NCBI GenBank assembly: GCA_903937385.1
Contig: CAIZZF010000010.1
Coordinates: 62,001 to 126,000, forward strand
Direction: 5' to 3'
DNA from: an uncultured Holophagaceae bacterium
Lineage (GTDB): Bacteria > Acidobacteriota > Holophagae > Holophagales > Holophagaceae
DNA: 64,000 nt
The notes under the pieces are model-generated. The model saw only the letters and a program-made list of their open reading frames with translations. It was not told the DNA's origin and made no database searches. This document shows, in pieces, positions 1 through 64,000 of this stretch. The first letter of the stretch is position 1. The number at the start of each line of letters is the position of its first letter. Both the position numbers and the translations under genes were made by a program.

Positions 1-733
1 CTTCGCCGTGGTGCTGGACGGCAGCAGCAGCATGAAGATCCTGGACCGGCCCGACGAGGACCGCTGGCACGCGGCCCGGCGCCTGCTGGCCCAGTTCGTC
101 CTGCGCCGTCCGGACGACCGCTTCGCCCTCATCCTGTTCAGCGCGCACCCGGTCACCTTGAGCCCGCTCACCAACGACCACCTGCGGCTGCTCCGGATGC
201 TGGCCCGCCTCGACCTGGATAGCCGCGATGACGGCACTGCCATCGGCTCGGCGCTGATGACCGCCGTGCGGCGCCTGGAGGACAGTCCCGCCCGCAGCCG
301 CGTGATCCTGCTCATCACGGACGGCGTCCAGAACCGGGGCCGGGTCACGCCCCTGGAAGCCGCCGAGGAGGCCCGCCGCAACGGCATCCGCATCCACGCC
401 GTGGCGCTGGGCGCTGGCGGCGAGAGCCTCGTGCCCCTCGAGGGCGGCGGCTTCGCGCGGCTGCATGTGGAAGTGGACCACGCCACGCTGAAGGAGGTCG
501 CCGGCCTCACCGGCGGCGAGGCCTTCAGCGCCGAGGATCCCGGGGGCCTCGCTCGCAGCCTCGCCGCCGTGGATCAGCTGGAGAAGACCCTCCTGCCCGT
601 GGACCCGCCCACGGAAGGCCAGCCCCTGGCCGGCTGGTGCCTGCTGGCCGCGGCCCTGCTGGCCCTGCCCCTGTCCGCCGACCTCGCCTTCAAGCGCGGC
701 CGCCGCCGACCCGCCTGGGTGGAGGGCGCATGA
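1..733 (+). CDS. VWA-domain membrane protein, BatA-like (5' partial)
   Basis: The reading frame is open to the window edge, so the true start lies upstream. The visible part opens inside a von Willebrand factor A domain: the metal-binding MIDAS motif is DGSSS at the very start, followed by the TDG of the second metal-contact loop (LLITDGVQ). A hydrophobic segment near the C-terminus (LAGWCLLAAALLALPL) and a short basic tail would anchor it in the inner membrane with the VWA domain outside. Its stop overlaps the start of the next gene (ATGA), so the two are translationally coupled. Tandem VWA genes of this kind are typical of Bat (Bacteroides aerotolerance) operons, usually downstream of a MoxR ATPase and a DUF58 gene; those would be to the left. 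BatA is a position-based name; the biochemical role of Bat proteins is poorly defined. Confidence 0.85.
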   Translation, partial: FAVVLDGSSSMKILDRPDEDRWHAARRLLAQFVLRRPDDRFALILFSAHPVTLSPLTNDHLRLLRMLARLDLDSRDDGTAIGSALMTAVRRLEDSPARSRVILLITDGVQNRGRVTPLEAAEEARRNGIRIHAVALGAGGESLVPLEGGGFARLHVEVDHATLKEVAGLTGGEAFSAEDPGGLARSLAAVDQLEKTLLPVDPPTEGQPLAGWCLLAAALLALPLSADLAFKRGRRRPAWVEGA

Positions 734-2244
734 CCCTGCCCTTCTCCCATCCTTGGGTGCTGCTGCCCGCGGCTGCGCTGATCCTGGTCATCCTGGGCCT
801 GGCCCTGCGCGCCCACCTGCGGCCCGGCCTGGGCGTCCAGGTGGTGGGTCAGCGGCCCCTCTGGCAGGGCCTGGGTCTCGCACTCCTCGCGGCGGGCCTC
901 GGCCTCGGCCTGGCAGAACCCCGCTGGGGTCTGCCGGAGTTCCCCCGGCTCACGGTGCACGTGGTGCTGGATGCCAGCCGCTCCATGGCGGTGACCGATG
1001 TGGACGGTCGCAGCCGCTGGGATGCCGCGGTGGCGGCCCTGGACCGCCTCTGGTCCCGCCCCGAGTCCGGCCTGCGCTGGAGCCTCGACCTGCTCACCGG
1101 GGACGCCATCCCGGTGCTGCCCCCCGGGGAGGACCGCACCCTGCTGCGGGAGGCCCTGCGGGTGGTGACCCCCGGCGCCGTGGGCTCGCCCGGCACCAGC
1201 CTGGGCCGGGGCCTGCCCCAGGTGGCGGCCCAGGTGGACCGCGACGCGCCAGCGGTGCTGCTGCTGCTCAGCGATGGCGAAGAGACCTGGGAGGATCCCG
1301 AAGCGGCCCTCCAGCGGGCCGTGGAGCCCCTCAAGCAGGCCCGGCTGCCGGTCTATGTAGTGGCCTTCGGGGATGGGCACTCCCACGCCGTGCCGCCCCG
1401 GGCCGGGGCCGAGGCCTCAAGCCAGGACCCGGCCGTCAGCATCGCGCACCCGGACTTCCTGGCGCGCCTCGCCCAGGCCACGGGCGGCCAGGTGTTCAAG
1501 AACGGGGAAGCCGCCGCCGCGGGGCTCCTGGCCCTGGCCGCCGGCCACGCCCCCCTGCCCGCCCGGCGCAGCCTCCAGCCAGCCCACCCGGAGGTCGGGG
1601 CCTGGCTGGCCCTGGCGGGGTTGGCGCTGTGGCTGACCTTCGCAGGCAAGCCCATGGCCCGGTGGCGGCCCATCCTGCTCTTCGTGCTGGCCTGCGCGGC
1701 CCCGGGGCTGCGGGCCCAGGATCGCGGCCTCCCGGCCTGGACCCCGCCCGGCGTCCGGGCCTGGCTGGCCCAGCGGGCCATCGAGGGCGGGGACCTGCCC
1801 GGCGCCCGCCGCTGGCGGCCGGCGGATGCCCGGCCCAGCCACCTCCTGCTGGCCGCGCAGATCGACCTGCGCACGGGCTTCCCCGAGGATGCCCTCAAGG
1901 CCCTGAGCCCGCTGGTCGGTCAGGGTAGCCCTCGGCCGCTGCCCGTCTGGCGCGCTCCCGCGCTGCTGCTGGCCGCCCGGGCCCACCTCGAGGCCCGGCG
2001 CCCCGAAGAGGCCCGGCTGCTGCTGGAGCGCCTGTTGCTGGAGCAGCCGGGCCAGCCCGAGGCCATCCATGACCTGCAGACCCTGGTCCAGGACGCCACC
2101 CCGCCCCCCCCTCCGAATCCCAAGAAGCCCCCCCCGCCGCCGCCGCCGCGCCCCAGCATGGGCGCCCAGCAGGATGAGCTCGAAGGCCTCAAACAGCGCC
2201 TGCCCAAGCCCCCGAAGACTTCGGGCGGCGTGAAGGATGTGTGA
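730..2244 (+). CDS. BatB-like VWA protein with C-terminal TPR and proline-rich tail
   Basis: The start ATG at 730 overlaps the previous stop (ATGA), which fixes it over an upstream in-frame start. The 504-residue product has two N-terminal membrane segments (about 6-28 and 46-62), a VWA domain with the MIDAS motif DASRS from residue 81 and the downstream LLSDGEE, a third hydrophobic segment near 295-315, then a helical TPR-like region (about 375-450). It ends in a run of prolines with lysines (about 456-490). This is the BatB layout, with what is often the separate TPR protein BatC apparently fused on. It probably assembles with the upstream VWA protein at the inner membrane. The low-complexity proline tract may reach into the periplasm or bind a partner. 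Confidence 0.82.
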   Translation: MTLPFSHPWVLLPAAALILVILGLALRAHLRPGLGVQVVGQRPLWQGLGLALLAAGLGLGLAEPRWGLPEFPRLTVHVVLDASRSMAVTDVDGRSRWDAAVAALDRLWSRPESGLRWSLDLLTGDAIPVLPPGEDRTLLREALRVVTPGAVGSPGTSLGRGLPQVAAQVDRDAPAVLLLLSDGEETWEDPEAALQRAVEPLKQARLPVYVVAFGDGHSHAVPPRAGAEASSQDPAVSIAHPDFLARLAQATGGQVFKNGEAAAAGLLALAAGHAPLPARRSLQPAHPEVGAWLALAGLALWLTFAGKPMARWRPILLFVLACAAPGLRAQDRGLPAWTPPGVRAWLAQRAIEGGDLPGARRWRPADARPSHLLLAAQIDLRTGFPEDALKALSPLVGQGSPRPLPVWRAPALLLAARAHLEARRPEEARLLLERLLLEQPGQPEAIHDLQTLVQDATPPPPPNPKKPPPPPPPRPSMGAQQDELEGLKQRLPKPPKTSGGVKDV

Positions 2245-2397
2245 GAGAGCTTTCAGCTTTCAGCTGTCGGCTGTCGGCTATCGGCCAAGAAGGACCCGGC
2301 GCGCTCGGTGGCTGGGCCGATAGCCATTGAATAACAGGACGGCGCCCCGCGGGGCGCCGAACCAAACGGCTGAGAGCTGACAGCTGACAGCTAAACG
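2245..2397. repeat. Intergenic multi-hairpin repeat with GC-rich terminator-like stem
   Basis: The gap between the VWA gene and the convergent thioredoxin-like gene is almost entirely self-complementary. Tandem AGCTGTC/GGCTGTC units at 2250-2275 are mirrored by CTGACAGCTGACAGCTAAA near 2377-2395. Inside them is a perfect 11-bp inverted repeat (GGCTATCGGCC at 2276-2286, GGCCGATAGCC at 2315-2325). A separate perfect GC palindrome lies at 2341-2360. The pieces could act as a bidirectional terminator for the convergent genes. The tandem heptamers look like a dispersed palindromic repeat. Confidence 0.7.
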
Positions 2398-2802
2398 CTA
2401 CTGCTTCAACCACCCCGCGAACTCGGCGCCGCTGCGGAAGGCACCCACCTGGCGGCGGACTTCCTTGCCCTCGGCATCGAGGATGATCATGGTCGGGTAG
2501 GCGTTCAGCCGGAACTGCTCGGCCAGCTTGGTGCCTTCGGGCACCGGGGTGCGATCCCGCTTCTCCACCAGGGCGGAGTAGGGCACGTACTTGGCCAGGG
2601 CCGCCTGGGCCTCGGGCGTGGGGAAGACATTCTTCTGGAGGTACAGGCAGGGACCGCACCACTCGGTCCAGAGGTCCATGAAGATGAGCTTCTTCTCGGC
2701 CTTGGCCCGCTTCAGCGCGGACGAGTAGTCATGCTCCCACTTCACCGCGCCCTGGGCGGACAGCGAGGCGGCGACGAGCAACAGAGAGGCGAGGATCTTC
2801 AT
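2398..2802 (-). CDS. Exported thioredoxin-fold protein
   Basis: The 134-residue product begins with a signal peptide (MKILASLLLVAASLSAQG), which selects the start at 2802 over longer frames. A thioredoxin fold follows, with the active-site WCGPC at residues 48-52 and the cis-proline context AYPTMIIL further on. It should act in the periplasm as a thiol-disulfide exchange protein, either reducing or oxidising exported proteins. It stands alone between two plus-strand genes, so it does not identify a specific partner such as cytochrome c maturation. It resembles DUF255/thioredoxin_7-type proteins, in which the motif lies about 50 residues in. Confidence 0.85.
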   Translation of the reverse strand: MKILASLLLVAASLSAQGAVKWEHDYSSALKRAKAEKKLIFMDLWTEWCGPCLYLQKNVFPTPEAQAALAKYVPYSALVEKRDRTPVPEGTKLAEQFRLNAYPTMIILDAEGKEVRRQVGAFRSGAEFAGWLKQ

Positions 2803-2967
2803 GCAGAGGCTCCGGAGATGCGGACAGGCCGCAGGGAGTTGGATGGGGCCGGGGGGCGTTTCGTTCCAACTTTCAGGATACCCGAGGGGACTAATCCCCG
2901 ACCCCCCCGACCCGTATTCCCATTCGACCCGGCCAGTGCCGCAGCCCTTTCCCAACCAGGAGTTCCC

Positions 2968-3315
2968 ATGCGCGCCATCCTGCTTCCCCTGGCCCTGGTG
3001 GCCACCCTCAGCTTCCCCCTGGCTGCCCAGACCGCCAAGTTCATCAAGGTCGACATCGTCTCCAAGACCATGCTGCAGCACGCCAAGCAGAAGGGCGTGG
3101 ACGGCCCCACCGAGGTCCACATCCGCATGCCCATCAGCCTGGCCAGCGGGGTGCTGGACATGGCCGGCGACGGCGAGATCAAGGTCCATGGCAAGACCCG
3201 CAAGGGCCTGAAGCCCGACCAGCTCCAGAAGCTGCTCGCCGACTCGAAGCCGGGCGATCTGCTGCTGGAAATCACCACGGACAAGGGCGATCACATCCGC
3301 GTCACCGTCGAGTAG
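2968..3315 (+). CDS. Small exported protein of unknown function
   Basis: The 115-residue product has a clear signal peptide (MRAILLPLALVATLSFPLAAQ) after a ribosome-binding site (ACCAGGAG) 5-8 bases before the ATG. The mature part is a compact, charged domain of about 95 residues. It ends in a segment (GDLLLEITTDKGDHIRVTVE) that looks like the final strands of a beta-rich fold. I do not recognise the family. It is divergent from the thioredoxin-like gene across 165 bp and is followed directly by a rho-independent terminator, so it is probably monocistronic. Confidence 0.75.
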   Translation: MRAILLPLALVATLSFPLAAQTAKFIKVDIVSKTMLQHAKQKGVDGPTEVHIRMPISLASGVLDMAGDGEIKVHGKTRKGLKPDQLQKLLADSKPGDLLLEITTDKGDHIRVTVE

Positions 3316-3340
3316 CCGGGAGCCCCGTCCGTGCACCCCG

Positions 3341-3366
3341 AGCCCCGCACCCGCGGGGCTTTTTTT
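3341..3366 (+). terminator. Rho-independent terminator
   Basis: A GC-rich stem (AGCCCCGC at 3341-3348 with GCGGGGCT at 3353-3360) is followed at once by a T-run (3360-3366). It sits 25 bp after the stop of the small exported gene. Confidence 0.85.
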
Positions 3367-3394
3367 GGCTTCTTCCGAGATTTCTGGGAATGGC

Positions 3395-3505
3395 AACAAC
3401 TCTCGCAGAGGATGCGGAGGGGGCTGAGGTGCGCAGAGAACAGCTGGTAACTCGAAGGCCTCAGCGCCCCTCCGCTCCCCTCGTCTTTTCTCTGCGAGAG
3501 TTGTT
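3395..3505. repeat. Long imperfect inverted repeat, terminal arms identical over 16 bp
   Basis: The outer arms AACAACTCTCGCAGAG (3395-3410) and CTCTGCGAGAGTTGTT (3490-3505) are exact reverse complements. Inner arms near 3413-3428 and 3460-3476 (GCGGAGGGGGCTGAGG and its complement, one base inserted) continue the pairing. No gene lies between. The unit looks like a dispersed hairpin-forming intergenic element. Confidence 0.7.
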
Positions 3506-3560
3506 TTCTTTTCCGTCTAAGACAGCCCCAGGGCCAGGGCATCGGGGCAGGCTGCTATGA

Positions 3561-3600
3561 TCCCCTTCATCCGCTGTTATCCCTGTTTCAGTGCGTTTTT
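3561..3600. repeat. Copy 1 of a short intergenic repeat
   Basis: A pyrimidine-rich stretch beginning TCCCCTTCATCC and ending in GC plus a T-run. It recurs with the same order of blocks at 6229-6268. Both copies lie in gaps just before a gene start, 65 bp apart from the start in each case. Confidence 0.55.
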
Positions 3601-3665
3601 CCGGTGGTTCGTCCAGGACTCCAGCACGCAGAGAAATGCGGAATGGGCGCGCGACCGAGGACACC

Positions 3666-4058
3666 ATGGAATCCACCACTGAGCTCCGCGTGCGCTATGC
3701 CGAGACCGATGCCATGGGCATCGTGCACCACGCCACCTACCCGGTCTGGATGGAGCTGGGCCGCAGCGACTTCCTGCGCCAGCTGGGGCAGAGCTACGCC
3801 GAGTGGGAAGCCCGCGGCGTGCGCCTGGTGGTCAACGAGATCCGCGTGCGCTTCCGGTCCCCGGCCCGCTATGACGAGCTGGTGCAGGTGCACACCTGGC
3901 TGAAGGAGACCGGGCGGCGGCGCGTGGTGTTCGCCTACCGCATCGAGCGGGCCGGCACCCTGCTGGCCGAAGGCGAGAGCATCCACCTGGTGGCCGGCAC
4001 CGACAACCGCGCCCGGGTTCTGCCCGACGACCTGCTGGCCCTGGTTCAGGGCGCCTGA
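3666..4058 (+). CDS. Acyl-CoA thioesterase, YbgC/4-hydroxybenzoyl-CoA type
   Basis: The 130-residue product is a single hotdog-fold domain. The N-terminal active-site helix carries the family signature YAETDAMGIVHHATY, with the catalytic aspartate at residue 15 and the following G-x-V-x-x-A-x-Y pattern. It should hydrolyse short or medium acyl-CoA thioesters in the cytoplasm. YbgC relatives often belong to tol-pal loci, but no tol gene is visible here. The start at 3666 puts the signature at the usual distance from the N-terminus; longer in-frame starts run into the upstream repeat. The gene ends 13 bp inside the convergent GAF gene. Confidence 0.9.
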   Translation: MESTTELRVRYAETDAMGIVHHATYPVWMELGRSDFLRQLGQSYAEWEARGVRLVVNEIRVRFRSPARYDELVQVHTWLKETGRRRVVFAYRIERAGTLLAEGESIHLVAGTDNRARVLPDDLLALVQGA

Positions 4059-4681
4059 CGGGCGCTCATGCAGGTGGAGATCAGGGCGCCCAGGGCGTCC
4101 ATGACCCGGCGGCGGCTCTCGCTGAAGGCATCTGTGTGGAAGCTCTGGAAGCTCACCAGCCCCGCGGGGCGTGGACCCCAGCCCAGCGGCACCCCGTACC
4201 AGGAGTGGGGAATGAGGCCCGTGGCCTCCTCCGCGGCGGTCAGGAGGCTCCCGGCGGCCCGCCCGGCCTCCAGCGTCCGGATGTAGATGGGCTGGCGACC
4301 CGCAAGCACCTTCTCCGAAAGGCCACGGCCTTCGGACAGGCGCCGGGGGGGGTGGCTGCGGGTCCGGCCCCCTTCCTGATAGAGCACGAAGCGCAGCTCG
4401 TCCTGGTCCCAGTCCGCCAGCGCCACATAGAAGCAGGCCAGCTCCATGGGCTTGAAGCAGAGGTCCAGCAGGGTCTGGGCCAGCACCTCGGGATCCTCTC
4501 CCGGGCGCAGGCACGCCAGGGCGCCCAGCAGCAGGTCCCGGTCCTGGTCCAGGTGCCGCACCAGCTCCTGGAGGTCCTCCACCTGAGCCCTTACCTCCCG
4601 GGTTTCCAGTTCCATCCGCTGCAGGCGCTCATCGCGCTCTGCCAGGGCTGGATCCTGCTTGTTTTGGGTGAAGAGGCCCAT
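4046..4681 (-). CDS. GAF-domain-like protein with N-terminal coiled coil
   Basis: The start at 4681 (MGLFTQNKQDPALAE) gives 211 residues. A charged heptad-like helix (about 12-60) is followed by a domain of about 145 residues with the alternating strands and helices of GAF/PAS-type sensors (FYVALADWDQDELRFVLYQ, then WYGVPLGWGPRPAGLVSFQS). No catalytic output domain is attached, so it may bind a small molecule and signal through dimerisation. It is divergent from cysS with 51 bp between the starts and overlaps the convergent thioesterase gene by 13 bp. The GAF assignment rests on the pattern of the fold, not on a specific motif. Confidence 0.6.
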   Translation of the reverse strand: MGLFTQNKQDPALAERDERLQRMELETREVRAQVEDLQELVRHLDQDRDLLLGALACLRPGEDPEVLAQTLLDLCFKPMELACFYVALADWDQDELRFVLYQEGGRTRSHPPRRLSEGRGLSEKVLAGRQPIYIRTLEAGRAAGSLLTAAEEATGLIPHSWYGVPLGWGPRPAGLVSFQSFHTDAFSESRRRVMDALGALISTCMSARQAP

Positions 4682-4732
4682 GAGGCACCGGAGGGCTTTG
4701 GAAAGCGGGGGAAAAGGTGGTTTCCTAGAACC

Positions 4733-6187
4733 ATGACGAAGAGCCGACGAGTCCTCTCCCTGTTCAACACCCTGACGCGGCGGGTCGAGCCCGTGCTCCC
4801 GGTGAAGGAGGGTTACATATCCTTCTACACCTGTGGACCCACTGTCTACAACTATGCCCACATAGGAAATTTACGAACTTTTCTTTTCCAAGACCTCTTA
4901 AAACGAGTGTTCCGGGCCGCGGCCTACACCGTCACCCACTGCATGAACATCACCGACGTGGAGGACAAGATCATCCGCGACTCCCAGGGCGGACTGCCCG
5001 CGGATGCCACCAACGAGGCCCGGCATGAGGCCATGCGGGCCCTCACCGAGCGCTTCACAGCCATCTTCCTGGAGGACCTGGAGACCCTGCGGATCCAGAA
5101 GGCGGACCACCTGCCCAAGGCCACGGAATACATCCCCGGCATGATCCGGCTGGTGCAGGAGCTGGAGACCAAGCACCTCGCCTACGAGCGGGACGGCAGC
5201 GTCTACTACCGCATCTCGGGCCTGCCCGCCTATGGCTGCCTGGCCCACCTGGACCGGGAGGGCATGCAGGCCGGCGCCTCTGTGGACGCGGACGAATACG
5301 AGCGGGATTCGGTCACCGACTTCGTGCTGTGGAAGGCCGCCAAGCCCGGCGAGCCCTGGTGGGACAGCCCCTGGGGACCCGGCCGCCCCGGCTGGCACAT
5401 CGAGTGCTCAGCCATGGGCATGGAGCTGCTGGGGGACCGCGTGGACATCCACAGCGGGGGCGTGGACCTGATCTTCCCCCACCACGAGAACGAGATCGCC
5501 CAGAGCGACGGCTGCCTCGGCCACCGCTGGGTGAACCACTGGGTGCACGGCGAGTTCCTCATGGTGGAAGGCCAGAAGATGGCCAAGAGCGCCGGCAACT
5601 TCTTCACCCTGCGCGACCTCGTGGAGAAGGGCGTGGATCCCCTGGCCCTGCGCTACACCATCCAGAGCAACCACTACCGCAAGGTGCTGAACTTCAGCTT
5701 CGAGGGCCTGCGGGCCGCGGAGAACTCCCTCAAGCGCATCCGCGTCTTCCGCAAGCGCATGGAGGGCGAGGGCCAGCCCGGGTCTGGCCCCTGGAAGGAG
5801 GGCCTGGAGCCGCTGACCCGGCTGGAGCAGGCGCGGAACGCTTTCTGGAACGCCCTGGCGGACGACCTGAACACCCCCGAGGCGCTGGCGGAGCTCTTCA
5901 CCCTGATCAGTGACCTCAACGCCCAGGATGACCACGTGGCCCTCACCCGCGAAGAGCGGGACGCCGTCCTGGCCTTCCTGGACGAGGCCGACGCCATCTT
6001 CGCCGCCTGGCCCCACGAGGCCGAGGCCACCCTCGACGCCGAAGTCGAAGCCCTCATCGAGGCCCGCCGCGCCGCCAAGGCCGCCAAGAACTGGCCCGAA
6101 GCCGACCGCGTGAGAGACCGCCTCAAAGAGCTGGGCATCGTCCTCGAAGACCGCAAAGACGGGACGACCGGGTGGCGGCGGGGCTGA
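4733..6187 (+). CDS. cysS: Cysteine--tRNA ligase
   Basis: A 484-residue class I aminoacyl-tRNA synthetase that charges tRNA(Cys) in the cytoplasm. The HIGH-type motif is HIGN at residues 43-46, just after the zinc-ligand context FYTCGPTVYNY (Cys34). Further zinc ligands lie in WHIECSAMG and HHENEIAQS, and the KMSKS loop is KMAKS at 282-286. The C-terminal helical anticodon-binding region follows. The start at 4733 fits the alignment of the first strand; upstream in-frame codons extend into the divergent GAF gene. Length is close to the usual ~460-480 residues. The gene stands alone. Confidence 0.97.
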   Translation: MTKSRRVLSLFNTLTRRVEPVLPVKEGYISFYTCGPTVYNYAHIGNLRTFLFQDLLKRVFRAAAYTVTHCMNITDVEDKIIRDSQGGLPADATNEARHEAMRALTERFTAIFLEDLETLRIQKADHLPKATEYIPGMIRLVQELETKHLAYERDGSVYYRISGLPAYGCLAHLDREGMQAGASVDADEYERDSVTDFVLWKAAKPGEPWWDSPWGPGRPGWHIECSAMGMELLGDRVDIHSGGVDLIFPHHENEIAQSDGCLGHRWVNHWVHGEFLMVEGQKMAKSAGNFFTLRDLVEKGVDPLALRYTIQSNHYRKVLNFSFEGLRAAENSLKRIRVFRKRMEGEGQPGSGPWKEGLEPLTRLEQARNAFWNALADDLNTPEALAELFTLISDLNAQDDHVALTREERDAVLAFLDEADAIFAAWPHEAEATLDAEVEALIEARRAAKAAKNWPEADRVRDRLKELGIVLEDRKDGTTGWRRG

Positions 6188-6228
6188 GGCCGGGGCAACC
6201 TACCGCACAGAGCTTGATCTTTCCCTTA

Positions 6229-6268
6229 TCCCCTTCATCCCCTGCATCCCCGTTTGAAAAGCATTTTT
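6229..6268. repeat. Copy 2 of a short intergenic repeat
   Basis: It begins with the same TCCCCTTCATCC as the copy at 3561-3600, followed by CTG, ATCC, C-GTTT and GC plus a T-run in the same order and spacing. Several substitutions separate the copies. Confidence 0.55.
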
Positions 6269-6332
6269 GACACCACAAAAAACACAAAGGGCACAAAGAA
6301 GAACAGTCTCGTTTCTCCTGGAAGGCCCTGCT

Positions 6333-6764
6333 GTGAAGCCCCTGACCCTTGCTGCTGTGGTGGGAATTCTCCTGGCGGCGGCGCTCTACACCACCGCCGC
6401 CTTCGCGGAGCGCCGCGCCCGGATCCTGAAAGTCAGCCACCTGACGCTGTTCTGGGCTGGCTTCGGGGTGGATGTGTTCGCCACCACCCTCATGACCCTC
6501 ATCTCCGGGGGCTTCAGCCTCAACCTCCACGGCGTGCTGGGCGTCGGCGCCATCCTCGTCATGCTGGCGCACTCCAGCTGGGCCACCGTGGTGCTGGTCC
6601 GCAAGCAGGCGAACCTCCTGCGCCAGTTCCACACCTTCAGCCTGGCCGTCTGGGCCCTGTGGATGGTCACCCTCGTGACCGGCTTCGCCCTGGCCCTGCC
6701 CCGCGTCATCGCCCGGAGCAAAGCCAAACAGCAGACAGGAATCCTTATCCTCTCCAATGGATGA
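6333..6764 (+). CDS. HsmA/TIGR03987-type small membrane protein
   Basis: Starting at the GTG at 6333 (preceded by GGAAGG), the 143-residue protein has four predicted membrane helices: about 4-22, 34-54, 62-84 and 100-122. The sequence pattern, a helix ending YTTAAFAERR, a helix with HLTLFWAGFGVDVFATTLM, then LLRQFHTFSLAVWALWMV, matches my memory of the HsmA/TIGR03987 family of uncharacterised inner-membrane proteins. The last 15 residues, after the final helix, look like an unconserved extension. A repeat unit lies upstream. Confidence 0.7.
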   Translation: MKPLTLAAVVGILLAAALYTTAAFAERRARILKVSHLTLFWAGFGVDVFATTLMTLISGGFSLNLHGVLGVGAILVMLAHSSWATVVLVRKQANLLRQFHTFSLAVWALWMVTLVTGFALALPRVIARSKAKQQTGILILSNG

Positions 6765-6915
6765 CAGAGCCTCTTACTCGCTTTGAGTCAGAGGGATGGA
6801 CGAGCCGCGAAAACATCTCGGCGAACCAGATCGGCCCTTCTCCGCTTTCCTCTGCTCCTTCGCCTGCCTCCGCTTACACCCTTCCTTTTCTCAATTCCCC
6901 AACAAAGCGCCCGGT

Positions 6916-7911
6916 TCAGCGAACGGCAAGCATCTCCAGGAGGGCTTCACTCACGACGCTCGGTGCCAGCTCTTCGAGGCACTGCCTTCGCTGGCAGGCG
7001 CGTTCGCGGCAGGGGGAGCAGGCGATACCGGTGCGGAGGACGCGGCCAGCGCCCTGGGGGAGGCCCGCCACGACGGGGTCGCTGGAGCCGTAGAGGCCCA
7101 GGGCGGGGACGCCGAGGACCACGGCCAGGTGCAGGAGGCCGGTGTCCGGGGCCACGACGGCCTGGGCCTGGCGCAGGGCGGCGGCCAGCTGCCAGAAGCT
7201 GAGGCGCGGCAGGGCCTCGACGCCGCTGGCCTCCGGCAGCCAGGCGCGCAGGTCCTCTTCTTCGGGGCCTAGGCTCCAGCGCAGCTCGCAGCGGTCCTTG
7301 AGTCGCGCGGCCAGGCTGAGGCAGTGCCGCAGGGGCCAGCGCTTGATGGCGCCCCGGCGGGAGGCGCCGGGCACCAGCACGACCTTGGGCCGGGTTCCCT
7401 CCGACCAGATGGCGCCGGGGTCCGGCAGTGGCACCTCTTTCAGCGCCGGGTGGAAGCGGCCGAGGCCCTCGACGCCCCGGCTGCGGCCGAAGGCTTCCGC
7501 CAAGACCAGGGCCTGGTCGTAGCGGGTCTGGTGCCGGAAGGGCAGCGGGTGGGTCTGCAGCTTGCCTGCGAACTCCTTGGTGACCCCGTCGCCCCAGCGC
7601 TCGGGCAGGGCCGCCAGGCTGGGAATCAGGGCGGCCTTGAGGATGCCGTGGAAGTCCAGGCTCAGCTCCGCGTCCCGCACCAGCGCCGCCACGCGGTTCA
7701 GCTCGGTCCAGGCCATCAGGGGGTTGGACAGGCGCTTGCGCCGCACCAGCACCGGCTCCAGCCAGGGCAGCGGCTCCAGCAGGAAGGCATGGCGGTCCTC
7801 CACCACCGCCCGGAAGCGGGCCTCGGGAAAGGCCGCCCGTAGGTTTGCCCAGGCCGGCAGCACCCGGAGGATGTCGCCAAGGGCCGAGAGGCGGAGCAGG
7901 AGCAGATCCAT
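6916..7911 (-). CDS. Glycosyltransferase family 9 (heptosyltransferase-like)
   Basis: The 331-residue product opens with the typical GT9 segment MDLLLLRLSALGDILRVLPA, in which a small-residue loop (SALGD) follows the first strand. It ends in the second Rossmann-like domain, with PGASRRGAIKRWPL and the sugar-nucleotide site APDTGLLHLAVVLGVPALGLYG. Members transfer ADP-heptose or related sugars to lipopolysaccharide core in the cytoplasm at the inner membrane. A cysteine-rich patch near the C-terminus (CSPCRERACQRRQC) also occurs in several heptosyltransferase-like enzymes. It is divergent from the acyltransferase gene by 38 bp; both could serve envelope polysaccharide assembly. The exact substrate cannot be read from the sequence. 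Confidence 0.88.
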   Translation of the reverse strand: MDLLLLRLSALGDILRVLPAWANLRAAFPEARFRAVVEDRHAFLLEPLPWLEPVLVRRKRLSNPLMAWTELNRVAALVRDAELSLDFHGILKAALIPSLAALPERWGDGVTKEFAGKLQTHPLPFRHQTRYDQALVLAEAFGRSRGVEGLGRFHPALKEVPLPDPGAIWSEGTRPKVVLVPGASRRGAIKRWPLRHCLSLAARLKDRCELRWSLGPEEEDLRAWLPEASGVEALPRLSFWQLAAALRQAQAVVAPDTGLLHLAVVLGVPALGLYGSSDPVVAGLPQGAGRVLRTGIACSPCRERACQRRQCLEELAPSVVSEALLEMLAVR

Positions 7912-7949
7912 GCCTCCATGCTACCCGTGGGTTTGGGTAGGCTAGGGGC

Positions 7950-8771
7950 ATGAAACCCTTCGCCAAGGACCAGTCGAAGAATCCGCCCCCCACCAACTGG
8001 CTGGATCGACTGCTGCGCCGCTTCTCCCGGGCGGCCTACGGCGTGGCGGTGCTGCTCATGTACACCCTGGCCTCCACGGCCCTGGGCCTGGCGGTGGCCC
8101 CGGCCCTCTGGTTCTGGACCCGCGTGCACGCCTGGGCCCTCCCCCTGCCGGGCGTCCTCTCGTGGATTGTCGCCGGCTTTGCGCTGGCCCTCAGCTTCTT
8201 CATCTTCGGCCTGGTCCTGCTGGTGGTGGTGCCGCTCTACAACTGGGTGCTGCCGACCCGCGTGACCCCCTTCAAGGGCGGCTACTACACCCTGGCCGCC
8301 CTGCCCTGGTTCCTGCACAACGGGCTCTTCTACCTGGTGCGCTTCACCTTCCTGCCCTTCGTGACCCTGACCCCCTTCGGCATCTGGTTCCTCAAGGCCA
8401 TGGGCATGAAGATCGGCCGCCACGCCTTCATCAACACCGAATACATCAGCGATCCCCAGCTCATCACCGTCGGCGAGGACGCGGCCCTGGGCGGCAGCGT
8501 GCGCATCTTCGCCCACTACGGCGGCGGCGGCAGCTTCGTCATCGCCCCGGTCACCATCGGCGACCGGGCCACCCTGGGCCTGGGCTGCTGCGTCATGGGC
8601 GATGTGGTGGTGGGCGACGACGCCACCATCCTGCCCCAGAGCGTGCTGCTGCCGGGCAGCCGGGTGGGGGCGGGGGAGACCTGGGGCGGCGTCCCCGCGC
8701 GGAGGATCGAGCGCCACGAGATGGACCACATCAAGGCCGAGATCCGGGGGCTGTCCGAAACCACGGGGTGA
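7950..8771 (+). CDS. Membrane-anchored left-handed beta-helix acyltransferase
   Basis: The 273-residue protein begins with a basic segment and about three hydrophobic helices (roughly 28-50, 58-92 and 105-140). A hexapeptide-repeat region follows from about 148, with the [LIV]-G-x-x-x-x rungs MKIGRHAFI, ITVGEDAAL and VTIGDRATLG. The C-terminal tail WGGVPARRIERHEMDHI is typical of maltose/galactoside O-acetyltransferase-type enzymes, where the beta-helix trimer binds the acyl-CoA. It probably acylates a lipid-linked or surface sugar at the membrane. Its last 29 codons are duplicated 122 bp downstream. Confidence 0.8.
   Translation: MKPFAKDQSKNPPPTNWLDRLLRRFSRAAYGVAVLLMYTLASTALGLAVAPALWFWTRVHAWALPLPGVLSWIVAGFALALSFFIFGLVLLVVVPLYNWVLPTRVTPFKGGYYTLAALPWFLHNGLFYLVRFTFLPFVTLTPFGIWFLKAMGMKIGRHAFINTEYISDPQLITVGEDAALGGSVRIFAHYGGGGSFVIAPVTIGDRATLGLGCCVMGDVVVGDDATILPQSVLLPGSRVGAGETWGGVPARRIERHEMDHIKAEIRGLSETTG
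8684..8771 (+). repeat. Direct repeat copy 1: 3' end of the acyltransferase gene
   Basis: This 88-bp segment covers the last codons and stop of the acyltransferase and recurs at 8806-8893. Every sense-codon difference between the copies is synonymous. Confidence 0.9.
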
Positions 8772-8805
8772 CGCCGCCTACGGTCTCTGATGCTCGCCAC
8801 TCGCC

Positions 8806-8893
8806 GGGCGGCGTCCCCGCGCGGAGGATTGAGCGCCACGAGATGGATCACATCAAGGCCGAGATCCGGGGACTGTCCGAAACCACCGGCTAG
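8806..8893 (+). pseudogene. Orphan duplicate of the acyltransferase C-terminus
   Basis: Read in its own frame this copy encodes the same residues as the end of the upstream gene (GGVPARRIERHEMDHIKA and on to a terminal TTG). It closes with TAG where the intact gene has TGA. Sense-codon differences are ATC/ATT, GAC/GAT, GGG/GGA, ACG/ACC and GGG/GGC, all silent. The offset of 122 bp is not a multiple of three, and nothing upstream of 8806 continues the frame as an acyltransferase. It is therefore a remnant 3' end, not an extension of the gene. Confidence 0.8.
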
Positions 8894-8989
8894 GCAGGGG
8901 CTCTGCAGGATCACTAGTCAATCCCGGCCGATCCCGGGACAATGGACGTTTCTCCCTGGGGCCATCCCCTTTCCTTTGCGGTTGATGCC

Positions 8990-9868
8990 ATGCGCCTACC
9001 TGCCTTCCTGACCTTCCCGCTCCTCTCGGTGGCCCTGCTGGCCCAGGCGCCGACGCCCTCGCTGGGCGACCGGGTGAAGACCGAGCGGCCCGTGGTCGAG
9101 AAGCTGCTGGCCAGCTTCGACTACCCCGAGGCCAAGACCCGGGCCGAGGCCCTGCTGCCCGCCACCCGCCCGGCCTTCAACAAGACGGACAACACCACCC
9201 TGATCCAGAGCTGCTCGACCTTCCTGGACTCGGCCGAGGCCTACCGCCTGGCCACGGAAGCCGCGGACTCGGCTGGAGCCTGGGAGAAGGCCCTCGAGTA
9301 CGCCAAGGCCGCCCAGGGTCTGGCTGCCGAGTGCTATGCGGGCCTGAAGGATCCCTTCGCCAACATGGTCGCCTACTACAACCAGGCGGGTGTCCGGGCC
9401 AAGCAGGTGCTGGACGAGAACGACGCCCGCATCAAGGAGCTGAAAGCCAAGACCAACCTCGATCCCGGCGAGCGCCAGGAGCTGGACCTGGCCCTCAGCG
9501 TGGAGAAGGAGCTCGTGGACAGCGCCAAGTGGGTGAAGTTCTTCCAGACCTACTTGGACGTCAGCAAGCGCGAGAGCGTGGCCTACGACCCCCTGGTCAA
9601 GGTCATGCAGGAGAAGCTCAAGGGCGAAGCCGATCAGGTGGCCGAGTACAAGGCCGGCAACGGCGATGTGCTCAAGTGGGTGGAAGCGGTCATCTCACCC
9701 CCCGCCTACCTGGAAGCCCAGGGCGACAAGGCGGGCCGGGCCCGTTGGCTCTACCGGCTGGCCGTGCTCGACCCCGAGAGCAAGAAGGTCCAGCACCAGC
9801 TCGACATCCTGCACGGCAGGGCCGTGGCCGCCCCGGCCAAGCCCGCCAAGAAGGGCAAGAAGGGCTGA
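8990..9868 (+). CDS. Exported helical protein of unknown function
   Basis: The start at 8990 places a signal peptide (MRLPAFLTFPLLSVALLAQA) at the N-terminus; a start 48 bp upstream would only add an unlikely leader. The 292-residue product is otherwise rich in alanine, glutamate and lysine. It reads as a solenoid of helices resembling TPRs, with tail segments such as WLYRLAVLDPESKKVQHQLD. It ends in a strongly basic KPAKKGKKG. It probably acts in the periplasm as a scaffold; I do not recognise a named family. It ends 20 bp before rnr and may be co-transcribed with it. Confidence 0.7.
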   Translation: MRLPAFLTFPLLSVALLAQAPTPSLGDRVKTERPVVEKLLASFDYPEAKTRAEALLPATRPAFNKTDNTTLIQSCSTFLDSAEAYRLATEAADSAGAWEKALEYAKAAQGLAAECYAGLKDPFANMVAYYNQAGVRAKQVLDENDARIKELKAKTNLDPGERQELDLALSVEKELVDSAKWVKFFQTYLDVSKRESVAYDPLVKVMQEKLKGEADQVAEYKAGNGDVLKWVEAVISPPAYLEAQGDKAGRARWLYRLAVLDPESKKVQHQLDILHGRAVAAPAKPAKKGKKG

Positions 9869-9888
9869 GAAGGTTGTAACCTCAGGGC

Positions 9889-12210
9889 ATGGCCCGACGC
9901 TCCGCCCCCCGCATCCCCAACCGCGCCCCGTCGCGCACCCCTGACCGACGGGAGCCGCCCCGGCCAGCGAAGCCCGCGACCCCGGGCCTGCGCCTCTATG
10001 AGACCTTTGAGGCCACCTTTCTGGGTCATCCCGAGGGGGCCGGCGGCTTCTTGAGGGTCACCGGGGCGCCCAAGGGTCCCGGCCGCGATGTGCTGGTGGA
10101 CTGGCGGGATGCCCACGGCGCCATCCACGGCGACCGGGTTGTGGCCGAGGTCACCGGCGAGGGCTGGGACGGCCGGCCCAAGGCGCGGGTGACCGAGATC
10201 AAGGCCCGGGGGGAAGTGCCCCTGCCCGGCACCCTGCAGCAGCAGCCCTGGGGCTGGCGCGTGGTGCCCCTGGAGCCGCGGCTCTCCCAGATCATCACCG
10301 TGCCGCCCACGGACCTGGCCGAGGACGGCGAGCTGGTCAGCGTGCGCCTGGACCCGGATCCCGAGGCCAAGCAGCTGCGGGGCACCGTGGTGGCGCGGCT
10401 GGGCAAGAAGACCGACCTGAAGATCGAGAACCGGCTCACGGCGGCCTTGTTCAACCTGCGCACCACCTTCCCGGATGCGGTGATGCAGGAGCTGGCCCCC
10501 TTTCCGACGTCCATTCCCGCCGCGTGGGTGGCAGGCAGGGAGGACCTGCGGGAGACCCTCACCTGCACGGTGGATCCTCCGACCGCCAAGGACTTCGACG
10601 ACGCCATCAGCCTGGAGATCCTGCCGCCTTCCGAGGGCGGCGGCTGGCTGCTGGGCGTCCACATCGCGGACGTGAGCCACTACGTCGCCGACGGCGGCCC
10701 CCTGGACGAGGAGGCCCGCCTGCGGGGCACCTCGGTGTATTTCCCGGACGAGGCCATCCCCATGATCCCGGAGCGCCTCAGCGGCGACCTGTGCAGCCTG
10801 CGGGAGGGCGTGGACCGGCTCACCATGACCGCCTGGATGACCCTCTCGCCGGACCTGGACGTGGTGGAGACCCGCCTCACGGAGAGCGTCATCCGCAGCG
10901 CGAAGCGCCTCACCTACGACGAAGTGAAAGAGGCCTGCCTGGACCTGTCCCCCCGCAAGCGGGCAGAGCTGGGCGAGCCCCTCTGCGCCCTGCTGGAGGA
11001 GGCCCTGGTGGTCTCCCGCCGCCTGACCAAGCTGCGCCTGGGCCGGGGCGCCATGAACCTGGATACCGAGGAAGCCGAGTTCATCTTCGACGAGGAGGGC
11101 CGGCCCGTGGACGCCCGCCGCTACCCCCGCCACGACGCCCACCGGATGATCGAGGAGTTCATGCTGCTGGCCAACGAGGCCGTGGCGAGCTTCTTCACCC
11201 GCAAGAAGATCCCCTCCATCTACCGCATCCACGACGAGCCCGATCCGCTCAAGCTCGAGGTCTTCGCGGACGTGGCCCGCACCTTCGGCCTGCTCAAGCC
11301 CAAGGAGGTGCCCACGCCCGAGCACCTCAACGCCATGCTCGACAAGATCCGGGGCGGCCCCCTGGAGGCCATGATCAACGTGCTGCTGCTGCGGAGCCTG
11401 AAGAAGGCCGAATACAGCGTGGAGAACATCGGCCACTCGGGCCTGGCCCTGCAGGACTACCTGCACTTCACCAGCCCCATCCGCCGCTACCCCGACCTGA
11501 TCGTGCACCGCGTGCTGCGGCAGGTGCTCCGGGGCCAGCCCCTGCCCGAGGCACTCCACAGCCACCTGGCCGTGCTGGCCAAGGGCGCCAGCGACTCGGA
11601 GCAGAAGGCCACCGAGGCCGAGCGCGAGAACGCCAAGTGGAAGTCCTGCCTGCTCATGAAGTCCCGCATTGGGCAGCGCTTCCAGGGCCGGATCCAGGGC
11701 TACTCCGCCAAGGTGGTGTTCATCACCCTGGAGTCCCCCTTCGTCGAAGTGGGCGTCCCCCTGGCGGCCCTGGGCGGGGACTTCTGGGTGGACGAGCACC
11801 GCACCAAGGCCACGGGCCAGCGCGGGGCCGTGGTGCTCACCATCGGCGACGCGGTGCAGGTGGAGATCACCGCCGTGGACGAGGACCTGCGCCGCATCAG
11901 CGCCTGGGTGCTGGAAGCCAAGTCCCAGGATGCCCATGGCAAGCCCTTCCTGTTCGTGCCGACCCTGGCCGCCCCCGCCCTGCTGAAGGAAGGCGACCTG
12001 GAGCCGCCCAAGCGCCGCGGCGCCCAGACACGCGGTGGCGCCCCAGAGCGCGGTCCCCGGGGCCGAAGGGAGGCCGCGCCCAAGGGCCGCCCCCCGAAGA
12101 AGGCCCAGGTCAGCGGCCGGAAAGCTGGCGGCGGCAGCCCGACCCGGGAGGCCAGCCCCAAGCCACCCAAGGGCTCTGTGCGCGGTACGGGCAAGCGGAA
12201 GGGTCGGTGA
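9889..12210 (+). CDS. rnr: Ribonuclease R (RNB-family 3'-5' exoribonuclease)
   Basis: The 773-residue protein has the RNase II/R layout: a basic N-terminal region, cold-shock-like domains (about 40-200) and the RNB catalytic domain (about 220-560). The metal-binding DFDDAISL, with aspartates at 235, 237 and 238, and the substrate-channel IGHSGLALQDYLHFTSPIRRYPDL lie in the RNB domain. An S1 domain (about 585-680) and a lysine/arginine-rich tail complete it. The tail is expected to help unwind structured RNA. It degrades structured RNAs processively in the cytoplasm. The stop overlaps the GTG start of ruvC, so the two genes are coupled. Confidence 0.95.
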   Translation: MARRSAPRIPNRAPSRTPDRREPPRPAKPATPGLRLYETFEATFLGHPEGAGGFLRVTGAPKGPGRDVLVDWRDAHGAIHGDRVVAEVTGEGWDGRPKARVTEIKARGEVPLPGTLQQQPWGWRVVPLEPRLSQIITVPPTDLAEDGELVSVRLDPDPEAKQLRGTVVARLGKKTDLKIENRLTAALFNLRTTFPDAVMQELAPFPTSIPAAWVAGREDLRETLTCTVDPPTAKDFDDAISLEILPPSEGGGWLLGVHIADVSHYVADGGPLDEEARLRGTSVYFPDEAIPMIPERLSGDLCSLREGVDRLTMTAWMTLSPDLDVVETRLTESVIRSAKRLTYDEVKEACLDLSPRKRAELGEPLCALLEEALVVSRRLTKLRLGRGAMNLDTEEAEFIFDEEGRPVDARRYPRHDAHRMIEEFMLLANEAVASFFTRKKIPSIYRIHDEPDPLKLEVFADVARTFGLLKPKEVPTPEHLNAMLDKIRGGPLEAMINVLLLRSLKKAEYSVENIGHSGLALQDYLHFTSPIRRYPDLIVHRVLRQVLRGQPLPEALHSHLAVLAKGASDSEQKATEAERENAKWKSCLLMKSRIGQRFQGRIQGYSAKVVFITLESPFVEVGVPLAALGGDFWVDEHRTKATGQRGAVVLTIGDAVQVEITAVDEDLRRISAWVLEAKSQDAHGKPFLFVPTLAAPALLKEGDLEPPKRRGAQTRGGAPERGPRGRREAAPKGRPPKKAQVSGRKAGGGSPTREASPKPPKGSVRGTGKRKGR

Positions 12211-12743
12211 TCGTTCCCCCAGCGCCCACCCGCTGCCTCGGGGTGGACCCGGGCTCCCTGGCCTGCGGCTGGGCCGTGGTGGAGCGCTGCGGCTCCCGCC
12301 TGACCCTGGTGGAGGCGGGTGTGATCCGAAGCCCCCGGGGCGCCGACTTCGACCAGCGCATTCACGGCATCCACCTGCGGCTGGCCGAGGCCATCGCGGC
12401 CCACGCGCCAGGGTTCATGGCCGTGGAGTCGCCCTTCGTGGAGAAGAACGCCGCCACGGCCCTGAAGCTGGGCCAGATCCGCGGCGGCATCCTGCTGACG
12501 GCGGCCCTGCACGGCCTGCCCGTGGGGGACTACAACCCCATGCAGGTAAAGAAGGCCGTCAGCGGCTACGGCTGGGCGGACAAGACCCAGGTGGGGAAGA
12601 TGGTGATGACCCTTCTGAACCTGAAGGAGCCCCTGGCGGCCGACGCGGCGGATGCGGCGGCCGTGGCCATCGGCCACCTGCTGGCCACGCGGTCCTTTTT
12701 GGCAGCGCTCCCGAAGCCCCCGGCGAGGTCATCGCGGACCTGA
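12207..12743 (+). CDS. ruvC: Crossover junction endodeoxyribonuclease RuvC
   Basis: The start is a GTG at 12207 overlapping the rnr stop (GTGA). The 178-residue product is an RNase H-fold Holliday-junction resolvase. Asp14 in CLGVDPGS, Glu74 in AVESPF, and Asp146 and Asp149 in LAADAADAAAVAIGH form the expected acidic tetrad. It cleaves four-way junctions as a dimer together with RuvAB. ruvA and ruvB are not adjacent, which is not unusual. Coupling to rnr is less common and may simply reflect compact gene packing. Confidence 0.95.
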   Translation: MIVPPAPTRCLGVDPGSLACGWAVVERCGSRLTLVEAGVIRSPRGADFDQRIHGIHLRLAEAIAAHAPGFMAVESPFVEKNAATALKLGQIRGGILLTAALHGLPVGDYNPMQVKKAVSGYGWADKTQVGKMVMTLLNLKEPLAADAADAAAVAIGHLLATRSFLAALPKPPARSSRT

Positions 12744-12818
12744 AGGTCTTGTTATTCAAGGGCTTTCCGAATTGTCACGTCGTCTATGACAAAACTCTTC
12801 GTAACTCGTGACATTTCT

Positions 12819-12834
12819 TGTGATGCCTATCACT
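12819..12834. promoter_or_regulatory. CRP/FNR-family binding-site-like palindrome
   Basis: TGTGATGCCTATCACT matches the CRP consensus TGTGA-N6-TCACA at nine of ten positions. It is centred about 60 bp before the start of the 65-residue ORF. It could also be read by another CRP/FNR-superfamily regulator. Only one such site was noticed. Confidence 0.5.
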
Positions 12835-12886
12835 AGCCTCGGTCACGACACCTGGTGATGATGGTCGAGTAGCACACGGAGCAGCC

Positions 12887-13084
12887 ATGCACATGGACAC
12901 CGCCGTTCGATCGCACAACCCGGCCTTCTGGACCACGGCTGAGCGCCTGCACGAAGTGTTCAACCAGCTGGAGCGCCAGATGAGCGTCTCGCCTCGCGGC
13001 CTCGCCGTGCTGCGCCAGGTCCAGGCCCTCGAGGCCGAATTCGAAGCCGAGGTGATGCACCACAGCCGCGTCGTAGCAGCGTAG
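12887..13084 (+). CDS. Small hypothetical protein (65 aa)
   Basis: A short reading frame starting MHMDTAVRSHNPAFW after a weak ribosome-binding site (GAGCAGCC). The product is predicted to be almost entirely helical, with heptad-like leucines (LHEVFNQLERQM, VQALEAEFEAEV), and may dimerise as a coiled coil. Support comes from its isolated position between a CRP/FNR-like site and a strong hairpin at 13100-13132, and from codon use like the neighbours. I do not recognise it. Confidence 0.6.
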   Translation: MHMDTAVRSHNPAFWTTAERLHEVFNQLERQMSVSPRGLAVLRQVQALEAEFEAEVMHHSRVVAA

Positions 13085-13099
13085 CTTCGGCACCACCCA

Positions 13100-13132
13100 G
13101 CAGAGAGGCCCGGCGATGCCGGGCCTCTCTGC
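13100..13132 (+). terminator. Strong GC-rich hairpin after the small ORF
   Basis: A 15-bp perfect stem (GCAGAGAGGCCCGGC and its reverse complement) around a GAT loop, 15 bp after the stop. There is no T-run, so it may stabilise a 3' end or stop transcription with Rho. Confidence 0.65.
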
Positions 13133-13284
13133 GTACGGGAAGGCCCCGGGCAAGGGTTGGCCTGACCCGACCCCTGGACCGGATTCCCCCGCCACGCGGG
13201 CGGTGGGTCAAGAGCAGCCGTCCGGAACCCGATGACTACAGCATCAAGCTTATGTTTTTTCTTCATGGCAAAGGAGATACTCCC

Positions 13285-16194
13285 GTGGAAAGCCCCTGCG
13301 AGGTCGCCATGGAATCCCTCCGCTCCGAGTTCCTCTCCCTGGCCACAGCGGCCCTGCTGGGTGTTCTGACGGGCTGCGGCGGCGGCTCCGGGGGGGGGAC
13401 GACCCCCCAAGCCACGCCACCCGCCCAGGCCCTTCCGGTGCTTCTGCAACAGCCCCAGGACGCCACCGTCCTCGTGGGGGCCCCGGTGTCCTTCACCATG
13501 AAGGCAAGCTCTGCGGACCCGATGACCATCCAGTGGTATCGCGGCACCAGCGCCCTGGCGGGAGCGACGGCAGAGACCTACACCCTCCCTGCCACCGTCA
13601 AGGCGGACAGTGGCAGCACCTTCAAGGCCACAGTAACGAACCTCGCCGGCACGGTGACCACTGCTGCCGCCAGGCTGACCGTCAATGAACCTCCGGGGCA
13701 GGCCCCGGTGTTCACCCTCCACCCCCAGAGCCAGACCGCCAGCGTCGGCAACTGGCTGCTCTACAGCGTGGAGACCCTCTCGACGACCCCCGTGACCTAC
13801 GCCTGGTACGTGGGGGGGATGCTCAGCCAAAAGGGCCCTGGGACCTATTTCGATACGAGGCCTCTGACGATGGCCGACACGGGGCTGGTCTACTACGTGG
13901 TCGCCACCAATGCCTATGGGTCGACCACCAGCAACTCGGCGACCCAGACGGTGGTTCCGAGTGGCGTGGCCACGGTGACCATCAACCCCTTCCACATCAC
14001 CCTGCAGGCGGGGCAATCCTCCTTCTTCACCTCCTATGTCACCGGGGTGGAGAACACCCGGGTGACCTGGAGCCTGGCAGAGCCCGGGGGCGGCACCCTG
14101 ACCCTTCCCGAACCTGATGCCCCTAATCAGAGCGGGGTGACCTACCGGACGCCCTCCGCCAATGGTGTCTATGCCACCGGCGTCTATCACCTCGTGGCCA
14201 CGAGCGTGGCGGACCCCACCCGGAAGTTCACGTCGACCCTCACGGTCACCATGCCCACCACGCCCCCCGTCGTGGCGACCCAGCCTTCCAATCAGGTGGG
14301 CAAGGTCGGCTCCCTGGTGGTCTTCACGGCAGCCATGGCCGACGAACCGGCCACCCGACCCATTGGCTTTCAGTGGTACAAGAATGGCGCTCCCTTCGAG
14401 TACTACCAGACAGCCTATGGACTCCGCCCTTCCACTGAGCTGCTCTTCACCGCCCGGGCAGAGGACGACCAAGCCAAGTTCCGGTGTGAGGCCCAGGCCG
14501 TGGTGAACGGCAGCCTGGTATCGGTGCTGACAGCCGAGGCCACCCTGAGGGTCACCACCACCAACCCCGACTACTCCGTGGCCAAGGTGATCGTCAGCCA
14601 GGGGCCCCAGCGGGAGGACAACTCGATTCCCCTCATCGAGGGTCGCATGGCGGTCTTCGCCGTCTGGCCCCTGTCCAACCACACCACGCCCAATGCCATC
14701 AAGGCCACCGTCCGGGTCTTCAGCTCAGGAGATCAGCTGCTGTATACCTCCACGGAGGAACAGGCGGCCAAAGCGGGGCAGGATGCCTCCACCGAGGACT
14801 CGACGCGGGTGGCGCTCACCCGGATCCCTGGCGCCTACATGAAGGCGGGCAACCGGTACACGGTCGAGCTCAACCGCCTCAACGAGGCCGAGGAAGACCT
14901 GCACGACAACAACCTCTGGCCGACGGGGGCCTCCGCCCTCTCGGGCACGAAGGGCTACGCACCCACCTGGGAGAGCCGGAGGATCAAGCCCCTCCGGGTC
15001 AAGCTGGTCCCGGTCCAGACCAATGCCGGAACGCCGGACATCGACCTCGCTCTGGATACCGGCTGGATCGCGAGGTATCTCCCGGTGGCCGACCTGGCCG
15101 TGGAGAAAACCCCGGCATGGCCCTCGCCCATCCAGGACATCTACAACACCTCCTGGGTTGAGGGTCTCTTCACCGGACTGATGGCCAAGCGTCTGGCGGA
15201 AGATCCGGCTGCCTACTATTACGGGGCTCTGGAGGCGACACCCGGGGGCTTTTCTGGGCTGGCGAATCTGGGGGACCCCGGAAACACCACCAACCGGGAG
15301 GCCATCGGCCTCGATGACATGGGCACGCTCCCCCATGAACTGGGTCATACCCTGGGGTTTGGTCACGCAGACTGCGGGGGACCCTCGGGAATCGACACCC
15401 GGCTCTACCCGGACGGATCCACCCATGCGCACTTCTGCGCCATCGCCGGGGACCTGCAGGCGAGCTACCTCGGCCTCAAGGCCGGCCGGGACCTGATGTC
15501 CTACTGCTGGCCCCAGGGGATCTCGGATCGCTTCTGGGACGTGCTCATCGCAGCGCGGGCGGCCTCGAGCACCGCGGCCATCGCCAACCAGGGCGAGCCC
15601 GAAGGCCAGCTCCAGCTTAACGATGCACCCCTGAAGCCCTCGCAGCGTCAGGACGTGCTGATGCTGCTGGGAAGCCGGAACGGCCAAGCCTACACCCTGT
15701 TCCCGCCACTGAAGATCAAGTCCATCCCGACGGATGCCAGCGCCCTCCTGAACCCGCAGGGGCAGGGTGGGGAGTGGCTGCGGGTGGAGCTCCTGAACCG
15801 GCGCCAGGAGGTCATCTTCACCACGCAGCTAAGGCTGGGTGAGCTCTCCGACAAGGCCTTCGGCGAGCGGCTGTTCGGGGCCAACCTCCCGGCCCCGCGC
15901 GAGCCCCTGGGCGCCATCGTCCTGAGGGACGCCCAGGGCCAGCAGGTCTGCCGCCTGGAGGGCGAGGACTTCGCCGCTCCCCCGGAGCTGGCCTCCTCCT
16001 CCGAGGGGGTCAAGGTGCTGGACTCCAACGGCGGCGGCTTCACCCTGGTCCAGGACCCGGACACCTTCGAGGTGCTGGCCGTGCTCCTGGGAGAGCACCG
16101 CCAGGCCAAGGTCCCCCACCGTCCGGGACAGAGACTCCAGGTGCTCTCAGCCAGAGGGCTCGCCCAATCCGTCGCGGAGCACCCCGGGCGCTGA
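13285..16194 (+). CDS. Ig-like-domain lipoprotein with metzincin-type zinc protease motif
   Basis: The GTG at 13285 has an ideal ribosome-binding site (AAGGAG, 8 bp away) and gives 969 residues. A signal peptide ends in the lipobox LTGC (Cys31), followed by a glycine/threonine linker. Several Ig/PKD-like beta domains (about 55-440, with repeated W-Y patterns such as IQWYRG and FQWYKNG) come next. A protease-like region contains HELGHTLGFGH at 684-694, the HExxHxxGxxH signature whose three histidines bind zinc. LMSYCWP about 50 residues later may be the Met-turn. The C-terminal ~230 residues are beta-rich. The protein should be anchored on the outer membrane and cut extracellular protein. The family is closest in style to M66/M12-like secreted metalloproteases; the precise clan member is uncertain. 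Confidence 0.85.
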   Translation: MESPCEVAMESLRSEFLSLATAALLGVLTGCGGGSGGGTTPQATPPAQALPVLLQQPQDATVLVGAPVSFTMKASSADPMTIQWYRGTSALAGATAETYTLPATVKADSGSTFKATVTNLAGTVTTAAARLTVNEPPGQAPVFTLHPQSQTASVGNWLLYSVETLSTTPVTYAWYVGGMLSQKGPGTYFDTRPLTMADTGLVYYVVATNAYGSTTSNSATQTVVPSGVATVTINPFHITLQAGQSSFFTSYVTGVENTRVTWSLAEPGGGTLTLPEPDAPNQSGVTYRTPSANGVYATGVYHLVATSVADPTRKFTSTLTVTMPTTPPVVATQPSNQVGKVGSLVVFTAAMADEPATRPIGFQWYKNGAPFEYYQTAYGLRPSTELLFTARAEDDQAKFRCEAQAVVNGSLVSVLTAEATLRVTTTNPDYSVAKVIVSQGPQREDNSIPLIEGRMAVFAVWPLSNHTTPNAIKATVRVFSSGDQLLYTSTEEQAAKAGQDASTEDSTRVALTRIPGAYMKAGNRYTVELNRLNEAEEDLHDNNLWPTGASALSGTKGYAPTWESRRIKPLRVKLVPVQTNAGTPDIDLALDTGWIARYLPVADLAVEKTPAWPSPIQDIYNTSWVEGLFTGLMAKRLAEDPAAYYYGALEATPGGFSGLANLGDPGNTTNREAIGLDDMGTLPHELGHTLGFGHADCGGPSGIDTRLYPDGSTHAHFCAIAGDLQASYLGLKAGRDLMSYCWPQGISDRFWDVLIAARAASSTAAIANQGEPEGQLQLNDAPLKPSQRQDVLMLLGSRNGQAYTLFPPLKIKSIPTDASALLNPQGQGGEWLRVELLNRRQEVIFTTQLRLGELSDKAFGERLFGANLPAPREPLGAIVLRDAQGQQVCRLEGEDFAAPPELASSSEGVKVLDSNGGGFTLVQDPDTFEVLAVLLGEHRQAKVPHRPGQRLQVLSARGLAQSVAEHPGR

Positions 16195-16347
16195 GGCAGC
16201 CCAGGATGCCCCCGAGCGGCGGAAGGGACCCGCAGAGAGGAGCACCTTGAAGCGCTGGATGCAGGGAAGGCTTGAACCCAGGCCCCAGGAAGGCGACACT
16301 GCGCCATCCTGCCTGCCCTCACCATTCCTTCCAGTAGGTCCCAAATC

Positions 16348-18237
16348 GTGCGCTTACCCCCTCTCCTGCCTGCGCTCCTCCTGTCCCTCGCCCTGCTGCT
16401 CACCCGTCCTGGCCTGGCAGGGAGCCCGACATCCCTTCGCTACGCGCTCAAGGCGGGCCAGCGCCTGACCTACGCCCAGGTCTACCAGACGGACTCCCGC
16501 TCCGATGCCCGCAGCCTGTTCGAGCAGGGCGGAGAAGCCGCCGCGGATGCGTCCCTGGTCAATGCGCTGCGCATCCACCTGCGGGCCCAGATGCAGGTGG
16601 AGGTCCTTGAGCAGCAGGAGCAAGGATGGCTGCTCTCCGTCCGGTGGGAACGCCTCACCGGTACGATCACTGCGAATGGCCAGCCCCGGGCCCAGCTGCT
16701 GAGCGCCCTGCAGCAGGGGCTGGCCCTGCCGCTCGTCCTGCACCTGGACCAGGACGGGCGCTTCGGCCCCCTGCATCTGGACCCGGCCCTCGATCCCACC
16801 GTTATCGCACTCACCCGGACCCTGCTCGCGCCGCTGCAGTGCATCCTGCCCCCAACACCCAGCACTACCTGGGAGGCGGCGGAGGAGGACCCGATCGGCC
16901 GCTTCGAGACCCTCTATCAGCTCGACCGCCCGGGCGGGAAGGACGGCATCACCCGCTTCCGCAAGTGGCTGGCGCGCCACCTGGCCGATGTCTCGAACAC
17001 CCGCTCGGGCGAGCTCAAGGTCGAGCGAAGCATCCAGGTGCAGGGCTCCCGGAGGCTGGGCTTCCATGCCCAGCGGGGCCACCTCGTCTTCCTGGACGGG
17101 CACGAGATCCAGCGCACGCTCATCGCGGGCAAGACCGTGGCGGGCTCTGATGTGCGCCTGGCCCTTCGCCTCACAGGCTCGGGTCGCCTCAAGGCGGAGG
17201 CCCTCCGGGCCGGGCAGGCCTGGGCGAAGCAGCGCCAGCAGGCTGGCCGCGCCACAACCCTGTATGTGGAGGCCAGCGCCGAGGAGCAGGAAACGGCGGT
17301 CCAGCGGAAAGCCCTCGGGGAGGCCACCGCCGATCAGGTCTTCGAGGCCCTGAGGGCCGCCGAAAGCCAGGGGGAGAAGGATGGCGGCGCCCACTACCTC
17401 AAGCTCAAGGCCCTGGCCTACGTCCACCCTGAGGCCTGCGCACGGATGGGTGAGCGGCTCGCCAGCGCCTCGCCCGAGACCCTCTCCATGCGCCTGCTGG
17501 CTTCAGCCCTGAGCACCACGGGCTCCCTGCCCGCCCAGGAGGCCCTGGCCAAGGCCATTCGGAGCCGCTGCGAAGACTGGCCCGCCATGGCTGTCCTGAT
17601 CCCGGCCCTGGGGCAGTGCCAGCACCCCTCCCTGGCCTCCATCGCCCTGCTGGAGGATCTCGCCTATGGCTCCACGGTGGTGTCCATCGCGTCCACCGCG
17701 CAGCTGATGCTGGGCTCCATGGCCTTCAACCTCGCCCGCCAGGGCGAGCCCGAAAAGGCCGAGGGCATCGTCACCACTGCATTGGCCCGGCTGGAAGCGG
17801 CACGGGATCCCATCCTGGCGGCTCGCTTCCTGCTCTCCCTGGGCAATGCAGGCTCACCCCGGTCCCTGCCGGCGCTGCAGAGCTGGGCCATCACGCCGGA
17901 CCCTGAGCTGCGGGCCCTCGCCTTCTATGCCCTGCGTTGGATCGAAGCGGCCCCGGTGGAGCCCCTCCTGTTGAAGGCGCTGGCGTCTGACCCGGAAGTC
18001 CGGGTGCGCACCAAGGTCATCGAAGCCTTCAAATACCGTCCTCCCAGCGCAGCCCTGGTGGAGGCCCTGGCGCAGACGGCGCTCCGGGACGCTTCTCCCA
18101 GGGTCCGACTGGCCGCGCTCGGCAGCCTCTGGGACCTGCGAGGTCAATTCCCCGAGGTGCTCACCACCGTGGAAGCAGCCCGCAAGGACCCGGACGAAGA
18201 TATCCGGAAGCAGGCAGACTCCTTCCTCGGCAAGTGA
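16348..18237 (+). CDS. Exported protein with C-terminal HEAT repeats
   Basis: A GTG start gives a signal peptide (MRLPPLLPALLLSLALLL) and a 629-residue protein. The first ~300 mature residues look beta-rich. The pattern of a short YALKAGQRLTYAQVYQT entry followed by long amphipathic strands recalls the N-terminal lipid-transport (vitellogenin-like) domain. From about residue 330 the sequence is helical, and the last 140 residues are clear HEAT repeats (LLLKALASDPEVRVRTKVIEA, then DASPRVRLAALGSLWDL). It lies 153 bp after the metalloprotease gene and may be co-expressed. The lipid-domain comparison is speculative. Confidence 0.75.
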   Translation: MRLPPLLPALLLSLALLLTRPGLAGSPTSLRYALKAGQRLTYAQVYQTDSRSDARSLFEQGGEAAADASLVNALRIHLRAQMQVEVLEQQEQGWLLSVRWERLTGTITANGQPRAQLLSALQQGLALPLVLHLDQDGRFGPLHLDPALDPTVIALTRTLLAPLQCILPPTPSTTWEAAEEDPIGRFETLYQLDRPGGKDGITRFRKWLARHLADVSNTRSGELKVERSIQVQGSRRLGFHAQRGHLVFLDGHEIQRTLIAGKTVAGSDVRLALRLTGSGRLKAEALRAGQAWAKQRQQAGRATTLYVEASAEEQETAVQRKALGEATADQVFEALRAAESQGEKDGGAHYLKLKALAYVHPEACARMGERLASASPETLSMRLLASALSTTGSLPAQEALAKAIRSRCEDWPAMAVLIPALGQCQHPSLASIALLEDLAYGSTVVSIASTAQLMLGSMAFNLARQGEPEKAEGIVTTALARLEAARDPILAARFLLSLGNAGSPRSLPALQSWAITPDPELRALAFYALRWIEAAPVEPLLLKALASDPEVRVRTKVIEAFKYRPPSAALVEALAQTALRDASPRVRLAALGSLWDLRGQFPEVLTTVEAARKDPDEDIRKQADSFLGK

Positions 18238-18259
18238 ACAAAAGGGTCGGTGGAAGGGT

Positions 18260-19876
18260 CTACAGAGGTCGGGACAGGTCCAGGGCGAAGAGGTCGCCCT
18301 CGTACTTCAGGCCAGGCCAGCTCCAGAGGTCCACCGTGAGGGTGCTGGGGCAGGCATTCCAGACGTCCGGAATGCAGGGGTGCCCGAAGGTGACGAAGGC
18401 ATAGACTCGGCCGCTGAGCATCTCCAGCTTGTTGTGGACGACCAGCTTCTCCTTGATGCCAAAGGCGAAGAACCAGTAGACGCCGGCCTCGCCGGAGATC
18501 TCCATGTCGTTGTTCAGGAGGGTCATGTTGGCACCCACCCCGGCGGAGAGGCCCAGCCAGTCCCCGCCGATGCCGACGCCAGCCTGGGCGTAGACGCTGC
18601 TGTGAACGAAGGGGTCCACCCAGGCGCGCACCATGGGGAGGCCCCCGTAGAGGCCCACACCGTACTCGAGCCCAGCTTCACCCTGGACCCCCAGCTTGAC
18701 GGTGAGGGTGAGCGGTCCGATGGGCACGGGGATCGTCGTGTGGACATCGCAGCCCTTGGAGAACTTACTGCTCTTCTCCCACTTGGCGGGGGCAGACTCG
18801 CTCAGGTGGAAGATGCTCTGTCCGAGAACAGACACGTCCATCTTCGCGGAATTGGACTTGGCCGAGGAGGTGAAGTCTGCCGTGGCCGTCGCCAGGGTGA
18901 AGCTCTGGTTGAAGACCGCCCCGCCAGCGGTGGCATCGCCATGGAAAGCGAAGTGGCTCTCACTGTTCTCGAGGTCATCCTTGGTGGGCGGGGTGGAGAC
19001 CGAGAAGACCTCACCATCGATGGTGCCCTTCCCGCGCAGATAGGCCTGGAAGGTACCTGCGTTTCCCACCTCGAAGTTGAACGGGTAGGTCTGATGGATC
19101 GGCTTGCGCACCTTGATGGCCGTGATCGCTGTGTTGAGCTTGGTACCAGCCGGCTTGAAGAGGGGCGCGACGGCCGCCTGAGCCAGATGGTTGGGTGCGA
19201 CGCTGGTGAGCTTGGCGCCCGACAGGCTTTTGAGTCCGTCCTGGTATTGCTGGGGGCTAAGGCCCAGCTTCTGGGCATCCCCCAGGGAGACCATGCTCTG
19301 GATCTGGCTGCCGATGGGGGCCGCCGCAGCGGTCGGCTTGATGCGCTGCAGATCGACCTTGGGCAGCACCTTGTGGAAGGAGGCGATCTGCTTGGACTGG
19401 GCGCTCAGCAGCGTGGCATTGATCGCCGTCCGCCGCAGCACGGGCAGGGCGTCTTTGTTCTTGAGGGTATGTCCGGCGCTGTTCAGCCAGGCTTCCAGGG
19501 AGTTCAGCTCCTTGTAGTAGGCACCAGCGGGCACCACGCGGCCGTCGGGCAGCGTGATCTTGTCATTGGGACCGACGGGCTTCCGGGTCTTGGGGTCGAT
19601 CAGCTGGAAAGGCAGGTGGGGGATCGGGGTCTTCTTGATGTCTTCCAGCACCGTGTTCGCGTGCAGGGCCTGGACCGCTGGCATGGCCTGGGCGATGGTT
19701 GCAACCCCCGGGGCCAGCCGGATCGCCCGGGCGTTGGCGAGGGGAGACAGGGCGCCCTTGGGCTGATTCGGGGACGGCGGCGGAACCATTCCTTGCCCCA
19801 GGGCAGGCAGCGTTGCCGCGGCCAGGAGAAGCGTGAACACAGACAGACGGGAACAGCCGCCCTGAGGCCTAGGCAT
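18260..19876 (-). CDS. Exported beta-rich protein of unknown function
   Basis: The 538-residue product begins with a signal peptide (MPRPQGGCSRLSVFTLLLAAATLPALG) behind an excellent ribosome-binding site (AAGGAGAAGTGCC). A proline-rich and then helical region extends to about residue 220. The remainder alternates short strands with glycine-rich turns (LEYGVGLYGGLPMVRAWVDPF, YAQAGVGIGGDWLGLSAGVG), which could form an outer-membrane barrel or a secreted beta domain. Four cysteines lie in the last 170 residues. No family is recognised. It is divergent from the papain-like protease, which shares the export signal; the two could be regulated together. Confidence 0.7.
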   Translation of the reverse strand: MPRPQGGCSRLSVFTLLLAAATLPALGQGMVPPPSPNQPKGALSPLANARAIRLAPGVATIAQAMPAVQALHANTVLEDIKKTPIPHLPFQLIDPKTRKPVGPNDKITLPDGRVVPAGAYYKELNSLEAWLNSAGHTLKNKDALPVLRRTAINATLLSAQSKQIASFHKVLPKVDLQRIKPTAAAAPIGSQIQSMVSLGDAQKLGLSPQQYQDGLKSLSGAKLTSVAPNHLAQAAVAPLFKPAGTKLNTAITAIKVRKPIHQTYPFNFEVGNAGTFQAYLRGKGTIDGEVFSVSTPPTKDDLENSESHFAFHGDATAGGAVFNQSFTLATATADFTSSAKSNSAKMDVSVLGQSIFHLSESAPAKWEKSSKFSKGCDVHTTIPVPIGPLTLTVKLGVQGEAGLEYGVGLYGGLPMVRAWVDPFVHSSVYAQAGVGIGGDWLGLSAGVGANMTLLNNDMEISGEAGVYWFFAFGIKEKLVVHNKLEMLSGRVYAFVTFGHPCIPDVWNACPSTLTVDLWSWPGLKYEGDLFALDLSRPL

Positions 19877-20049
19877 GGCACTTCTCCTTATGGGGTATGA
19901 GGTTGGAAAGTGTCTGCCAGCATAAACCCTTCGGTCACCGGCCAGTCAACCGAAATGATTCGTTTTTTTCTGTCCAGAGATCAATGCAGGTATGCCAAAT
20001 ATCCATCCCATGGGGAGACCAGGGCTTCTCAGGCAGGCCGATTTTTCCC

Positions 20050-20079
20050 TTGACCTGGCAATTCGCCTGTCGCAACAAT
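20050..20079 (+). promoter_or_regulatory. Possible sigma-70 promoter for the papain-like protease
   Basis: TTGACC at 20050-20055 and AACAAT at 20074-20079 are separated by 18 bp, upstream of the protease gene start at 20150. The -10 element is a poor match, so this is tentative. Confidence 0.35.
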
Positions 20080-20149
20080 GGGCACCAATTCCGATCCATG
20101 AGCTGAGCAAAGAAGTCCCCGTCGCGCTTCGACCCAAGGGAGGTTTCGT

Positions 20150-21289
20150 ATGCGGCCGTCATCCTGGTTCAAATCTCTGGCACTGCTGCCCGTCCTGGCG
20201 GCAGCCACTCTGGGAGCTCAAGGGGTTGCCCTGCAGCATGCCCAGATCTACCTCGACCGGGAGAAGACTGCCTCGGCCGAGATCAAGCAGGTGCTTGCCA
20301 CCCATCGCAAGTCCATCAGCGACCGGAAGCTGAAATTCACCGTCGGTTACACCTATGCCCTGGAGCACAAGCTCCAGGACATCACCGGCGGCGTGTTGAA
20401 CAAGGATCCGGGCGTCGTCACCCGGCAGGCTGAGGTCAGCGCCAAGCTGATGGACCTGCACGACAAGGCCCTGGCCACGGCCCTCAAGACCAATCCCGGC
20501 TTGAGGCTCAAGATCCCGTTGCTGAAGGCCGCTCCCAGGCCCACGGACTCGTCCCTGGACTGGCGCAAACAGGGGGTGGTGAGCCCCGTGCGGCGGCAGC
20601 TGGGTGGCACTTGCTGGGCTTATGCTGCGGTCGGCGCGCTGGAAGCCTCCTCTCGGCTCCTCAACAACGACCCGATCGATGCCTCCGAGCACTACGTCAT
20701 TACCAATGACTTTGCGGACTGGTATGTCCCGGGCAACTTCAACGGTGGGGGCTGGTGCTTCAAGGCGGTCAACTTCCTGGTCACGACCGGAACCGTGGCC
20801 GAGGCCACAGACCCTGACAACGGCACGGCCGGAACTCCGAACCCGACCATCAAAAAGCCCTACGGCGGCATGGCCTGGGGCTTCTGTCACGGGACCAACG
20901 GAGCGGCCACCATCGCTGAGGTCAAGCAGGCCCTCTGTGCCCACGGCCCCGTGGGCACCTGGATCGATGCGGGAGGCAGCTTCGGGGTCTACTCCGGCGG
21001 CATCTACGACGACACCAGCACCAACCATCAGGTTGGAGGACATTTCGTGTTGATCATCGGCTGGGATGACGCCAAGGGCGCCTGGCTGATCAAGAACTCC
21101 TGGGGCACCACCTGGGGAGATCCCTGCGGCTTTGGAACCGAGCGGGGCTATGCCTGGGTCGCCTACGGTGTCCACGGAATCCAGAGCGACGCCGTCTGGA
21201 TCCATGCCCAGCCCAAGCAGTTCCCGATTGATCTGGTGGCCTGGGAGAAGCTGATCAAGGTCTCGCGGGTGCCCCTCCTTCCGCGCTAG
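20150..21289 (+). CDS. Exported papain-like (C1A) cysteine peptidase
   Basis: A 379-residue preproenzyme: signal peptide (about 1-24), a propeptide-like helical region to about 130, then a papain-fold domain. The oxyanion glutamine (Q150, VRRQLGG) precedes the catalytic cysteine C155 in GGTCWAYAAV. The histidine is H298 in GGHFVLIIGWDD and the asparagine N316 in IKNSWGTTWG, so the whole C1 tetrad is intact. It should be a secreted or periplasmic endopeptidase. The ribosome-binding site is AGGGAGG. C1A enzymes are uncommon in bacteria; this one sits among other exported proteins, including a metalloprotease, which suggests extracellular protein degradation. Confidence 0.93.
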   Translation: MRPSSWFKSLALLPVLAAATLGAQGVALQHAQIYLDREKTASAEIKQVLATHRKSISDRKLKFTVGYTYALEHKLQDITGGVLNKDPGVVTRQAEVSAKLMDLHDKALATALKTNPGLRLKIPLLKAAPRPTDSSLDWRKQGVVSPVRRQLGGTCWAYAAVGALEASSRLLNNDPIDASEHYVITNDFADWYVPGNFNGGGWCFKAVNFLVTTGTVAEATDPDNGTAGTPNPTIKKPYGGMAWGFCHGTNGAATIAEVKQALCAHGPVGTWIDAGGSFGVYSGGIYDDTSTNHQVGGHFVLIIGWDDAKGAWLIKNSWGTTWGDPCGFGTERGYAWVAYGVHGIQSDAVWIHAQPKQFPIDLVAWEKLIKVSRVPLLPR

Positions 21290-21323
21290 GGCTACCCACG
21301 TGAGCACCCTGCCGGTCTGACCC

Positions 21324-21349
21324 AAAAAAGGGCACCCCGAAGGGTGCCC
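21324..21349 (-). terminator. Rho-independent terminator for the malic enzyme gene
   Basis: On the minus strand a perfect stem (GGGCACCC and GGGTGCCC around a TTCG-containing loop) is followed by six T's (forward 21324-21329). It lies ~140 bp beyond the malic enzyme stop and also faces the convergent protease gene. Confidence 0.8.
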
Positions 21350-21491
21350 AGAGGTCGCGGCCTAAAGGTACTCGGGCCGGAAGGGGCCGGCGTGAACGGT
21401 CGCCCCGCGGGAGGAAAGAGAACCTCTTCCCGGCCCCAGCATAGGTTCCTGCGTAGCTTCCTCAAGGGGGGACTGGAAAGATGTTTGGCGC

Positions 21492-23219
21492 CTATTCCTG
21501 GGGCGCGGTTCCCGGGCGGTAGGAGGCGTATTTCGGCACCCACTGGGCCCGGGTGACGATGCCTTCCAGCTGCTCGTCGTCGATGAGGCGACCCAGCCCC
21601 GAGTCGCGGGCCTCGATGCCCACCGCCTTGGCCACGGCGGCGGAGACGGCCCGGATGTCCTTCATCTCCGGCAGCAGCAGGCCCATGTCCTCCTGGGCGG
21701 GGGTCACGAACTCGCTGATGGCCTTGCTGCCGGCCAGGAACATGCCGTCCGTCACGCGGGAGGCCTTGCAGACCAGGGCCCCCAGGCCCACGCCCGGGAA
21801 GATGTACATGTTGTTGCACTGGGAGGACAGCAGCTTGTGCCCCTTCCAGTCCACGGGATCGAAGGGACTCCCGGTGGCCACCAGGCCCTTGCCATCCGTG
21901 GCCTTCCAGACGGCCTCGGGCGTGCACTCGCACTTGTGCGTGGGGTTGGACAGGGCCAGGACAACGGGGCGCTCGGAGTGCTTGGCGGTCTCGGCCAGGA
22001 TGGCTTCGCTGAACAGGCCCGGCTGGGCCGTGACACCGATGAGCACCGAGGGATGCGCGTTGCGGATGACATCCTCCAGCCCGATGTGGGAGGGATCAGC
22101 CAGCTGCCAGCCGTCCACCGCGGCGCGGCGCTGAGCCACGGGCTCCTGGGGACCCTCCAGCAGGGGATCGCCCTCCAGCAGCAGGCCCTGCATGTCCACT
22201 GCGTAGATGAGCTTGCGCGCCGCTTCGTCGGAGAGACCCTCCTGCTTCAGCGCGGCGCGGATGTTCATCGCGATGCCCGTGCCAGCCTGGCCCATGCCCA
22301 CGATGACGTAGCGCTCGTCCTGGAAGCGGCTCTTCTTGATGCGCATGGCCGTCATCAGCGCCGCCAGGGCCGTGGAACCCGTGCCCTGGATGTCGTCGTT
22401 GAAGGAGAGGATGCGCTCCCGGTAGCGGTCCAGGTTCTTGAAGGCGGTCTGCTTGGCGAAGTCCTCCCACTGCAGCAGGGCGCTCGGGAAGTTGCGCTTC
22501 ACCCCGAGGATGAACTTCTCCACCACGTCCTCGTACTCGGCGCCGCGGAGGCGGGGCCGGCGGACGCCCAGGTAGAGCGGGTCCTCCAGCAGGCGGGTGT
22601 TGTTGGTGCCGACATCCAGGCAGATGGGCAGGCACACCGCGGGATGCACGCCGCCGGCGGCCACGTAGAGGCTCACCTTGCCCACGGAGATGCCCATGCC
22701 GTCCGAGCCCAGGTCACCCAGGCCCAGGATGCGCTCGCCATCGGTCACCACGATGAGGTTCACCTGCGGCTGGGACAGACCCTGGAAGATCTGGTCGATG
22801 TTGCCGATGTTTTTCGGTGTGATGTAGATGCCGCGGTAGCGCCGCTGGATGTGGCTCAGCTGCATGCAGGCCTGGCCCACCGTGGGCGTGTAGACGATGG
22901 GCACCATCTCCTCGAGGTGGTCCAGCAGCAGTCGGTAGAACAGCGGCTCGCTGCGGTCCTGCAGGCCCGCGAGGTAGATGTAGCGCTCCAGGTCGTCCGG
23001 CTTGCGCTGGTAGGCCTCGTAGACCCGGTCCGCCTGGGTGGCGAGGGAGCCAATGCCCGTGCGCAGCATGCCGTCCAGGCCGAGGCTCAGGCGCTCTTCT
23101 TTTGTGAAGGCCGAGCCCTTGTTCAGGTGCGAGTCATTCAGCAGCTGCCTGCCGCGGACGTAGACCTCGTAGTAGTCCTCACCGGTCAGGGGATCAATCT
23201 TGAACCCGAACGTCTTCAT
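21492..23219 (-). CDS. NAD(P)-dependent malic enzyme, large (SfcA/eukaryotic-like) type
   Basis: A 575-residue oxidative malate decarboxylase producing pyruvate, CO2 and NAD(P)H. The N-terminal malic domain holds the signature YTPTVGQACMQLSHIQRR and VTDGERILGLGDLGSDGM. The metal-binding region SFNDDIQGTGSTALAAL and the Rossmann motif VGMGQAGTGIAMNI follow, and the C-terminal segment carries LSNPTHKCECT. The length matches the ~560-residue E. coli MaeA/mitochondrial form rather than the ~430-residue or MaeB types. The start at 23219 has the strong ribosome-binding site GGAGGAG. Coenzyme preference is not decided here. Confidence 0.93.
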   Translation of the reverse strand: MKTFGFKIDPLTGEDYYEVYVRGRQLLNDSHLNKGSAFTKEERLSLGLDGMLRTGIGSLATQADRVYEAYQRKPDDLERYIYLAGLQDRSEPLFYRLLLDHLEEMVPIVYTPTVGQACMQLSHIQRRYRGIYITPKNIGNIDQIFQGLSQPQVNLIVVTDGERILGLGDLGSDGMGISVGKVSLYVAAGGVHPAVCLPICLDVGTNNTRLLEDPLYLGVRRPRLRGAEYEDVVEKFILGVKRNFPSALLQWEDFAKQTAFKNLDRYRERILSFNDDIQGTGSTALAALMTAMRIKKSRFQDERYVIVGMGQAGTGIAMNIRAALKQEGLSDEAARKLIYAVDMQGLLLEGDPLLEGPQEPVAQRRAAVDGWQLADPSHIGLEDVIRNAHPSVLIGVTAQPGLFSEAILAETAKHSERPVVLALSNPTHKCECTPEAVWKATDGKGLVATGSPFDPVDWKGHKLLSSQCNNMYIFPGVGLGALVCKASRVTDGMFLAGSKAISEFVTPAQEDMGLLLPEMKDIRAVSAAVAKAVGIEARDSGLGRLIDDEQLEGIVTRAQWVPKYASYRPGTAPQE

Positions 23220-23322
23220 GGCTTCTCCTCCGGGGAGACCCCAGCGGCTCGGGTTGATCCTGCTTCCCTCCCCACGAGGACTCGTAATCCAGTGCCAGTC
23301 TAACCGCCCGGCCGCCGGGGGG

Positions 23323-25335
23323 TCAGACCGCCCCGGGCGGGGCCTCCAGGAGGGTTGCCAATTCCGCTGCCACGGAAACGGGGGCCGCACACACCCGGCC
23401 CCGGCAGACATAGGCCTGGACCCGACCCGGCTGCGCCCCGCGGCCCTGGTGCAGGGGCAGGCCCTGCCCCGCCGCCGCCGAGAGAACCCGCCCCGGAAGG
23501 TGGCGGCGGTGCACTTCCCGGAGCAGCTCGGCCACCTGCGGGTCGGAGGGCACGCCTGCAATGGTCACCTCCAGCGGGTGCCGCAGGACCGTGTCCAGCA
23601 CGCCCAGCAGGCCCAGGAAGGCCCTGGGAGCCCGGGTCATCATCGGGCCGAAGCACTGGATGGTACCCTCCGCGGCGCTCCGGAAGTCCTCGCGCTGGAG
23701 GTGCCGGGAGAGCCTGAGCAGCGCCCGGGCGGCCAGCGTGTTCCCGCTGGGCAGGGCCTGGTCGTAGCCCGGTTTCTGGCGGAAGAGGAGGTCCACCGCC
23801 CCCGCCCCGGTGCTGTGGAAGCCGCCGCCGGTGGGGTCGTGGAACTGGGCCAGGAGGTCTTCCGCGAGGGCCTCGGCCCAGCGCAGCCAGGCGGGGTCGA
23901 AGTCCGCCTCGTAGAGGTCCATCAGCCCGTCCGCCACCGCCGCCAGGTCCTCAAGGAAGCCGGGCGTGTGGGCCTCACCCCGGCGCCAGACCCGCAGCAG
24001 GTGTCCGTCGCGCCAGAGCTCCCGGTGCAGGAAGCCGGCACAGGCCTGGGCCGCCTCGAGATACCGGGTATCGCCGAGCACCTGGAAGCCCCGGGCCAGG
24101 GCGGACAGGGCCAGCCCGTTCCAGGCGGCCAGCACCTTGTCATCCTTGGCGGGCCGCACCCGCCGATCCCGCCAGAGGCGCAGCCGCTCCCGCAGCCGCC
24201 GATCCTCGGCCTCGGGGAGGACCGCGCTCGCCGGGGCCGAGAAGCGATGCACGACGCTGCGGCCATGCTCGAAGTTGCCGCCCCCGGTGATGCCGTAGGC
24301 CGCGCAGAACCGCTCACCCTCGGCGGCGCCCAGGGCCGCGTGGACGTCCTCCGGCATGAAGACGTAGAACTTACCCTCCTCGCCCTCGCTGTCCGCGTCC
24401 TCGCTGGCGTGGAAGCCTCCGCTGGGATCCCGGAGGTCCCGCAGCAGGTAGTCCAGCGTCTCCCGCGCCACCTGCCCGTAGCGCGGCTCCCCGGTGGCCT
24501 GGAAGGCCGTCAGGTAGCAGCTGGCGAGCTGGGCGTTGTCGTAGAGCATCTTCTCGAAGTGGGGCACCAGCCACTGGCCGTCCACGCTATAGCGGGCGAA
24601 CCCGCCGCCCAGGTGGTCGAACATACCGCCCTCCCACATGGCGTCGAGGGTGCGGGTCGCCAGGGCCCGGTCCCCGGCAGCGCCCCGGGCCAGGAGCAGC
24701 TCCACCGCCAGGTGCGCAGGAAACTTGGGGGCGGGTCCAAAGCCGCCCCAGCGGCCGTCGAAGGCCTGGCGCAGCTGGGCCAGGGCAGTCTCGACGACCG
24801 GCCAGCCCGGGAGCTCCGCGCCTGCCTCCACCTCCGCCTGCCGACGCAGCTCCGCCGCCAGGCTGGCCGCCTGGGCGACCAGGCCCGTCCGGTCCTCCTG
24901 CCACACCTGGGCGATGCGCGTGAGCAGCGGCAGGAAGCCGGGCATGCCCCCCCGCGACTGGGGCGGGAAGTAGGTGCCGGCATGGAAGGGCTCCAGGTCC
25001 GGGGTCAGCCAGACGCTCATGGGCCAGCCGCCCCGGCCTGTGAGGGCCTGCACCGCGTCCATGTAGAGGTCATCCAGGTCCGGCCGCTCCTCGCGGTCCA
25101 CCTTGATGCTCACGAAGTTCGCATTGATCACGTCAGCCACAGCCTGATTCTCGAAGCTCTCCCGCTCCATGACGTGGCACCAGTGGCAGGCGCTGTAGCC
25201 GATGCTCAGGAAGATGGGCTTCTGCTCCGCCCGCGCCCGCGCCAGGGCCGCTTCCCCCCAGGGCTGCCAGTCCACGGGATTGTGGGCGTGCTGCAAGAGG
25301 TAGGGACTGAGGCTGTCGGCCAGACCGTTGGGCAT
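23323..25335 (-). CDS. YyaL/spermatogenesis-associated-protein-20-like, thioredoxin domain (DUF255)
   Basis: The start at 25335 gives [20 protein letters not shown], the standard beginning of the family, with GGAG upstream. The 670-residue protein has an N-terminal thioredoxin-like domain whose active site is [10 protein letters not shown] long (alpha/alpha)6-barrel-like region follows, as in glycoside hydrolases and N-acylglucosamine epimerases ([32 protein letters not shown]). The biochemical function of the family is unsettled. It is divergent from ffh, 120 bp apart, and 103 bp upstream of malic enzyme in the same direction. Confidence 0.9.
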
Positions 25336-25455
25336 GAACTTGACTCCGTTGGTCAAGATTATGCGCCAGATTCCCTGTTCCGACAGCCTGATCTGAGTTG
25401 ACTGGGATCGCCCTGCCACCCGCTAAGATGGGAGTTTGGCCCCCGCCGAGGTCCC

Positions 25456-26814
25456 ATGTTCGACAGCCTTACCCAGAAGCTCAGCCAGGCAATGAAGGCC
25501 CTCCGGGGCCAGTCGAAGCTGACGGAAGCCAACCTGGAAGGCGTGCTGCGTGAAGTGCGCATGGCCCTGCTTGAGGCCGACGTCCATGTGAGCGTGGCCC
25601 GCACCTTCCTCCAGCGGGTGAAGGAGAAGGCGCTGGGCGCCGAGGTGCTGCAGGGGCTGAATCCCACCCAGGCCTTCATCGACATCGTCCACCGCGAGCT
25701 GGTGGAGATCATGGGCGGCCAGGCTCCCGAACATCCCATCACCTTCGCCACCCACCCGCCGACCGTGGTGATGATGGTGGGCCTGCAGGGCGCGGGCAAG
25801 ACCACCACCTGCGGCAAGCTGGCGCTGTTCCTCAAGAAGCTGGGCCGCTCGCCCCTGCTGGTGCCCGCGGACGTCTACCGGCCCGCGGCCATTGAGCAGC
25901 TCCACGTGGTGGCCAGGGATGCCGGCGTGCCCTCCTTCCGCACCACGGAGACGGATCCCGTGGCCATCTGCGCCGCGGCGGTGGCCGAGGCCCGGCTAAA
26001 GGGCTGGGATGTGGTGGTGCTGGACACCGCGGGCCGCCTCCACCTGGACGAAGGCCTCATGGAGGAGCTGGCCCGCATCAAGGCGGCCACTTCGCCCGAC
26101 GAGATCCTCTTCGTGGCCGATGCCATGACAGGCCAGGACGCGGTCCGCAGCGCCACGGCCTTCCACGAGAAGCTGGGCATCACCGGCGTGGTGCTCACCA
26201 AGACCGACGGCGACACCCGCGGCGGCGCGGCCTTCAGCATCAAGCAGGCCACGGGCCGGCCGCTGAAGTTCGTGGGCGAGGGCGAGAAGCTGGAGGACTT
26301 CCAGCGCTTCCATCCAGACCGCATGGCCCAGCGCATCCTCGGCATGGGCGACGTGCTGAGCCTCATCGAGCACGCCAAGGACCGCATCGACGAGAAGGAA
26401 GCGGAGGTCATGGCCAAGCGCATGGCCAAGAACCAGTTCACCCTCGAGGACATGCGGAAGCAGTTCCAGCAGGTCCAGAAGCTGGGCTCCATGAACAAGA
26501 TCCTCGGCATGCTGCCGGGCCTGGGCCAGATGAAGGATCAGCTGGCGAGCGTGGCCACGGACAAGCGCATCAAGCACCTGGAAGCCATCATCAACTCCAT
26601 GACCCCCGCCGAGCGGGCCAACCACAACCTGCTGGACGGCAAACGCAAGCGCCGCATCGCCTCGGGCTGCGGCCGCCCTGTGAGCGAGATCAACCAGCTG
26701 CTCAAACAGTTCGTGGAGACCAAGAAGCTCATGGGCCAGATGAACGACCCCAAGTTCATGGCCCGCATGCAGCGCATGGGCAAACTGGGCGGCGCCCCCA
26801 ACCTGCCGTTCTGA
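25456..26814 (+). CDS. ffh: Signal recognition particle protein Ffh
   Basis: The 452-residue SRP GTPase targets nascent membrane proteins to FtsY and the translocon. In order: the N-terminal helical bundle (1-90), the NG GTPase domain with GLQGAGKT at 109-116, DTAGRLH and TKTDGDTRGGA, then the methionine-rich M domain (about 300-452). The SRP RNA-binding helix is RKRRIASGCGRPVSEINQLL, and the M domain ends in clustered methionines. The length is normal. No SRP RNA gene was seen nearby. Confidence 0.97.
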   Translation: MFDSLTQKLSQAMKALRGQSKLTEANLEGVLREVRMALLEADVHVSVARTFLQRVKEKALGAEVLQGLNPTQAFIDIVHRELVEIMGGQAPEHPITFATHPPTVVMMVGLQGAGKTTTCGKLALFLKKLGRSPLLVPADVYRPAAIEQLHVVARDAGVPSFRTTETDPVAICAAAVAEARLKGWDVVVLDTAGRLHLDEGLMEELARIKAATSPDEILFVADAMTGQDAVRSATAFHEKLGITGVVLTKTDGDTRGGAAFSIKQATGRPLKFVGEGEKLEDFQRFHPDRMAQRILGMGDVLSLIEHAKDRIDEKEAEVMAKRMAKNQFTLEDMRKQFQQVQKLGSMNKILGMLPGLGQMKDQLASVATDKRIKHLEAIINSMTPAERANHNLLDGKRKRRIASGCGRPVSEINQLLKQFVETKKLMGQMNDPKFMARMQRMGKLGGAPNLPF

Positions 26815-26824
26815 CACTCCGGCC

Positions 26825-28312
26825 ATGCAGGCGCCCCGCCCCACCCTGATCCGCGCTGGACTCCTGGGCCTCCTGGTGTTGCTGCTGCTGGGCCTCGGCA
26901 GCCTGGGTTTTACCCTGCTGCGGCCCCCCGCTGCCGAGCGGGTGCTGATCCTGCGGTCCTCCCTGGACAGCCAGGGGAAGGACCTCGGCCCCGGCCTGGA
27001 GACCCTGCTCTCGGACTACATGGAGATCCTCGCCGGCGCCACCGTCACCCACGGCAAGACCCTGCCTTCCACCGCAGAGCTCCAGCAGCTGCCTCCCGGC
27101 ATGCGGCTGCTGCGGTTCCAGGGCCGCCGCGACAAGGATCTCCTGGCCTTGAGCCTGGAATGGAACACCGTCGCCCGGCTGCTGGCGGCCCAGCCCTGGG
27201 TCTCGGACGTGGCCCCCGCCCGGGAACCCGCCAGGACCCTGGACCATGTCGTCCAGCACTGGCCCCTGGTGACCCGGGTGCGGCGGCTGAATGAGCTGCT
27301 GCCGCGCGCGCCTGGCAACTTCTGGCTGCTGCTGGAAGGACTCGCCATCGGGGATGACCTCGCGGCGTCGAGCCATCTGCCGAAGTCCTGGCAGCTGGTC
27401 GAGGAGGAGCCGGGCTGCGCCACGGCCTGGGCGGCCCTCGGTGACCACCTCTACCGCAGCCTCTGGGTCAACCCGGAGGAGGCGGGCGTCGGCCTGAACT
27501 CCCGGACCCACCATGCCTTCCGGAAGGCCGTGGACCTTGTGCCCGGCTACCCCCGGGCGACCTTTCTCTGGTCCCTGATGCTGACGGACACCGGCAACCA
27601 GAGCCCGGCCCTCCGCCTGCTCAAGGAGGCACTCCGCATGCGGCCGGGCAGCGCCGACCTCTACCTGGGGGTGGCCTACGCCAGCCGGACCTCGGGATTG
27701 CTGGAGAACGCCTGCCGGGCCCTGGTCCGGCGGAATGACCTGCTGGGGCACCTGGCCTCGCCCTCGGCCTGGTTCGCCGAGACCACCTACCTCTACCTCG
27801 GAGACCACGCAGCCTTCGGCCAGGAGCTCCTCCGGGTCCGCAGCCTCCGCCAGGACGCGAGCACCTTCTTCTACCAGGGCTACTTCGCCCTGCTCCAGGG
27901 CCAGCGCGAAGCAGCCCTGGGCTTCCTGAGGGCAGGCAGCGCTCCAGCCATGGAGCCCATCCCCTTCCGCGACCTGTGTCTCGCCTACCGGGCCTACCTT
28001 GAGGGCCGGGTCAGCGAAGGCCTGCAGTTGCTGCACGAGGTGGACGAGGTCCGTGGCAAGCTCCGGATCCCCGACGGCGAGTGGACCTTCAAGGAAGCCG
28101 AGGCCTACTCGCTCCTGGGCGACGCGGATCACGGCATCGACTGCGCCACCCGGGCCTTCGTGCAGGGCTTCAGCTGCGCCGACTGGTATGAGGCCTCTCC
28201 GTTCCTGGCGCGGGTCCGGGCGCATCCCCGCTGGCCCACGCTCCGCCGGAACGTGCGGGAACGTCAGGCCGAGCTGGCGGGCAGCTTCCCCCCAGCCGCC
28301 TTCGATCCCTGA
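26825..28312 (+). CDS. Membrane-anchored TPR-like protein
   Basis: The 495-residue product has one N-terminal membrane helix (about 10-33) and then a helical solenoid. TPR-type pairs are visible from about residue 190 (AWAALGDHLYRSLWVNPEEA, AFRKAVDLVPGYPRATFLW, ALRLLKEALRMRPGSADLYLG). It begins 10 bp after ffh in the same direction, suggesting co-transcription. It is probably a periplasm-facing scaffold. No named family is recognised. Confidence 0.75.
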   Translation: MQAPRPTLIRAGLLGLLVLLLLGLGSLGFTLLRPPAAERVLILRSSLDSQGKDLGPGLETLLSDYMEILAGATVTHGKTLPSTAELQQLPPGMRLLRFQGRRDKDLLALSLEWNTVARLLAAQPWVSDVAPAREPARTLDHVVQHWPLVTRVRRLNELLPRAPGNFWLLLEGLAIGDDLAASSHLPKSWQLVEEEPGCATAWAALGDHLYRSLWVNPEEAGVGLNSRTHHAFRKAVDLVPGYPRATFLWSLMLTDTGNQSPALRLLKEALRMRPGSADLYLGVAYASRTSGLLENACRALVRRNDLLGHLASPSAWFAETTYLYLGDHAAFGQELLRVRSLRQDASTFFYQGYFALLQGQREAALGFLRAGSAPAMEPIPFRDLCLAYRAYLEGRVSEGLQLLHEVDEVRGKLRIPDGEWTFKEAEAYSLLGDADHGIDCATRAFVQGFSCADWYEASPFLARVRAHPRWPTLRRNVRERQAELAGSFPPAAFDP

Positions 28313-28360
28313 CAACCCCTTATGGCACCGGCCGGTTTCCGTGGGAACACCAATTAGGGC

Positions 28361-28389
28361 TTGGGACTTGGGCCCTTCCGCGCTACACT
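28361..28389 (+). promoter_or_regulatory. Sigma-70-type promoter of rpsP
   Basis: TTGGGA (28361-28366) and TACACT (28384-28389) are separated by exactly 17 bp and lie 21 bp before the rpsP start. Confidence 0.6.
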
Positions 28390-28409
28390 TTCCTGCTCAG
28401 GGAGTACCC

Positions 28410-28652
28410 ATGCTTTCGATCCGACTTGCTCGCAATGGTGCCAAGAAGCGCCCGTTCTACCACATCGTCGTCTCCGAGAACGACCGCATCCCGACGGGCC
28501 AGGCCCTCGAGGTGCTCGGCTTCGTGAACCCCATCGCCGGCACCGGCGAGGCGGTTCGGATCGACGTGGAGAAGGCCAAGTCCTGGCTCCAGAAGGGCGC
28601 CCAGCCCTCCAAGACCGTGCTCGACCTGTTCAAGAAGAACCAGGTCCTGTAG
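28410..28652 (+). CDS. rpsP: 30S ribosomal protein S16
   Basis: The 80-residue protein matches S16 throughout: MLSIRLARNGAKKRPFYHIV at the N-terminus, the central LGFVNPI, and the WLQKGAQPS motif near the end. The start follows GGGAG 6 bp away. It binds 16S rRNA early in 30S assembly. It heads the cluster rpsP-khpA-rimM. Confidence 0.98.
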   Translation: MLSIRLARNGAKKRPFYHIVVSENDRIPTGQALEVLGFVNPIAGTGEAVRIDVEKAKSWLQKGAQPSKTVLDLFKKNQVL

Positions 28653-28668
28653 CCCGAATTCGTATCGC

Positions 28669-28700
28669 GAAAGCCGGGCGCAGGTCCGGCTTTCTTTGTT
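28669..28700 (+). terminator. Terminator/attenuator between rpsP and khpA
   Basis: A stem of GAAAGCCGG (28669-28677) and CCGGCTTTC (28686-28694) is followed by TTTGTT. It lies 17 bp after rpsP, so S16 may be expressed above the downstream genes. Confidence 0.75.
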
Positions 28701-28724
28701 CTTCGCGCCTCCCCTGGAGCGACC

Positions 28725-28979
28725 ATGGACTTCGAAGCCTTCCTGCGAGATGTGCTGACCCCCCTGCTCGACCACCCGGACGCCTTTCGCGTCGAAGTGG
28801 CGGGCGAGGGCCGCAGGCGCGATGTGCTGGTCTATGCCGATCCCCGGGACCGCGGCCGCATCATCGGCAAGCACGGCCGCATGATCTCGGCCCTGCGCAC
28901 CCTCTGCAAGGCGGCGGGCGAGAAGGCTGGCGTGGTGGTGGAGCTGGAGCTCTACGACGAGGATGAGCGGGAGGCCTAG
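28725..28979 (+). CDS. khpA: KH-domain RNA-binding protein KhpA
   Basis: The 84-residue product is a single KH domain with the GxxG loop RIIGKHGRMI, preceded by the usual VEVAGEGRRRDVLVYADPRD. KhpA (YlqC) binds RNA and in several bacteria works with KhpB in cell-division and small-RNA control. Its stop abuts the rimM start without a spacer, and the position between rpsP and rimM is the conserved one. Confidence 0.93.
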   Translation: MDFEAFLRDVLTPLLDHPDAFRVEVAGEGRRRDVLVYADPRDRGRIIGKHGRMISALRTLCKAAGEKAGVVVELELYDEDEREA

Positions 28980-29531
28980 ATGCTGCTCGCAGGTCATCTC
29001 GCCAAGATCCAGGGACTCAAGGGTGAGTTCCTCTTCCACTCGGTCATGGACCATCCCGAGCGCCTGGAAGGCATGGCCGGATTGATTCTCGCGCCCCCGC
29101 ATCAGGACCTTGAGCGCAATGAAGCGCAGCCCCCGGCGCGGGCTGTGAGCCTGCGGCTCTTCCGCTGGCACCAGGAGCGCCCCTGCCTGGCCTTCGCGGA
29201 CCTGCCGGATCGCACCGCGGCGGAGGCCCTCAAGGGCTGGGCGCTGTGGATGCCCGAGGCCGAGGCCACCCTGGAGGAGGGCGAGAGCTTCCGCCACCAG
29301 TGGGTCGGCTGCGAGGTCTTCGTCGCCGACCGCAAGGTGGGCGAGGTGCTCCGCCTGGATCCGGCCCCCACCGGCTACGACATGGTGGTCATGAAGGACC
29401 TGCGGCCCGGCCGCACCGGCCAGCGGGACATCCCCTACATCAAGGCCTGGTGGACCCTGGACCTCCCGAACCATCGGCTGGACCTGGATCCGCCCCCGGG
29501 CCTGCTCGACGTGAATCTGGTCGGCGACTGA
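28980..29531 (+). CDS. rimM: Ribosome maturation factor RimM
   Basis: The 183-residue protein starts one base after the khpA stop. The N-terminal RimM domain begins LLAGHLAKIQGLKGEFLFH, matching the family G-x-I-x-x-x-x-G-x-x-G-E start. The C-terminal PRC-barrel-like part includes WVGCEVFVADRKVGEVLRL and DIPYIKAWW. It assists assembly of the 30S head with S19. The order usually continues with trmD and rplS; here it does not. Confidence 0.92.
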   Translation: MLLAGHLAKIQGLKGEFLFHSVMDHPERLEGMAGLILAPPHQDLERNEAQPPARAVSLRLFRWHQERPCLAFADLPDRTAAEALKGWALWMPEAEATLEEGESFRHQWVGCEVFVADRKVGEVLRLDPAPTGYDMVVMKDLRPGRTGQRDIPYIKAWWTLDLPNHRLDLDPPPGLLDVNLVGD

Positions 29532-29552
29532 TCCTTCTGCAAAGAAAAGATC

Positions 29553-29630
29553 ACCACCAAGACGCCAAGGCACCAAGAACAGCGGAAACGCGTTCTCATG
29601 CAGTTCTTGGTGTCTTGGTGCCTTGGTGGT
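29553..29630. repeat. Imperfect 28-bp inverted repeat built from CACCAAGA-like units
   Basis: The arms at 29553-29580 and 29603-29630 are reverse complements with about four mismatches, around a 22-bp loop. Each arm is itself a short tandem of ACCAAG-type units. It lies in the gap after rimM and probably forms a long hairpin. Confidence 0.7.
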
Positions 29631-29664
29631 AAGCAGTTGTTGTTCTGCTCTTGAACACAGGTTG

Positions 29665-30162
29665 ATGCGAGGCCCCATGGCTTTCTCTCTCGAGCGCCTC
29701 AAGCAGACTGTCGGCATGCGGCTCTTCGGCTGGCTGAAGATCCCCTTGCTGGCCTCGGTGCGGCCCAGTGTCGTGGAGCTGTCCGAGACCCGCTGTGTGG
29801 TGAGGATCCCGCTCCGGCGCTGGACCCGGAACCACCTGGGGTCCATGTATTTCGGGGCCCTGGCCATCGGCGCCGACTGCGCCGGGGGCCTGCTGGCCAT
29901 GGACGCCATCCGGCGCTCCGGCGGCGGGGTCTCGCTGGTCTTCAAGGCCTTCCAGGCCAGCTTTCTGAAGCGCCCCGAGAGCGATGTCTACTTCATCTGC
30001 GAGGAAGGCGCCGCCATCCGCGATCAGGTCCGGCGCGCGCTCGAGAGCCCGGAGCGCATCACGGAGCCCATGCACATGCAAGCCGCCGTCCGGACCCCGG
30101 ACGGCGGCTTCGAGCCTGTGGCGGAGTTCACCCTGGAACTCAGCCTCAAGCGCACTAGTTGA
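29665..30162 (+). CDS. DUF4442-type hotdog protein (thioesterase-like)
   Basis: The start at 29665 (MRGPMAFSLERLKQTVG) or at the ATG 12 bp later gives 165 or 161 residues; neither has a convincing ribosome-binding site. The pattern VRIPLRRWTRNHLGSMYFGALAIGAD, an Asn-His-hydroxyl segment leading into a long hydrophobic helix, is typical of DUF4442/PaaI-like hotdog proteins. It suggests acyl-CoA or acyl-carrier thioester hydrolysis. Its last bases overlap the end of the convergent sppA by 8 bp. Confidence 0.75.
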   Translation: MRGPMAFSLERLKQTVGMRLFGWLKIPLLASVRPSVVELSETRCVVRIPLRRWTRNHLGSMYFGALAIGADCAGGLLAMDAIRRSGGGVSLVFKAFQASFLKRPESDVYFICEEGAAIRDQVRRALESPERITEPMHMQAAVRTPDGGFEPVAEFTLELSLKRTS

Positions 30163-31930
30163 CGTCAATCTCGAAGGGCATCCGGGCGTAGACGCCGCGT
30201 GGATCGTTCAGGGCTGACAGCCGCTCGAACTGGGCCTTGAAGCGCTCCGTGAGCAGCTCCACGGGACCGGACCGAGTCAGCTTGCGGGGCTTGCCCTGGC
30301 CAAAGCTTTTGAGGATCTCGCGGAAGGTGTCGGGCTCCCGCTCGGGGCCGACCAGATAGAAATCACCCTCAGCCTTGGCCAGCTTGGCGGCGTGCTTCAC
30401 CGCGTCACCGAGACCACCCAGCTCATCCACCAGCCCCAGCTTCAGGGCCTCCTGGCCAGACCAGACGCGGCCCTGAGCGATCTCGTGAACCGCTTCTCGC
30501 TTCAGCTTCCGGCTGTCGGCCACCTTGGCGATGAACTGCTCATAGATGTGGTCCACGATGCCCTGGATGCGGGCCAGCTCCAGCTCGGTCTTGGGGCGGG
30601 TCATGGTCCCGAGGCTGGCCATCTTCGCGGTCTGCACACTGTCCCAAGTGATGCCGTGCTCGTTGGCGAGCTTCTTCACGTTGGGCAGCATCCCGAACAC
30701 ACCGATGGAGCCCGTGATGGTGGTGGGCTCCGCGAAGATGCGGTCCCCGTAGGTGCTGATCCAGTAGCCGCCAGAGGCCGCCAGGTGGCCCATGGAGATC
30801 ACCACAGGCTTGAGCTTGCGGGTGACCACCACCTCGCGCTGGATGAGCTCCGAGGCCGAGGCGCTGCCGCCGGGGCTGTTCACGCGCATGACGATGGCCT
30901 TGATCCGGTCATCCAGGCGCAGGCGGCGCAGCTCGCGGCTGAGCCGCTCCCCGCCCACCTGGCTGGGCTTGCCCTCGCCGTCCACGATCTCGCCTTCCGC
31001 GACCACCACGGCAATGCGGGTCTTGCCCGTCTTGGCCTCGCCCGGAATGCCGGCGTAGGTGGCCAGGGTGATCTGGGGGAAGTCCTTGTCCTTGGGCTGC
31101 TTGCCCGCCAGCTTCTTGAGCTCGTCCAGCACCTCGTCATAGGGCGCGATGCGGTCCACGAGACCCAGCTGCTTGGCCTCCTCGGCCTCGACCACGCCCC
31201 GCTCGTCAGCGAGGGCCTGCAGGTCCGCAGGCGCCTTCTTGCGGTCCTTGGCGACGGAGTCCTTCCAGTCGCCCCAGAGGTCCCCGAGGAGCTTCTGCAT
31301 CTGCTCACGGTTGGGCTCGCTCATGCGGTCCGTGATGAAGGGCTCTACGGCGCTCTTGTACTTGCCCACCCGAGTGACCTGCACCTCCACGCCGTACTTC
31401 TTGAAGGCCTCGCCGAAGAACATGGGCTCGCTGCCCAGGCCGTTGACCTCCATCTCGCCGAAGGGATTCATGAAGACCGTCGTGGCCCCGGCGGCCAGGT
31501 AGAAGTCCCGCTTGCTCCAGTTCAGGTTGTAGGCGAGGACCGGCTTCTTGGCCTTGAAGCGCTGCAGCGCCTCCCGCAGCTCCTTCAGCTGGGCGGGTCC
31601 GGCGCTCTGGAGGTTGCCCGTGAGAAAGAGGCCCGTGATCCGAGCATCTCCCGCCGCCCGGTCCAGGGCCTCGATGACCGCCGGCAGGGACTGGCTGTGG
31701 CTGCCACCGCCGCCCATGGCTTCGCTGATGGCCTCGCTGGGCTCCGGCTCATGCTCGCCATCGGTCAGGCTCGTGTCCAGGTCGAAGACCAGCAGGGCCT
31801 TGGCAGGCACCGTGGGCTTGCCCGAAGAGCCGACCGCGGCCAGCACCCCGAACAGCAGCAGCAGCCCCAGCCCCCCCGTAAGGACGAGGGCCAGCAGGCT
31901 GGCAAAGAAACTCTTGAAGAAGTCCTTCAT
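30155..31930 (-). CDS. sppA: Signal peptide peptidase SppA, long (67K) type
   Basis: A 591-residue inner-membrane serine protease that clears cleaved signal peptides. The start at 31930 begins with an N-terminal anchor (MKDFFKSFFASLLALVLTGG). Two tandem ClpP-like domains follow. The catalytic lysine is K192 in GKYKSAVE, in the first domain. The nucleophile is S386 in GHLAASGGYW, in the second. This matches the double-length E. coli type, where each active site is built from both halves. It is the last gene with GC-rich, chromosome-like composition before the island. Confidence 0.95.
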   Translation of the reverse strand: MKDFFKSFFASLLALVLTGGLGLLLLFGVLAAVGSSGKPTVPAKALLVFDLDTSLTDGEHEPEPSEAISEAMGGGGSHSQSLPAVIEALDRAAGDARITGLFLTGNLQSAGPAQLKELREALQRFKAKKPVLAYNLNWSKRDFYLAAGATTVFMNPFGEMEVNGLGSEPMFFGEAFKKYGVEVQVTRVGKYKSAVEPFITDRMSEPNREQMQKLLGDLWGDWKDSVAKDRKKAPADLQALADERGVVEAEEAKQLGLVDRIAPYDEVLDELKKLAGKQPKDKDFPQITLATYAGIPGEAKTGKTRIAVVVAEGEIVDGEGKPSQVGGERLSRELRRLRLDDRIKAIVMRVNSPGGSASASELIQREVVVTRKLKPVVISMGHLAASGGYWISTYGDRIFAEPTTITGSIGVFGMLPNVKKLANEHGITWDSVQTAKMASLGTMTRPKTELELARIQGIVDHIYEQFIAKVADSRKLKREAVHEIAQGRVWSGQEALKLGLVDELGGLGDAVKHAAKLAKAEGDFYLVGPEREPDTFREILKSFGQGKPRKLTRSGPVELLTERFKAQFERLSALNDPRGVYARMPFEIDVN

Positions 31931-32273
31931 GACGGCTCCGGAAAATACGCCCCAGGATCGCATGACCAAGGGGCTGGCCATAATCTTGACTTGATTGGTA
32001 AACTTTAGGCTCCCCACGGAGGATGCTTTGTCCAACTATCCCGAAGAATTGGAGTTAGTCGTATTTTGCTAACTCTACATGATCAATTTCGGATGATTCC
32101 ATTGAACTTAGCTTACAGAGGAATAGGTGGACATCGTAAAAGTTACAAGTGGCTCTAAGTAATTCTTATTTCAGCGATTCCGTTCGTTGTCGGATTTTCA
32201 CTGTAAGTCTGATTGTAAGTCGGACAGGTTCTGGGTCTTCCTGGCCGCCCACGAAAATGTCAGAACTCACCTG
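31931..32273. other. Gene-free junction between chromosome and island
   Basis: The first ~60 bp form the upstream region of sppA. From about 31,980 base composition falls abruptly to AT-rich, with stretches such as GTAAACTTTAGG and TCGTATTTTGC. A short direct repeat (GTAAGTC at about 32,203 and 32,215) is too weak to call an attachment site. No tRNA and no convincing ORF are visible. Confidence 0.6.
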
Positions 32274-33137
32274 CTACCCCGGATAGCACTCATAGAGGTG
32301 ATGATCATGAGCCCCGAGATTTTCCGGGATGTAATCAGCCACTCTCCTCAGCTCCGGGTAATACCGTTTAGCCCCGTTCCGGAAGAGTGAGTCTGTGTAG
32401 TCCCCCCATGTGATAACAAAACGGGGATAAAAGCGGTGGGTCAGATTCCGGCCTTCCGTGTAGACATGACTCAGAATGCTCTTTCCACAGGCACCCATGG
32501 CCAAACCCTCTCGGGTCGCGCATAAATAATCCACAGAGAACCGGCCTGTCGACATCACCTCATCGAAGCAGTTGAGGTTCTCCATCGCCAAATACAGCAA
32601 CGGGAAGCGATCAGTGGTGCCTAGATTTAGGCTTTTGACCTCCACCTCCATGAGAGCCGCATCGTGGTCATGGTTCAGCAAAGGATCATCGGCGAAGTGA
32701 ACGAAATCGGGGTTGATCAAGTAGGTCACCTTCCCCCGATCAATTCGCAACGGCTGGAGCGAGAGAATAGTGATCTCGGTGCGCTTGTCCTTGAACACAG
32801 TCATACCAGTCTTGAGGCCGTGCAGACCGTCAGCACCCAGGCAGGAGTAAACGAACAAATCAGGCCGTGGAGGGAGGCCAGCCAGGCGGTGTTGCCTGTA
32901 TGCATCGCTGAGGAATACCAATGGCCTGAAATCCCTACCTGCACTGACATACCAGAAGGTCTTAGGGCGAATCCGAGGTAGGCCCAGAGGAAGCTTGATC
33001 TGCCGCCCGTGTAGAGGCTTGAAGAGGCCCGACCATTCCCGGAATGGCTGCACAGGGATTGGGCGATGTCGGTCCGAGCGAAGGTACGGATGCTGAGCAC
33101 CAGAAAGGCCAAGCGATGAATGACGAATGAGGTTCAA
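32274..33137 (-). CDS. Unknown protein, partner of the tandem AAA+ ATPase
   Basis: I do not recognise this 287-residue protein. It has no signal peptide or membrane segment. It is rich in aromatic residues, histidine and aspartate, with notable clusters FVHFADDPLLNHDHDAALMEVEV and, at the end, DYIPENLGAHDHHLYECYPG, which could bind metal. The start is a TTG at 33137 preceded by AAAGGA. It lies 29 bp after the AAA+ gene on the same strand, so the two are almost certainly one operon. Either the ATPase remodels this protein or this protein is an effector controlled by it. Confidence 0.7.
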   Translation of the reverse strand: MNLIRHSSLGLSGAQHPYLRSDRHRPIPVQPFREWSGLFKPLHGRQIKLPLGLPRIRPKTFWYVSAGRDFRPLVFLSDAYRQHRLAGLPPRPDLFVYSCLGADGLHGLKTGMTVFKDKRTEITILSLQPLRIDRGKVTYLINPDFVHFADDPLLNHDHDAALMEVEVKSLNLGTTDRFPLLYLAMENLNCFDEVMSTGRFSVDYLCATREGLAMGACGKSILSHVYTEGRNLTHRFYPRFVITWGDYTDSLFRNGAKRYYPELRRVADYIPENLGAHDHHLYECYPG

Positions 33138-33166
33138 AGGGAGTTTCCTTTAGGCTATGGAATTGC

Positions 33167-35260
33167 TTAAAAGCCGAGGCTCTTGGTGCGTGACTCTGGT
33201 TTCAGAGCAACCTCGGCCTTGAGCTGATCCAGAAGCTGAGCTGCTGACTTGATCGGACGAAGCCGAGACTGCCGCATGACATTGGCGAAGTCTCCAGGCG
33301 TGAGATTCCGAACCCGGCCTAGCTTGAGGTGATCCGATTCCTCTACATCGAAGCCAAGAGAAACAGCCGTGTCCTGGAAGAGAGACCAGGCACCTTCAGG
33401 TTTGAGGAAGCGGAACTCGATTTTTAGATCGAAGCGGCGGAGGCTTGCCGCATCAAGGGTGTCCATCAGATTGGTCGAGGCGATGAAGACCCCATCGAAG
33501 GTCTCCATCTGGGTCAGCATCTCGTTGACCTGGGAGACTTCCCAGCTCCGCTCTGCATTCTCACGCCGACGCAAAAAACCATCGGCCTCGTCCAAAATGA
33601 GGACCGCCTTCTCTTGGCTGGCCTCCTGGAACATAGCTGCAAGATTCTTTTCAGTTCCTCCAACCCATTTCGACTGAAGGTCCGAAGCACGCTTGACCAG
33701 CAACGGACGGTCGAGAGCCTCAGCGAGATGGTGGCCATAAGCTGTCTTGCCGGTCCCAGCCGGGCCATAGAGGCAGAGGCGACCCAGGCCATGCTTCATC
33801 AAGCCTGATTTCAGCTCCAACAAATCGCAGTCGGCATTCAGAAGCTCTGGACGATAGGTAGTCAGATGCTGAACTGAAACCATGGCCTCTCGCGACACAC
33901 CCTGCGCCTGCATCGTGTTACCAACAATCCGCGCCAGGGCTTGGTTCACATTGATCGAGGAATCTTCTGCATGGACGGCCTTCAAAACCTTTGCCGCACG
34001 CTCCACGACTGCTGGTGTCAGGTGCTCATTGTTAGCCAGTGACGCCTTCGTGCTCGAATCCAGGGGCAATTCCACCAGGTAATCGTTCAACACCTTGGAA
34101 CGCACACTACGAGGCGGAACTGCCATCTCAATCACAAAATCAAAGCGCCTTATGAAGGCTTTGTCGATTGTTTCGATCGAATTCGTCACAAAAAAAGTAG
34201 GGACCGGATTTGTCTCTAAAATCAGGTTTATCCAACCTTTCATGCCGCTTAGATTGCCCCGGTCATGGCTGTGATCCTCTTGTCCCTGACGGAACACATC
34301 CTCGACTTCATCAAACAGAACCAGATGTGGACCACCCTTCCTTAGAATCGACTGGGATAGGCGATATGAGCGAAATCTTGTTTCGCCCTTGAGTGGGTCG
34401 CCATTTTCTCCTTCGGTGCTGACGGCGAATGCTTTGACACCTAGCTCACCCGCCAGCATCCGGCAAAGCTCTGTTTTCCCTGTCCCAGGTCTGCCATGGA
34501 TCAGCACATTTACCCCTAGGCGCCTCTCAGCCAGTGCCTGGCGAAGATAGGCCGTAATGATGTCCAGATCCTCCTTCAGGTGCGGGTAGTTCTTGGGCCC
34601 AAGCATGGAGGCCGGGGCCTCCACGAAGCAGCCAGCGAAAAGTTCAAATGAATTCTGGTGCTCAACTTCTAAAGAATCGGCCAGGCCACGAAGTAGTTCC
34701 ACTTTGTTGGAGAAGGTATAACGACTCATCAGGTCTACCTTGAGCAAACCCGTCCTAGAAAGCGCACTTGAGGACCGAAGTGCCTGACTCACGGCTTTTA
34801 GAGGCTGATCGAGCACGATAGAGAACAGTTTCTCGACCATTCCCAGGCTCAGCGGGCCTGCCATCTCCAAAACCTTCGCCAGGAGTGGATGCTGACCCTG
34901 TACCACTGTGAAGTGGAGGATCTCCGATTCAACTTCGGATAGACCAGCCATGTCGCGTAGCCATGAAATGTTTTTCGAAATGCACGAATTGGTGGGAGCT
35001 TCAGCCGGTCGAGCCAGAGCCTTCGCGTGCTTCTCCCGCAGGGCCGTTCGAGCAGCCTGGGCGTCGAATGGTCTGATGAGGCCGAGGTCTGTGAGATCAA
35101 GAAACTCGACAAGTCCATCTTCTGAAAATCCCCGCTCATCAATGAAGTTCCGATGCGCGGAAAGTCCCAACAAAATATTTAAAACCCACAGGCGTATCAC
35201 CTTCTCGTAGGAGGAAGGGAGCAACGAGAATTCCATTTCACTGCGGCGGTAACGAACCAC
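33167..35260 (-). CDS. Tandem AAA+ ATPase (two P-loop modules)
   Basis: The GTG start at 35260 follows AGGGAAGAAGA and gives 697 residues. After an all-helical N-terminal domain (~1-215) come two AAA+ modules. Module 1 has Walker A GRPGTGKT at 256-263, Walker B LVLFDEVE near 313-320 and sensor-1 FFVTNS. Module 2 has GPAGTGKT at 499-506, LILDEAD at 554-560, sensor-1 FIASTN and an arginine-finger-like RRFD. The architecture is that of hexameric remodelling machines such as Cdc48-type double ATPases, but the N-domain differs. It is probably co-transcribed with the unknown gene downstream. A defence or element-maintenance role is an inference from context. Confidence 0.85.
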   Translation of the reverse strand: MVRYRRSEMEFSLLPSSYEKVIRLWVLNILLGLSAHRNFIDERGFSEDGLVEFLDLTDLGLIRPFDAQAARTALREKHAKALARPAEAPTNSCISKNISWLRDMAGLSEVESEILHFTVVQGQHPLLAKVLEMAGPLSLGMVEKLFSIVLDQPLKAVSQALRSSSALSRTGLLKVDLMSRYTFSNKVELLRGLADSLEVEHQNSFELFAGCFVEAPASMLGPKNYPHLKEDLDIITAYLRQALAERRLGVNVLIHGRPGTGKTELCRMLAGELGVKAFAVSTEGENGDPLKGETRFRSYRLSQSILRKGGPHLVLFDEVEDVFRQGQEDHSHDRGNLSGMKGWINLILETNPVPTFFVTNSIETIDKAFIRRFDFVIEMAVPPRSVRSKVLNDYLVELPLDSSTKASLANNEHLTPAVVERAAKVLKAVHAEDSSINVNQALARIVGNTMQAQGVSREAMVSVQHLTTYRPELLNADCDLLELKSGLMKHGLGRLCLYGPAGTGKTAYGHHLAEALDRPLLVKRASDLQSKWVGGTEKNLAAMFQEASQEKAVLILDEADGFLRRRENAERSWEVSQVNEMLTQMETFDGVFIASTNLMDTLDAASLRRFDLKIEFRFLKPEGAWSLFQDTAVSLGFDVEESDHLKLGRVRNLTPGDFANVMRQSRLRPIKSAAQLLDQLKAEVALKPESRTKSLGF

Positions 35261-35391
35261 TCTTCTTCCCTTTCAGAATCCCGCACTCAAGCCATAACTT
35301 CAGGCTTAGAGATGTGCTTCAGGGATAACTTCGAGGGAATCGCCCGATTGACAAGTAACGAAAATCGAATTTAACGGGGTATAAATGAATT
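35261..35391. promoter_or_regulatory. Shared divergent promoter region, AAA+ operon / sigma factor
   Basis: A 131-bp AT-rich gap separates the two start codons. TTGACA at 35348-35353 with TTTAAC at 35370-35375 (16-bp spacing) could drive the sigma-factor gene. No clear element for the AAA+ direction was found. Confidence 0.4.
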
Positions 35392-36051
35392 TTGGCTAAG
35401 TATAATAGAGTGGAGGTGGTAAGCATTCGCTCTAAAGGTAAATTATCCACAAAATTAGGGCTTTCTGACACATCGGTCACCGTAAATAAGAAGGAATTCA
35501 GCTACACGCTGGAAACTGGGTTAAATTCGAAAGCAGTGCTCCAACTGGATGCCTTCATACACCGTGAGGCATTGAAATTTCTACATTCTTACCCATTTAG
35601 TTCTTTGGATCTCGAAGACTTGATCCAGGAGGGTCGTCTCGGCGCAATATGCGCTGCTAAACGCTTTAATCCAACCCGTGGTGTTCAATTCATCACTTTT
35701 GCTGCCTACTCAATCAGGGCGGCGATGCGTGAAGCGATCGGCGAAGGGGTAATCCATACCCCTCGGGGTCAGAAATATGTGCCGGTAGCATTCATGGACT
35801 CGCAGAAGCTTGGTTCTCTTGAGGCATTCGAGCCTGAAGGAGTGGCGGAGGAATTCGAGCGGCGGGATCTCTACGAAAGAGCCTTGGTTCAGATCCAAAA
35901 GTTGCCAGGAAACCGCGCCAGCCTACTTATGCGGTATGCCAACGGAGAGACCCTCGCTGAAATCGCCAAGGACATGGGCTTCAGTCGCCAGCGGGCCAGT
36001 CAGATTCTGAAGGAGTGCACCACGCGAATCCGGGCTGAAATCGCGGCTTAG
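35392..36051 (+). CDS. Sigma-70 family RNA polymerase sigma factor
   Basis: Up to 219 residues. Region 2 is clear: LDLEDLIQEGRLGAICAAKR and RGVQFITFAAYSIRAAMREA carry the core-binding and -10-recognition helices. A region 4-type helix-turn-helix (LAEIAKDMGFSRQRASQIL) ends the protein; region 1 and most of region 3 are missing or very short. It therefore resembles a compact sporulation/phage-type sigma. The start is uncertain: the frame opens with TTG at 35392, but GGAGGTGG lies inside it at 35412-35419, which would favour a start about 11 codons later. It shares a promoter region with the AAA+ operon and may control island genes. Confidence 0.82.
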   Translation: MAKYNRVEVVSIRSKGKLSTKLGLSDTSVTVNKKEFSYTLETGLNSKAVLQLDAFIHREALKFLHSYPFSSLDLEDLIQEGRLGAICAAKRFNPTRGVQFITFAAYSIRAAMREAIGEGVIHTPRGQKYVPVAFMDSQKLGSLEAFEPEGVAEEFERRDLYERALVQIQKLPGNRASLLMRYANGETLAEIAKDMGFSRQRASQILKECTTRIRAEIAA

Positions 36052-36079
36052 AAGAACTACAACCAGAGGGAGGACATGG

Positions 36080-36421
36080 GTGGGGGAAAGGGAAGAAAAG
36101 GGCCATGATGGATGCAGTAGCGTCCTTGCCATCGTAGCCATAGTAATTTTGTTCTTCTTGGTCCTAGTAAATGCCCCAGGTGCTGCGTTCCTCGCCTTAA
36201 TAGTGGATTATTGCCATATATCGTTAGATGTTGGACAATACTGGACATTTAGTCTGGTTATTAGTCTATTAATTTATATTTTACTTAAAATATCATTAAA
36301 AGACAGTGTGACTCACTATCTAGGTTTGTGCTTTGCTGTTCTGATCCTATACCTAGTCGCTCATTTTGGTCTTCACCTAGGGTTCGCCATGAGGCACTAC
36401 CATTATCTGATTCCTGCATGA
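36080..36421 (+). CDS. Small membrane protein of unknown function
   Basis: A GTG at 36080, seven bases after AGAGGGAGG, gives 113 residues. Three hydrophobic helices are predicted, about 13-45, 53-70 and 78-103, with little else. It begins 28 bp after the sigma-factor stop on the same strand, so it may be in its operon. An anti-sigma role would be a guess. Confidence 0.6.
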   Translation: MGEREEKGHDGCSSVLAIVAIVILFFLVLVNAPGAAFLALIVDYCHISLDVGQYWTFSLVISLLIYILLKISLKDSVTHYLGLCFAVLILYLVAHFGLHLGFAMRHYHYLIPA

Positions 36422-36892
36422 GTGTTCGATACATAACGAGATTCCCATCATCCTGGATTATTTAGTGTCCTTGGGCCTCATGCTCCCTCATTCCTTGTCT
36501 AATCCATACACATAGATGACATTTTGAAGGCGGTGGTTATGAACCGCCATGTATTCGATGGCCCAAAACCCGGCAGAGGAGGTGGTTATTTTTCTCAAAA
36601 TATTTCTTATGGGCTTTGATGTATGCCTTATTTGGAATATTCCCCAATATTACAATATATATAGCATCGCATGATCCCTTTTGCTTGATGGAGTCACTTC
36701 GCCATTTTGTTTTACGCTAAATTCGGAGGGGTAAATTTTAATTTTACATTATGTAAATAACAACTGATAACCCTTAGCTATCATCCTACTTGGGCAGGCT
36801 TCAGGTGGTTCTCTCTGCCAAACCGAACTTTGATCAGTTTAGCCATGCTTTGCCATAACCCAAATCGTTCACCTTGTGGGCTGGTTACCCCT
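36422..36892. other. AT-rich gene-free stretch
   Basis: No supported coding region. A perfect palindrome, TTTACAT-T-ATGTAAA, lies at 36743-36757 and looks like an operator, but no start codon is close to it. Confidence 0.5.
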
Positions 36893-37573
36893 CTATCGGG
36901 GTAACTCTGTGCTCGTTGCAGCGGCGTCCGTAAGAATTCGTACGTTGCCAGGGCCTGTCTCACCGATTAGTAAGCGTGAGTCCTGGGGTAAGGTTACCCG
37001 TTGTCGCTGTTCTTCGATGAAACAGTGCAAATCCGGTGGGGTTGGATAGACGAGAGCGATTGCCCAAAAAGTCTCTCCATTGGGCAACTCTGCAACCCCG
37101 ATAGGCTGCCCACCTTGTTTCCGCCATGGCCAATCGCCAGACTCCAAGCTGTGACTCATGAAATTGCAAATTACATCCAAAGAGTGGTCAGGAGGTGGCG
37201 AGGGCAGCCAAACCATTTCCTTTTGTTTCATGGTGGTTCTACAAGCAGGTCGCAGTTCGGAGGGTAGAAACCGTATACGAAGTGGAATCGATAACAGGTG
37301 CCCAGTATTGGTAGATCGTGACCATTGATCCAGATGCCGATTACCAGCTATCCGACTCACTATGGAGGGGTGTGCTTCTACATATTGTTTCGTGAGGGAG
37401 GCATTGCAGGCTCCTGAAGCATGTAGACTAATTTTTGTTATTCCTGCAATTGAACGAATTGCAAGATAGACATCACTCTTCCCAGGATCTGACCAAATGC
37501 GCCACTCTCCGGATTGGAGTCCACCCGGCTCTCCGACGCAAAAACGAATTCTAAATGCAGCACTCATTGCCAT
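36893..37573 (-). CDS. Hypothetical protein (226 aa)
   Basis: The start at 37573 (MAMSAAFRIRFCVGEPGGLQSG) leads into a compact beta-rich domain: RIWSDPGKSDVYLAIRSIAGITKISLHASG followed by KQYVEAHPS. A second half contains ATTCATG-free, proline-rich text and ends near GETGPGNVRILTD. No signal peptide, membrane segment or known catalytic motif is visible. It is flanked by gaps and may be a stand-alone cargo gene. I do not recognise its family. Confidence 0.6.
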   Translation of the reverse strand: MAMSAAFRIRFCVGEPGGLQSGEWRIWSDPGKSDVYLAIRSIAGITKISLHASGACNASLTKQYVEAHPSIVSRIAGNRHLDQWSRSTNTGHLLSIPLRIRFLPSELRPACRTTMKQKEMVWLPSPPPDHSLDVICNFMSHSLESGDWPWRKQGGQPIGVAELPNGETFWAIALVYPTPPDLHCFIEEQRQRVTLPQDSRLLIGETGPGNVRILTDAAATSTELPR

Positions 37574-37616
37574 TTAATTCATGCGAACTTAATTTCCTGT
37601 GTGAAGATATTGTAGT

Positions 37617-38873
37617 TCACCGTTTTTCATTCACAAAATCGAACTGTGGATTAATGACATAAGTTCCAGCTCGATCAACAAATCCCCATCGTCCACCAAA
37701 CTGCACAGGAGCAAGACCTGTGTCAGTGTCGAATCGTTCTGCTCTATCAAATTGTGGGGTAATAGCGAATTTGCCTGTTCGGTCGATGAAACCCCACTTA
37801 TCACCTAATTTTGCCGGAGCTAAACCGTTTATTTTATCGAAAATGTGAACACCTTCAAAATCCAATACGATAGTAATGTCACTAGCTGGCGACTCTAATA
37901 TTGTTAACCCCTTCTTGTTGATAAATTCCGATTTTTCGCCTCTTAGGACCACTGCTAATCCTAAAGATTCATCGAATGGGTAGCAATATCTGAACTGGGG
38001 CGAAATTACAAAATCACCCTTTCGATCAATGTAGCCCCATCCTGAATCAGAATCATAAGCTGGGGTGAGCAAACTTCCCTTCAGAAATGCTTCTGCCTTC
38101 TCGAATTTGGGGGCGATGGTGTATTTGCCACTTTTATTGATATAACCCCATTTACCACCAGATTGAACCATCATCATGTCCCCATCTTCGGGCACCTTTT
38201 TTTCTAACGCCAGCATTGAGCCAAAATAAACACTATCGAATTGGGGATTGATAACCCATTTCCCTGAACGGTCGATAAATCCCCACTTATCACCTAAGGT
38301 TGCAGCAACTAAACCATTCTGAGGATTAAACTTGGTATCATAATTATCATCAAACTGTGGATTGATGACAAATTTTCCATTTCGGTTAATATATCCTGTT
38401 TTTTTGGCTATGGTAACAGAAGCAAGTCCTACCGATAAATCAAATCCCCAGGCCCAATCAAACTGGGGATTTATAAGCCACTTTCCCGTTCGATCAATAT
38501 ATCCCCATTTCCCCCCAAGCTTGGCAGGCGCATACCCACCAGCATCGAATTCTTGTACCGACTCGAATTGGGGATTTATCACGTACTTTCCATTTCGATC
38601 AATGAAACCAAACTTCCCTCCGAATCTTACGATTGCTAACCCAGAGGTCCGATCAAAGGGATGCGCTGGTTGGAACTGTGGATTAATGACGAACACACCC
38701 TTCAGATCAATGTACCCATATAAGTCTCCGCTTTTCACACAGATCAATTTTACGACCTTTGCTTTGGAACCCTTCTGGGTATCTAAACTTTTGCGGCTCG
38801 ACTGGCCCACGGCAGCTGAAGGGAAAAGTAGCATTGCGGCAATAAATGTTCCAAACGCTTTGTTCTGCAACAT
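37617..38873 (-). CDS. Exported WG-repeat protein
   Basis: After a signal peptide (MLQNKAFGTFIAAMLLFPSAAVGQ) the 418-residue protein consists of about nine copies of a ~40-residue unit. The core is G-x-W/F-G-[FY]-I-[DN]-[RK]-x-G-K-[FY]-[VA]-I-x-P-Q-F. This is the WG (KWG) repeat, which forms beta-sheet arrays. Such proteins are secreted or surface-exposed and are often linked to binding. AAGG lies before the start. Its base composition is AT-rich like the rest of the island. Confidence 0.9.
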   Translation of the reverse strand: MLQNKAFGTFIAAMLLFPSAAVGQSSRKSLDTQKGSKAKVVKLICVKSGDLYGYIDLKGVFVINPQFQPAHPFDRTSGLAIVRFGGKFGFIDRNGKYVINPQFESVQEFDAGGYAPAKLGGKWGYIDRTGKWLINPQFDWAWGFDLSVGLASVTIAKKTGYINRNGKFVINPQFDDNYDTKFNPQNGLVAATLGDKWGFIDRSGKWVINPQFDSVYFGSMLALEKKVPEDGDMMMVQSGGKWGYINKSGKYTIAPKFEKAEAFLKGSLLTPAYDSDSGWGYIDRKGDFVISPQFRYCYPFDESLGLAVVLRGEKSEFINKKGLTILESPASDITIVLDFEGVHIFDKINGLAPAKLGDKWGFIDRTGKFAITPQFDRAERFDTDTGLAPVQFGGRWGFVDRAGTYVINPQFDFVNEKR

Positions 38874-38924
38874 GTTTTACCTTCAGATGAGATGCCAAGT
38901 TATATGTTTTCTAGGTGATAGGCA

Positions 38925-39620
38925 TTACTTATCTTTTGAGAAGTCAGGGGCACGGTTCCCAGGGCCTCCAAGCACCTTCTTTATTCCCTCCTGGGCTAAA
39001 CGCTCTCGTTCAGGCTCTCCACGGAGATAGCGTCTAACCACATCCCATCCTGGCGACTTGTCGTTAATAACGATGCCGTTCGTTGATGCGTAATCTTTGA
39101 ACTCAACAGGGGCACCGGAAAAGTCGAACAGACCCCAGCGTATGGCTCTCATCTCCCCTGTGGTTTGGCTAAAACTGCCAAACCACTGCTCGTAGGGGTT
39201 CGATCCATAAATCTTCTTATCCTTGCTTTGATCTTCCTTCACCAGATAGAACCAGGTGACATTGTTCTCAGTGTGAAGTTGGTTGCCTTGGATGTGGAAT
39301 CGCGGCTGCTTGAACGAGTCCCAGGAACTAGAATCCTCAGGCCAAATCAGTTTCCATGCCGGAAGGTAGTACCCGTAGGGAGCAAAATCCATTTCAGGGT
39401 CGAGGAAGATTCTAAAGGGACGCTTATCTGAACGAGTCATGTAAAGTCCAGACTTTGTCCAGCCAAAGGTCGGGCTGGGGGGCTGCTTCAGTGCAGGTTC
39501 CTGAGCAGTCAAAACTGAGGACAGCAAAAGGGCTACCAGCCCGAATGAGGCCAGCACAGAGCGGAGTCCACTAGGCCGGGCTGAGTGTGATCTCAAAATT
39601 GACGACACTTGAGTCTCCAT
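38925..39620 (-). CDS. Exported protein of unknown function
   Basis: 231 residues with a long basic N-region and hydrophobic core (VLASFGLVALLLSSVLTAQ), so it is likely exported. The mature part is rich in tryptophan, tyrosine and proline (FAPYGYYLPAWKLIWPEDSSSW, NNVTWFYLVKED). No family is recognised. It is one of three consecutive minus-strand genes for exported or anchored products at 37.6-40.4 kb. Confidence 0.6.
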   Translation of the reverse strand: METQVSSILRSHSARPSGLRSVLASFGLVALLLSSVLTAQEPALKQPPSPTFGWTKSGLYMTRSDKRPFRIFLDPEMDFAPYGYYLPAWKLIWPEDSSSWDSFKQPRFHIQGNQLHTENNVTWFYLVKEDQSKDKKIYGSNPYEQWFGSFSQTTGEMRAIRWGLFDFSGAPVEFKDYASTNGIVINDKSPGWDVVRRYLRGEPERERLAQEGIKKVLGGPGNRAPDFSKDK

Positions 39621-39647
39621 GGTTGGTTACGCTTGAACCCTCATCCT

Positions 39648-40361
39648 TCATCTTGTTCTATTGGTTTCTTGAATAGCCTTGGCGAACAGTTCGGCCTCAG
39701 CAATAACCGTGTTGTAGTTGTTTGAGCCCTTTACCTGATTGACACCAGAGATGGTATAGACGCCGCGAGGATGTGTCATGAAGCATGTCAGCACTAGCTT
39801 CTTCCAATTGGCCTTGGCAGAATCCACACTCACCTCAAAGGGCATAACTGTGGCGGAGATGAATCCACTCCCCCAGTCCTTTACAATTCCGAGTTGTTCG
39901 ATATCGCCGATCTTCACCGGATATCCAGGGTTCTGCTTTTCCACAATCGCCCGAAGGTCTGCACCGGTCAGCTTAATCATTTGCTGCTTGGTCACATCAC
40001 AGGTTTGCTGTGGGTTGGTGGAGTATTGGAAAGAAACCACATAGTAACGACTGTCAGTTGGGACACTCTTTCCATGTTCATGCTTCTCCAATTCGGAAGC
40101 CAAGAACAGAGATGAGATGACGCTAGGATCTTGCTTGTAATTCGTCAACTTCCAGGTCGCTTGAACCTCCTCGTAGTATTTCGCTCCAGGCGAACCAGGT
40201 TGCATTACATCCACAAATCCACTCGGCGGTGGAATGAGGTGCTGAACCGGAGGAAGTTGAATGATCGGCTTTCGATCGAACGAATCAGTCACGCCACGCC
40301 AGAGAGGTATTAGAACCACAAAGGCAGCGACTGGAAGCCAGGTCTTCAGCGAGTCCTTCAT
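39648..40361 (-). CDS. Membrane-anchored or exported protein of unknown function
   Basis: The start at 40361 follows GGGAGGCAAG and gives 237 residues. One N-terminal hydrophobic segment (WLPVAAFVVLIPLW) is followed by a periplasmic domain. Its pattern is mixed alpha/beta, with a TFEVSVDSAKANWKKLVLTCF-like C-terminal part. A cysteine pair (QTCDVTKQQ and LTCFMT) may form a disulfide. The family is not recognised. Confidence 0.6.
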   Translation of the reverse strand: MKDSLKTWLPVAAFVVLIPLWRGVTDSFDRKPIIQLPPVQHLIPPPSGFVDVMQPGSPGAKYYEEVQATWKLTNYKQDPSVISSLFLASELEKHEHGKSVPTDSRYYVVSFQYSTNPQQTCDVTKQQMIKLTGADLRAIVEKQNPGYPVKIGDIEQLGIVKDWGSGFISATVMPFEVSVDSAKANWKKLVLTCFMTHPRGVYTISGVNQVKGSNNYNTVIAEAELFAKAIQETNRTR

Positions 40362-40491
40362 CTTGCCTCCCACCTGCTTGGCGATTGTTGATCTATAGGT
40401 ACGAATATTACTCCACCCTATCCAAATGGGAGGTGCCAATTCCGGGTACCGGATCCTCGGCCCCGAAGGTGTCCTGCTCAAAAGTGTCTGA

Positions 40492-40860
40492 TCAGAGGTT
40501 TTCATAATAAATTCCTAGGGACTTACCAGTCTCCAGGTCATTGAACTGGCACCAGGTCTTTGGGCCAAAATTTTGGTCCACGAATTGCCTGACTGATTGG
40601 ATTGCTGTGGCTATCGGGAGGGTGAACTCGAAGGTCACGAAAGCTCCATGACCTCTCATTCGAATTAGCCCTTCGCGCATGGCCAAACGGAGAATGGCCA
40701 CCCTCCCTGGACCATTGAAGTCCCAAGGGATTGTGGAAAGCTGGGTCATTACCTCCTCTGGAATGCCAAAGAGCCTGGCGTTCTCAGGTTTCTGAATCCA
40801 GGAGGCGTGTTCAGTGATCCAGTGCCAGTGACCCAGATGAATCCAGGCCCCTTCACGCAA
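40492..40860 (-). CDS. Small hypothetical protein overlapping the serine recombinase gene
   Basis: Opening with TTG at 40860, eight bases inside the recombinase gene, this 122-residue frame reads MREGAWIHLGHWHWITEHAS and ends GKSLGIYYENL. The overlap on the same strand implies translational coupling. The tryptophan-rich N-terminal half and the segment IPWDFNGPGRVAILRLAMREG look like a real folded domain. I do not recognise it. The start codon is tentative, since no ribosome-binding site is evident. Confidence 0.6.
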   Translation of the reverse strand: MREGAWIHLGHWHWITEHASWIQKPENARLFGIPEEVMTQLSTIPWDFNGPGRVAILRLAMREGLIRMRGHGAFVTFEFTLPIATAIQSVRQFVDQNFGPKTWCQFNDLETGKSLGIYYENL

Positions 40861-41473
40861 GGGGCAGATCCATTGGTTGGTTCCCTGGTTTGAGATGTTT
40901 CATCTCATTCGGGCCAACCCGGAGATATGCATAGATCGTCTCCCGACTGACGGAGAAGGCTCTGGCAAGGTCAGCCTTCGATTCCCCAGCCCGAACTCTC
41001 TGACGTACCAGTTCAGCTTGTTCTGGCGTTAGGGACGGCTTCCGCCCCTTGTAGGCGCCTCGAAGCTTGGCGAGAGCGACCCCTTCCGCCTGACGGGATC
41101 TGATTTGAGCCCTCTCAAATTCGCTTACAGCTCCAAGGAGGCTAAGCATCAGCAGGCTCATCGGACTGTCATCACCAACGAAGGTCATAGCTTCCTTCAC
41201 GAAGGTGACCTTGACCCCGCGCTTGTTGAGATCCATCACCAGGCGGCGAAGGTCATCTAGATTTCGGGCGAGACGGTCCATCGAATGACAGAATATTTCA
41301 TCATTTTGCCGACAGTAGCTCAGCATTGCTGCAAGTTCAGGGCGGTTGGTGTCCTTCCCGCTGACCTTCTCCTCGAATATCCGATCGAGGCTTAGACCGT
41401 CCAACTGCCTCGCAGTCGATTGACCAATCGAACTGACTCTGATGTACCCGACCTTCTGTCCTGGAGCTGCCAA
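40853..41473 (-). CDS. Serine recombinase (resolvase/invertase family)
   Basis: The start is a TTG at 41473 behind the strong site AGGAGGGGGGA. The 206-residue protein has the resolvase catalytic domain: nucleophile Ser14 in YIRVSSIGQ, the arginine helix MDRLARNLDDLRRLV and the SEFERAQIRSRQAEG long helix. A C-terminal helix-turn-helix (KADLARAFSVSRETIYAYL) completes it. The size matches Pin/Tn3-type resolvases, not the large integrases. It may resolve or invert DNA within the island. No transposase accompanies it and no crossover site was identified. Confidence 0.93.
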   Translation of the reverse strand: MAAPGQKVGYIRVSSIGQSTARQLDGLSLDRIFEEKVSGKDTNRPELAAMLSYCRQNDEIFCHSMDRLARNLDDLRRLVMDLNKRGVKVTFVKEAMTFVGDDSPMSLLMLSLLGAVSEFERAQIRSRQAEGVALAKLRGAYKGRKPSLTPEQAELVRQRVRAGESKADLARAFSVSRETIYAYLRVGPNEMKHLKPGNQPMDLPLA

Positions 41474-41711
41474 TCCCCCCTCCTCTGTCCATCTAGAGTT
41501 ATGGGGTCTAAATCCAAAGCGTCAATTAGGCTGATTTCGGCCCTAGTCTGACGCCTTAGGCACCGTCCGGCATTGTCAGCCATGGGTGTAGCCCAGATTG
41601 GCGCCCTACCGAAGTAGAACTCGGTTGCCAAAATGCTGATCGAACCTGAGAAAGTGAGATGGTGTGGGAAGGCGGAAGGCAATACTGGCTGGGGCTGGTA
41701 TGAGCTGCGGG

Positions 41712-42569
41712 TCAGGCGTCCTTGGCCTCGCCAAGCGCAAGGTCGTTTAGTCGTGGTAACAATCGTGTACAAAGGGCTTTGAGCCCCTCACGGTTGTTAA
41801 GGTAGGGAACGTACCGAAGATGCCTGAGATCGAAAGGAATATCTGCCTCAGATTGAGTTATGAGTATTACTTCACGGCCTAGAGTGTGGGCAATGCCGAT
41901 TTCATAAAACACATTCGGGTTTCGGCCGGTACAGTCGCAAATTACGATGCACGAACGATCAATCAATGACACAACATCCTGAATTACTGCGGGGTTCTCC
42001 CAGATATCATCAGCTCTCCTACACCGGAAACCGGCAGCAGTGGCAGTGCGTTTCAATGCTTTATACACAGAATCGAAGCTAGGATTGAATGGCATCATGG
42101 CTGACACAAGACTTGGCTCAATATTCTCTGGGTCGGAAACTTGAAAGACTTTTGGCTTTGGACGGCGGGGTTGTACGTGGAGCAGTAATGCCCGGTACAG
42201 ATCCTCATCCTTGACTGACCAATGTGTCCGATGGAACTGGAAGTCGGCTATCCCAAGTTCGACTGAGAGTCCCTTCAATATCTTATTGGTGAGTGGTGGG
42301 ATTGTGGAGTCGTACGAATAGTCGAGAGAGATGTCGTAACCAGTTTTCCTTGCACGAAGAATTGTTCCAACTCGAACGACCTGATTTCCATCACCGGATG
42401 CCTCTTCAACGAACAGGCATGGGTAAGCCATGAGAGCAGCGAAGTCCAATTTCCCCTTTGGTCTGAACCGCTCAACCAAGTGCTCCTCGGTATATTCAAA
42501 TATTCGACTTTCACTAAGAGTGTCCCTGCCGTTAGACCAGCCGTTGCCCTTCACCAGTAGATTGAACAT
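41712..42569 (-). CDS. Protein with TIR-like/nucleoside 2-deoxyribosyltransferase-like domain
   Basis: The ATG at 42569, 6 bp after GGAG, is preferred and gives 285 residues. The N-terminal ~140 residues are of unknown fold. The C-terminal half (about 150-265) is a Rossmann-like domain. It has SAMMPFNPSFDSVY, RADDIWENPAVIQDV, VICDCTGRNPNVFYEIGIAH and VILITQ. The pattern D-x-T-G-R-N-P-N-V-x-Y-E with a conserved glutamate (about E223) is that of TIR-like and deoxyribosyltransferase-like enzymes that act on nucleotides or NAD. In a defence setting it is a plausible effector. It follows the DUF5131 gene by 87 bp in the same direction. Confidence 0.78.
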   Translation of the reverse strand: MFNLLVKGNGWSNGRDTLSESRIFEYTEEHLVERFRPKGKLDFAALMAYPCLFVEEASGDGNQVVRVGTILRARKTGYDISLDYSYDSTIPPLTNKILKGLSVELGIADFQFHRTHWSVKDEDLYRALLLHVQPRRPKPKVFQVSDPENIEPSLVSAMMPFNPSFDSVYKALKRTATAAGFRCRRADDIWENPAVIQDVVSLIDRSCIVICDCTGRNPNVFYEIGIAHTLGREVILITQSEADIPFDLRHLRYVPYLNNREGLKALCTRLLPRLNDLALGEAKDA

Positions 42570-42656
42570 GTTGAACTCCAGTGTTTCCTGACCAACATTC
42601 ACTTAAGTCATATTTGATGACGCCTAATGAGGTTATAGGGTTTTTGATTCGAACCT

Positions 42657-43397
42657 TTATCGAAGAGACAAGTTCCCCTGCGAGGACACTGATCTTGGCA
42701 TTTCATCCCAAGTAAGACCATCTAGAAGCCTCCCGGCCTTCTTCTTGTTGCTTCCACCCCATTGCTTGAAAAAGAACGGGACACCAACACTGAGGCACTG
42801 GTTTCGAATCTCGACTACCCACTTCTCGTCCATCGGCCTTGAATTTGGGCCAGATTCTCCGCCAACGATTGCCCAGTGAATGCCATCGAGTACCACTTCA
42901 CCTAGGGACTCAATCAACGGTTCGAAGGATACGAAGCGCACTCTGGCCGGAGTTCTTCGGAGGTGGTCAAGCCGGTATAGGTACATAGGCGTTTCAACGC
43001 TTACCCCCATCCACACATTTGATGGCCAATCTAGTCTCTGACCAAGTTTCTCCATGCGATCAGACCGCTTGGTTAATATCTGGAAGGTATGCCAGGAGGC
43101 TTGGCGCATCACCTCGAACACTCTGAAGATGAAGTCTTCAGGCACCTTTTGATGGAACAGGTCGCTCATCGAATTGACAAAAATCATTTGTGGCTTCTTC
43201 CAACCCAACGGAAGTTCTAGTGCCTGCTCCTGAAGGGTCAATCTGAACCCATTCTCATAATTGGCTTGGCCCATAGCTTGGAGTCGTTTGGCCATTCTCT
43301 CTGCATAACAATGTTTACACCCAGGGCTCACCTTGGTACAGCCCGTAACGGGATTCCAGGTGGACTCAGTCCACTCAATGGCAGATTTCAAACCCAT
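42657..43397 (-). CDS. DUF5131 / phage Gp37-Gp68 family three-Cys-motif protein
   Basis: The 246-residue protein has the family N-terminus [20 protein letters not shown] followed by CKHCYAE. The cysteines at 20, 27 and 30 form the three-Cys motif, which resembles a radical-SAM cluster. Conserved blocks [34 protein letters not shown] and AIVGGESGP follow. Its start lies 10 bp inside the end of the preceding tcmP gene, so they are co-translated. The family's chemistry is unknown to me; it may be a radical SAM-like enzyme acting with TcmP. Confidence 0.9.
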
Positions 43398-44479
43398 GCC
43401 AGTTTTACCTCATCAGGGTAGCTACCTGCTTTGCGTTTCTTCCCATCAGACTTCATTGCCTCAACTCGAATCTTCGAGGACCCCTCCTCAATTTTCAGTG
43501 CAGCGGTCATGTGTTTCTTCAGGTATGGGGTTTCGTTTTCTACAAAACAGCGCACATCCTTGCCACTGACAGATCCCTTCGTCCGGAATTTCTCCCGAAG
43601 TTGCTCTACCAAGATACCTGTAGTGTCGGCTTCGAATAAGACGGGTTGGTTCGGGTCTGTGGCATCTGAAAAGCTGAACTCACCATCAGGGTTGACCTTC
43701 CACATCGCTTCCTTCATTTTTCGGTGGCCAAGATCATTGTTTGAAGCGAAAAACAGGTAGTACTGAACACGATTCTGCCGATCTCGCATTTCGAAATACC
43801 TAACGTACGTTGCAGCCCCCTGGAGCTTTGACTGATAAAGCTCTCGCAGTTTGACAATGCGATTGCCTGAACCGGTGGCGATCGCGACTGCTTCTTCAGT
43901 GCCGAAGGCGTCCACGATATTTTGCACAACTTTATCATCGGGATGTTCAAGCCAACGGTTGATTGAGTCCACCATGAATGTGACAAATACCTCGGACCGA
44001 TTGCACTTCAACAGCCTCTCGATCAAGGAAAAGGGAATGCCGTAAAACCCAAACGGGTCGATGAAGGCGAAGGTTGGCGCAAGAGAGTCTTTGGCGTGTC
44101 CTATCGAATCGAGCATCTGACCAAACTTTTCGTGGAACTTCCCAGACTCCGTAAAAATCTTGAATTCCGGCGGGGTTTTGAGATTAGCTAACTCCGAACG
44201 CAAATGGTTTAGCCGGTCCTCTCGTTCTTCGATGAACCAGAAAATCACCTCCCCGCTAATCGAATTGCAATGGTTCATTGCCTCACCAATGGCGATCATG
44301 GGAGACCCAGCCTCACCACCTTTGTATCGTCCAGGGCCACAAAAACCATCTATGTAAACGATTCGCCTGTGGTACGTCCCGAGAATTGGAAACCAAGCAG
44401 CTAGGTATCTTCGAAGAATGTCATGTTTGGCAGAGGTGTGAAGTTCTAATTCCCAGAGAGTTTCCTTCGGTGTGGCCAT
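43388..44479 (-). CDS. tcmP: Three-Cys-motif partner protein TcmP
   Basis: The 363-residue product starts with [17 protein letters not shown] and carries the motif [10 protein letters not shown] at 41-50, like the first strand and loop of a nucleotide- or SAM-binding Rossmann fold. [11 protein letters not shown] at about 138-147 resembles a methyltransferase motif IV. TcmP proteins are defined by neighbouring a three-Cys-motif protein, as here with a 10-bp overlap. It begins 62 bp downstream of hsdR in the same direction. The substrate is not known; a modification or defence role is inferred from context. Confidence 0.88.
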
Positions 44480-44541
44480 GTCGAGGTCCTCTCAGGTCCG
44501 TTCAATCATCTTAGAATTCAATCTCATTAATCTTAATGGTT

Positions 44542-46845
44542 CTACCCAACTGATTCATAAAGGAACCGCTGGAACCCGGTGAAGGCATCCCGGATTTCTT
44601 CGACGCTCCCCAGGTCGGCCACGGCATCGGAGATGGCGTTGTGGTATTTCAGCTTGAGCAAAGGCGACAGTTTCTCTTGGTCGAGTTCGTCCACACCCTG
44701 CTTCACATACTGGGCTAGAACAAACTCTAGGAAGGCCCGCTGTTTATCGGAGTAATTGTCGTGGATCAGGATCTTGGCCTGATCAGCTCGGGCCTCGCGG
44801 GTCTGGGGATGAAGAGCGAAGGCGACATAGGCCAGGACATCAAACAGGTCGCTGTTCTCGGCTTCGATGATTCGTTGCATCTCGGTCATGGTGTCCCGGC
44901 CATAGCCCTTGTCGGATAGACCAGCCAGCAGGGCCTTCCGGGTGTCGGGCTTGCTCCAGATGGCTCTTAGCTCGGCCTCGTCCTTGAAGAACTCCGGCAA
45001 GGCCCCGAACATGTTCTCAAGGAACTGGGCCGCCGACATGGGCCTGCCATCAGCACTCCAGAAGGTGGTGGACATCATGTGCTGGATATTCCGTTCCTTC
45101 CCGTCCGCCAGCTTGATCTTAGTTTTCTGCTGTTGTTCTTTCTCCTTTTCCTTCGGTTCGGGGTCTGGGCCGTTCCGTTGCTGTTTTCGAGTCGATCCAG
45201 CATCACCCTCGGGTTCGATCTCACCGTCCCACTCGGGATCATTGAAGTGGTGGTATGCCTGTACGAAGTCATAGATGGTGAAGTAGTCTTTGCCCTCAAA
45301 GAGCCGGGTTCCCCGCCCGATGATCTGCTTGAACTCGATCATGGAGTTTACGGGCCGCATCAGGACGATGTTCCGGACATTCCGAGCATCTACTCCCGTT
45401 GAGAGTTTCTGGGAGGTGGTGAGGATGGTAGGAATGGTCTTTTCGTTGTCCTGGAAATCCCGCAGGTGCTGATCACCCAGAGCTCCGTCATTTGCAGTGA
45501 CGCGGACACAATAGAGGGGGTTAGTGCTGCTGCTCAGCTGGTTGATGAGGTCTCGCACGGCCAGGGCGTGGGCCTGGGTGGCGCAGAACACCAGGGACTT
45601 CTCATTCTGGTTCATCTGGTCCATGAAGACCTTCACCCGGTAGGCTTCCCGCTCCTTGATCTCGATGATCCTGTTGAAGTCGGGCTCGGTGTACCGCTTG
45701 CCTTCCTCGACCTCCCCTTCGATCAGGATGTCATCCGGGGTGTAGACATATTCATCCAGGGTGGTGGCGATTTGCTTCACCTTGAAGGGTGTCAGGAAGC
45801 CATCGTTGATGCCTTCCTTCAAGGAATAGACGAACACGGGCTCACCGAAGTAGGCGTAGGTGTCCACATTGTCCGTCCGCTTAGGGGTGGCCGTGAGGCC
45901 CAGCTTCACCGCAGGAGCGAAGTAATCGAGGATGCCCCGCCAGGAACTCTCATCCTTGGCCCCTCCCCGATGGCACTCGTCAATGACGATGAAGTCGAAG
46001 AAGTCGGGTGGATACTCTCCGAAGTATTCCGTGCCCTCGGGTCCGCACATGAAGGTCTGGAAGATGGTGAAGAAGATGCTGCCGTTCTTGGGGACCTTGC
46101 CCTTCTTGCGGATCTCATCCGGAGCGATACGAACCAGGGCGTCATCCGGGAAGGCCGAGAAGGCGTTGTATGCTTGGTTCGCCAAGATATTTCGATCTGC
46201 CAGGAAGAGAATCCGGGGCCTGCGGGTGGGTTCCCCGGTCAGGTTCCAGCGGCTCTGGAAGAGCTTCCAAGCAATTTGGAAGGCAATGAAGGTCTTACCA
46301 GTGCCAGTGGCCAGGGTTAGCAGGATGCGTTTCTGGCCTGCCGCCAGAGCCTCCAGCACCCGTTGAACGGCGATGTCTTGGTAGTAGCGACCAGGGTGAG
46401 AGCCACCCTTGTCCTCGAAAGGCACGGCGGCGAACCGGTCCCGCCAAGCGTTCTCCTCAGCATAGGTCCGGTCCCATAGTTCATCTGGGTTTGGGAAGGC
46501 TGAAACATCCCCTTCCTGGCCCAGGGCCATGTCCATGCCGTAGATGGCCTGTCCATTGGTTGCATAGGTGAACCGGACGGCCAGCTTTGCAGCGTAGCTC
46601 TTGGCCTGCCCCACACCCTCCGTATAGGGCTTGTCCCAGGCTTTGGCCTCCACCACGGCCAGCTTGGTGTTGCGGTAGACAAGCACATAGTCCGCGATCT
46701 CGGCCTTGGCCCGTTTGCCGCCCCCTTGGAGCCGCCCCTGGGTAATGCCGTATTCCCGAAGGATGCGGCTGCCCTCGACCACACCCCACCCCGCTGCCTT
46801 CAGGGCAGGGTCGATGTGCTCAGCTCGGGTTTCGGCTTCGTTCAT
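44542..46845 (-). CDS. hsdR: Type I restriction enzyme R subunit
   Basis: The 767-residue motor/endonuclease subunit cuts unmodified DNA after ATP-driven translocation. An N-terminal PD-(D/E)xK nuclease is visible (ADY with D52; VVEAKAW with E66 and K68). The helicase core follows: ATGTGKT at 179-185, IDECHRG at 288-294, GLTATPKR and the C-terminal half including QIIGRGTR. A charged glutamate/lysine linker near 555-585 and a helical C-terminal domain complete it. It begins 9 bp after the stop of the reverse transcriptase gene, so the four genes hsdM-hsdS-RT-hsdR form one operon. All catalytic motifs appear intact. Confidence 0.94.
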   Translation of the reverse strand: MNEAETRAEHIDPALKAAGWGVVEGSRILREYGITQGRLQGGGKRAKAEIADYVLVYRNTKLAVVEAKAWDKPYTEGVGQAKSYAAKLAVRFTYATNGQAIYGMDMALGQEGDVSAFPNPDELWDRTYAEENAWRDRFAAVPFEDKGGSHPGRYYQDIAVQRVLEALAAGQKRILLTLATGTGKTFIAFQIAWKLFQSRWNLTGEPTRRPRILFLADRNILANQAYNAFSAFPDDALVRIAPDEIRKKGKVPKNGSIFFTIFQTFMCGPEGTEYFGEYPPDFFDFIVIDECHRGGAKDESSWRGILDYFAPAVKLGLTATPKRTDNVDTYAYFGEPVFVYSLKEGINDGFLTPFKVKQIATTLDEYVYTPDDILIEGEVEEGKRYTEPDFNRIIEIKEREAYRVKVFMDQMNQNEKSLVFCATQAHALAVRDLINQLSSSTNPLYCVRVTANDGALGDQHLRDFQDNEKTIPTILTTSQKLSTGVDARNVRNIVLMRPVNSMIEFKQIIGRGTRLFEGKDYFTIYDFVQAYHHFNDPEWDGEIEPEGDAGSTRKQQRNGPDPEPKEKEKEQQQKTKIKLADGKERNIQHMMSTTFWSADGRPMSAAQFLENMFGALPEFFKDEAELRAIWSKPDTRKALLAGLSDKGYGRDTMTEMQRIIEAENSDLFDVLAYVAFALHPQTREARADQAKILIHDNYSDKQRAFLEFVLAQYVKQGVDELDQEKLSPLLKLKYHNAISDAVADLGSVEEIRDAFTGFQRFLYESVG

Positions 46846-46854
46846 GGGGGGCCC

Positions 46855-48564
46855 TCAGAAATATTCACTCCACACCATGGAGAAATTTGCTTCGGGCACA
46901 TCTTCCGTTGTCAGTTTTTCAGAGCGAGGCTTTGGAGCCGAGAAAAACTCAAACCCCTTTTCCTTTAACCTCGCAAGGAACCCCTGTCCGTTTCCATCGA
47001 GTTGGCTCACTGACCACACTTGGTAAACAAGTAACCAGTGTTTATCTATTTCTCTGGATTCTGCCGAGAGGAGGTTTTTTGCACACTTGGTCACAGCCGC
47101 CGCTATCCTTTTTCGCCTGTTCCGCTTTGCATATTCAAGCAGCATGACATTGGCAAAACAGTCGCCCAGTCCAACAATCTCGATAAGCTCTTCATCCGTC
47201 AAAGGCAACAGGGTTTCGTGTTTCAAGGCGAGGTAAAGTGCATGTGTGATGGTGTCTGGATAGAGTTTACGCAAACCGAGTTTAATAAGCGAAGCGGAGA
47301 GTTCTGCGATCTTGGAGTCAAGTCCATCAATCCAATAATTGGCGAACACAAACTTATCAAGCAATGGCAGCAAATACGGGTATGCCAGCGTGAGATTCAT
47401 AGCTTCTCTTACATACATGCGCTTTGCACGAGAGTTGAGTTTGCGCGCAAAAACTGGCTCACTTGGATTGTCCTGTGTCCGTCCTTTTGCAATCACCTTG
47501 ATCGCATAGTTCAGCGGAGTAGATTTACCAGCAATCTGAGCACATTCTAGCGCCTGATCAAGGAATGATCGAATTACCGAGAAACGAACTTCACCTCCTT
47601 CAGGGAACGGGAAGCGGTTCAGCACCAACACCCAGTTTTCATCACTTGGACGCGGCAAAGCCTTGATGCATGTCTTCTTTTCATTTAGGGACAACTCAAA
47701 GATCCGAAGACTTAGCCCAAGATCCTGAATGAATTTCTCAGCTTCCTCGTGACTATTAGCATAGAAGCGATAATCGTCAATATGGCGTTTGACCTTCCGA
47801 TGTCCTTTCCTTTGAAGGTCGGCATCAATGCTGGTCAAAATGATCTCGGAGATGATATTTGATGCATTTGGACCGATTAGCAGACCATTCGTTTGCCGAT
47901 CCCTCGTGTTTTGTGTGCACTTATCCAGCAGGTTCCCAGACAGTCTAATTAGGCTACTGGTTTTCTTTGCCTGATCTTTGGTGTGCAATGCCCATGGAAT
48001 AGAATGTGAATATATGCTTGGAAAGCACGAGGCAATATCGGCTTCAACAACATACTGCGCCCCAGCCATCCACTCTAGTTCCTCCTCTTCTAACCGGAAA
48101 CGCTCAGTGCCCCTGTAGTTCATCTCGAAAATACGGCCATTACCAACATGGCGAACATAGATACGGCTTATCGTTGGCCTTGGTAGGTTGCAATGGGTCG
48201 CAATTTCTCGCCAATGTTTGGAGATTGCCAAAGCCTGAACTGCGTAAGACTCGGGATGTGGGATCCCCATATGCCTTGGGATGTTGGTATCCCGGAGGGC
48301 TTCGAATCTCACATAATCGTGAGCACATTTATCAATGGCATTTCGGAGGTTTTTCTCATCGGGCTCATTCAGGATGCCCTTTATTGTTTCAGAAACAAAG
48401 TTGGCTAGCCCCACTGATGTAAAGCAAGGTGGGAGCTTTTCTGCAAACAACCCATGGTCGAGTAGGCCATTGAACACTTCATCTTGGTTCAACTTCTCCT
48501 TGGTCGAGTCCGACCATGCGACGGGAGGAGCTTCAGGTTGCTCGGGCTCTAGGGCTTCGTTCAC
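46855..48564 (-). CDS. Reverse transcriptase of the UG/Abi kind, inside the hsd operon
   Basis: The start is probably the GTG at 48564, 8 bases after AGGG and 13 bp beyond the hsdS stop; a GTG at 48600 inside hsdS is possible but lacks a ribosome-binding site. The 569-residue protein has RT palm motifs: VEADIASCFPSIYSHS (motif A, first aspartate ~176), GLLIGPNASNIISEII (motif B) and HIDDYRFY (motif C, aspartates at about 263-264). LSLNEKKT is motif D. HIDD replaces the common YxDD, as in many antiviral Abi/UG-type RTs. A C-terminal all-helical region of ~230 residues follows, with no endonuclease or maturase. It lies between hsdS and hsdR with almost no spacing, implying co-expression with the restriction enzyme. 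Confidence 0.85.
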   Translation of the reverse strand: MNEALEPEQPEAPPVAWSDSTKEKLNQDEVFNGLLDHGLFAEKLPPCFTSVGLANFVSETIKGILNEPDEKNLRNAIDKCAHDYVRFEALRDTNIPRHMGIPHPESYAVQALAISKHWREIATHCNLPRPTISRIYVRHVGNGRIFEMNYRGTERFRLEEEELEWMAGAQYVVEADIASCFPSIYSHSIPWALHTKDQAKKTSSLIRLSGNLLDKCTQNTRDRQTNGLLIGPNASNIISEIILTSIDADLQRKGHRKVKRHIDDYRFYANSHEEAEKFIQDLGLSLRIFELSLNEKKTCIKALPRPSDENWVLVLNRFPFPEGGEVRFSVIRSFLDQALECAQIAGKSTPLNYAIKVIAKGRTQDNPSEPVFARKLNSRAKRMYVREAMNLTLAYPYLLPLLDKFVFANYWIDGLDSKIAELSASLIKLGLRKLYPDTITHALYLALKHETLLPLTDEELIEIVGLGDCFANVMLLEYAKRNRRKRIAAAVTKCAKNLLSAESREIDKHWLLVYQVWSVSQLDGNGQGFLARLKEKGFEFFSAPKPRSEKLTTEDVPEANFSMVWSEYF

Positions 48565-48577
48565 AGTATCGGCCCTG

Positions 48578-49735
48578 TCACAGGTTGCCGTTGAAGGCAC
48601 GGTGGAGGAGGGATTGCTTCAATTCATCTAGGGCCGTGAGTTTCTGTTGAAGAATGTTCTCAAGTCTCTGGGAAGTTTCCATGATGCCGTCTAGTTGGTC
48701 AATGATGACCCTCTGCTCATTCACAGGCGGGATGACATGGTAGAACTCTCGCTGTTTTGTAATGGGGACCTGGTTTCTCGTGGACTGTCGCATGATCGAG
48801 GTGTACTGCGACTTGAACCCAAACGAACGCATGTAATGGGCTAGGTACATCGGGAGAATGTGGTCTGAGTTGCAACGGTAATAAGTGAGGGATGTTCCAA
48901 GGATCACCTTCGGTTCGACTGTTTGCAGAATTGACACTGGTCCCACTGTGGCGTTGTGGGCAAAAAGAACATCATTGTTCTTGGCTATGCCCTTACGAAG
49001 AAGGGCCGCCCGTTCATGCGACAGATATTTAGCGCGAGACATATCCAAACGATCACCATCCAGGCAGTTCGCAGAAATGTAGGGCACACCCTGAGTGATG
49101 AACTCCTCCTTCCTGGGGTAATCACCTCCATGGTTCCCGTCCAAATGACTCTCAATCCAGCCACGCTCAAGGAGCGTCTCAAGTTGAACTCTCTCCCATC
49201 CCGAACCGCGTGAATTGAAAATTGACTGCAAGTGGCTCTCGAACACCTCTTGTGCGTTTTGAAGGTTCTTCTCGGCGTTAGCTGTGGCGGCAGCAATTCC
49301 ATCGAAGGCTTCATCGAGGATGGTGACGATGCGCTGCTGTTCAGGCAAAATTGGATATGCAACCTTTAGTTCTTTAAGCAATCGGTAGTGTCGGGCGTAC
49401 CCTAGTTGCCTGATGTCAGCACTCAGTAACTGGTAGTAGAAAAATTTCGGAAGCAGGAATGGTTTAGGTTTCAGGATTTTGACTCCATCCGCCCCCAACA
49501 CAAAATCAAAATCAATGTATTTGAGAACCCTGGTGTGGTCACCGAATAGAACAACGGGCCTTTCTACTTTGAATAAATCCGCAGCCTTGTCCCAGTACCC
49601 GTTAAGGAAGCTCTCTTCCTGAGAAACGATTGGGAATTCGCCCTCTTCCAGGAAATCCTTTCGCTGGATCTTGTTGGTATAGGTGACATGTTCGATGGCT
49701 TCTTCAAACGGAACCTGCTTCCACTCCGTTTTCAC
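48578..49735 (-). CDS. hsdS: Type I restriction enzyme specificity subunit
   Basis: The 385-residue S subunit has two target-recognition halves, each followed by a long conserved helix. The first half is about 1-125, with the helix ILPEQQRIVTILDEAFDGIA. The second is about 180-330, with PPVNEQRVIIDQLDGIMETSQRLENIL. The halves recognise the two parts of a split DNA target and bind HsdM and HsdR. Its start overlaps the hsdM stop by 4 bp. The N-terminal half begins VPFEEAIEHV without a strong match to a known recognition sequence, so the target cannot be predicted. Confidence 0.93.
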   Translation of the reverse strand: MKTEWKQVPFEEAIEHVTYTNKIQRKDFLEEGEFPIVSQEESFLNGYWDKAADLFKVERPVVLFGDHTRVLKYIDFDFVLGADGVKILKPKPFLLPKFFYYQLLSADIRQLGYARHYRLLKELKVAYPILPEQQRIVTILDEAFDGIAAATANAEKNLQNAQEVFESHLQSIFNSRGSGWERVQLETLLERGWIESHLDGNHGGDYPRKEEFITQGVPYISANCLDGDRLDMSRAKYLSHERAALLRKGIAKNNDVLFAHNATVGPVSILQTVEPKVILGTSLTYYRCNSDHILPMYLAHYMRSFGFKSQYTSIMRQSTRNQVPITKQREFYHVIPPVNEQRVIIDQLDGIMETSQRLENILQQKLTALDELKQSLLHRAFNGNL

Positions 49736-51186
49736 AGCAACCCCCGGATGATCGCTAGGACTTCGGAGCTCTCCGCATCTAGGGCCGCGATCTCATCCAA
49801 GATGTCCTCAGGGCTCCGAAGGACAACTTCCTCGCCACCGTTGGGGTTTTTCACGGACAAGTCGAAGGTAGCCTTGTCGATGGCCTTCATGTCCACGGAC
49901 CAGGACTTGGGGGAATCTGCCACAGTCTTTTGCAGGGTAAGGAAATCGACTAGATCCTCATCGTTCAGGGGATTGGTCTTCCCCATGTTTCTGCCCGGCT
50001 GAAGCTGGTAGTACCAAACCTTCTTGGTAGGTGAACCCTTCTCGAAGAACAGCACCACGGTCTTCACACCAGCCCCCTGGAAGGTGCCGCTGGGGCAGTC
50101 CAGCACTGTGTGAAGGTTGCACTCCTCCAGTAATTTCTTCCGCAATGACACTGATGCGTTGTCGGTATTGCTGAGAAAGGTGTTTTTGATGACGATGCCA
50201 GCTCGTCCACCGGCCTTCAGGCTCTTGATGAAGTGCTGGAGGAACAGGTAGGCCGTCTCACCCGTCCGGATGGGGAAGTTCTGCTGAACCTCCAGGCGTT
50301 CCTTGCCTCCGAAGGGTGGGTTGGCCAGCACGATGTCGTAGCGGTCCTTCTCCTGAATGTCCGAAAGATTCTCGGCCAGAGTGTTCGTGTGGATGATGTT
50401 GGGGGCCTCAATGCCATGCAGGATCATGTTCATGATCGCTATGACATAGGCGAGGCTCTTCTTCTCCTTAGCGTAGAAGGTCCGCTTCTGGAGGGTGGTC
50501 AGATCCGCCGTAGTCAGGCCCGGCTTCTTCTTCAGGAACTCAAAGGATTCGCAAAGGAACCCAGCCGACCCTACTGCCGGGTCGTAGATGCGCTGGCCGA
50601 TCTTGGGCTGGACCACCTGGATGATGGCCCGAATCAGCGGCCGGGGTGTGTAGTACTCACCACCGTTGCGCCCCGCGTTACCCATGTTCTTGATCTTGGC
50701 TTCATACAAGTGGGAGAGTTCGTGCTTCTCGACCTGGGACTTGAACCGGAGTTCGTCCACCAGGTCGATGACCTCCCGCAGGTTGTAGCCGCTCTGGATG
50801 CGGTTCTTGATCTCCCCGTATATTTCCCCAATCTTGTATTCCGTGGTGTCCGGCCCGCTGGCCTTCTGCTTGAAGCCATGCAGATAGGGGAAGAGCTTCT
50901 GGTTCACGAAATCGCGGAGGTCATCGCCAGTCAGGGCGGCGTTGTGATCCAGTTTCCCGTCCTTACCCTTCGGTGCCGCCCAGGTTCCCCACCGGTAGGG
51001 CTTGTCCAGAATGTAGGCGTAGGGCTTGCCCTCCAGGGCCGCCTCCGTTGCCTTGTCCTGCTCCAGGGCGTCGAGATACTTCAGGAACAGCAACCAAGAG
51101 GACTGCTCTGTGTAGTCCAGTTCACTGGTGCACCCCGCATCCTTGTGCAGGATGTCGTCGATGTTCTTGAAGGTCTGCTCGAACAT
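49732..51186 (-). CDS. hsdM: Type I restriction enzyme methyltransferase subunit
   Basis: The 484-residue N6-adenine methyltransferase begins with the HsdM helical domain (MFEQTFKNIDDILHKDAG). It contains GEYYTPRPLIRAIIQ, the SAM-binding IYDPAVGSAGFLCE and the catalytic NPPFGG near residue 285. It methylates the HsdS-defined target to protect host DNA. It leads the operon hsdM-hsdS-RT-hsdR. A 14-bp palindrome lies 70 bp upstream of its start and could be an operator. Confidence 0.95.
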   Translation of the reverse strand: MFEQTFKNIDDILHKDAGCTSELDYTEQSSWLLFLKYLDALEQDKATEAALEGKPYAYILDKPYRWGTWAAPKGKDGKLDHNAALTGDDLRDFVNQKLFPYLHGFKQKASGPDTTEYKIGEIYGEIKNRIQSGYNLREVIDLVDELRFKSQVEKHELSHLYEAKIKNMGNAGRNGGEYYTPRPLIRAIIQVVQPKIGQRIYDPAVGSAGFLCESFEFLKKKPGLTTADLTTLQKRTFYAKEKKSLAYVIAIMNMILHGIEAPNIIHTNTLAENLSDIQEKDRYDIVLANPPFGGKERLEVQQNFPIRTGETAYLFLQHFIKSLKAGGRAGIVIKNTFLSNTDNASVSLRKKLLEECNLHTVLDCPSGTFQGAGVKTVVLFFEKGSPTKKVWYYQLQPGRNMGKTNPLNDEDLVDFLTLQKTVADSPKSWSVDMKAIDKATFDLSVKNPNGGEEVVLRSPEDILDEIAALDAESSEVLAIIRGLL

Positions 51187-51256
51187 GGGGGCTCTGACTC
51201 CGATGAAGCATTGGAATGGTCAACTGGGGTAATCGGGCCAAGGGACAGGGGTATCG

Positions 51257-51270
51257 TCTTAAGCTTAAGA
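51257..51270. promoter_or_regulatory. 14-bp perfect palindrome upstream of hsdM
   Basis: TCTTAAGCTTAAGA is its own reverse complement and lies 70 bp before the hsdM start, in a 297-bp gap shared with a divergent gene. It may be an operator controlling restriction-system expression. No cognate regulator gene is adjacent. Confidence 0.4.
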
Positions 51271-51483
51271 TTAGTATCTATTTAGGTTGGCCTCGGTGGC
51301 AATCTGAATACAGTCAGTAAGTGCAATGAAATCTCAGGATAATCGAGGGAATTGGTCAATGGATGACACATCCATCCCATGTATCCACCAATCCAGTGAG
51401 GGGTGAGCTCTGTTAGTGAAAGGTATCCTTTGAGAGACCATGCTAATCTTCTAAACAGTTAGATTTAATTGGATTAGCAGAGA

Positions 51484-52038
51484 ATGAACGCTCAGCTCAC
51501 TGCATGGGTAGCCCAAGTCCATGAGGCTACCGGCTATCTGAAGCGCCTCTATTCGGGGCTGAAAGATCCTGTCCAGAGAAAGCGTGCCGAGGCTTCGGGT
51601 GCTTATGCAGGAGAACGGTTTCGATGCACGGGGCGGAAACCTCAGAAAGCCCAGCCTCCGTGGATCGGCCTCCCTTCGTCTCAGTCAGAGCGGACCGCTT
51701 GGATCAGCGTCATCGAAGGGTTGCTCGGCCTGAACCTTCTGGTCGCTCTGGGTTCATCTCCAGACAAGGGGGGAGCAGGGTCACTTCATAAGAGGTTGAA
51801 CCAGGAACTCACCACAGCCATCAGGGGGTTCACGGCAGCCTTCCCTTCAGAACTTGTCCTCCAGGATCTTAATGCCTTATGTGAAGGCGTGGTGGACCAG
51901 GCAGCAGAGGTGGCCGAATCAGCATGGCTGGAAATCAGAAAGGATGGCGAAGAGTCGGTAGGGCAATTCCTAAAGCAGGAGTGGCTGGGGAACATCCGGG
52001 CTCAGCTTCAGGCCCTGGTTGATTCCCAGGGCAGATAA
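51484..52038 (+). CDS. Hypothetical protein divergent from the hsd operon
   Basis: The 184-residue product (MNAQLTAWVAQVHEATGYLK) is mostly helical. It has a glycine/proline-rich central section (RKPQKAQPPWIGLPSS) and a C-terminal region WLEIRKDGEESVGQFLKQEW. There is no signal peptide or membrane helix. I do not recognise it. It shares the intergenic region with hsdM and could be regulated together with it. Confidence 0.6.
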   Translation: MNAQLTAWVAQVHEATGYLKRLYSGLKDPVQRKRAEASGAYAGERFRCTGRKPQKAQPPWIGLPSSQSERTAWISVIEGLLGLNLLVALGSSPDKGGAGSLHKRLNQELTTAIRGFTAAFPSELVLQDLNALCEGVVDQAAEVAESAWLEIRKDGEESVGQFLKQEWLGNIRAQLQALVDSQGR

Positions 52039-52069
52039 CCAGTCGTTGATTTGCCTACGGACGGTTCGA

Positions 52070-52243
52070 CTAAGTCTTCCTTGGGGCCAATAGGAATCTG
52101 GCTGAGAATTTAAACAGGTGCCTATCCTCATTGACTGGCTTAACCCATTTTATTCCATTTGTTTGGCCTTCCTCGACGGCGTTTTGTTCAGCTCCTTCAA
52201 GGAATAGAGCGGTCTCTCTGTCGATCTGTGCGGTTGTTCTCAT
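52070..52243 (-). CDS. Very small hypothetical protein (57 aa)
   Basis: The ATG at 52243 is preceded by AGAGGTGACCC, a good ribosome-binding site, which rejects the upstream in-frame start at 52276. The 57 residues begin MRTTAQIDRETALFLEGAEQ and end basic (LFKFSARFLLAPRKT). It is convergent with the 184-residue gene, 31 bp apart. No family is recognised. It could be a small regulator or partner. Confidence 0.5.
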   Translation of the reverse strand: MRTTAQIDRETALFLEGAEQNAVEEGQTNGIKWVKPVNEDRHLFKFSARFLLAPRKT

Positions 52244-52385
52244 TGGGTCACCTCTATAAAGAGGTGAGAAGTTCATGATTGAAATGGTTTAATTCAACTT
52301 TTACTCAGTATTAGTACTGAATTTGGGGAATTTTACGGAAGTCATGAACAATAAATCTAATTATATCAACATCGAAATCATATAA

Positions 52386-52970
52386 GTGCGCCAATTGGGC
52401 GTGACTATATCTTTTCGCCCTGGAACCGGCGCCTGGAGCGATGGAGTTCGGAGCCGAAGGAAGGTCAGGTATGTTCCTGGACGCCTTTGATCTTCGAGCT
52501 GGTCCGACCAATCGACGGGCCAATCTGTCGGCCCAGCTCAATTCCCAGGATGAACTGTCCTCAGAACCAGTATCGGCTGAGTACCCCCTCCCAGATGTTC
52601 TGGGTTCGGGGTAGCTCGGGAGGAAACGGTGCAGAGGACATTCAGAAATCCCCTTCAAAGCAGTATCAAGCCATCGAAGGGGCTAACCATGAAACAGCAG
52701 AGACGCCACCGATTCGATACTTCAAGTGGTCTTAGAACGGGTTCTATACAGCTCATGGAGCCCAGGTCTGAGGGGAATGGTCTCTCTCTTAGAGGTCTAG
52801 ATCCGACTCAAGCCTCAAGACCACCTCCCTTCAATAGAGGGTCATGGGCTTCTCGCTCGGCAACCAGGTGAAATCAAGCCTCACGGCAACCATTCACATC
52901 CGCCAACCGCGAGAAGCCCATGACCCTGAGGCGCCAAACCGTTATTTACTACAGTTTTACTTGGATTTAA
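52386..52970 (+). ncRNA. Candidate structured RNA upstream of the group II-type RT (possible intron 5' part)
   Basis: The ~600 bp before the RT gene have no supported coding region and are full of potential stems. GTGCGCC at 52386-52392, followed by an AATT-GGGCG partner, resembles the 5' end of bacterial group II introns. Its distance to the ORF (603 bp) suits domains I-III plus the start of domain IV. Other stems are GGGCC/GGCCC (about 52,518-52,535), a two-part hairpin around CCCAGA-TGT-TCTGGG (about 52,585-52,612) and CCCCTTC/GAAGGGG (about 52,651-52,682). A perfect 19-bp stem lies at 52838-52927. No domain V was found after the ORF. The alternative is a non-intron RNA made for the RT. 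Confidence 0.45.
52838..52927 (+). repeat. Perfect 19-bp inverted repeat just upstream of the RT gene
   Basis: AGGGTCATGGGCTTCTCGC (52838-52856) and its exact complement (52909-52927) enclose a 52-nt loop, ending 61 bp before the RT start. An RNA from this strand would form a long rigid hairpin. Confidence 0.85.
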
Positions 52971-52988
52971 GGAAGGAGGTCGAACCTC

Positions 52989-54503
52989 ATGGACAGCACA
53001 ACTGAATCCCCAATGAATACAGGGAAACAAAGCCTACATGGTCGATCTCAGTGGATCAACCGCACACAGAGGCGTTGCAAGCAGCATTTGAGAACCATCC
53101 TGACCGCGAAAGTCAGGAATAAGGCACTCAGACAGGCAGCCGAGGTCACCTTCCTAAACCAGGCGCATCTTGAGCAGAAATTCCCGCTCACCAGTCTTAA
53201 CCATTACTTTGACCTTCAGAGGTTCTATACAGCTACCCAGCTAGTAAACCCAAATGGCTGTCCCGGAGTTGATAGACAGACCCTATATGACTTCCTCACA
53301 TGCACTGATCCCATGATGCTTGTGAATGAAGTGAAATCCAAATCATACAGGCACAGTCCCTACATGGAAGCCCTGATCGAGAATCTGGACGGTAGCACAA
53401 GGACTCTGATGATCCCTATCTTCAAAGATAGGGTTATCCAGTGCACCTGGCTTCTGATCATCGGACCAATCTTAGACAGAGTGTTTCTCAAATGCTCCTA
53501 CGGATACCGTCCGAATCAGAACTGCCATATGGCAATTCATGATCTTGACTCAGAAATCAGGGAACGCCAAAGAGTTTGGGTAATTGATGCGGACATCCTG
53601 AAATTCTTCACCAATGTCCTGCATCAACCGTTCATGCGTATTTTCCGCCTCTATTTCAAGGATGCAATTCTTCTACACTCGATTGAGTCGATGCTCGGCT
53701 CTATGAGGCAGAAGAAATCTAACGGTAACTCCTCTCCCAAAGGCTTACCTCAGGGTGGAGTTCTGGCTCCCTTGCTGTCGAATCTCTTCCTTCACTATGT
53801 TCTTGATCTCTACTTCCATGAAAGCATTCTCCCTTCCCTCAAAGGCTGGGGAAAGCTGATCAGATATGCGGATGACTTCCTTGTCCTCTGCGGATCTGAA
53901 GAAGATGCGAGACTGGCCCACAGGATGATCCAGGAGCGAATCGAGCAATATGGCCTTTCTCTAAATGAGGACAAAACCACGGTTCGAAATATCTCCAATC
54001 CAGACATTGACCCTCTACTGGAAGGTGAAGGTCCAAGAATGCTTAGCTTTCTTGGATTTGAACTCTCATGGCATAGGTCAGTCGAAGGCAACTATCAACT
54101 GGGTCACAGAACGGAAGAGAAGAGAAGGAAGAAGGCAATTCTGAAATGGAAAGATCGAATGAGAAGGTATGAAGAAGAATGGTCTGAAGGGAACTCACCT
54201 CACCTAATCGGAAGGCTACAGGGCTCTGCTATCTACGGAGTCAATGGGTACAACAATTACTATGGGGTCGTGGGTAATGAACAGGCACTAGAGGAAAATG
54301 AAGAGCAGGTCTACTCAGAAGCTGCACAGTTTCTTGATGATCGCCCTGTCTTCGGAGGCTCTGATAGGAATCCGTTCAGGGAGGACCCTGAACGAATCTG
54401 GCCTAGCGTCAAGATGCGAACACTTGCTGAACTAGCCCAACCAAGGCGAGTTGCAGATTTAAACATTTCGAGAATTCCCAACTGGGGAGGGAGGGGCAAA
54501 TGA
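52989..54503 (+). CDS. Group II intron-type reverse transcriptase/maturase-like protein
   Basis: The start follows GGAAGGAGG. The 504-residue protein carries the RT blocks of group II intron proteins: GCPGVDRQTLYDF (about 90-102), IPIFKDRVIQ, YGYRPNQNCHMAIHDL and WVIDADILKFF (aspartates at 200 and 202). GLPQGGVLAPLLSNLFL (252-268), YADDF (293-297), GLSLNEDKT and FLGFEL follow. A stretch NGYNNYYGVVGNEQAL near 413-428 is like the maturase (X) domain. No HNH endonuclease is present, and the last 60 residues have no known match. Clearly different from the HIDD-type RT in the hsd operon. Either a degenerate intron's protein or a domesticated RT with its own RNA. Confidence 0.85.
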   Translation: MDSTTESPMNTGKQSLHGRSQWINRTQRRCKQHLRTILTAKVRNKALRQAAEVTFLNQAHLEQKFPLTSLNHYFDLQRFYTATQLVNPNGCPGVDRQTLYDFLTCTDPMMLVNEVKSKSYRHSPYMEALIENLDGSTRTLMIPIFKDRVIQCTWLLIIGPILDRVFLKCSYGYRPNQNCHMAIHDLDSEIRERQRVWVIDADILKFFTNVLHQPFMRIFRLYFKDAILLHSIESMLGSMRQKKSNGNSSPKGLPQGGVLAPLLSNLFLHYVLDLYFHESILPSLKGWGKLIRYADDFLVLCGSEEDARLAHRMIQERIEQYGLSLNEDKTTVRNISNPDIDPLLEGEGPRMLSFLGFELSWHRSVEGNYQLGHRTEEKRRKKAILKWKDRMRRYEEEWSEGNSPHLIGRLQGSAIYGVNGYNNYYGVVGNEQALEENEEQVYSEAAQFLDDRPVFGGSDRNPFREDPERIWPSVKMRTLAELAQPRRVADLNISRIPNWGGRGK

Positions 54504-54555
54504 GGCTGATGATTAGATCACCAAGTCGTATCTGAATGTCGAGTGGGGGAATGGC

Positions 54556-54594
54556 CCTTGAATCCAATCAGACTTCAACTGACTGGATTCAAGG
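54556..54594. terminator. Strong hairpin between convergent genes
   Basis: CCTTGAATCCAATCAG and CTGACTGGATTCAAGG pair over 16 bp with one mismatch around a 7-base loop. It lies between the RT gene and the convergent 54603-55193 gene. There is no T-run, so it may act as a bidirectional stop or RNA 3'-end element. Confidence 0.6.
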
Positions 54595-54602
54595 TCGGGT
54601 AG

Positions 54603-55193
54603 CTACTTTCGGCGAACCGCCTTGCCTTTAAGGCCAGGTCGGCCGGTGCGCTTATTAGACTTTACATAACCTAGGCTGTTCCGGCCGAAGTCAGTATCGA
54701 GCTTCTGAATGATCGTTTTGAGCTCTGACCGAAACTCCTCCTTCTGAACCAACTCATAGAAGGAGGAGGTGATTTCCTCCTCAGTGTTGCCCTTGAACCT
54801 GCGGCAAATCGCCCTGGCCAATACTGCGGCTGTCTTATTGATTCGGCTCCCCCGATGTCCGAGGTGGGGTTTCTTCGTAGGCTTCAATTCGACCATCAAT
54901 TTGAGTGCGGCTTGGTACGAGAGCCCCAGTCTTTCAATTGATTCCAACACCTTCCCATACCGCCTCTCCAAGGCCGAATGGAAGATGAACCCGTGTCGTT
55001 GCTCTGGCTTTTCAAGGCAGAGGCGTTCGATGCGGGTAATTACGGAGACAGGCAAAGATTCATTGTTCACAAGATAACTTGCCTTGGCTCCCTTCCCACC
55101 TTTGCCAGCGACATATCTGATTCCCCCGAGTTCTTCAGGCGATTCCTCTACCTTCGGTGTCCGTTCTGGCTGTTTCTTACTAAAAAGCCCCAT
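54603..55193 (-). CDS. Hypothetical protein (196 aa)
   Basis: The start at 55193 follows GGAGGTAATACCC, a strong ribosome-binding site. The protein begins MGLFSKKQPERTPKVEESPE and ends in a basic tail (SNKRTGRPGLKGKAVRRK), which suggests nucleic acid binding. It has no membrane segment. Leucine- and lysine-rich helices occupy the middle. The family is not recognised. Confidence 0.6.
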   Translation of the reverse strand: MGLFSKKQPERTPKVEESPEELGGIRYVAGKGGKGAKASYLVNNESLPVSVITRIERLCLEKPEQRHGFIFHSALERRYGKVLESIERLGLSYQAALKLMVELKPTKKPHLGHRGSRINKTAAVLARAICRRFKGNTEEEITSSFYELVQKEEFRSELKTIIQKLDTDFGRNSLGYVKSNKRTGRPGLKGKAVRRK

Positions 55194-55517
55194 GGGTATT
55201 ACCTCCGGAGGAAATATCGCCGGTATTGATCAAACGACAAGTCACCCAGGCACTAGGAGAGGAGGCTTGGCTTAAGAAAAATCCATTCGTGGCCACCAAG
55301 AACCCCGAAGAAGCCAGTAATAGGAATCAGAGGACGCAAGGAGGTAAGGCAGATGGAACCCACTGACAGAGCACCACCCAAACTCGGCACCTCAAGTCCT
55401 AGTTCGTAAACCTTAACTTCATTGACAGGGGACCTTCCCAAATACCTTCGCAGAATTGCCAACCACGGATTGAGCTTCTTGAAGGAGGAATACCGAGAGC
55501 TAAAAGGAGAAACGATT
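55194..55517. other. Gene-free stretch
   Basis: No convincing coding region. Its right end carries AAGGAG at 55504-55509, the ribosome-binding site of the next gene. No hairpin or operator was noticed. Confidence 0.5.
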
Positions 55518-56027
55518 ATGAATGACATTATGCTTTTCGACAAAATGAACAACATCCCAGGCCACACCCAAGGGTTCTTCGAGCAACTCGGGAAAATGCT
55601 CGAACGAAATCGCCAAGAATGCTGCCCAAAAAATCCTGAATTCATGCCGGTAGTGGATTACATGTCTTCGGCTCTTCAGAACAAATTGCCGCTAAGAAGC
55701 GCCAGAATTCATGCCAATGATGGCGTGGGAGCTTTCACTATCGAAATCGGTGCTCCCTCCAATCGTGAGCGCGTCAAGGTATTCGCGCATAAACACGGAC
55801 CACTCGACCCATCGAACCCCAAGGGTCGAAATCCTGGAGAATTGTTCCTATGGGGCCAGAATGGTTTGAGAAAACGCAGGTCGTATAACGATAATACAGC
55901 CCTTTGGATAATCAATTCTGTGCTGGCGAATGGAGGAATCTACGCAGCAGTGCCAATCGAAGAATCATCGGATGACATTGATATGGATCTTGAAGGGGTC
56001 CTTAGCCTGTTTCGCCTAGTTGGCTAA
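55518..56027 (+). CDS. Hypothetical protein (169 aa)
   Basis: AAGGAG at 55504-55509, 8 bp before the ATG, selects 55518 over an upstream in-frame start at 55422. The protein reads MNDIMLFDKMNNIPGHTQGF and then a mixed alpha/beta domain (GAFTIEIGAPSNRERVKVFAHKHG). An acidic segment (EESSDDIDMDLEG) sits near the end. No family is recognised. It overlaps the convergent HTH gene by 12 bp. Confidence 0.6.
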   Translation: MNDIMLFDKMNNIPGHTQGFFEQLGKMLERNRQECCPKNPEFMPVVDYMSSALQNKLPLRSARIHANDGVGAFTIEIGAPSNRERVKVFAHKHGPLDPSNPKGRNPGELFLWGQNGLRKRRSYNDNTALWIINSVLANGGIYAAVPIEESSDDIDMDLEGVLSLFRLVG

Positions 56028-56444
56028 TTGAGCCTGGATTGCCTTCTTGCCGAGCTTCCTAACGGCGGCGATGGCGGCGAGCTGGCTCTGTCGGGGCCGG
56101 GACTTCTCGGCCTCCCAGTTATAGATGGTCTGGGCTGAGACACCGATCAGAGCCCCCATATCCCCGGCAGACAGACCTAGCTTCTGCCTCTGGGCGGCAA
56201 TTCGCTTAGCACTGAACCTGAACTTAGTGGATGCCTCACCCTCCACCTCAACAGTCGCCTTCTTAGGCCCATTCTTCCCAAGTCTGGCAACCTGCTTCTC
56301 TAGGGCGGCCACCTGTCGCTTTAGGGCCGCGATATCAGACCGGTACTGCGCCGATGATTTCTTAAGGCCCTCTGCTTCCTTGCGGACTTCTTTCTTAGCT
56401 AGGCGAACGATCTCATCCTTCATGACCGAGGCAATGTTTGGCAT
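56016..56444 (-). CDS. XRE-type helix-turn-helix protein with coiled coil
   Basis: The 142-residue product starts after GGGGG-type spacing (CAGGGGGTATCAAA ATG). Residues ~5-60 form a charged coiled coil (IAALKRQVAALEKQVARL). The C-terminal half is an XRE/Cro helix-turn-helix: RIAAQRQKLGLSAGDMGALIGVSAQTIYNWE. It should bind DNA as a dimer and may control neighbouring island genes. It ends convergently with the 169-residue gene. Confidence 0.82.
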   Translation of the reverse strand: MPNIASVMKDEIVRLAKKEVRKEAEGLKKSSAQYRSDIAALKRQVAALEKQVARLGKNGPKKATVEVEGEASTKFRFSAKRIAAQRQKLGLSAGDMGALIGVSAQTIYNWEAEKSRPRQSQLAAIAAVRKLGKKAIQAQLAN

Positions 56445-56664
56445 TTTGATACCCCCTGTGGAAGAGTTGTGTGCTTGAGCTACTTGAGATCAAGAATGAA
56501 TGATTTGGATTAATTACACCATCCATAGCACCTGCCTTCACCAAGGCGCTGAGCGGATCGCGGATGCCTGGTCTCTCGGCCTTCGGCCAGGCCATCGTGT
56601 GCTTCCCTGGTTCACTAGCCAACGAATTTGATCCCATGGTTCCAGTAGGTCCTGGCGCCCATTC

Positions 56665-57756
56665 TCAAAGATCAATCTTTGATACAGAAACCCTCTTCAC
56701 CATTTCGTCAATTCGCTTGTTGATGTCCTGGATGTTGCGGTGCGTGTCTAGCCTCACATCTGTATATCTGATGTATTTCATTTCCAGACCTTCCGTTTGA
56801 TCTGTCCTAATTTCCACTTCGTTCCTGAATCCCCTGTTTACTCGCCATTCGGTAGACTGGTAGTCGCCACTTGACTTGCTATAAGGATTGCCATATTTGC
56901 CACTAAGCAGGTTCAGGTAATTAATGTCGGACTTAACGGATTTACCACCTACCCCATAGGGGTCAATGAACCAATAAGTGAAACTCATGAGGGTATCTCC
57001 TTCGAATTCAGCCAAAAGCGTGTGAACATCCGAAGGTTCTGGCAACTTGATGATGTATGTGGTCTGGTTTGGGTTATTAAATGCGAAAAGTTCTTCCTTT
57101 TTCCTAACCTTCCAGTTGTTTTTGACGGCTGAGTTCTTTAAATCATCTAGTTTTGATTTGCCAACTTCAAGTCCATATATTGATACATATACAGGCCCAT
57201 TCGATTCCTTTCGTTCGTATTCTTCTGCAAGAAGATATGGTGGTCTTACACTGATCATCACTCCGGAGGAATATTGTGAAAAGTCAATTGACGCAATTGG
57301 AGTATGGAAGCTGCATCTTTTTCTATTATTAGATTCTGTAGTGCAGGTGATATTTGCTCCTTTTATTACTTTGCGAAGGGAGTTCATTTTTTCATTAAAA
57401 TATACATCAAGATCAATGCTTTTGTCTACTGGTTTGTAAAATGAAATAATGTTTACAAGTTGATTATTTACATAATAAAGTTTGTACTCGATGTTATCGC
57501 CGTTATCATTTTCAAGGTTTTTCACGCATAATTTTTGATCTACTCCGGACCTATAAGAAAAATCTTCCTTTGTGAGTTCCTTGCATCCTATATTACTTCC
57601 CTTGGTGTCGAGGGACTTGGATACCATCTCGGGGGTCATTCCAAACCGTAGTTTATTATAGAAGAGTGTAGATGGAATACTGATATACTCCTCGGCGTGT
57701 ATAGATATTGCACATATGCATTGAAGTATTAGTAATGATGTTTTAAGGTGTCGCAT
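56665..57756 (-). CDS. Exported protein of unknown function
   Basis: After a signal peptide (MRHLKTSLLILQCICAISIHA) the 363-residue protein is notably AT-rich and lysine/asparagine-rich even for the island. It has an early ~190-residue part beginning LRFGMTPEMVSKSLDTKG, a motif often seen in exported lipoprotein-type domains. A second repeat-like half begins YGLEVGKSKLDDLKNSAVKN. The two halves may be related (G-M/V-x-x-x-x-L). AGAGGG precedes the start. It follows the Sel1 gene by 11 bp and is probably co-transcribed. Confidence 0.65.
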   Translation of the reverse strand: MRHLKTSLLILQCICAISIHAEEYISIPSTLFYNKLRFGMTPEMVSKSLDTKGSNIGCKELTKEDFSYRSGVDQKLCVKNLENDNGDNIEYKLYYVNNQLVNIISFYKPVDKSIDLDVYFNEKMNSLRKVIKGANITCTTESNNRKRCSFHTPIASIDFSQYSSGVMISVRPPYLLAEEYERKESNGPVYVSIYGLEVGKSKLDDLKNSAVKNNWKVRKKEELFAFNNPNQTTYIIKLPEPSDVHTLLAEFEGDTLMSFTYWFIDPYGVGGKSVKSDINYLNLLSGKYGNPYSKSSGDYQSTEWRVNRGFRNEVEIRTDQTEGLEMKYIRYTDVRLDTHRNIQDINKRIDEMVKRVSVSKIDL

Positions 57757-57767
57757 ATAGTTCCCTC

Positions 57768-58478
57768 TTATAAACGATTTTTCCTCAGTAGTATTTCCGC
57801 TTTGAGTTTCTCAGCTCGGGCTTGGGCCCGTTTGATTGCCTTGGGGGCAAGTTTGGTTTGGATCAATTCATGAAATTTGATCCCATTATTGTGCCCTTGA
57901 GCCGCAGCTAGGCTAGCCCATACATAGGCTTCTTCAAAGTTTTCCGGTACGCCGTGGCCAAGTCCATAACAGGCTGCGACTAGGAATTGGGCTTCAGGGT
58001 TTCCCTTATCTGCTGCCATTCGGGACCACCTTAAAGCCTCCAAGTAGTCCTGTCGGACTCCCTTGCCTTCGGTATAGCAAACCCCCAAATTATATTGAGC
58101 CAGTACATTTCCTTGGTTCGCTGATTTCTTGAACCATTTGACTGCCTCCGGTTGGTTCAACGGGACCCCTTTCCCAAGACCATAGCAGACACCTAGGAGG
58201 TACTGACCACCCGCATGACCTTGGATTGCGGCCTTTCTAGCCCACCTAGCAACCTCTGTAAAGTCCTGTGGCAATAGCTGGCCTAGACCGTAATGACCGG
58301 CTAGGTTGTACTGAGATTCTGCATCTCCTCCTGAAGCTTTAGCTCGTAATTCCGAGATTGATGAATGCTCTTTCTTACTAACCAATAACGAATCCTTTGT
58401 AACCCTTTCACCTGTCTCCTGACCCATTACAGGTAACACTGACAAAAGTAATAGAAGGACTCTGGGTTCGAACCCCAT
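57768..58478 (-). CDS. Exported Sel1-repeat protein
   Basis: The start at 58478 (MGFEPRVLLLLLSVLPVMGQ) gives a signal peptide; longer starts are unlikely. The 236-residue protein has four Sel1-like (TPR-type) repeats of 36 residues with the core A-x-x-G-x-x-x-A-Q-Y-x-L-G-x-x-Y-x-x-G-x-G-V (QYNLAGHYGLG, QYLLGVCYGLGKGV, QYNLGVCYTEGKGV, QFLVAACYGLGHGV). Such proteins serve as scaffolds in periplasmic signalling. GAGG lies before the start. Confidence 0.88.
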   Translation of the reverse strand: MGFEPRVLLLLLSVLPVMGQETGERVTKDSLLVSKKEHSSISELRAKASGGDAESQYNLAGHYGLGQLLPQDFTEVARWARKAAIQGHAGGQYLLGVCYGLGKGVPLNQPEAVKWFKKSANQGNVLAQYNLGVCYTEGKGVRQDYLEALRWSRMAADKGNPEAQFLVAACYGLGHGVPENFEEAYVWASLAAAQGHNNGIKFHELIQTKLAPKAIKRAQARAEKLKAEILLRKNRL

Positions 58479-58624
58479 GGACGCCTCATGAATTGAAGAC
58501 CAGGTTATCAGGAGAGCGCCGGTAAATGGCGACAAACCGCTGGGCGTTATGGAGCGGGTTCTTTGTTTTTGTCAACTTCAGCAAGGTTCACATTCACATC
58601 CAATCCGGGGCAGAAACCTAGCGA

Positions 58625-59341
58625 TTAGGATGTCGCAGTCATGCTTGCTTCCTTGAACTGCCCCGGCCACCGTTCCGATAGGATTCGAAGAGAATGCCTG
58701 ACTGCTGCCGTGTGGTCCCACTGTAGGGCGAAGAGGAAAAGGACATTGGAAGTGGCGAGGGCTACGATTTTTGCGGCCCCTGTCGCTAATCCAAGTCGTT
58801 CCATCTGGGTCGGGATGTAGACCTCTCGTTTCACTCTCCCAAAGTGCTGGTAGATCAGCAGGGACTTCCCGGCCCCGAAAACCTTGGTTGCTTCGCTGAT
58901 GGCCAAATACTTGGAAAAGCCCTTCCGTCCTATGGTGCGACTCCGAATCTCCAGACCGTTGTCCGGATCGAAGAAGACCAAGTCCAGATCGTTGAACCTG
59001 GACATCAAAGAGTCCATGTAATTCGTCCGTTCTGCATGGCTGTCCCCCAGGAGATCAGAGTGGTACACGGCCTGGGGAATTAGATTGGCGTTCTCGAAGG
59101 TAGTTAGGTCTCTTTGAGAGCCCTTGGCCACGGTTCCTGAAAGGAAGTCGAACAGATTCGGGTCAGATCGCCGCCAACGATCGGGGTAGTCGAGGTAGTC
59201 GATCTTGCCACCATCTGCCCGATCATCATCTGGAGTCAGCATCCAAGCTAAGCCAATTCGGAGGTCACCAACCCCAGCCAGCAAACGCAGAAGGCCGTAC
59301 TTCCGATAGTCGTTGATGTCGCCGAAGTATTGGTGCTTCAC
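58625..59341 (-). CDS. Rossmann-like protein of unknown function (FGDINDYRKYG family)
   Basis: A GTG start gives MKHQYFGDINDYRKYGLLRL, a conserved N-terminus that I associate with an uncharacterised family. The middle contains LDLVFFDPDNGLEI, reminiscent of a methyltransferase motif IV loop (D-P-x-x-G) and of the IDPFG loop in TcmP. A helical C-terminal part with HSLRILSERWPGQF follows. It could be a nucleotide- or SAM-dependent enzyme, but no full SAM-binding motif I is visible. The gene stands alone; no ribosome-binding site was seen. Confidence 0.7.
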   Translation of the reverse strand: MKHQYFGDINDYRKYGLLRLLAGVGDLRIGLAWMLTPDDDRADGGKIDYLDYPDRWRRSDPNLFDFLSGTVAKGSQRDLTTFENANLIPQAVYHSDLLGDSHAERTNYMDSLMSRFNDLDLVFFDPDNGLEIRSRTIGRKGFSKYLAISEATKVFGAGKSLLIYQHFGRVKREVYIPTQMERLGLATGAAKIVALATSNVLFLFALQWDHTAAVRHSLRILSERWPGQFKEASMTATS

Positions 59342-59440
59342 GGGAGACCAATGAAAGGTGTTGCTGGATTTGTCATCATGATCGCTCTGTGGGATTGAGT
59401 GCAGCGTACCGAGTCTGATTGATTTCAGATTGAAGGTTAA

Positions 59441-60553
59441 CTAGAGACCCTCACACACTGCTTCTATCAGGTTCTGTATATTTTGGCTGCATTTTGGATT
59501 ACCGAACAACTGGTACCTGGAGAGATGTGGAAGATACAGCAGTCGAACTGGCCCGAGCGGACTATCGTACTCGTCCAGATCAGCTTTGTATTGACCCCAC
59601 CCTGTTTCATAGGACCGGCTCGATTTTTCTGAAGCATCCATAGAATTTTGGATGAGGGTTCTCAGTTCCCTCTGCACTTCCCTGCCAAGGCAAACGATGA
59701 TAGTTGGAGACACAATGGGGAGAATGCGACCCCAAAGGGAGCGGCCGAACTCGATGGATTCTTCCTTGCGAGGGAGTGCTGAAACGGTCGGCGATCGGAA
59801 CGGAATAAATTGTGAAATCAAGGACCCTGCCATCAGGTCCTCGAATGGTCCATGGAATTTCAACCCCTGTGCCAAGGCCCGAAATAGCCCCTGAACTTGC
59901 AATTGAAGTGTCGATTGGCCCGGAGGCATACCGTCCCAGCTTTCAACCAAGTGAGAAAGCCCGTTCTCACAACTCGCATCTGGGTGATCAGATGGAATGA
60001 CCTCCCCGCCTGGATTTATCGTTATGAAGGCTATTTTGACTGGGGAATTGAGCACATTTTTGCTTACATTCAAAAATCGCCATCCAAGACCGTAACCGAG
60101 GTCTAGGTAGGTGGCTTCAATCTGGCGCACGCATTCATCAAAAAGAGAGGGGGATGGACTTTCGGCAAGGCCAATTGCTCTCTTGTCACTCCTTTCTTCA
60201 GAACCCAACTCCACTTCCTTCTTGCCTCCGCCAGAATTTACCTGACCGTTCATCACAATAGGTGGCAACTCATAGAATGCCGCATCAGCAAGTGCACAGA
60301 AAACGCTAGAATCCTTTGATTGAAAGCCCCCTGAACGGTACGCCCTCAAAACCATATCAAGCCGTTGTTGAACCAGCTCGTTCTCTCCACCAGGCTGAAA
60401 AATCAGGATCTTCTCACAGTAGTAGCGATGAGCCGATATAAGCGCCTTCTTATTCGTTAAACGGAAGTGATGGAGGTGTGCAAAGGCTTCGTCCGTGAAC
60501 CCAAGGTCGGTAAGTGCTCGAAGCAGTTTCAAGGATTTTTTCGGATCTGCCAT
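59441..60553 (-). CDS. Uracil-DNA glycosylase-like superfamily protein
   Basis: The first ~150 of 370 residues are helical and of unknown role (FTDEAFAHLHHFRL). The C-terminal half looks like the UDG fold. KIAFITINPGGEVIPSDHP matches the water-activating G-x-N-P-G motif. GLFRALAQGLKFHG leads into ISQFIPFRSP and IIVCLGREV. LPHLSRYQLFG occupies the place of the H-P-S loop, with S-R-Y in place of S-x-x. A DNA-base-excision role is possible, but substitutions at the catalytic loops make activity uncertain. It is divergent from the PP2C gene. Confidence 0.65.
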   Translation of the reverse strand: MADPKKSLKLLRALTDLGFTDEAFAHLHHFRLTNKKALISAHRYYCEKILIFQPGGENELVQQRLDMVLRAYRSGGFQSKDSSVFCALADAAFYELPPIVMNGQVNSGGGKKEVELGSEERSDKRAIGLAESPSPSLFDECVRQIEATYLDLGYGLGWRFLNVSKNVLNSPVKIAFITINPGGEVIPSDHPDASCENGLSHLVESWDGMPPGQSTLQLQVQGLFRALAQGLKFHGPFEDLMAGSLISQFIPFRSPTVSALPRKEESIEFGRSLWGRILPIVSPTIIVCLGREVQRELRTLIQNSMDASEKSSRSYETGWGQYKADLDEYDSPLGPVRLLYLPHLSRYQLFGNPKCSQNIQNLIEAVCEGL

Positions 60554-60646
60554 AGTTCAGCCCCCATGCCACACCTTCATCATCCTGATGCTACCCTCTA
60601 GGCCAAACAACTGGATTCATTTCATGACCAGCAATTCATAGCCCTC

Positions 60647-61258
60647 ATGGAAATCTATGGGAACTCAAGAACCCAAGATGGACGCTCCGCGAACGAGGAT
60701 GCCTTTCTGATTGGAAGAGGTGCCATTCCATATGCGGCCCTCTGTGACGGTTCTGGCAATGCAGGGCAAGTGGCGAAGCGTGCACTTAAGATTCTTGATG
60801 GCCTCGCCTCTCAGGCATCCCCTGAAGACTTCCAGCTGTTTCAGACTTGGGCGAATTGGACTCACCTGATGGACTCGGCACTGCTTGGCGGAGCGCAAAG
60901 CACTTTTCTGGCGATGGCGATCATACACGACCGTGTAGTTGGGGTGTGCGCTGGAGACTCTCGGCTCTACCACCTTCCGATGGACGGGGAGATCCAGATC
61001 CTTACCGAGGAGGCCGGAAAGTCTCGATTGGGTAGCGGGGAAGTTGTTCCCTTCCCCATCCACCACCGGATCAATCGGGGGGACATTCTACTTTTGATGT
61101 CCGACGGAGCCTGGACGCCACTCAATCTCCCTAAGCTCCGGAACCTTTGGAGCAGGTCCTTGTCCCTTCATTTCTCCGAGTTCCCAGCCAAGATCCTCAA
61201 TGAAGCTGGGAGGTCTGGCAGGGCAGACGACATGACTGTGGTGGCCCTGAAGGTGTAG
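60647..61258 (+). CDS. PP2C-family serine/threonine phosphatase
   Basis: The 203-residue product has the metal-binding motifs of PP2C: SANEDAFLIG, ALCDGSGNAG (for the usual DGMGG), VCAGDSRLY, LLMSDGAW and the terminal DDMTVVAL. All expected aspartates are present. There is no additional domain, so it is a minimal catalytic unit, and no partner kinase is adjacent. In defence islands such phosphatases often accompany ATPase or kinase partners. It is divergent from the UDG-like gene across 93 bp. Confidence 0.9.
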   Translation: MEIYGNSRTQDGRSANEDAFLIGRGAIPYAALCDGSGNAGQVAKRALKILDGLASQASPEDFQLFQTWANWTHLMDSALLGGAQSTFLAMAIIHDRVVGVCAGDSRLYHLPMDGEIQILTEEAGKSRLGSGEVVPFPIHHRINRGDILLLMSDGAWTPLNLPKLRNLWSRSLSLHFSEFPAKILNEAGRSGRADDMTVVALKV

Positions 61259-61307
61259 TGAACAGGTTTGACAAGGCAATGTGGCAGGGGCCGGTTTTAT
61301 CGAGAGG

Positions 61308-61829
61308 TTAGACCCGACCTGCCTTAGCCACAGCATATTCATCGGCATTGCACACTCTTCCATTGAGCATCTTTGGCCACAGAATCAATTTGGTAGCGCG
61401 AGGGAGCCTGCTCCAAGTAAGTAGTTTAATGTTGGCCTCCTTGTAGTCTCCTTTGGCCCTCATTGCCGCATAGTTCTCATCAATGGTCACTACATGCACT
61501 TGCTCGTATTCGACCACCAACCTAATGAATTCCAGTGGTCTACCCCGTTTGAAGGTTTTGTGGCGAGATACCAACTCGGTCAGAGCCGTCTGAATGCGAA
61601 GAAAATGCTCAAGGCGAAGTTCGGCCTCTGGATTCCGCGCTGCTTTCTCAGACACCATCCCCGTGAACCTGCGAATTCTAGTTTTCATTCGCTCAGCAAT
61701 GATGTGGGTGTACCAACCACGGGCGTGGCTAGAGGTGACCTCCTCTCTTTGTGCGAGCCACATAATTTCTTCATAGACCCTTGTGAGTTCCTTGCGGAGA
61801 GCCGGTGAGATGGGAACCTGTGAAGTCAT
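61308..61829 (-). CDS. Hypothetical helical protein (173 aa)
   Basis: The start at 61829 follows AGGAATTCGA. The product is rich in arginine and helices (KTRIRRFTGMVSEKAARNPEAE) with a final basic segment (RLPRATKLILWPKMLNG). No signal peptide or known motif is visible. It is convergent with the PP2C gene, 49 bp apart. Confidence 0.6.
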   Translation of the reverse strand: MTSQVPISPALRKELTRVYEEIMWLAQREEVTSSHARGWYTHIIAERMKTRIRRFTGMVSEKAARNPEAELRLEHFLRIQTALTELVSRHKTFKRGRPLEFIRLVVEYEQVHVVTIDENYAAMRAKGDYKEANIKLLTWSRLPRATKLILWPKMLNGRVCNADEYAVAKAGRV

Positions 61830-61876
61830 TCGAATTCCTAGCGAATGGAGCTAACCGGCCACGCCTGCACCGAGGT

Positions 61877-62182
61877 TCAAACGAATCCAGCCTCAACAAG
61901 CTCAGTGGTGGAAGAGGTGACGAGGTGTCTTTGACCCGATCCCCCAATAATGCGTGACCAGCTCTCAACAATGAGCTTTGCAGGGACCTTTCGGGACAGG
62001 AAGTAATAAGAGAAGCCCCCATACATCCCATCCACATCAAACCAGGCTGGCTTCTTCTTGGTAGCTCTGAGGCCATCAAGGTGAGGCAGCTCCTTTGGAG
62101 GGGAAACCCGAAACTCAGCTAGCCGCAATTGAATCAGGGAGTGAAACCCCTCCTCAATCTCTCTGAGTTCTGATTCCAACAT
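61877..62182 (-). CDS. Small hypothetical protein (101 aa)
   Basis: GAGG lies nine bases before the ATG at 62182. The 101-residue product (MLESELREIEEGFHSLIQL) has a central glycine/tyrosine-rich segment (FDVDGMYGGFSYYFLSRK). No family is recognised. It belongs to a string of small minus-strand genes between 61.3 and 63.2 kb. Confidence 0.55.
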   Translation of the reverse strand: MLESELREIEEGFHSLIQLRLAEFRVSPPKELPHLDGLRATKKKPAWFDVDGMYGGFSYYFLSRKVPAKLIVESWSRIIGGSGQRHLVTSSTTELVEAGFV

Positions 62183-62215
62183 TGGTGAAACCTCACGGAA
62201 AGGGACGCTGGAGCA

Positions 62216-62584
62216 TTAATAGTAGAACTGTTCCAGAAGCTTGAAGCCACCCCGGATGATCAGTTTCCAAACGAACTCATCGGAACACTTGGCGCCGATG
62301 TTTGTCGAAGTGCGGGTAATGTTCACCCGATAGCCATCGTAAGCAAAATCATCCCGGATCACCGTTTCAATTAGTGAGATGTTCTCTTCGTTCCAATCGG
62401 TCCAATGTTTGTTCTTCGTAGAGAAGCCGAAATGGATTTGACGAGAAGCCTTATCCCAACCAAACATCAGGTTCTCAGCCAAGTCATACCTGTAGGCAGA
62501 TGCTTGCCAAAGCCGTTCGCCTCGACCGTTGTAGAAGGAAACTCTCGAATTTGGAGGCCAAGTGACTAGGTGGACAACTGGCAT
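62216..62584 (-). CDS. Small hypothetical protein (122 aa)
   Basis: The ATG at 62584 has GGGAGG six bases upstream and is preferred over a TTG five codons earlier. The protein (MPVVHLVTWPPNSRVSFYNG) looks beta-rich with many tyrosines and tryptophans (FGWDKASRQIHFGFSTKN, HWTDWNEENISLIE). No family is recognised. Confidence 0.6.
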   Translation of the reverse strand: MPVVHLVTWPPNSRVSFYNGRGERLWQASAYRYDLAENLMFGWDKASRQIHFGFSTKNKHWTDWNEENISLIETVIRDDFAYDGYRVNITRTSTNIGAKCSDEFVWKLIIRGGFKLLEQFYY

Positions 62585-62699
62585 AGGTGGACCTCCCAAA
62601 CCAAAACCTCAGAAGGTCAGATTGCCTGAATTTATGTGACAAGGGCTGTCCAACTGAAGGATGGCATTTGAACTCGCAGGAAGAGTGGGCTCCTACTGT

Positions 62700-62954
62700 C
62701 TACCCGCCACTCTTCACTGCGGGGAAGTGCATCAGAACCGTCTGCCGCACCTTGTAGGCGAACTCCGATCTGTTTTCCGGAGCCAGGTCCCTTTCGACCT
62801 GTCGGAGCAGGTTCGCCATCTGCTCAACCTCATTCAGGAGGCTCCAGGCATCCTCCTGAATTGGGCTGAATGGTTTACCAAGGGTCCAGTGATGCCGGGA
62901 CAGGCTGGCGCGAAGGCGATTCCGAAGTTCATAGAATTGACCCGTGTCGGACAC
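62700..62954 (-). CDS. Small hypothetical protein (84 aa), second of a coupled pair
   Basis: The GTG at 62954 sits directly after the upstream stop (62956-62958), with GGGGAG a few bases before it, so the two genes are translated together. The 84-residue product begins VSDTGQFYELRNRLRASLSR and is helical, with a leucine-rich middle (WSLLNEVEQMANLLRQVERD). A TTG start 15 bases earlier is also possible. No family is recognised. Confidence 0.5.
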   Translation of the reverse strand: MSDTGQFYELRNRLRASLSRHHWTLGKPFSPIQEDAWSLLNEVEQMANLLRQVERDLAPENRSEFAYKVRQTVLMHFPAVKSGG

Positions 62955-62955
62955 T

Positions 62956-63219
62956 TCACTCCCCGGCAAACAAACCCGGAAGCGCCCAGGCGGGATTCTG
63001 AGCCGGGGTGGGCACTCGTTTGGCTAGAAAGTCTTCAATCTCTTCAGTCCATGCCGCAGAGGGGTGATGGATACCTTGCAGGAGGCGAAGGGCCTCCTCA
63101 AGGTCGTTGAGGGTCTGAGTCGTGATTGTCTGGTGAATCGAGGTCGTCAGGCGTCTATTCCGAAGGTAGCTCCGCAGGGCCTGGCGACTCTCCGGGGTGG
63201 TGTGGGCTTGGACTTCCAT
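62956..63219 (-). CDS. Small hypothetical protein (87 aa), first of a coupled pair
   Basis: The ATG at 63219 follows GGAGGTGCTC, an excellent ribosome-binding site. The product (MEVQAHTTPESRQALRSYLR) is helical, with a central segment TLNDLEEALRLLQGIHHPS. The next gene starts as this one stops. Two tiny linked genes of this kind can be toxin-antitoxin pairs, but no known motif supports that here. Confidence 0.55.
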   Translation of the reverse strand: MEVQAHTTPESRQALRSYLRNRRLTTSIHQTITTQTLNDLEEALRLLQGIHHPSAAWTEEIEDFLAKRVPTPAQNPAWALPGLFAGE

Positions 63220-63534
63220 GAGCACCTCCTGGACTATCCAGGATGGCGAATAAATAGCGAATGTCAATCCTGGACCCCAGACATTCCAGAGGGCTCTCCG
63301 CCTACTCCTCCGACCGGAGCGGGGATAGTTGCCTGAGGGTAAACGAAAGGGACATTCGGGACAGGGTGATTACCCACCAATGGTTCAGGGACGGTAAGCC
63401 TTTATATATAATTTAACCTCTTATTCAAACCAGCACCTCATTGAGTATTAGCCATGGAGAGTGCAGGTTTCGTCATAATGGCTAAAAAAGTTTACCGTCA
63501 TCTATTTGCGGCTGATATTAATGGCAGAGGTGCC
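63220..63534. other. AT-rich gap before the recombinase gene
   Basis: No supported gene. The right part is very AT-rich (TTTATATATAATTTAACC near 63,400), which could hold the recombinase promoter. In-frame ATG codons at 63454 and 63478 could extend the recombinase gene into this region. Confidence 0.5.
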
Positions 63535-64000
63535 ATGAAGAAGCCAAAGACCAAGATAAAGTCAATTGAACCAAATCTATATGTTGATGAATATGGAAAT
63601 TACTATGTTCGCTTGTTCCATAATAAAAGGACATGGCAGAAACTGCTAATCAATACTACGCTCAAGTATGCGAGAGACGAAGCTAGGCAATTTATTCTGG
63701 ATAAAAAGAAGGAAGCTCAGGGAATGCCGACATCCAAGAGCATTCCCAGTGTGGTCGAAGCTATCGAATTATGGGAAAAGGCTAAAAAAGGCGAGGTAAC
63801 AGACAACTACATTACCTATACCGTTAAAATACTCAGAAGGGTTCTCACCAAACCATTAGGCCACATCAAGGCAGATAAAATATCCCAATCAATGCTCAGG
63901 AAGGTCGTTAGAGAATACAACCAGGGAACTTATACAAAGGGTGGAACAGTAAGAAACCACAAACCAACAACAAGTAACAATCTTATTCAGTGTATTAAGT
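63535..64000 (+). CDS. Probable tyrosine recombinase/phage integrase (3' partial)
   Basis: The frame is open to the window edge and gives at least 155 residues from the ATG at 63535, which follows GAGGTG; ATGs at 63478 and 63454 in the same frame are alternatives. A short arm-type N-terminal domain with three strands (NLYVDEYGNYYVRLFHNKRTW) leads into a SAM-like core-binding region. There, ITYTVKILRRVLTKPLGHI and ADKISQSMLRKVVREYNQ are typical of integrases. The catalytic domain is beyond the window, so the call rests on the N-terminal half. It is read outward, and the attachment site would normally be near this end. Confidence 0.65.
   Translation, partial: MKKPKTKIKSIEPNLYVDEYGNYYVRLFHNKRTWQKLLINTTLKYARDEARQFILDKKKEAQGMPTSKSIPSVVEAIELWEKAKKGEVTDNYITYTVKILRRVLTKPLGHIKADKISQSMLRKVVREYNQGTYTKGGTVRNHKPTTSNNLIQCIK

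Follow-up and report, generated by a model that had tools for sequence, protein, structure and literature searches.

The window, that is, the whole analysed stretch of 64,000 nucleotides, comes from a draft contig of an uncultured Holophagaceae bacterium whose draft genome measures 3.7 Mb and is 97.8% complete. It carries on the forward strand, at positions 52989-54503, a gene for a reverse transcriptase (RT) of 504 aa, recognised as an orphan group II intron-derived enzyme by its open reading frame, its profile matches and its predicted fold. A Shine-Dalgarno sequence, AGGAGG (52974-52979, +), stands 9 nt before the ATG and belongs to a structured leader of 603 nt (52386-52988, +) that has no Rfam match and is not alignable to intron leaders. 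Upstream, a gene of 184 aa (51484-52038, +) and, downstream, a convergent gene of 196 aa (54603-55193, -) have no assigned function. The short space between the RT gene and this convergent gene contains a 16-bp hairpin with one mismatch, a 7-nt loop and no T run (54556-54594, +), which is neither an intron domain V nor a domain VI.

The RT gene sits in a horizontally acquired, defence-rich island. Third-position GC content (GC3) lies between 0.40 and 0.68 in nearly every gene between about 36 kb and the end of the window and is mostly 0.74-0.94 before 30 kb, two restriction-modification genes of the island having values of 0.75-0.80. The island holds a resolvase, a gene pair at 42657-44479 matching the PADLOC candidate system PDC-M30A/B (a DUF5131 protein and its partner), and a type I restriction-modification operon identified by profiles (hsdM, hsdS and hsdR; 44542-51186, -). 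Between hsdS and hsdR lies a second RT of another kind, Drt4 (46855-48600; 523 bits with PADLOC, and 450.4 bits with NCBIfam for a cut-off of 450). Just before the island, a large protein with two AAA matches (33167-35260) resembles IetA of PADLOC and adjoins a DUF7663 protein.

The 184-aa gene has homologues (49-55%) in three genomes of the same genus, none of which was found beside a related RT, and no empty site was obtained from them. At locus L169 (555-4361 and 7964-13307), a homologue of this gene stands near a long RT resembling, by eye, a DRT1-type RT-nitrilase, and also near transposition genes with a Tn7-like look. An element of 39-42 nt in the window (61834-61875) has seven matching copies within one same-genus genome (L170: 346, 1289, 1716, 2132, 2588, 3036 and 3781), mostly spaced by 420-460 nt. 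This array looks like an integron-type cassette array with attC-like elements.

The protein displays the YADD active-site motif (53865-53876), a PQGG motif B and an NYYG segment, so that the description given in the first-pass annotation, a group II-type RT with a maturase-like segment, applies to this reading frame in full. The Pfam domain RVT_1 (99 bits) is its sole domain match; a fusion to Cas1 or Cas6, as in RTs of the CRISPR-associated type, is thus absent. The NCBIfam group II RT/maturase profile TIGR04416 reaches 243.9 bits, under its cut-off of 300 bits, whereas ordinary intron RTs of relatives obtain 346-376 bits. The top sequence matches in the PDB are RT domains of group II introns, and 54 of the 84 columns conserved among intron RTs (64%) are kept, including D202, D295 and D296. 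The same comparison of columns indicates that the catalytic aspartates are intact and that the RRSQ (RRS) motif is lost. An AlphaFold2 model built from 42 sequences (pLDDT 81) contains fingers, a palm and a three-helix thumb at about residues 377-450, and its closest known fold is that of the group II RT GsI-IIC (Z 30.5). Residues after about 455, the region where introns carry RRSQ, are modelled with low confidence. Profile, conserved columns and fold agree on a group II-type RT with a maturase-like segment.

No recognisable intron RNA accompanies this enzyme. At gathering thresholds, the Rfam library detects no group II RNA anywhere in the window, and in 52000-55300 it detects none at E values up to 10, RF02005 included. 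As positive controls, the same library finds the D1-D4 core (RF02005, 62-160 bits) and/or domain V (RF00029) around related intron RTs. A domain V pattern, present in 60 of the 156 fetched loci, is likewise absent from the window, and the covariance and pattern searches thereby agree with the first-pass annotation, which had not found a domain V hairpin downstream of the RT and called for the Rfam models to be run. That annotation had also envisaged a 3'-truncated intron. In that form the explanation is not supported: the locus is not merely truncated at its 3' end because the 5' ribozyme core is also unrecognisable, RF02005 being unmatched where relatives score well, and the divergence of the RT is itself large. 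Genome-wide, RF00029 gives zero matches at E up to 10, the RF02005 matches do not exceed 13 bits and are sub-threshold noise, and no further RT of this kind is encoded. The RT therefore has no recognisable intron to splice anywhere in the genome, and no other group II intron is there for it to serve.

What an intact intron of this family looks like could be read from another genome, G113, which contains ten identical copies of a related RT. The four of them that were compared (L021, L132, L146 and L151) are one and the same group II intron of 2.0 kb, and they give its exact ends: its first bases are GTGCGCC, the ATG lies near +594, and its domain V sets in 4 nt after the RT stop codon. In contrast, no domain V-like sequence lies just 3' of the stop codon at 54503 in the window. 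With neither D1-D4 nor domain V/VI, a single copy and no exon junction found for the locus, a functional group II intron was rejected.

The RT also stands apart by its divergence. Neither 84,980 genomes nor IMG/VR yielded a close homologue in exact-peptide scans, plasmid and phage records match at about 30% only, and no homologue above about 35% identity was found in the collections searched. Among 93 same-class and 396 same-phylum genomes, nothing is nearer than introns save two group II-like RTs from two same-genus genomes (L025:9321-10766 and L024:9105-10475), with 29-30% identity. In trees of up to 97 related RTs, the window RT sits at the tip of a branch of 2.0-2.1 changes per site, where the medians are 0.26 and 0.46. 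The rows nearest to it vary between trees; in the careful tree they are same-family intron RTs, the placement of so long a branch being uncertain. The two same-genus RTs are also devoid of Rfam intron RNA, have lost or degraded the RRSQ motif, show long branches and lie in islands with recombinases, whereas their C-termini differ from that of the window RT and they have no structured leader. One of them follows closely behind two ORFs; the other, next to a type I restriction-modification operon, stands behind recombinase-type genes. A common clade of the three RTs is not rejected (p-AU 0.36), and the L024 island has in common with the window a resolvase (58%) and a gene of 122 aa (65%).

The leader folds better than its shuffled versions (MFE -234.8 for 603 nt, z -6.8). 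The several good stems noticed in it by the first-pass annotation are therefore real, but almost all of the signal comes from one hairpin with a perfect 19-bp stem and a 52-nt loop (52838-52927, +; inverted repeat 52838-52856/52909-52927). This hairpin alone has a z of -7.2, whereas the leader without it (445 nt) falls to -2.1, with 3 of 100 shuffles equally good. The fetched sequences contain about 7 such perfect repeats per Mb, or roughly 0.7% for 1 kb, and such a hairpin is unusual for a stretch of that length, yet not extraordinary. Searching the leader DNA in 93 genomes returned only chance matches to coding genes, for example a kinase, and a sigma-70 promoter scan found no match. An exact 14-nt repeat, GGTTCTATACAGCT, is shared by the leader (52740-52753) and the RT coding sequence (53221-53234).

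The leader begins with GTGCGCCAATTGGGCG (52386-52401, +), which resembles the 5' ends of the same-family introns (GTGCGCCAGGC..GCCTGGGCG) and is a possible remnant of one. GTGCGCC at 52386 stands 603 nt ahead of the ATG, and the same-family introns begin with GTGCGCCA about 591-593 nt ahead of theirs. The pattern GTGCGCCAN{2,12}TGGGCG has a single occurrence in the window for 0 expected, and a slightly relaxed version of it has 5 across the 3.7 Mb of the genome. The intron-type 5' signature announced earlier is thus present, but it is weak evidence because of these looser occurrences and because the rest of the leader, in global and local alignments with five real intron leaders, aligns no better than shuffled sequence. 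Its start and its matching distance to the ATG may nevertheless be a trace of intron ancestry. An eroded intron leader would still be there on account of GTGCGCCA and of 603 versus 591-593 nt, a hint that was counted against reading the RT as an orphan.

The best explanation, which we hold with good though not full confidence, is that of an orphan, domesticated group II intron-derived RT carried as cargo of the defence-rich island. Its lineage and fold, its intact catalytic residues, the lack of recognisable intron RNA and the loss of the RRSQ region are observed, whereas domestication is probable, and we infer a host function. The results support the earlier proposal of an RT employed outside an intron. 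Its own Shine-Dalgarno sequence would direct its translation as a free-standing protein, and the RT would make DNA copies of RNA or DNA templates in the service of the host or the island. Its possible uses include anti-phage defence, for which the basis is the neighbourhood, or end repair as for the domesticated RT G2L4. The leader might be a template or cofactor of the RT, or only a 5' untranslated region controlling translation. An RT clear of its intron, set among defence genes in a genome devoid of group II introns and still recognisably close to its intron relatives, would offer a manageable system in which to ask how such enzymes get put to new use.

A possible but less favoured alternative is that the RT works with its own noncoding RNA: the leader would give a transcript that the RT binds and uses as its template, as in class 2 DRTs or retrons, for defence against phages. 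Class 2 DRTs (DRT2, DRT9 and DRT10/UG17) indeed resemble the locus by the structured DNA upstream of the RT and by their location in defence-rich islands, the ncRNAs of DRT9 being found directly upstream of the RT (PMC12483538). The leader, with its fold and its perfect hairpin, occupies the same place in the same orientation. Against this, the structure outside the hairpin is weak, the leader is not recognisable as intron RNA, its 603 nt exceed the 137 nt of the DRT10 ncRNA (PMC12632851), and the same-genus intron-less RTs have no such leader. The profiles argue in the same direction: the Drt2 profile gives 65.2 bits for a cut-off of 390, as for an ordinary intron RT (L022, 63.2 bits), and Drt9 (75.7 bits) and UG17 (88.3 bits) remain under the generic RT model at 180.6 bits. 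Membership in the DRT2, DRT9 or DRT10 families by profile was rejected, the scores lying far under the cut-offs and that of Drt2 being no higher than for intron RTs. No SLATT gene was recognised adjoining the RT. We put a functional RNA partner for the RT at about one in three. Rather improbable, though worth stating, is the bolder version in which a mobile group II intron would have given rise directly to a new ncRNA-dependent antiviral RT, by losing its catalytic RNA domains and having its former leader rebuilt as a template or cofactor RNA. If true, it would show how intron RTs become defence RTs.

It is unlikely that the locus is a dead relic, in which the RNA of an old group II intron has decayed and the ORF has stayed open by chance. 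The 5' GTGCGCCA signature and the intron-like length of the leader would fit such a relic, as would the loss of the RRS motif with 64% of the conserved columns kept. A decaying relic is unexpected, however, because a frame of 504 codons is stop-free at about 2 substitutions per site, and neither the strong Shine-Dalgarno sequence nor the intact catalytic aspartates would be expected under neutral decay. With its frame and catalytic site intact, the locus is more likely an orphan domesticated RT than such a relic. Very improbable, finally, is an active split or non-canonical intron whose domain V would act in trans or have diverged beyond the reach of Rfam: split group II introns do exist and the maturase-like segment is kept, but the RT is single-copy and has lost the RRS motif, and the genome-wide search, empty for RF00029 and reduced to noise for RF02005 in a nearly complete genome, practically excludes it.

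Taken as an orphan domesticated RT, the enzyme may be compared with known systems. The same-family mobile introns (L002, L003, L021, L022 and L010, of RF02005 type) share with it the RT fold and motifs, YADD, the NYYG-type segment, a leader of about 600 nt and GTGCGCCA at the matching position, the best of them having 33-35% protein identity. Unlike them, the window has neither D1-D4 nor domain V/VI, its RT has no RRSQ and it is present in one copy where G113 has ten. G2L4, for its part, is likewise a free-standing group II-type RT with no intron RNA and no recognisable DNA-binding region, and its structure matches that of the window RT with a Z of 26.8. Sequence similarity between both enzymes reaches only E 1.3e-6, weaker than to intron RTs, and the window RT carries YADD whereas the active-site motif of G2L4 is YIDD (PMC4244168). 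By its motif, the window RT thus differs from G2L4 itself, whereas in the broad sense of the G2L type, defined by the group II RT lineage, the absence of intron RNA and a free-standing ORF, it is an RT of this type.

What the first reader, a model, noticed from the sequence alone, without database searches (positions are those of the whole stretch)
52838..52927. Perfect 19-bp stem with a 52-nt loop directly before the RT gene
A 19-bp perfect inverted repeat 61 bp upstream of the RT start is far from chance and is in a place where RT-associated RNAs usually lie. Retron msd regions and DRT RNAs have such long hairpins. Retron RT hallmarks (VTG block) are missing, so this would be a different RNA. 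In group II introns the stem could be domain III or IVa.
Basis: seen in the sequence. Interest (0 to 1): 0.52.

Follow-up and report, generated by a model that had tools for sequence, protein, structure and literature searches.

The report
Long RNA-like hairpin before orphan RT
A real, perfect 19-base-pair hairpin sits just ahead of an unusual, single-copy reverse transcriptase gene that descends from mobile introns but has no recognisable intron around it; it may be an RNA partner or control element of that enzyme, but no relative close enough to prove this was found.

Summary
In detail: a perfect 19-bp inverted repeat (52838-52856 / 52909-52927, 52-nt loop) lies 61 nt before an ORF with a good ribosome-binding site. 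It is the longest perfect stem of the window; 30 random windows reached at most 13 bp. As RNA it folds at -51.3 kcal/mol, z -9.2. The gene (52989-54503, 504 aa) encodes an apparently intact RT (YADD) with the fold of group II intron RTs, but no group II intron RNA was found around it, even at permissive thresholds. Of 32 relatives' loci scanned, 27 carry intron RNA. The RT is single-copy, at most 39% identical to anything found, on a very long branch. It is not a retron, not DRT10/UG17, not a recognisable intron. Best reading: a leader-RNA hairpin bound by its own, domesticated group II-like RT (moderate confidence); a DNA-level inverted-duplication scar is the main rival. A 9-nt exact direct repeat in the loop (24 of 5000 shuffles found after the fact) allows a bolder, untested reading as a repeat template.

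The parts
52838..52856 (+). 5' arm of the 19-bp perfect stem
52857..52908 (+). 52-nt loop; holds an exact 9-nt direct repeat CGGCAACCA at 52858-52866 and 52884-52892 (period 26); a third, 7-of-9 copy (52901-52909) runs one base into the 3' arm
52909..52927 (+). 3' arm of the 19-bp perfect stem
52989..54503 (+). solitary group II-like reverse transcriptase, 504 aa, YADD, RT plus thumb/X-like region, no endonuclease domain found, RRSQR region of intron RTs not conserved
52974..52979 (+). Shine-Dalgarno-like AGGAGG of the RT gene
52386..52988 (+). possible leader (603 nt) of the RT gene, apparently non-coding; z -6.8 as a whole, but only -2.1 for 52386-52830 without the stem; begins with GTGCGCC, the 5'-end heptamer of many relatives' introns (possibly chance)

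Best explanation
The stem is a hairpin in the 5' leader RNA of a solitary, domesticated group II-like reverse transcriptase, and the RT binds it. Proposed steps: (1) the leader and RT are transcribed together (inferred); (2) the 19-bp stem forms in the RNA (predicted by folding, not shown in cells); (3) the RT, which keeps the RT/thumb fold of intron RTs but has lost the intron, binds the hairpin next to its own start codon, much as intron RTs bind domain IVa (inferred by analogy); (4) binding either limits translation of the RT or gives it a dedicated RNA partner for cDNA synthesis (inferred; the data do not choose). Shown here: the stem, its predicted stability, its position, the predicted RT fold, and the failure to find intron RNA. 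All else is inference.
For: Stem far from chance and the most extreme fold of its neighbourhood. It lies 61 nt before an RT ORF with a strong SD. The RT is group II-like: TIGR04416 243.9 bits, cut-off 300; best fold matches are intron RTs 6ar3/6ar1; catalytic YADD and the invariant columns of 46 RTs are kept. No intron RNA is found while 27 of 32 relatives scanned have it. In 141 other RT loci no perfect stem of 19 bp occurs in the 500 nt before the estimated start region; 3 have 16-18 bp. Precedents: intron RTs bind the DIVa stem-loop (passages of PMC5037169 and PMC4524724) and DRT9 RTs bind an ncRNA encoded immediately upstream (passages of PMC12483538).
Against: No homologous locus, hence no covariation and no proof of selection on the stem. 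No sigma-70-type promoter-like site on the + strand between 51200 and 55300 (other promoter types not covered). The stem has no G-U pair, and both strands fold almost equally well, which also fits a recent DNA-level inverted duplication. The leader without the stem is only weakly structured (z -2.1). Two RTs of the same genus without detected intron RNA (L006, L007) show no comparable stem.
Confidence: 0.4

Rival explanations
1. DNA-level palindrome with no tie to the RT: a recent inverted duplication (template switch at replication or repair), or an unknown recombination or protein-binding site that happens to lie before the RT gene.
For: Perfect Watson-Crick arms without G-U; both strands fold alike; single copy in the genome, the other matches being short and near chance level; short local direct repeats as well (10 nt at 52808/52874 and 9 nt at 52858/52884), as expected of a stretch with local duplications; the region is accessory, GC about 0.5.
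Against: Placement 61 nt before an RT start would be coincidence; an unselected perfect stem should decay unless very recent.
Confidence: 0.28
2. Relic of a group II intron: the 603 nt before the RT are a decayed intron 5' half (start GTGCGCC at 52386), and the stem is a leftover or expanded domain IV hairpin next to the ORF.
For: GTGCGCC at 52386 followed by a 6-pair hairpin, at a distance to the RT motif (879 nt, my count) within the range listed for relatives; 44 of 74 relatives listed start with the same heptamer; RT of intron type.
Against: GTGCGCC is not enriched in the window (6 found, 12.6 expected); a profile of relatives' 5' RNA gives no match in the leader; no D1-D4 or domain V match at E up to 10.
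Confidence: 0.14
3. Regulatory hairpin that does not involve the RT protein, such as an attenuator or a translation-coupling element with small leader ORFs (52689-52871 and 52844-53005, a chain of overlapping ORFs ending in the RT start).
For: The two short ORFs overlap each other and the RT start, and the second one begins inside the 5' arm.
Against: Codon scores of the short ORFs are -0.088 and 0.059 against a median of -0.027 and an upper quartile of 0.054 for 177 open stretches of like length, so no clear sign of coding; no T-run after the stem and a 52-nt loop, so not an intrinsic terminator.
Confidence: 0.13
4. Template loop: the hairpin is an ncRNA whose loop the RT copies repeatedly, the 9-nt repeat letting the cDNA realign after each 26-nt unit, as A-B-A' does in DRT10.
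For: Exact 9-nt direct repeat in a 52-nt loop, 24 of 5000 shuffles as long; DRT10 needs A-B-A' and a stable stem-loop (passages of PMC12632851); defence-island setting.
Against: Noticed after the fact; 49 of 4920 52-nt stretches of the window do as well; RT is not UG17/DRT10; no relative to test.
Confidence: 0.05

Closest known systems
Group II-like RTs without intron RNA (G2L groups of Simon and Zimmerly, as described in PMC4244168)
   Same: Group II-type RT with thumb/maturase-like region and no detectable intron RNA
   Different: YADD, whereas G2L4 has YIDD and G2L3/UG10 has valine in place of the alanine (passages read); no stable place in any tree; an extreme upstream stem, which I have not seen described for G2L RTs (passages only)
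Group II intron domain IVa, the high-affinity site of the intron-encoded protein
   Same: Stem-loop just before the ORF of an intron-type RT
   Different: No intron core or domain V found; the stem here does not contain the SD or start codon of the RT
DRT9 and DRT10 (UG17) with RT-bound ncRNA
   Same: Upstream structured sequence next to an RT in a defence island; possible repeated segment in the loop
   Different: RT of another type; no SLATT gene found among the neighbours searched; YADD and not the YVDD of DRT10; length and structure of any RNA unknown here
Retron msr-msd
   Same: Long hairpin upstream of an RT gene
   Different: RT not of retron type; no VTG; loop of only 52 nt; no msr or branching-G context identified (retron layout recalled)

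Membership tests
Mobile group II intron | Domain V / intron RNA core around the RT ORF | tested here: not met
   no intron match; positive in 27 of 32 relatives with the gathering-score search
Mobile group II intron | 5' end GUGYG at the expected distance | tested here: inconclusive
   GTGCGCC at 52386, but the heptamer is not enriched in the window
Mobile group II intron | RT of intron type above the curated cut-off | tested here: not met
   TIGR04416 243.9 bits, cut-off 300, though it is the best NCBIfam match and the fold is of that type
Mobile group II intron | Conserved C-terminal RRSQR region of this class of intron RTs | tested here: not met
   Alignment A1: the query reads DDRPVFGG where most intron RTs have RRSQR
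Group II-like RT without intron (G2L, broad sense) | Group II-type RT and maturase-like region, no intron RNA | tested here: met
   the maturase-like region is seen by alignment and fold only
G2L4 | YIDD in RT5 | tested here: not met
   YADD in P0001; definition from PMC4244168
UG10 (G2L3) | Valine for alanine in YADD | tested here: not met
DRT10 / UG17 | RT matches the UG17 model better than unrelated intron-type RTs do | tested here: not met
   88.3 bits for the query against 101.0, 103.1 and 127.4 for L002, L006, L007
DRT10 / UG17 | SLATT gene in the operon | tested here: not met
   No SLATT among the Pfam matches of the neighbouring genes scanned; several ORFs nearby have no family match at all
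DRT10 / UG17 | A-B-A' repeat in the template loop | tested here: inconclusive
   9-nt exact repeat, 24 of 5000 shuffles; 49 of 4920 window stretches
Retron | Retron-type RT (family model, VTG) | tested here: not met
   retron_St85 39.2 bits, cut-off 235; no VTG (the motif is named in the finding and in PMC4244168)
RT-bound ncRNA (any) | Transcription and RT binding of the hairpin | not testable with these tools
   needs RNA-seq and RNA immunoprecipitation
RT-bound ncRNA (any) | Compensatory changes in the stem | not testable with these tools
   no homologous leader found

The most novel reading that the evidence does not exclude
A domesticated group II-type RT, freed of its intron, has acquired a hairpin RNA whose 52-nt loop it copies over and over, using the 9-nt repeat to realign, giving 26-nt tandem-repeat cDNA: a telomerase-like or DRT10-like mechanism evolved in the group II branch of RTs.
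Probability: 0.05. Interest if true: 0.85.

Novelty: new variant of a known kind. Interest (0 to 1): 0.38.

Why it matters
Intronless group II-type RTs are the likely raw material of several domesticated RT systems. A member with a strong candidate RNA partner encoded next to it would let one test how an intron RT exchanges its ribozyme for another RNA, or keeps only its binding hairpin. If the stem is not transcribed or not bound, the case is an ordinary sequence scar before an orphan RT.

Tried and rejected

Copies of the hairpin: no other copy in the own genome beyond short matches; the best of them, C1:26819, looks like coding sequence. In 47 genomes of the genus two short matches at E about 0.0016, L216 and L217; read both seem to lie in coding sequence (my reading, no gene call was run), L217 in the counterpart of the region of L029. 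Taken as chance. No exact match of an 18-nt piece of the arm in viral contigs; leader DNA has no match in plasmids or phages. MITE rejected: single copy and no target duplication that I could see.

A kinship of the RT with L006 and L007 (same genus, no intron RNA found by Rfam in their loci): grouped at SH-aLRT 93 in one quick tree with a long-branch warning, not kept in the others. Rejected as a claim. An earlier count said '11 of 12' relatives with intron RNA, flagged there as to be checked; the count is 10 of 12. The ORF neighbours 51484-52038 and 54603-55193 have no match in plasmids and no family.

Full report
Observation. The inverted repeat is as described: 19 of 19 pairs, 52-nt loop, 61 nt before the ATG at 52989. 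It is the longest perfect stem in the window; the next has 16 bp, and 30 Markov windows gave 10-13. The 90-nt stretch folds at -51.3 kcal/mol, z -9.2, 0 of 200 shuffles as good. Of 40 windows of 150 nt between 51200 and 55249, 52800-52949 is the extreme on both strands.

The gene behind it. P0001 (504 aa) matches RVT_1 and, best in NCBIfam, TIGR04416 group II RT/maturase at 243.9 bits, below the cut-off of 300. The AlphaFold2 model made with 46 RTs has mean pLDDT 83.1 and pTM 0.82; the best PDB matches are the group II intron RTs 6ar3 and 6ar1, E about 5e-20, 24% identity, with G2L4, DRT9, DGR and DRT2 RTs further down. YADD and the invariant columns are kept. In alignment A1 the RRSQR region of intron RTs is not conserved in it.

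No intron. No Rfam match at gathering score in the window and no group II match at E up to 10 in 51200-55300, 52300-52990 or 54400-55300. The same library at gathering score hits group II RNA in 10 of 12 relatives (none in L006, L007) and 17 of 20 others that I chose out of the 80 (none in L135, L138, L166, of which L135 and L166 are cut off near the ORF). One hint stays: GTGCGCC at 52386, as in 44 of 74 relatives listed, with a small hairpin behind it. But the heptamer is not enriched (6 found, 12.6 expected), and a profile of relatives' 5' RNA, searched at E up to 100, lists no match in the leader.

The leader. 52386-52988 has z -6.8 over 20 shuffles; without the stem, 52386-52830, z is -2.1, 3 of 100 shuffles as good. 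So most of the signal is the stem. Two short ORFs overlap it but show no clear coding signal. The loop holds CGGCAACCA twice, 26 nt apart (24 of 5000 shuffles reach 9 nt; 49 of 4920 stretches of the window do, 11 of 1230 disjoint ones), and TCAAGCCTCA stands at 52808 and 52874. I looked for this after reading about DRT10, so it is a lead only.

Relatives. The RT is single-copy and has no close relative in any search (the highest identity, L147, is 39% over 222 residues). Many of these searches were samples or were capped. Its branch is 1.9-2.9 changes per column, and its neighbours change with the rows included. For the upstream-stem survey, 189 of 194 loci had an RT-like ORF; after dropping the 4 self loci and those without the anchor motif or with under 400 nt upstream, 141 remained; the longest perfect stem in a 500-nt stretch before the estimated start region was 18 bp, and three had 16-18. 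Redundant copies, such as ten of one intron, were not removed from that count, and the start regions are estimates.

Setting. Accessory region, GC about 0.5, with a type I restriction-modification set and a Drt4-type RT (46855-48600, minus strand; NCBIfam Drt4 450.4 bits, cut-off 450; PADLOC), and a DUF5131 gene. In 100 relatives, DNA of 51190-56500 matches only over the HTH gene region near 56000-56450.

Mechanism. Most likely, I think, the RT binds the hairpin in its own leader, for control of translation or as an RNA partner. Intron RTs bind DIVa (passages), and DRT9 RTs bind an ncRNA immediately upstream (passages). None of this is shown here. A DNA-level scar is the main rival, for the stem has no G-U pair and no proven conservation. 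The most novel reading, a repeat template, has a low probability.

Literature. Four searches; I read passages only of PMC4244168, PMC5037169, PMC12483538, PMC12632851 and PMC4524724, and listings or abstract beginnings of the rest. I did not find this locus or an upstream hairpin of G2L RTs there, but these searches are narrow. Retron details such as msr-msd layout and branching G are recalled and come from no call.

Noticed in passing
46855-48600 (-): A Drt4-type antiviral RT lies between the specificity and restriction subunit genes of a type I restriction-modification set.
   Followed up: partly
3395-3410 / 3490-3505: Second-longest perfect inverted repeat of the window, 16 bp with a 79-nt loop.
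   Followed up: no
54556-54571 / 54579-54594: A 16-nt, 94% complementary hairpin with a 7-nt loop just after the RT gene and before a convergent ORF; not listed by the terminator scan.
   Followed up: no
52689-52871 and 52844-53005 (+): Two short ORFs overlap each other and the RT start, one starting inside the 5' arm; codon usage gives no clear support.
   Followed up: partly
L006 and L007: Two further group II-like RTs in the same genus without detected intron RNA; L006 has a recombinase-like ORF upstream (my reading), L007 an unknown 309-aa ORF.
   Followed up: partly
L125: 3557, 6654, 8107: Three group II D1-D4 matches in a row in Catenovulum.
   Followed up: no
56016-56444 (-): HTH gene with related copies elsewhere in the own genome and in many genomes of the genus.
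   Followed up: no
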